The translations under genes and the position numbers were made by a program. A stretch of 8,637 nt of DNA from Actinomycetes bacterium (GTDB taxonomy: Bacteria; Actinomycetota; Thermoleophilia; Solirubrobacterales; Solirubrobacteraceae): the NCBI GenBank assembly GCA_023405705.1, contig JAEXXR010000439.1, forward strand, positions 1-8,637. Direction: 5' to 3'. How positions within the stretch are numbered: the stretch's first letter is position 1; every line of letters starts with the position of its first letter. This document shows, in pieces, positions 1-8,637 of the stretch. The notes under the pieces were generated by a model. That model had not been told where the DNA came from. It ran no database searches and saw nothing but the letters and a program-made list of their open reading frames with translations.

Positions 1-12
1 GCGCAGAGGGGC

Positions 13-840
13 TCAGCCGCGCTTGCGCAGCAGCAGCGCGGCGAGCAGGATGCCGAGGAACGTGCCGAGGAAGGCCCCGCCGAAGGCGGCGACGCCGGGC
101 CCGCTCGGCAGCAGCGCCGTCCCCGCGATCCGCCCGAGGTCGACGACCTCCTCCTCGGCCGGAGCGGCGGCTCGAGCGCCGTGGGCAGCCGCCGGCGCAC
201 CAGCGGCGCTCGAAGCCGAACCAGCGCCGGCACCAGAGCCGCCCCCCTCCCCAGCCGAGGTGGCCGTCTGCGCAACCGAGCCGGCGGAGTTGCCGCTCCC
301 GCCCGCACCCGAGCCGGCGGAGTTGCCGCTGCCGCTTGAGCCCGAGCCAGCAGCGCCCGCGCCCGAGCCGGCAGCCTCAGCGCCAGCCCCCGGCACGTCG
401 CCGAGCTGCGCCTCCAGCCTCCCCGCGAACTGTCTCAGGAGCCGGTCGGCGACCTCCTTCATCACGCCGCCGCCGAACTGGGCGACGCGGCCGGTGACGG
501 CGAGGTCGGTGGTCAGCGCGACGGCCGTCGTCTCCGGACCGTCGGCGCGCAGCCTGGCGGTGACGGTCGCCTCGACCGTGCCCTGGCCGCGCGCCTCGCG
601 GCCGCCGGCGCGCAGGACGGCGACGTGGGTCGCCTCGTCGGCGGAGACGAGCTCGACTCTGACTCTGTACGCGACCGAGATCGGGCCGACCTTCACCTTC
701 ATCGTCGCTCTGATGCCGTCGTCCTCGACGGCGGTGACGGTGGCGCCGGGCATCGCGGGCGCGACGCGCGCGAGATCGGTCAGCAGCGGCCAGGCTCTGT
801 CGAGCGGAACGCTGAGGGAAAACTCGTTCGCGATTTCCAT
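13..840 (-). CDS. CoxG-like SRPBCC protein with repetitive linker and C-terminal membrane anchor
   Basis: The protein has 275 residues if it starts at the ATG at 840. Residues 1-145 look like a CoxG/SRPBCC domain: an MPGATV stretch near residue 30, alternating beta-strand sequence, then a conserved-looking helix with VTGRVAQFGGGVMKEVADRL. About residues 150-235 form a Gly/Ser/Ala linker containing an 11-residue repeat (SGNSAGS twice). The last 25 residues form one hydrophobic helix (AAFGGAFLGTFLGILLAALL) ending in RKRG, a tail anchor with a cytoplasmic basic end. In known systems CoxG binds CO dehydrogenase-type molybdenum hydroxylases and docks them at the membrane; no such hydroxylase is in this window. 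Here the gene diverges from a Rieske dioxygenase operon. The start at 840 is preferred because the promoter-like TATACT lies six bases before it, suggesting a leaderless message; the in-frame GTG at 855 sits inside that element. Domain call is confident; the partner enzyme is unknown. Confidence 0.85.
   Translation of the reverse strand: MEIANEFSLSVPLDRAWPLLTDLARVAPAMPGATVTAVEDDGIRATMKVKVGPISVAYRVRVELVSADEATHVAVLRAGGREARGQGTVEATVTARLRADGPETTAVALTTDLAVTGRVAQFGGGVMKEVADRLLRQFAGRLEAQLGDVPGAGAEAAGSGAGAAGSGSSGSGNSAGSGAGGSGNSAGSVAQTATSAGEGGGSGAGAGSASSAAGAPAAAHGARAAAPAEEEVVDLGRIAGTALLPSGPGVAAFGGAFLGTFLGILLAALLLRKRG
276..330. repeat. 22-bp direct repeat, 33-bp period, inside coxG-like linker
   Basis: An identical 22-bp unit occurs at 276-297 and 309-330. 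The 33-bp period is a whole number of codons, so it produces an 11-residue repeat (SGNSAGS core) in the Gly/Ser linker of the coxG-like protein. It is probably a local slippage or duplication product in a disordered linker. Confidence 0.85.
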
Positions 841-863
841 GGCAACAGTATACACTCGCCACT
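841..863. promoter_or_regulatory. Divergent promoter with shared -10 core and predicted GntR operator (site A)
   Basis: Only 43 bp separate the two divergent genes. On the minus strand the sequence reads AGTGG, four bases, then TGTATACTGTTGCC, directly followed by the ATG at 840. TATACT (852 to 847) is a good -10 box whose expected start point is the A of that ATG. On the plus strand TATACA (849-854) is a second -10 box, with an expected start near 861. The two boxes share TATA at 849-852. No convincing -35 box is seen in either direction. The 14-mer and the AGTGG at the same distance recur before gntR, so I read this as an operator for the GntR protein that covers both -10 boxes. The arms GGCGAG and GTTGCC around TGTATACT give a weak 20-bp dyad. 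Confidence 0.65.
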
Positions 864-883
864 ATGGGTGAGAAGGGCGAGGC

Positions 884-1195
884 ATGAGCGCGGAGCGGCC
901 GCTTGAGGCCGGCGCCGCGCGCGACGACGCCGCTGCGAGCCGCTCGACCGGTGCGGCTGGCGCGACGAACGGAGCCGTCCTGCGGCTCGGCAACGAGTTC
1001 GGGACGGTCGCCGTGTCGGTCGACGAGCAGGCGAACGGGCCGCGGCTGCGGATCGAGGACCTGCGCAGCGGCCGCGTGATCCACCTCGATCCGCTCGAGG
1101 TGGCGAGCCTGACGTGGCTGACGCACCACCGCCTCGGGCCGTTTCTCGACCCCTCGCAGACCGGTTGGCGCAGCGACGAAGGAGCATGGGAGTGA
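884..1195 (+). CDS. Small dioxygenase-associated protein of unknown function
   Basis: This 103-residue protein has a low-complexity Ala/Arg/Ser N-terminus (about residues 1-30) and a compact C-terminal part: LRLGNEFGTVAVSVDE, then RLRIEDLRSGRVIHLDPLEVASLTW. It resembles, from memory, short actinobacterial proteins encoded next to ring-hydroxylating dioxygenases, some of which are labelled dihydrodiol dehydrogenase. Nothing here supports that label: there is no Rossmann glycine motif and no room for a dehydrogenase fold. A Shine-Dalgarno-like AGAAGG (871-876) lies seven bases before the ATG. Its stop overlaps the next start as GTGA, so it is translationally coupled to the alpha subunit. A role in assembly or activity of the dioxygenase is inferred from position only. 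Confidence 0.75.
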   Translation: MSAERPLEAGAARDDAAASRSTGAAGATNGAVLRLGNEFGTVAVSVDEQANGPRLRIEDLRSGRVIHLDPLEVASLTWLTHHRLGPFLDPSQTGWRSDEGAWE

Positions 1196-2385
1196 GCACG
1201 ACGACGGACCCGGCCGGCCTCATCACCGAGGACTGGCGCATCCACGGCAGCATCTACACGTCGCAGGCGATCTTCGAGGAGGAGCAGCGCAACCTCTTCC
1301 ACGGCCCGTGGCTGTACGTCGCGCACGAGAGCGAGCTGCGGCAGCCCGGCGACTACAAGACGACGTACGCCGGCATCCAGCCGGTGATCGTCTCGCGCGG
1401 CGCCGACGACGGCGAGATCCACGTGATGCTCAACCGCTGCCGCCACCGCGGCGCGACCGTCTGCCAGTCCGAGCGCGGCAACGCGAATTTCTTCCGCTGC
1501 GCGTACCACGGCTGGACCTATAGAAACGACGGCCCGCTGCGCGGCATGACCTACGACGACGCCTATCCCGGCCTCGACCGCACGAAGCTCGGGCTCGTCA
1601 GACTGCCGCGCGTCGCGACCTTCGCCGGCTTCGTCTTCGCCAGCTTCGCGGAGGAGGGGCCGTCGCTGGAGGACCACCTCGGCAACGCCAAGCCCTACCT
1701 GGAGATCATCTCCCAGCAGGGGCCGGAGGGGATCCGCCTCTCCGCCGGCGCGCACAACCTCGCCTATGACGGCAACTGGAAGCTGCAGGTCGAGAACACG
1801 ATCGACAACTACCACTTCGGCTTCGTCCACCGCAGCTTCCTCGACGTGCTCGCCGACCGCATCGGCTCGCCGCCGCCGATCATGCAGAGAATCATGTTCG
1901 ACGAGACGTTCCGCACGATCGACCTCGGCAACGGCCACTCCGTCCACGAGTTCGGCGACCCGAGAACGGGCAACAACGGCGGCCAGCTCGGCGACCTGCC
2001 GTTCAACCTGATCGTCTTCCCGAACCTCTGCTTCGTCGGCGCGCAGCTGCGCCACGTGCTGCCGAAGGCGGCCAACCGCACCGAGGTGCGGCTCTACCCG
2101 ATGCTGCACGAGGGCGCCAGCGACGAGCACAACGCCGCGATCCTGCGCACCCACGAGGGCTTCTACGGCCCGGCCGGGATGGGCGGCCCCGACGACGTCG
2201 AGATCGCCTTCGAGCGCGTCACCGACGGCATGCAGGCGGTCGAGCAGGACTGGCTGGTGATGAGCCGCGGCATGCACCGCGAGAGAGCGGGCGAGAACGG
2301 CATCCTGATCGGCCACTCGGCCGACGAGGTCCCGCAGCGCGCCTTCTACCGCCAGTGGCAGCGCCTGATGGAGGCCGGGGCATGA
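1192..2385 (+). CDS. Rieske non-heme iron ring-hydroxylating oxygenase, alpha subunit
   Basis: This 397-residue protein is the catalytic subunit that, in its family, adds O2 across an aromatic ring or hydroxylates it in the cytoplasm. The Rieske [2Fe-2S] ligands are visible as C83-x-H85, 17 residues, C103-x-x-H106. The mononuclear iron site is D205-x2-H208-x4-H213 (sequence DNYHFGFVH); a GGPDD motif at 334-335 supplies the likely carboxylate ligand, and D205 is the usual bridging Asp between the Rieske and iron centres. Length is typical of the family. The GTG at 1192 is chosen because GAAGGAG (1178-1184) lies seven bases upstream and the start overlaps the previous stop as GTGA; the ATG at 1186 is too close to that ribosome binding site. 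It overlaps the beta subunit gene by 4 bp. The substrate cannot be deduced. No ferredoxin or reductase gene is nearby. Confidence 0.95.
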   Translation: MSTTTDPAGLITEDWRIHGSIYTSQAIFEEEQRNLFHGPWLYVAHESELRQPGDYKTTYAGIQPVIVSRGADDGEIHVMLNRCRHRGATVCQSERGNANFFRCAYHGWTYRNDGPLRGMTYDDAYPGLDRTKLGLVRLPRVATFAGFVFASFAEEGPSLEDHLGNAKPYLEIISQQGPEGIRLSAGAHNLAYDGNWKLQVENTIDNYHFGFVHRSFLDVLADRIGSPPPIMQRIMFDETFRTIDLGNGHSVHEFGDPRTGNNGGQLGDLPFNLIVFPNLCFVGAQLRHVLPKAANRTEVRLYPMLHEGASDEHNAAILRTHEGFYGPAGMGGPDDVEIAFERVTDGMQAVEQDWLVMSRGMHRERAGENGILIGHSADEVPQRAFYRQWQRLMEAGA

Positions 2386-2900
2386 GCGCGCAGGAGACCG
2401 CCCGCGCCGGCTCGCAGGACCCGGCGCTGCTGGCCGACGTCGCCGCCTTCCTCTACCGCGAGGCCGAGCTGCTCGACGGCCTGGAGTACGACGCCTGGCT
2501 GGCGCTCTACGCCGAGGACGCCGTCTACTGGATCCCGCAGGGGCCGGAGGCCGACCCGCGCGTCGACGTCCAGCTGCTGCTCGACGACCGCAACCGCATG
2601 CGCGAGCGCGTGCTGCGGCTCGCGAGCGGCTTCGCCTACTCGCAGGACCCCGCGTCGCGCACGATCCACCTGGTCGGCAACGTGCGGATCGCGAGCGGGG
2701 GAGAGGTCGCGCCGCCGGCGCTCGACGTCCGCTCCGTGCAGCAGGTGACCGAGGTCCGCCGCGGCCGCCAGCTCCAGTACGCAGGCCACTTCCGTCACGT
2801 GCTCGTTCCCGGCGAGGACGGCGGCTGGCTGATCTCCCGCAAGGAGGTCCGCCTCGCCAACAGCGACCTCCCGCTCGGCAACGTCACGTTCCTGATCTGA
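2382..2900 (+). CDS. Ring-hydroxylating dioxygenase, beta subunit
   Basis: The 172-residue product has the features of the small, NTF2/SnoaL-like beta subunit that forms an alpha3beta3 oxygenase: an early helix with FLYREAELLDGLEYDAW, followed by LYAEDAVYWIP, a central DDRNRMRERVLRL region, and a C-terminal sheet ending DLPLGNVTFLI. The REA-LLD-x-W-x-x-Y pattern is characteristic of the BenB/AntB-like family, but specificity is not set by this subunit alone. The start ATG overlaps the alpha-subunit stop (ATGA), and TGGAGG (2369-2374) lies seven bases before it. It is the last gene of the operon that begins at 884; a GC-rich inverted repeat follows within 15 bp of the stop. Confidence 0.93.
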   Translation: MSAQETARAGSQDPALLADVAAFLYREAELLDGLEYDAWLALYAEDAVYWIPQGPEADPRVDVQLLLDDRNRMRERVLRLASGFAYSQDPASRTIHLVGNVRIASGGEVAPPALDVRSVQQVTEVRRGRQLQYAGHFRHVLVPGEDGGWLISRKEVRLANSDLPLGNVTFLI

Positions 2901-2912
2901 GTGGGGTGCTCC

Positions 2913-2951
2913 GGCGGGCCGGCCGGGCGCCCCGCTCGGCCCCGGCCCGCC
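2913..2951 (+). terminator. Strong GC inverted repeat after dioxygenase operon, possible terminator
   Basis: GGCGGGCCGG (2913-2922) is the exact reverse complement of CCGGCCCGCC (2942-2951), giving a 10-bp perfect GC stem with a 19-base loop that itself contains the palindrome GGGCGCCC. It begins 13 bases after the beta-subunit stop. There is no T-run, so it is not a classic intrinsic terminator, but hairpins without T-runs are often proposed as terminators or mRNA 3' ends in high-GC actinobacteria. Any sequence this GC-rich folds readily, so confidence is moderate. Confidence 0.45.
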
Positions 2952-2973
2952 TGCCCGGCGCGGCGATCCGCCC

Positions 2974-3004
2974 GGCCGGGCGTCGTGCGGGCGGGCCGGG
3001 CGTC
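2974..3004. repeat. 11-bp direct repeats GGCCGGGCGTC in intergenic gap
   Basis: GGCCGGGCGTC occurs at 2974-2984 and again at 2994-3004, a 20-bp period; its first nine bases also occur at 2921-2929. The repeats sit between the dioxygenase operon and the gntR promoter. Composition here is close to pure G and C, so the repeats may only reflect low complexity. Confidence 0.5.
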
Positions 3005-3055
3005 TGCGTGGGCGCGAGCAGCCGCCGTGGCTAGCGTCATTCGTCGCTTTCTAGG

Positions 3056-3078
3056 AGTGGAACCTGTATACTGTTGCC
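3056..3078 (+). promoter_or_regulatory. gntR promoter and predicted autoregulatory operator (site B)
   Basis: AGTGG (3056-3060), four bases, then TGTATACTGTTGCC (3065-3078) directly precedes the GTG start at 3079. The 14-mer and the AGTGG spacing are identical to site A on the minus strand before the coxG-like gene. TATACT (3067-3072) is a good -10 box; with six bases between it and the start codon, transcription is expected to begin at the GTG itself, making the message leaderless. No Shine-Dalgarno sequence fits the usual window. GGAAC before and GTTGCC after the core form a weak dyad. The GT-AT-AC core suits the GT(n)AC operator pattern of FadR-type GntR regulators, which argues for autoregulation. 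Confidence 0.7.
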
Positions 3079-3789
3079 GTGCGTGAGACGGATCTGAGCT
3101 CGATCAAGCCGCAGGCGCAGTTCAACGAGCGGCGCATCACGGCCGACTACGTCGCAGACGCGCTGCGGGACGCGATCCACCGCGGCGAGCTGGCCGACGG
3201 CGCCACGCTCAACCAGGCGGCGATCGCGACCCACTTCGGCGTCTCCCGCGTCCCTGTGCGCGAGGCGATGCGCCAGCTGCAGGCCGAGGGCCTGATCGAC
3301 ACGAGAGCCCACCGCCTCGCGGTCGTGCGCGCGCTCGACCTGGAGCGGATCGCCGAGATCTACGACCTGCGCGCGATGCTCGAGGGCTTCGTGATCGAGC
3401 GCGCCGTCCCGAACCTCTCCGTCGCCGACCTCGCCGCCGCCGCCAGGCTCGCGCGCAGGATGGACGACGAGTCCGACCACGCGCGCTGGCTGGAGCTGAA
3501 CGCCGCCTTCCACGCGCTCCTCTACGCGCCCTCCGGCGCGGAGACGACGCTGGAGCTGATCGAGCAGCTGCGCGCGAGAGGCGAGCGCTACGTGCGCCTG
3601 TGGTCGCGCGGCTCCGGCATCCACCGCCCGGCCGAGGCCGGCGTCGAGCATGCCGAGATCCTGCGCCTCGTCGAGGCCGGCGACGGCCCCGCCGCCCGCC
3701 GCGCGATCGAGCTGCACATCGGCCACACGCGCGAGCGCCTCGTCGCCCAGCACGAGGCCGCCACGGCCGCCGCCGTCCCCGCGGTGTAG
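3079..3789 (+). CDS. GntR-family transcriptional regulator, FadR/FCD subfamily
   Basis: The 236-residue protein has an N-terminal winged helix-turn-helix (about residues 20-85) with the GntR signature: GELADGATLNQAAIATHFGVSRVPVREAM, then RQLQAEGLID. The rest is an all-helical FCD ligand-binding domain. Candidate metal/ligand histidines are H145 (NAAFH), H191 (EHAEIL) and H213 (ELHIGH, with H216 near); the position four before H145 is Asn where many members have Asp. Such proteins are usually repressors released by an organic acid or pathway intermediate. The gene stands alone between two operons and carries the predicted operator directly before its GTG start, as do the two operons, so it is the obvious candidate regulator of the whole locus. 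No later start fits better. Family call is firm; effector and target set are inferred. Confidence 0.93.
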   Translation: MRETDLSSIKPQAQFNERRITADYVADALRDAIHRGELADGATLNQAAIATHFGVSRVPVREAMRQLQAEGLIDTRAHRLAVVRALDLERIAEIYDLRAMLEGFVIERAVPNLSVADLAAAARLARRMDDESDHARWLELNAAFHALLYAPSGAETTLELIEQLRARGERYVRLWSRGSGIHRPAEAGVEHAEILRLVEAGDGPAARRAIELHIGHTRERLVAQHEAATAAAVPAV

Positions 3790-3851
3790 CTCCGCAGCGA
3801 GCGCTCCCGCCCGGCACGCCCCCGCCGCGCCCACCCCGCGATGCCATGCAG

Positions 3852-3876
3852 TTTCAGGTCGCTCAGCGACCCGAAA
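3852..3876. terminator. Hairpin downstream of gntR, possible terminator or regulatory stem
   Basis: TTTC-A-GGTCGC, loop TCA, GCGACC-C-GAAA folds into an 11-position stem with one A-C mismatch and a three-base loop. It lies 63 bases after the gntR stop and about 110 bases before the next promoter. No T-run follows on the plus strand, and on the minus strand it is followed by mixed sequence. A terminator for gntR is the simplest reading; a protein binding site is possible because the dyad is nearly perfect at the DNA level too. Confidence 0.45.
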
Positions 3877-3986
3877 TCGCGCCTCATGCGTGTGCGGTCA
3901 CGAGGGATGTGGTGGAAAGCACCTTTCGTACGGTGGGCGGCGGGTGCAGGCGCCGCGCCGCGTCGTCGCCCTCCCCAGCGGCCTCC

Positions 3987-4020
3987 TTGCACTGACCAAC
4001 AGTTGTGTATACAGTTGTCA
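3987..4020 (+). promoter_or_regulatory. Promoter and predicted GntR operator of second operon (site C)
   Basis: TGTATACAGTTGTC (4006-4019) matches the site A/B 14-mer at 12 of 14 positions; the core TGTATACA is a perfect 8-bp palindrome. TATACA (4008-4013) is a -10 box; TTGCAC (3987-3992) is a plausible -35 box but the spacer is a short 15 bp. The element is richer than A and B: ACAGTTGT occurs twice (3999-4006 and 4011-4018, 12-bp period), CAACAGTTG (3997-4005) is a dyad, and TGACCAAC (3993-4000) with GTTGTCA (4014-4020) forms a wider inverted repeat with one unpaired base. Transcription would start near 4020, leaving an 80-base leader before the first gene. Confidence 0.65.
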
Positions 4021-4029
4021 GTAGCTTCT

Positions 4030-4104
4030 ATGCACCTGGCAGTGAGCGGTCCGCACGTACGCGGCGCTCGAGGCAACTCGGAGAGAAGAGAACCGGCAAG
4101 ATGA
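4030..4104 (+). other. Possible 24-codon upstream ORF overlapping the next start (ATGA)
   Basis: An ATG at 4030, about ten bases after the predicted transcription start, opens a 24-codon frame (MHLAVSGPHVRG...) whose TGA overlaps the ATG of the next gene as ATGA. It would couple translation of the leader to the amino-acid-synthesis family gene. There is no Shine-Dalgarno sequence before it and the codon use is not typical, so it may be chance: every ATGA junction supplies a stop in this frame. Confidence 0.25.
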
Positions 4105-4679
4105 CTCCCCTCACCGTCCGCAAGTGGGTCACGTTCGCGGAGGAGATCTCAAGCGACGGCGGCCCCGCAGCCGAGGAGCCGCTCGTCAAGGCGGCCGTCG
4201 CGGCGGTCATCAAGAACCCGTACGCCGGCCGCTGGTCGGAGAACCTCGACGAGCTGATCGAGCCGAGCGTCCCGCTCGCCCGCGAGCTGGTCGCACGCTG
4301 CCACGCCGCGCTCGGCGGCCGTCAGGCGGAGAGCTGCGGCAAGGGCGCGATCGTCGGCACGCTCGGCGACCAGGACCACGGCGTCGCGTGCATCACGACC
4401 CCGTTCGGCGACGCGATGCGGGCGGAGATCGACGGCATCACATGGGTCACCTCGACCTCGAAGGTCGCCGGCCCGGGCGCCTCGATCGACATCCCGCTCG
4501 CCTACCGCCGCGCCCTCTTCGTGCGCGAGTTCTACGACACGGTCACGCTGACCGTGCCGGACGGCCCGAGACCGGACGAGATCCTCGTGATCGCCGCGAT
4601 GGCGTCGCGCGGCCGCGTCCACCACCGCGTCGGCGGCCTCGCCAGAGACGAGGTCAGCGTCGGGGACGGCCTGCGATGA
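4101..4679 (+). CDS. Amino-acid-synthesis family protein (PF06684-like), function unknown
   Basis: The product has 192 residues, usual for the family. Recognisable segments are VRKWVTFAEE at the N-terminus, AAVIKNPYAGRW near residue 35, GKGAIVGTLGDQDHGVACI in the middle and SKVAGPGASIDIPLAYR, all hallmarks of the small proteins annotated as amino acid synthesis family. That name rests on old genetic association; no reaction is established that I can cite. The start at 4101 is chosen because GAAGAG (4085-4090) lies ten bases upstream; a longer frame from a GTG at 4005 would begin inside the promoter element. The stop overlaps the next start (ATGA). As first gene of a catabolic operon under the same predicted operator as a Rieske oxygenase, it may process a pathway intermediate, but this is inference. 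Confidence 0.85.
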   Translation: MTPLTVRKWVTFAEEISSDGGPAAEEPLVKAAVAAVIKNPYAGRWSENLDELIEPSVPLARELVARCHAALGGRQAESCGKGAIVGTLGDQDHGVACITTPFGDAMRAEIDGITWVTSTSKVAGPGASIDIPLAYRRALFVREFYDTVTLTVPDGPRPDEILVIAAMASRGRVHHRVGGLARDEVSVGDGLR

Positions 4680-5356
4680 GCGCCGGCCTGCTCTTCTCGC
4701 AGATGCAGCCGCCGGCCGGCGGCGAGGCCGACTTCCACGACTGGTACGAGACCGAGCACATCCCGGCCCGGATCGCGATCCCCGGCTTCGAGGAGGCGGT
4801 CCGCTACGAGCTGACCGCGACCGAGGGCGGCCCCGAGACCGCCCGCTGGCTCGCCTGCTACTTCCTCGACGACATGGCGGCGCTGAGCACGCCGGAGTAC
4901 GTCGCGCTGAAGCAGGACCCGGGCCGGCGCACGGCCGAGATGCTCGCCAGCGTCGAGGGCTTCACGCGCTACATCGCCGACCAGATCTCCGACACCGGCG
5001 CGGTCGAGGCGACCCCGCAGGCGCTGCTGGCGATCGCCTTCGCCGTCCCCGACGAGGACGTCGCGGAGTTCGACGGCTGGTACGAGGAGGAGCACGTCCC
5101 CCTGCTGATGCAGGTGCCGGGCTGGCTTCGCGTCCGCCGCTACCGCGTCCGCCCCGGCTCCGACGGGCCGCCGTGGACCCACATCGCGCTGCACGACCTG
5201 GAGAGCGCCGACGCGCTCTCCCGTCCCGAGCGCGCGGCCGCGCGCGACACCCCGCGCCGCGACGCGCTCGCGCAGCGCGACTGGTTCTCCAGCGGCCGCT
5301 GGGTCTACCGCCCGATCCACCGCGCGAGCGCCGCCGGCGCCTCCGCGACCGCCTGA
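4676..5356 (+). CDS. Tandem dimeric alpha/beta-barrel (EthD/Dabb-like) protein
   Basis: The 226-residue protein is an internal duplication: FHDWYETEHIP (W23, H28) and FDGWYEEEHVP (W135, H140) lie 112 residues apart, each followed by a PGF/PGW turn and a basic R-x-x-R-Y strand. The WYxxEHxP pattern is typical of ferredoxin-like dimeric alpha/beta-barrel proteins such as EthD, which act as small enzymes (isomerases, monooxygenases, decarboxylases) or helper proteins in degradation clusters. Two copies in one chain would form a pseudo-dimer. The conserved His in each half is a candidate catalytic residue. The start overlaps the preceding stop by 4 bp, so it is co-translated with the amino-acid-synthesis family gene. 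The exact family and reaction cannot be named from sequence alone. The C-terminus (from about residue 215) is Ala/Ser-rich and probably disordered. Confidence 0.8.
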   Translation: MSAGLLFSQMQPPAGGEADFHDWYETEHIPARIAIPGFEEAVRYELTATEGGPETARWLACYFLDDMAALSTPEYVALKQDPGRRTAEMLASVEGFTRYIADQISDTGAVEATPQALLAIAFAVPDEDVAEFDGWYEEEHVPLLMQVPGWLRVRRYRVRPGSDGPPWTHIALHDLESADALSRPERAAARDTPRRDALAQRDWFSSGRWVYRPIHRASAAGASATA

Positions 5357-5401
5357 CCTTCCTTCCCCCAGACCCGCGACACCGAGAGGACCCCGCGCCA
5401 G

Positions 5402-6415
5402 ATGGCACTTCCCTACACCCGCGCCGAGATCAAGGAGCGCGCCCGCGAGCAGTGGGCCGGCGCCTGCAACGTGACGCTGCCGTCGTTCACGGAGGACTTC
5501 AGCGGGCTCAACGAGGCCGGCATCGCCCACGACGTCAAGCTGGCCGCCGAGCACGGCTACTGGGGGACGCTCGTCGCGTCGGAGTCGGGCACGACGCTGG
5601 ACGAGTACAACCGCTTCCTCGAGGTCGCCGCCGAGGCCGCCCCGGAGGGCTTCAAGCTCGTCGCGCACCTCAGCTTCTCGACCGTCGAGGAGTCGCTGGA
5701 GGCGGCCAAGGTCGCCGAGGGCGTCGGCGCCGAGGCGGCGCTGCTCTCCTACCCGCCGATCTTCCGCCCCAGGAGCTCGGCCGAGATCGTCGAGCACACC
5801 AAGCACGTCGCCGACAACACCGACCTCGCGCTGATCCTCTTCGGCGTCGCGACGTGGGGCTTCAAGCCGCTGCACCCGGCCGGCTTCCCGATGGACGCGC
5901 TCGTCGAGATGTCGAAGCTGGAGACGGCCGCGGCGCTCAAGTACGAGGGCGGCGGCGGCGCGCTCTTCTCCGCCTTCAACGAGGCCTACGAGCGCTGCAG
6001 CGAGCACCTGATCGTGCAGAACCCGATGGAGATGCACATCCCCGCGCTGGTCGCCAACTACGGCGTCAGATGGTTCGGGACCAGCGGCTACGAGTCGTAC
6101 GGCCCGCGCGTCCCCGAGGTGCTCGCGGCCGCCTCCGCCGGCGACATGGCGCGCGCGATGGAGATCTTCTGGAGCTACCACCCCGCCCGCGAGGCGAAGG
6201 GCCAGTTCCACGCGACCTTCCCCGGCGCCGGTCTGATCCACCGCACCGGCTGGAAGTACCTGAGCTGGCTGCACGGCTACAACGGCGGCCTGCTGCGGAT
6301 GCCGCAGATGCGCCTGCAGCCGGGCCAGATGAGAGCGCTGCGCGGCGGTCTCGCCGCGTCGGGCTTCGAGCTGCCGGCGGACGACGCCGGATTCTACACG
6401 GGCCGGACGTCCTGA
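5402..6415 (+). CDS. DapA-family (dihydrodipicolinate synthase/NahE-like) aldolase or lyase
   Basis: The 337-residue protein is a class I aldolase-type TIM barrel. The Schiff-base lysine is most likely K180 in AAALKYEGG. The chain is longer than true DapA (about 290) and close to hydratase-aldolases such as NahE (about 330), whose corresponding segment also reads EMSK followed by a K-Y pair. The DapA GTTGE loop is replaced by ASESGTT, and the tyrosine that relays protons in DapA (in ILYNVP) aligns with F147 in LILFGVA, so it is not expected to make dihydrodipicolinate. With an extradiol-type dioxygenase encoded downstream, a role in splitting a ring-cleavage product into an aldehyde and an alpha-keto acid fits. 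The ATG at 5402 follows GAGAGGA (5384-5390) and a 45-bp gap. Family sure; substrate inferred. Confidence 0.87.
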   Translation: MALPYTRAEIKERAREQWAGACNVTLPSFTEDFSGLNEAGIAHDVKLAAEHGYWGTLVASESGTTLDEYNRFLEVAAEAAPEGFKLVAHLSFSTVEESLEAAKVAEGVGAEAALLSYPPIFRPRSSAEIVEHTKHVADNTDLALILFGVATWGFKPLHPAGFPMDALVEMSKLETAAALKYEGGGGALFSAFNEAYERCSEHLIVQNPMEMHIPALVANYGVRWFGTSGYESYGPRVPEVLAAASAGDMARAMEIFWSYHPAREAKGQFHATFPGAGLIHRTGWKYLSWLHGYNGGLLRMPQMRLQPGQMRALRGGLAASGFELPADDAGFYTGRTS

Positions 6416-6457
6416 GATGACGGCGGTCGATCGAGCGGTGGGGGAGGTGCGGCAGCG

Positions 6458-7486
6458 ATGACGCTGTTCCTGAACGGCGACGACGTGCGGGCGCTCGCGA
6501 CGCACGACGTCACGATGGCGGCGGCGCAGGCGGCCGTCACCGCCGAGCGGGCCGGGCGCACGGTCGTGCCGCCGCGGCTCGACGTCGATCTCGAGCGCGG
6601 CTTCCTGCGCGTGATGCCGGCCGCCTTCGACGACGTCATGGGCCTGAAGGTGATGACGCTCGTGAGAGGGCTCGGGACGCGCTACCTGATCCTGCTCTAC
6701 AGCCAGACCGACGGCGCGCTGCTCGGGATCCTCGACGCCGACGAGGTGACGCGCCTGCGGACCGCGGCGACGACCGCGGCCGCCGGCCGGCTGCTGGCGC
6801 CGGAGGGGACCGAGACGCTCGGCCTGATCGGCAGCGGCTTCGAGGCCGAGGGCCACCTGCGCGCCTTCGCGCGGCTGTGGCCGCTGCAGCGCGTGCTCGT
6901 CTACAGCCGCTCCGCGTCGCGTCGCGAGACGTTCGCGGCGCGGATGTCGCAGGAGCTGGAGCTGTCGGTCGAGGCGGTCGAGACGCCGGCCGCGGCGCTC
7001 GGCACCGCGCCGGTCTCGGTGCTGGCGACGAAGGCGACCGAGCCGGTCGTCGACGGCGCCGACTTCCGCCCCGGCGCGGTCGTGCTGTCGATCGGCTCGA
7101 CGCGGCCCGACCTGCGCGAGCTCGACCGCGCGACGCTGCGGCGCGCCGCGCTGCTGCTGGTCGACGACCCGCGCCAGGTGGCGCTGGAGTCCGGCGACGT
7201 GATCGACGGCCTCTCCTGCGGCGCGATCGAGCGCTCCCGGATCGTCGGCATGGCCGACGAGCGCGCGGTTCCCGGCGACCCCTGCATGGCCCGCGACGGC
7301 GAGCGCGACCTGCTCGCGTTCAAGTCGGTCGGCACGGCGATCCAGGACCTCGCGCTGGCGACGACGCTGCTGACGGCGGCGCAGGACGCCGGCCGCGGTC
7401 GCGACGTCGGCGAGCTGACCCGCCTGAAGCCGTTCGCGGCGCCGCCGCCGGACGCGCTGACCGCGATCACCGGCGGGACGCAGTGA
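6458..7486 (+). CDS. Ornithine cyclodeaminase/mu-crystallin family protein
   Basis: The 342-residue protein shows the family's order of motifs: VPPRLDVDL (about residues 36-44), MGLKVM with K64, VTRLRTAATTAAA with R101, a Rossmann nucleotide-binding loop GLIGSGFEAEGHLRA (G125, G127), a second LSIGSTRPDLRELD segment and the C-terminal KSVGTAIQDLALA helix. Members bind NAD(P) and act as ornithine cyclodeaminase, imine or ketimine reductases, or amino acid dehydrogenases; the sequence alone does not choose among these. Presence in a catabolic operon suggests a nitrogen-containing substrate or intermediate, but this is a weak inference. GGGAGG around 6442-6447 precedes the ATG by about ten bases. 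A 42-bp gap separates it from the aldolase gene. Confidence 0.88.
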   Translation: MTLFLNGDDVRALATHDVTMAAAQAAVTAERAGRTVVPPRLDVDLERGFLRVMPAAFDDVMGLKVMTLVRGLGTRYLILLYSQTDGALLGILDADEVTRLRTAATTAAAGRLLAPEGTETLGLIGSGFEAEGHLRAFARLWPLQRVLVYSRSASRRETFAARMSQELELSVEAVETPAAALGTAPVSVLATKATEPVVDGADFRPGAVVLSIGSTRPDLRELDRATLRRAALLLVDDPRQVALESGDVIDGLSCGAIERSRIVGMADERAVPGDPCMARDGERDLLAFKSVGTAIQDLALATTLLTAAQDAGRGRDVGELTRLKPFAAPPPDALTAITGGTQ

Positions 7487-7590
7487 ACCGCGAACTGGAA
7501 ACAGAAGCAGTGTCCACAGTGTCCAAAGCTGCTGGACCAACGGCACAAAATTCTCCCAATTCCGCCACAGAAGCTGACACGCTTTCAGCG
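7487..7590. other. AT-richer junction with tandem 9-bp repeat
   Basis: This 104-bp stretch stands out from its flanks: the frame that crosses it uses codons such as AAA, AAT, GAA, ACA, CAA and TCT that the neighbouring genes avoid. It contains CAGTGTCCA twice in perfect tandem (7508-7516, 7517-7525) and ACAGAAGC twice (7501-7508, 7567-7574). No TANNNT -10 box is present on the plus strand. It is either a non-coding junction or a divergent N-terminal extension of the next gene from a GTG at 7483. Confidence 0.6.
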
Positions 7591-8481
7591 ATGAGCGGTG
7601 TCGGGAGCGCCACCAGCGAGACGGCGGCGCGCCTGGGCCGGCTGGCGGGCGTCACCGTCGCCGTGCCCGACCCGCAGGCGACCGCCGGCTTCCTCACCGC
7701 GGGGATCGGCTTCCCGCTCGCCGAGACGGCCGGCGACGCGATCGCGATCGGCTGCGCCGGCGACTACGGGCCGCACGGCCAGACGGCGATCACGCTCGTC
7801 GAGGGCGGCGCTCTGGAGCTGCGCGCCGTGACCTGGGAGGTCTCCGACGCCTACGACCTCGACGCCCTCGCCGGGCGCCTCGACGCGGCCGGGACGCCGG
7901 CGACCGAGACCGCCGCCGGAGGGCTCGCGTTCGCCGATCCGGCGGGCAACCCGCTCGCCGTCGAGCGCTCCTCCGCGCTGCTCGTGCCGACCCCCGAGGT
8001 CACGCTGACCGGCCCGCGCCGGCTCGGCCACCTCAACCTCAAGACGCCGGCTCCGGCCGAGACCGCCGCCTTCTACCGCGAGGCGCTCGCGCTTCTGCTC
8101 TCCGAGCAGATCGGCGACAACCTCTGGTTCCTGCGGATCGCCTCCGAGCACCACAACCTCGGGCTGCGCCCGGGCGGCCGCGGCGAGCTGCACCACCTCG
8201 GCCTCGAGGTCAACGGCTGGCACGCCTACGAGCCGATCCTCGACCGTCTCGCGGCGCAGGAGCTGAAGGTCGAGTACGGCCCGGGCCGCCACGGGCCGGG
8301 ACGCAACATTTTCACGTACGTCTGCGATCCGTCATCCGGTCTGCGCGTCGAGCTGTTCGCCGACATGGCGCAGATCCCCGACGCCACGACCCACGTCCCG
8401 GTCCGCTGGGAGGCCGGCGACCGCATGACGAAGACGATCAACCGGTGGGGGCCGACCCCGCCCGAGAGCTTCCTCGCATGA
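7591..8481 (+). CDS. Two-domain VOC-family extradiol-type dioxygenase
   Basis: The 296-residue protein (from ATG 7591) has two vicinal-oxygen-chelate domains. The N-terminal one (about residues 12-125) lacks metal ligands, as in type I extradiol dioxygenases. The C-terminal one has the full set: H147 (RLGHLNL), H202 (ELHHLGLEV) and E254 (LRVELF) for Fe(II) or Mn(II), plus H234 and Y243 spaced nine apart, matching the BphC acid-base His and Tyr, within FTYVCDPSSG. It should cleave a catechol-like ring next to the hydroxyls, the step after dihydroxylation and dehydrogenation. The start is uncertain: no ribosome binding site precedes 7591, while a GTG at 7483 overlaps the previous stop as GTGA and would add 36 residues, but the added codons are quite unlike the rest. 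The stop overlaps the SDR gene by 4 bp. Confidence 0.85.
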   Translation: MSGVGSATSETAARLGRLAGVTVAVPDPQATAGFLTAGIGFPLAETAGDAIAIGCAGDYGPHGQTAITLVEGGALELRAVTWEVSDAYDLDALAGRLDAAGTPATETAAGGLAFADPAGNPLAVERSSALLVPTPEVTLTGPRRLGHLNLKTPAPAETAAFYREALALLLSEQIGDNLWFLRIASEHHNLGLRPGGRGELHHLGLEVNGWHAYEPILDRLAAQELKVEYGPGRHGPGRNIFTYVCDPSSGLRVELFADMAQIPDATTHVPVRWEAGDRMTKTINRWGPTPPESFLA

Positions 8482-8637
8482 GCGCGCCGGACCCCAGCGG
8501 TCAGGCGGGCCCGGCGCAGGGCGGCGCGCTGGCGGGACGGGTCCTGCTCGTCGTCGGCGGCGCCTCCGGGATCGGCCTCGCCGCCGCCCGGATGGCCGCC
8601 GAGCGCGGCGCGCGCGTGACGATCGCCGACGTCGACC
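8478..8637 (+). CDS. Short-chain dehydrogenase/reductase, N-terminal part (runs off window)
   Basis: Only the first 53 codons are present. After a Gly/Ala/Pro-rich start, residues 20-51 read GRVLLVVGGASGIGLAAARM and then GARVTIAD: a classical SDR Rossmann start with the glycine motif GGASGIG (G27 to G33; the usual first Thr is Gly here) and an acidic residue, D51, at the end of the second strand that points to NAD rather than NADP. The ATG overlaps the stop of the dioxygenase gene (ATGA), so the two are translated together. In this setting a cis-dihydrodiol dehydrogenase is the attractive guess, but SDRs are too diverse to assign, and the catalytic Tyr-Lys region lies beyond the window. Confidence 0.9.
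   Translation, partial: MSAPDPSGQAGPAQGGALAGRVLLVVGGASGIGLAAARMAAERGARVTIADVD

Follow-up and report, generated by a model that had tools for sequence, protein, structure and literature searches.

GTATAC-centred palindromes at the promoters of a Conexibacter dioxygenase locus as predicted operators of an FCD-type GntR repressor

Does the short element recurring at the promoters of this dioxygenase locus serve as operator for the GntR regulator encoded between them? The window, i.e., the whole stretch of 8,637 nucleotides analyzed here, holds three copies. Judged from sequence, they are very probably operators of an FCD-type (VanR-group) GntR repressor within a larger regulon. Features are listed by position in the window.

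13..840, minus strand: coxG-like gene (PF06240), predicted target
841..860, no strand: predicted operator O1, GGCAACAGTATACACTCGCC, within the 43 bp that separate coxG from the divergent ORF884-dioxygenase operon; abuts the coxG ATG; conserved in two other Conexibacter genomes (L001, L002)
847..852, minus strand: TATACT, putative coxG −10 box, six bases 5′ of the ATG (leaderless type); spacing identical in C. arvalis and CPCC 205762
884..1195, plus strand: ORF884, small conserved ORF opening the dioxygenase operon (61–92% in six related loci); a Pfam search gave no match
1192..2385, plus strand: Rieske ring-hydroxylating oxygenase alpha subunit, predicted target
2382..2900, plus strand: ring-hydroxylating oxygenase beta subunit, predicted target
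3059..3078, no strand: predicted operator O2, GGAACCTGTATACTGTTGCC; abuts the gntR GTG; conserved in L001 and L002
3067..3072, plus strand: TATACT, putative gntR −10 box, six bases 5′ of the GTG (leaderless type); spacing identical in C. arvalis and CPCC 205762
3079..3789, plus strand: gntR1, GntR winged helix-turn-helix (PF00392) plus FCD domain (PF07729), predicted to read the sites and to repress its own gene
3987..3992, plus strand: TTGCAC, possible −35 box of the second operon by its letters, 17 bases before TACAGT
4000..4019, no strand: predicted operator O3, CAGTTGTGTATACAGTTGTC, right half good, left half poor (five mismatches to the palindrome); conserved in L001 and L002
4010..4015, plus strand: TACAGT inside O3, possible −10 box of the second operon
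4101..4679, plus strand: AA_synth family gene (PF06684), opens the second operon
to the window end, plus strand: second operon, gene starts called through 7591–8481, then an SDR gene running off the window, assigned by its C. arvalis orthologue

The element in the window

The first-pass annotation had placed an identical element before the coxG-like gene and gntR, and TGTATACTGTTGCC indeed occurs on the minus strand at 854–841 and on the plus strand at 3065–3078. A third copy, TGTATACAGTTGTC, which matches at 12 of 14 positions, lies before the second operon at 4006–4019, again as annotated. GTATAC had been noted by eye to occur nowhere else in the window; counting gave positions 848, 3066 and 4007 only, each within TGTATACWGTTGYC, with 0.07 occurrences expected. 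Allowing for up to two mismatches, 0.01 copies of TGTATACWGTTGYC are expected by chance in the window, and none of 200 shuffled windows had at least three. The start codons of coxG (ATG, 840) and gntR (GTG, 3079) directly adjoin the first two sites, a point absent from the annotation.

The annotation had also pointed to AGTGG, which does lie four bases upstream of sites 1 and 2. As an element of its own it was rejected: it is missing upstream of coxG in C. arvalis and upstream of gntR in Conexibacter sp. CPCC 205762. Its GG falls where the left arm (GRCRAC) of a longer palindrome has its outer end.

Shape of the palindrome and its placement at promoters

In relatives, the fuller element is a palindrome of 20 bp, about GRCAACTGTATACAGTTGYC, of which the window element represents the core and the right arm. 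The half-site ACAGTTGNC is symmetric in 38 cluster sites that were selected by the core alone; sites from Cryobacterium (G006), where the codon model did not fit, were left out of this analysis, and orthologous sites are not independent of one another. The GTATAC core was proposed earlier to suit FadR-type operators. This assignment agrees with the documented GT-N2-AC spacing of the FadR subfamily (PMC4494728), which has the same two-base gap between GT and AC, and with binding of ATGTATACAT by Atu1419 of Agrobacterium fabrum (PMC7797058). The sites follow the subfamily form of a GT-N2/3-AC core within TKGT/ACMA boxes, here GT-AT-AC with symmetric arms, except that the outermost T/A is replaced by C/G (CTGT/ACAG). 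The pathways under FadR-subfamily GT-N2-AC systems differ from the one encoded here.

Sites are found where promoters are expected. Among C. arvalis cluster gaps between co-directional or divergent genes, 13 measure at least 45 bp, and 8 of these carried a site (up to four mismatches, or GTATAC); the four convergent gaps carried none. In the cluster DNA, stretches of which were chosen because they carry gntR or the motif, GTATAC was non-coding in 29 of 32 cases, compared with 34 of 255 for 23 other palindromic hexamers of equal G+C. For genes beyond the window, the starts come from a simple gene caller, not from annotation; those of C. arvalis coxG and gntR1 differed between two runs, and the starts of one run were used throughout.

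A start codon (ATG or GTG) follows exactly six bases past the hexamer in 8 of 13 TATACT sites and in 2 of 64 others. At O1 and O2, TATACT begins 12 bp 5′ of the start codon, as does TANNNT, located about 12 bp upstream of the start in leaderless bacterial genes (PMC3160421). This arrangement would also suit an element that is a mere core-promoter signal, i.e., the −10 box of leaderless genes (TATACT-N6-ATG), serving no regulator. We regard this explanation as very improbable. TATAMT-N6/7-ATG occurs at 10 places in three genomes (reversed control, 2), three of them regulon sites, but the other seven lack GTTGYC after the box; a spacing of N16/17 gave four places and its control five. Moreover, both arms of the palindrome form the same half-site, near-matches in C. 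arvalis are confined to one gene set, and the ABC1 promoter has its own TTGACA/TATCGT upstream of the palindrome.

The latter promoter also bears on the suggestion that the regulator masks the −10 box. Such masking would work for coxG and gntR, and perhaps for site 3; at this ABC promoter, however, a separate −10-like box stands upstream of the site. At site 3, the possible −35 hexamer TTGCAC reads TTGCGC in C. arvalis (L023) and has nothing alike in CPCC 205762 (L025); a consensus promoter scan of positions 2890–4120 found no promoter.

Activation instead of repression from these sites is, in our estimate, the least probable alternative. Some GntR-family proteins are known to activate, reportedly including a mycobacterial one, but the palindrome here overlaps the −10 box, the transcription start site or the start codon, a place suited to a repressor. 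Atu1419, the nearest studied relative, represses from such a placement (PMC7797058).

Distribution in related genomes

All three sites are kept at orthologous places in L001 and L002. Genome-wide counts refer to relatives rather than to the window's own genome. All 7 near-matches to the 12-base core in Conexibacter arvalis fall inside one 35-kb catabolic cluster (control, 1). In CPCC 205762, 9 of 10 matches to the 12-mer fall within 34 kb of one contig, two of them overlapping at one place, and the tenth adjoins gntR2 (control, 2). The motif is hence not frequent at unrelated promoters of these close relatives, and conservation beside orthologues, the other point on which the annotation could have failed, extends to an exact GTATAC before 9 of 16 gntR homologues.

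A search with the 20-mer in six genomes had no matches in the reversed control. Each of the eight matches in C. arvalis either belongs to the cluster or precedes related genes. Three are outside the cluster, namely before an FAD oxidase gene whose best-hit counterpart (57%) is part of the CPCC 205762 cluster, before an SDR/RHD/reductase operon and before a paralogue of the ABC operon. One match in CPCC 205762 falls within a gene. The regulon had been predicted as local; sites do occur at the window promoters, but the clustered and distant sites of the relatives extend it past the window and make it only partly local.

Beyond close relatives the signal fades. The 12-mer with up to one mismatch was not in excess over its reversed pattern in four genomes that are less closely related and contain gntR homologues, i.e., Streptosporangium (3 vs 17), Nonomuraea (2 vs 9), an Eremiobacterota MAG (3 vs 4) and Cryobacterium (8 vs 6). 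The exact 12-mer occurred at 25 places and the reversed control at 22 when summed over 151 genomes of the order. These counts speak against wide conservation; in favour of the element there is only its concentration in gntR-bearing genomes. Two of seven gntR-bearing genomes (G093, G106) are without the exact motif, and six genomes have the motif and no close gntR. Five of these carry a single exact 12-mer, a frequency that the reversed control matches and that chance may explain. The sixth, G076, has a contig (C286) that stops inside the dioxygenase alpha gene (78.6% identity). As the beta gene and gntR1 follow the alpha gene in G028, we read the missing gntR as a possible assembly gap.

The candidate regulator and its relatives

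GntR1 combines an N-terminal GntR winged helix-turn-helix domain (PF00392, 54.7 bits, Pfam cut-off 27) with a C-terminal FCD domain (PF07729, 79 bits, cut-off 24.3). In the structure model (mean pLDDT 83.4), residues 88 to 232 form six helices. VanR-group FCD regulators have six rather than seven C-terminal helices (PMC7797058), and the predicted structure would place GntR1 among them. N141, H145, H191 and H213 are candidate metal residues in the modeled FCD domain. Their N-to-H spacing of 4 and H-to-H spacing of 22 equal those of Atu1419, where Asn137, His141, His192 and His214 form the metal site in a class pattern of Asn/Asp and three His (PMC7797058). Across 16 proteins, the three His are invariant and N141 nearly so; V55, S56, R57, V58, P59 and R61 are invariant as well.

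Atu1419 is the nearest known case. This VanR-group protein binds its operator over −10 boxes and represses its own gene together with genes of an aromatic (hydroxycinnamic acid) pathway (PMC7797058). It resembles GntR1, as modeled, in the six-helix FCD domain and the Asn/His/His/His residues, and its operator resembles the window sites as a GTATAC-centred palindrome overlapping the −10 box. Its DNA complex is among the best fold matches to the GntR1 model, with about 24% identity in structural alignments. In contrast, the available text on Atu1419 describes a 10-bp palindrome and three genes and makes no mention of a leaderless layout, whereas here the arms are conserved to about 20 bp and about ten promoters are concerned in C. 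arvalis. The Pseudomonas syringae GntR-family regulator PDB 3c7j is the best sequence match to GntR1 among solved structures (1.6e-28) and the top fold match, with SRMPVREA in the recognition helix compared with SRVPVREA in GntR1. Literature searches for GntR with TTGTATACAA returned nothing; those on GntR/FCD operators with TGTATACA and on GntR/VanR/FCD operators with TGTATAC gave no title or abstract start on this regulon, and it was absent among the matches listed for GntR with GTATAC or aromatic, Conexibacter or dioxygenase clusters.

Sites also precede gntR genes themselves. The 16 homologues with 9 exact GTATAC sites are 37–90% identical; two more have a one-base variant and five have none. 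In more distant genomes, sites stand before gntR genes that are 37–57% identical. No such site precedes the own gntR of L013 (69%), L016, L020 and L021, L003 has a degenerate one only, and none was found before gntR in L008–L011 (27–43% identity, 0 of 4).

The C. arvalis cluster encodes a 57% paralogue, GntR2, whose gene has a site centred 60.5 bases upstream and whose recognition-helix stretch, SRVPVREA, is identical to that of GntR1. The sites could thus mainly serve GntR2 or another cluster regulator, with a different or minor role for GntR1, and the gntR1 gene of G028 has no site of its own. We judge this improbable, though less so than the other two alternatives: a site precedes gntR1 in C. 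arvalis, CPCC 205762 and the window, and G028, with 11 sites in 60 kb, has one gntR match at E ≤1e-30, 69% identical to GntR1. GntR1 remains the preferred reader; perhaps GntR2, encoded outside the window, reads the same operators too.

In the mechanism that we infer, a GntR1 dimer would read the palindrome with Arg57 of each recognition helix placed on the G of each GT. Effector-free GntR1 would repress gntR1 itself and coxG, as well as the divergent operon of ORF884 and the dioxygenase and the operon headed by AA_synth. For the apparently leaderless coxG and gntR, the right half-palindrome would extend from the TATACT −10 box as far as the start codon; elsewhere the overlap would be with the −10 box or the start site. 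Release would come from a small acid or metal-chelating catabolite that occupies the FCD domain. In close relatives, the regulon would include a Mo-hydroxylase, UbiD, further dioxygenases, ABC transporters, a chemoreceptor and the FAD oxidase.

This would look like an ordinary kind of control in an unusually clear layout. If leaderless genes have the start codon and the transcript start fused with the −10 box and the operator, altering TATACA to TATACT within the palindrome would alter the promoter too, and such a block would be a way to fit a repressor site to leaderless genes. A fuller scheme, in which two FCD repressors with identical recognition-helix stretches and diverged effector domains share one 20-bp operator at about ten promoters, integrate metabolites and act through the fused leaderless block, is a tentative idea that we hold to be rather doubtful. 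If two repressors do share the operator, the switch for the Mo-hydroxylase/UbiD/Rieske-dioxygenase set would integrate two metabolites. The sites mark far-off genes, i.e., the FAD oxidase, a third dioxygenase operon and a second-copy ABC importer, as likely members of the same pathway. For Conexibacter, a little-studied group of the class Thermoleophilia, the locus provides a testable operator and about ten promoters for a degradation pathway.

Three elements at the locus and their conservation

The three GTATAC-centred elements lie where the first-pass annotation had placed them, before the coxG-like gene (854-841, minus strand), gntR (3065-3078) and the second operon (4006-4019), and, as it had also said, GTATAC has no other copy in the 8637 bases. 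Three element matches in the window compare with 0.01 expected, and none of 200 dinucleotide shuffles of the window yielded three. Element 1 abuts the coxG start codon exactly (ATG at 840, minus strand), element 2 that of gntR (GTG at 3079), and the centre of element 3 is 91.5 bases upstream of the AA_synth gene. Moreover, the centre of element 1 is 33.5 bases from the start of a small ORF, divergent from coxG and ahead of the Rieske dioxygenase genes, that six related loci also carry (61–92% conserved), there directly ahead of the dioxygenase alpha gene:

884-1195, small protein, 103 aa, no Pfam match

In the leader downstream of site 3, the stop of a short ORF (4030-4104, 24 codons by eye) overlaps the AA_synth ATG. 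Beyond its CoxG domain, the coxG-like protein carries an extended run rich in Ala, Gly and Ser and then ends in hydrophobic residues (13-500), as if to tether it to the membrane.

Relatives of gntR were drawn from species genomes (11 loci, identities 90% to 27%). The expected conservation beside orthologues was found: all three elements occur at orthologous places in Conexibacter arvalis (gntR 90% identical) and Conexibacter sp. CPCC 205762 (76%), with no further GTATAC in either orthologous locus. Among 16 gntR homologues (37–90% identity), nine have an exact GTATAC upstream and two a one-base variant; L003 has only a degenerate site, and GTATAC is absent upstream in loci L013, L016, L020 and L021. 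It is also absent before gntR in the four most distant matches, L008–L011.

Putative operator form, promoter layout and predicted regulator

We selected all 38 GTATAC sites by core alone from the fetched cluster stretches of C. arvalis, CPCC 205762 and three genomes of the order (G028, G105, G076). Both arms carry the same half-site, ACAGTTGNC read outward; the predicted operator thus takes the form of a roughly 20-bp palindrome, with GTTGCC as right arm. Where T follows the core (TATACT, a putative -10 box), ATG or GTG stands exactly six bases on in 8/13 cases, otherwise in 2/64 (Fisher 2.4e-6, orthologous sites not being independent). This is the spacing that PMC3160421 describes for leaderless genes. 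Most other sites retain the palindrome A after the core. At the ABC1 operon of both Conexibacter genomes, the palindrome spans the presumed start site and is preceded by TTGACA and TATCGT with a spacing of 17-18 bases. By our own reading, site 3 contains TACAGT 17 bases past TTGCAC; the TTGCAC place reads TTGCGC in C. arvalis and holds nothing alike in CPCC 205762, and a consensus promoter scan at site 3 returned no promoter.

Both the GntR and the FCD domain of the predicted regulator in the window, GntR1, exceed Pfam cut-offs. Its predicted model (mean pLDDT 83.4) has six helices in the C-terminal domain, and its closest folds are 3c7j, PmiR and DNA-bound Atu1419, an Agrobacterium fabrum FCD repressor. 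N141, H145, H191 and H213 match the Asn/His/His/His residues given for the Atu1419 metal site in PMC7797058. Sixteen proteins, the paralogue GntR2 among them, share V55, S56, R57, V58, P59 and R61 without exception. According to PMC7797058, Arg45 of Atu1419 touches the G in the GTATAC palindrome bound by that protein; the counterpart of Arg45 should be R57, by reading of the family pattern. The GntR2 gene of C. arvalis adjoins UbiD and Mo-hydroxylase and has its own site:

L022:14912-15613, second GntR/FCD gene (GntR2), 57% identical to GntR1

A regulator pair is recurrent, since in two other genomes of the order, G089 and G114, a gntR1-like gene has a second one some 4 kb away (L014, L015, L020, L021).

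Genomic distribution of the putative operator

Scanning with the 12-mer TGTATACWGTTG (≤1 mismatch, reversed-sequence control) gave seven places in C. arvalis (5.2 Mb; control 1), all in C1:1477670-1512341. CPCC 205762 had 10 matches (two overlapping at one place; control 2), nine within 34 kb of one contig and the tenth adjoining a second gntR. There was no excess in four more distant genomes, Streptosporangium, Nonomuraea, an Eremiobacterota MAG and Cryobacterium (matches/control 3/17, 2/9, 3/4 and 8/6). Cryobacterium L029:11176-18327, on a contig with a 60% gntR homologue, holds several GTATAC sites.

The 20-mer GRCRACTGTATACAGTYGYC (≤3 mismatches) was searched in six genomes, with no match to its reversed control in any. 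Sites numbered eight in C. arvalis, seven in CPCC 205762, six in G028 (each on the contig that carries gntR), one each in G089 and G114, and none in G093. Of the eight C. arvalis sites, three are not in the cluster. The centre of the first stands 13.5 bases upstream of a FAD oxidase gene, whose 57% counterpart (best match both ways in the comparisons made here) in the CPCC 205762 cluster has its own site; the second heads an operon of SDR (37%), Rieske dioxygenase (39%) and reductase (60%); the third heads an ABC importer operon paralogous to that of the cluster (ATPase 65%). The C42 site of CPCC 205762 is intragenic and probably due to chance.

Of the 151 genomes searched across the order, seven carry gntR (E up to 1e-30). 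The exact 12-mer TGTATACWGTYG occurs at 25 places in 11 genomes, with no overall excess because the reversed control gave 22. The distribution does set the two apart: sixteen of the 25 fall in five of the seven gntR genomes (control 2 in the seven together), and all six places of G028 and both of G105 share a contig with gntR; the two remaining gntR genomes, G093 and G106, lack the 12-mer. TGTATACWGTYG without a close gntR was seen in G076 (four places), whose contig ends just short of the expected gntR1 position, and in five genomes with one place each; best gntR matches in these genomes were 30-39% or none.

In 235 kb of cluster DNA (C. arvalis, two contigs of CPCC 205762, G028, G105; 10.5% non-coding, counting the first 20 bases of genes), GTATAC was non-coding in 29/32 cases, against 34/255 for the other palindromic hexamers that contain two G/C (23 in number). 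If any 20-mer with ≤4 mismatches or GTATAC is counted as a site, 8/13 of the C. arvalis cluster gaps that are ≥45 bp long and co-directional or divergent contain one, and 0/4 convergent gaps. The 60 kb examined there hold eight 20-mers with ≤4 mismatches and none with five; the reversed 20-mer has none below six.

A predicted regulon extending beyond the window

Genes near the C. arvalis sites (two proteins scanned in their CPCC 205762 version) encode UbiD, a UbiX-like flavoprotein, Mo-hydroxylase with CoxG, Rieske dioxygenases, ferredoxin, reductase, SDRs, aldehyde dehydrogenases, a TPP enzyme, two ABC importers, an MFS transporter, MCP and XdhC. Dioxygenase scores are far below NCBIfam equivalog cut-offs, too low to assign a substrate.

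A GntR regulon of the FCD/VanR type, whose operator centres on GTATAC, is a well-supported prediction. The local regulon first proposed is supported in this respect; its predicted extent is larger than the window, with sites in the wider cluster of the relatives and outside it. This is an ordinary kind of system, in which operator and apparently leaderless promoter are neatly fused and two paralogous repressors possibly share one code.
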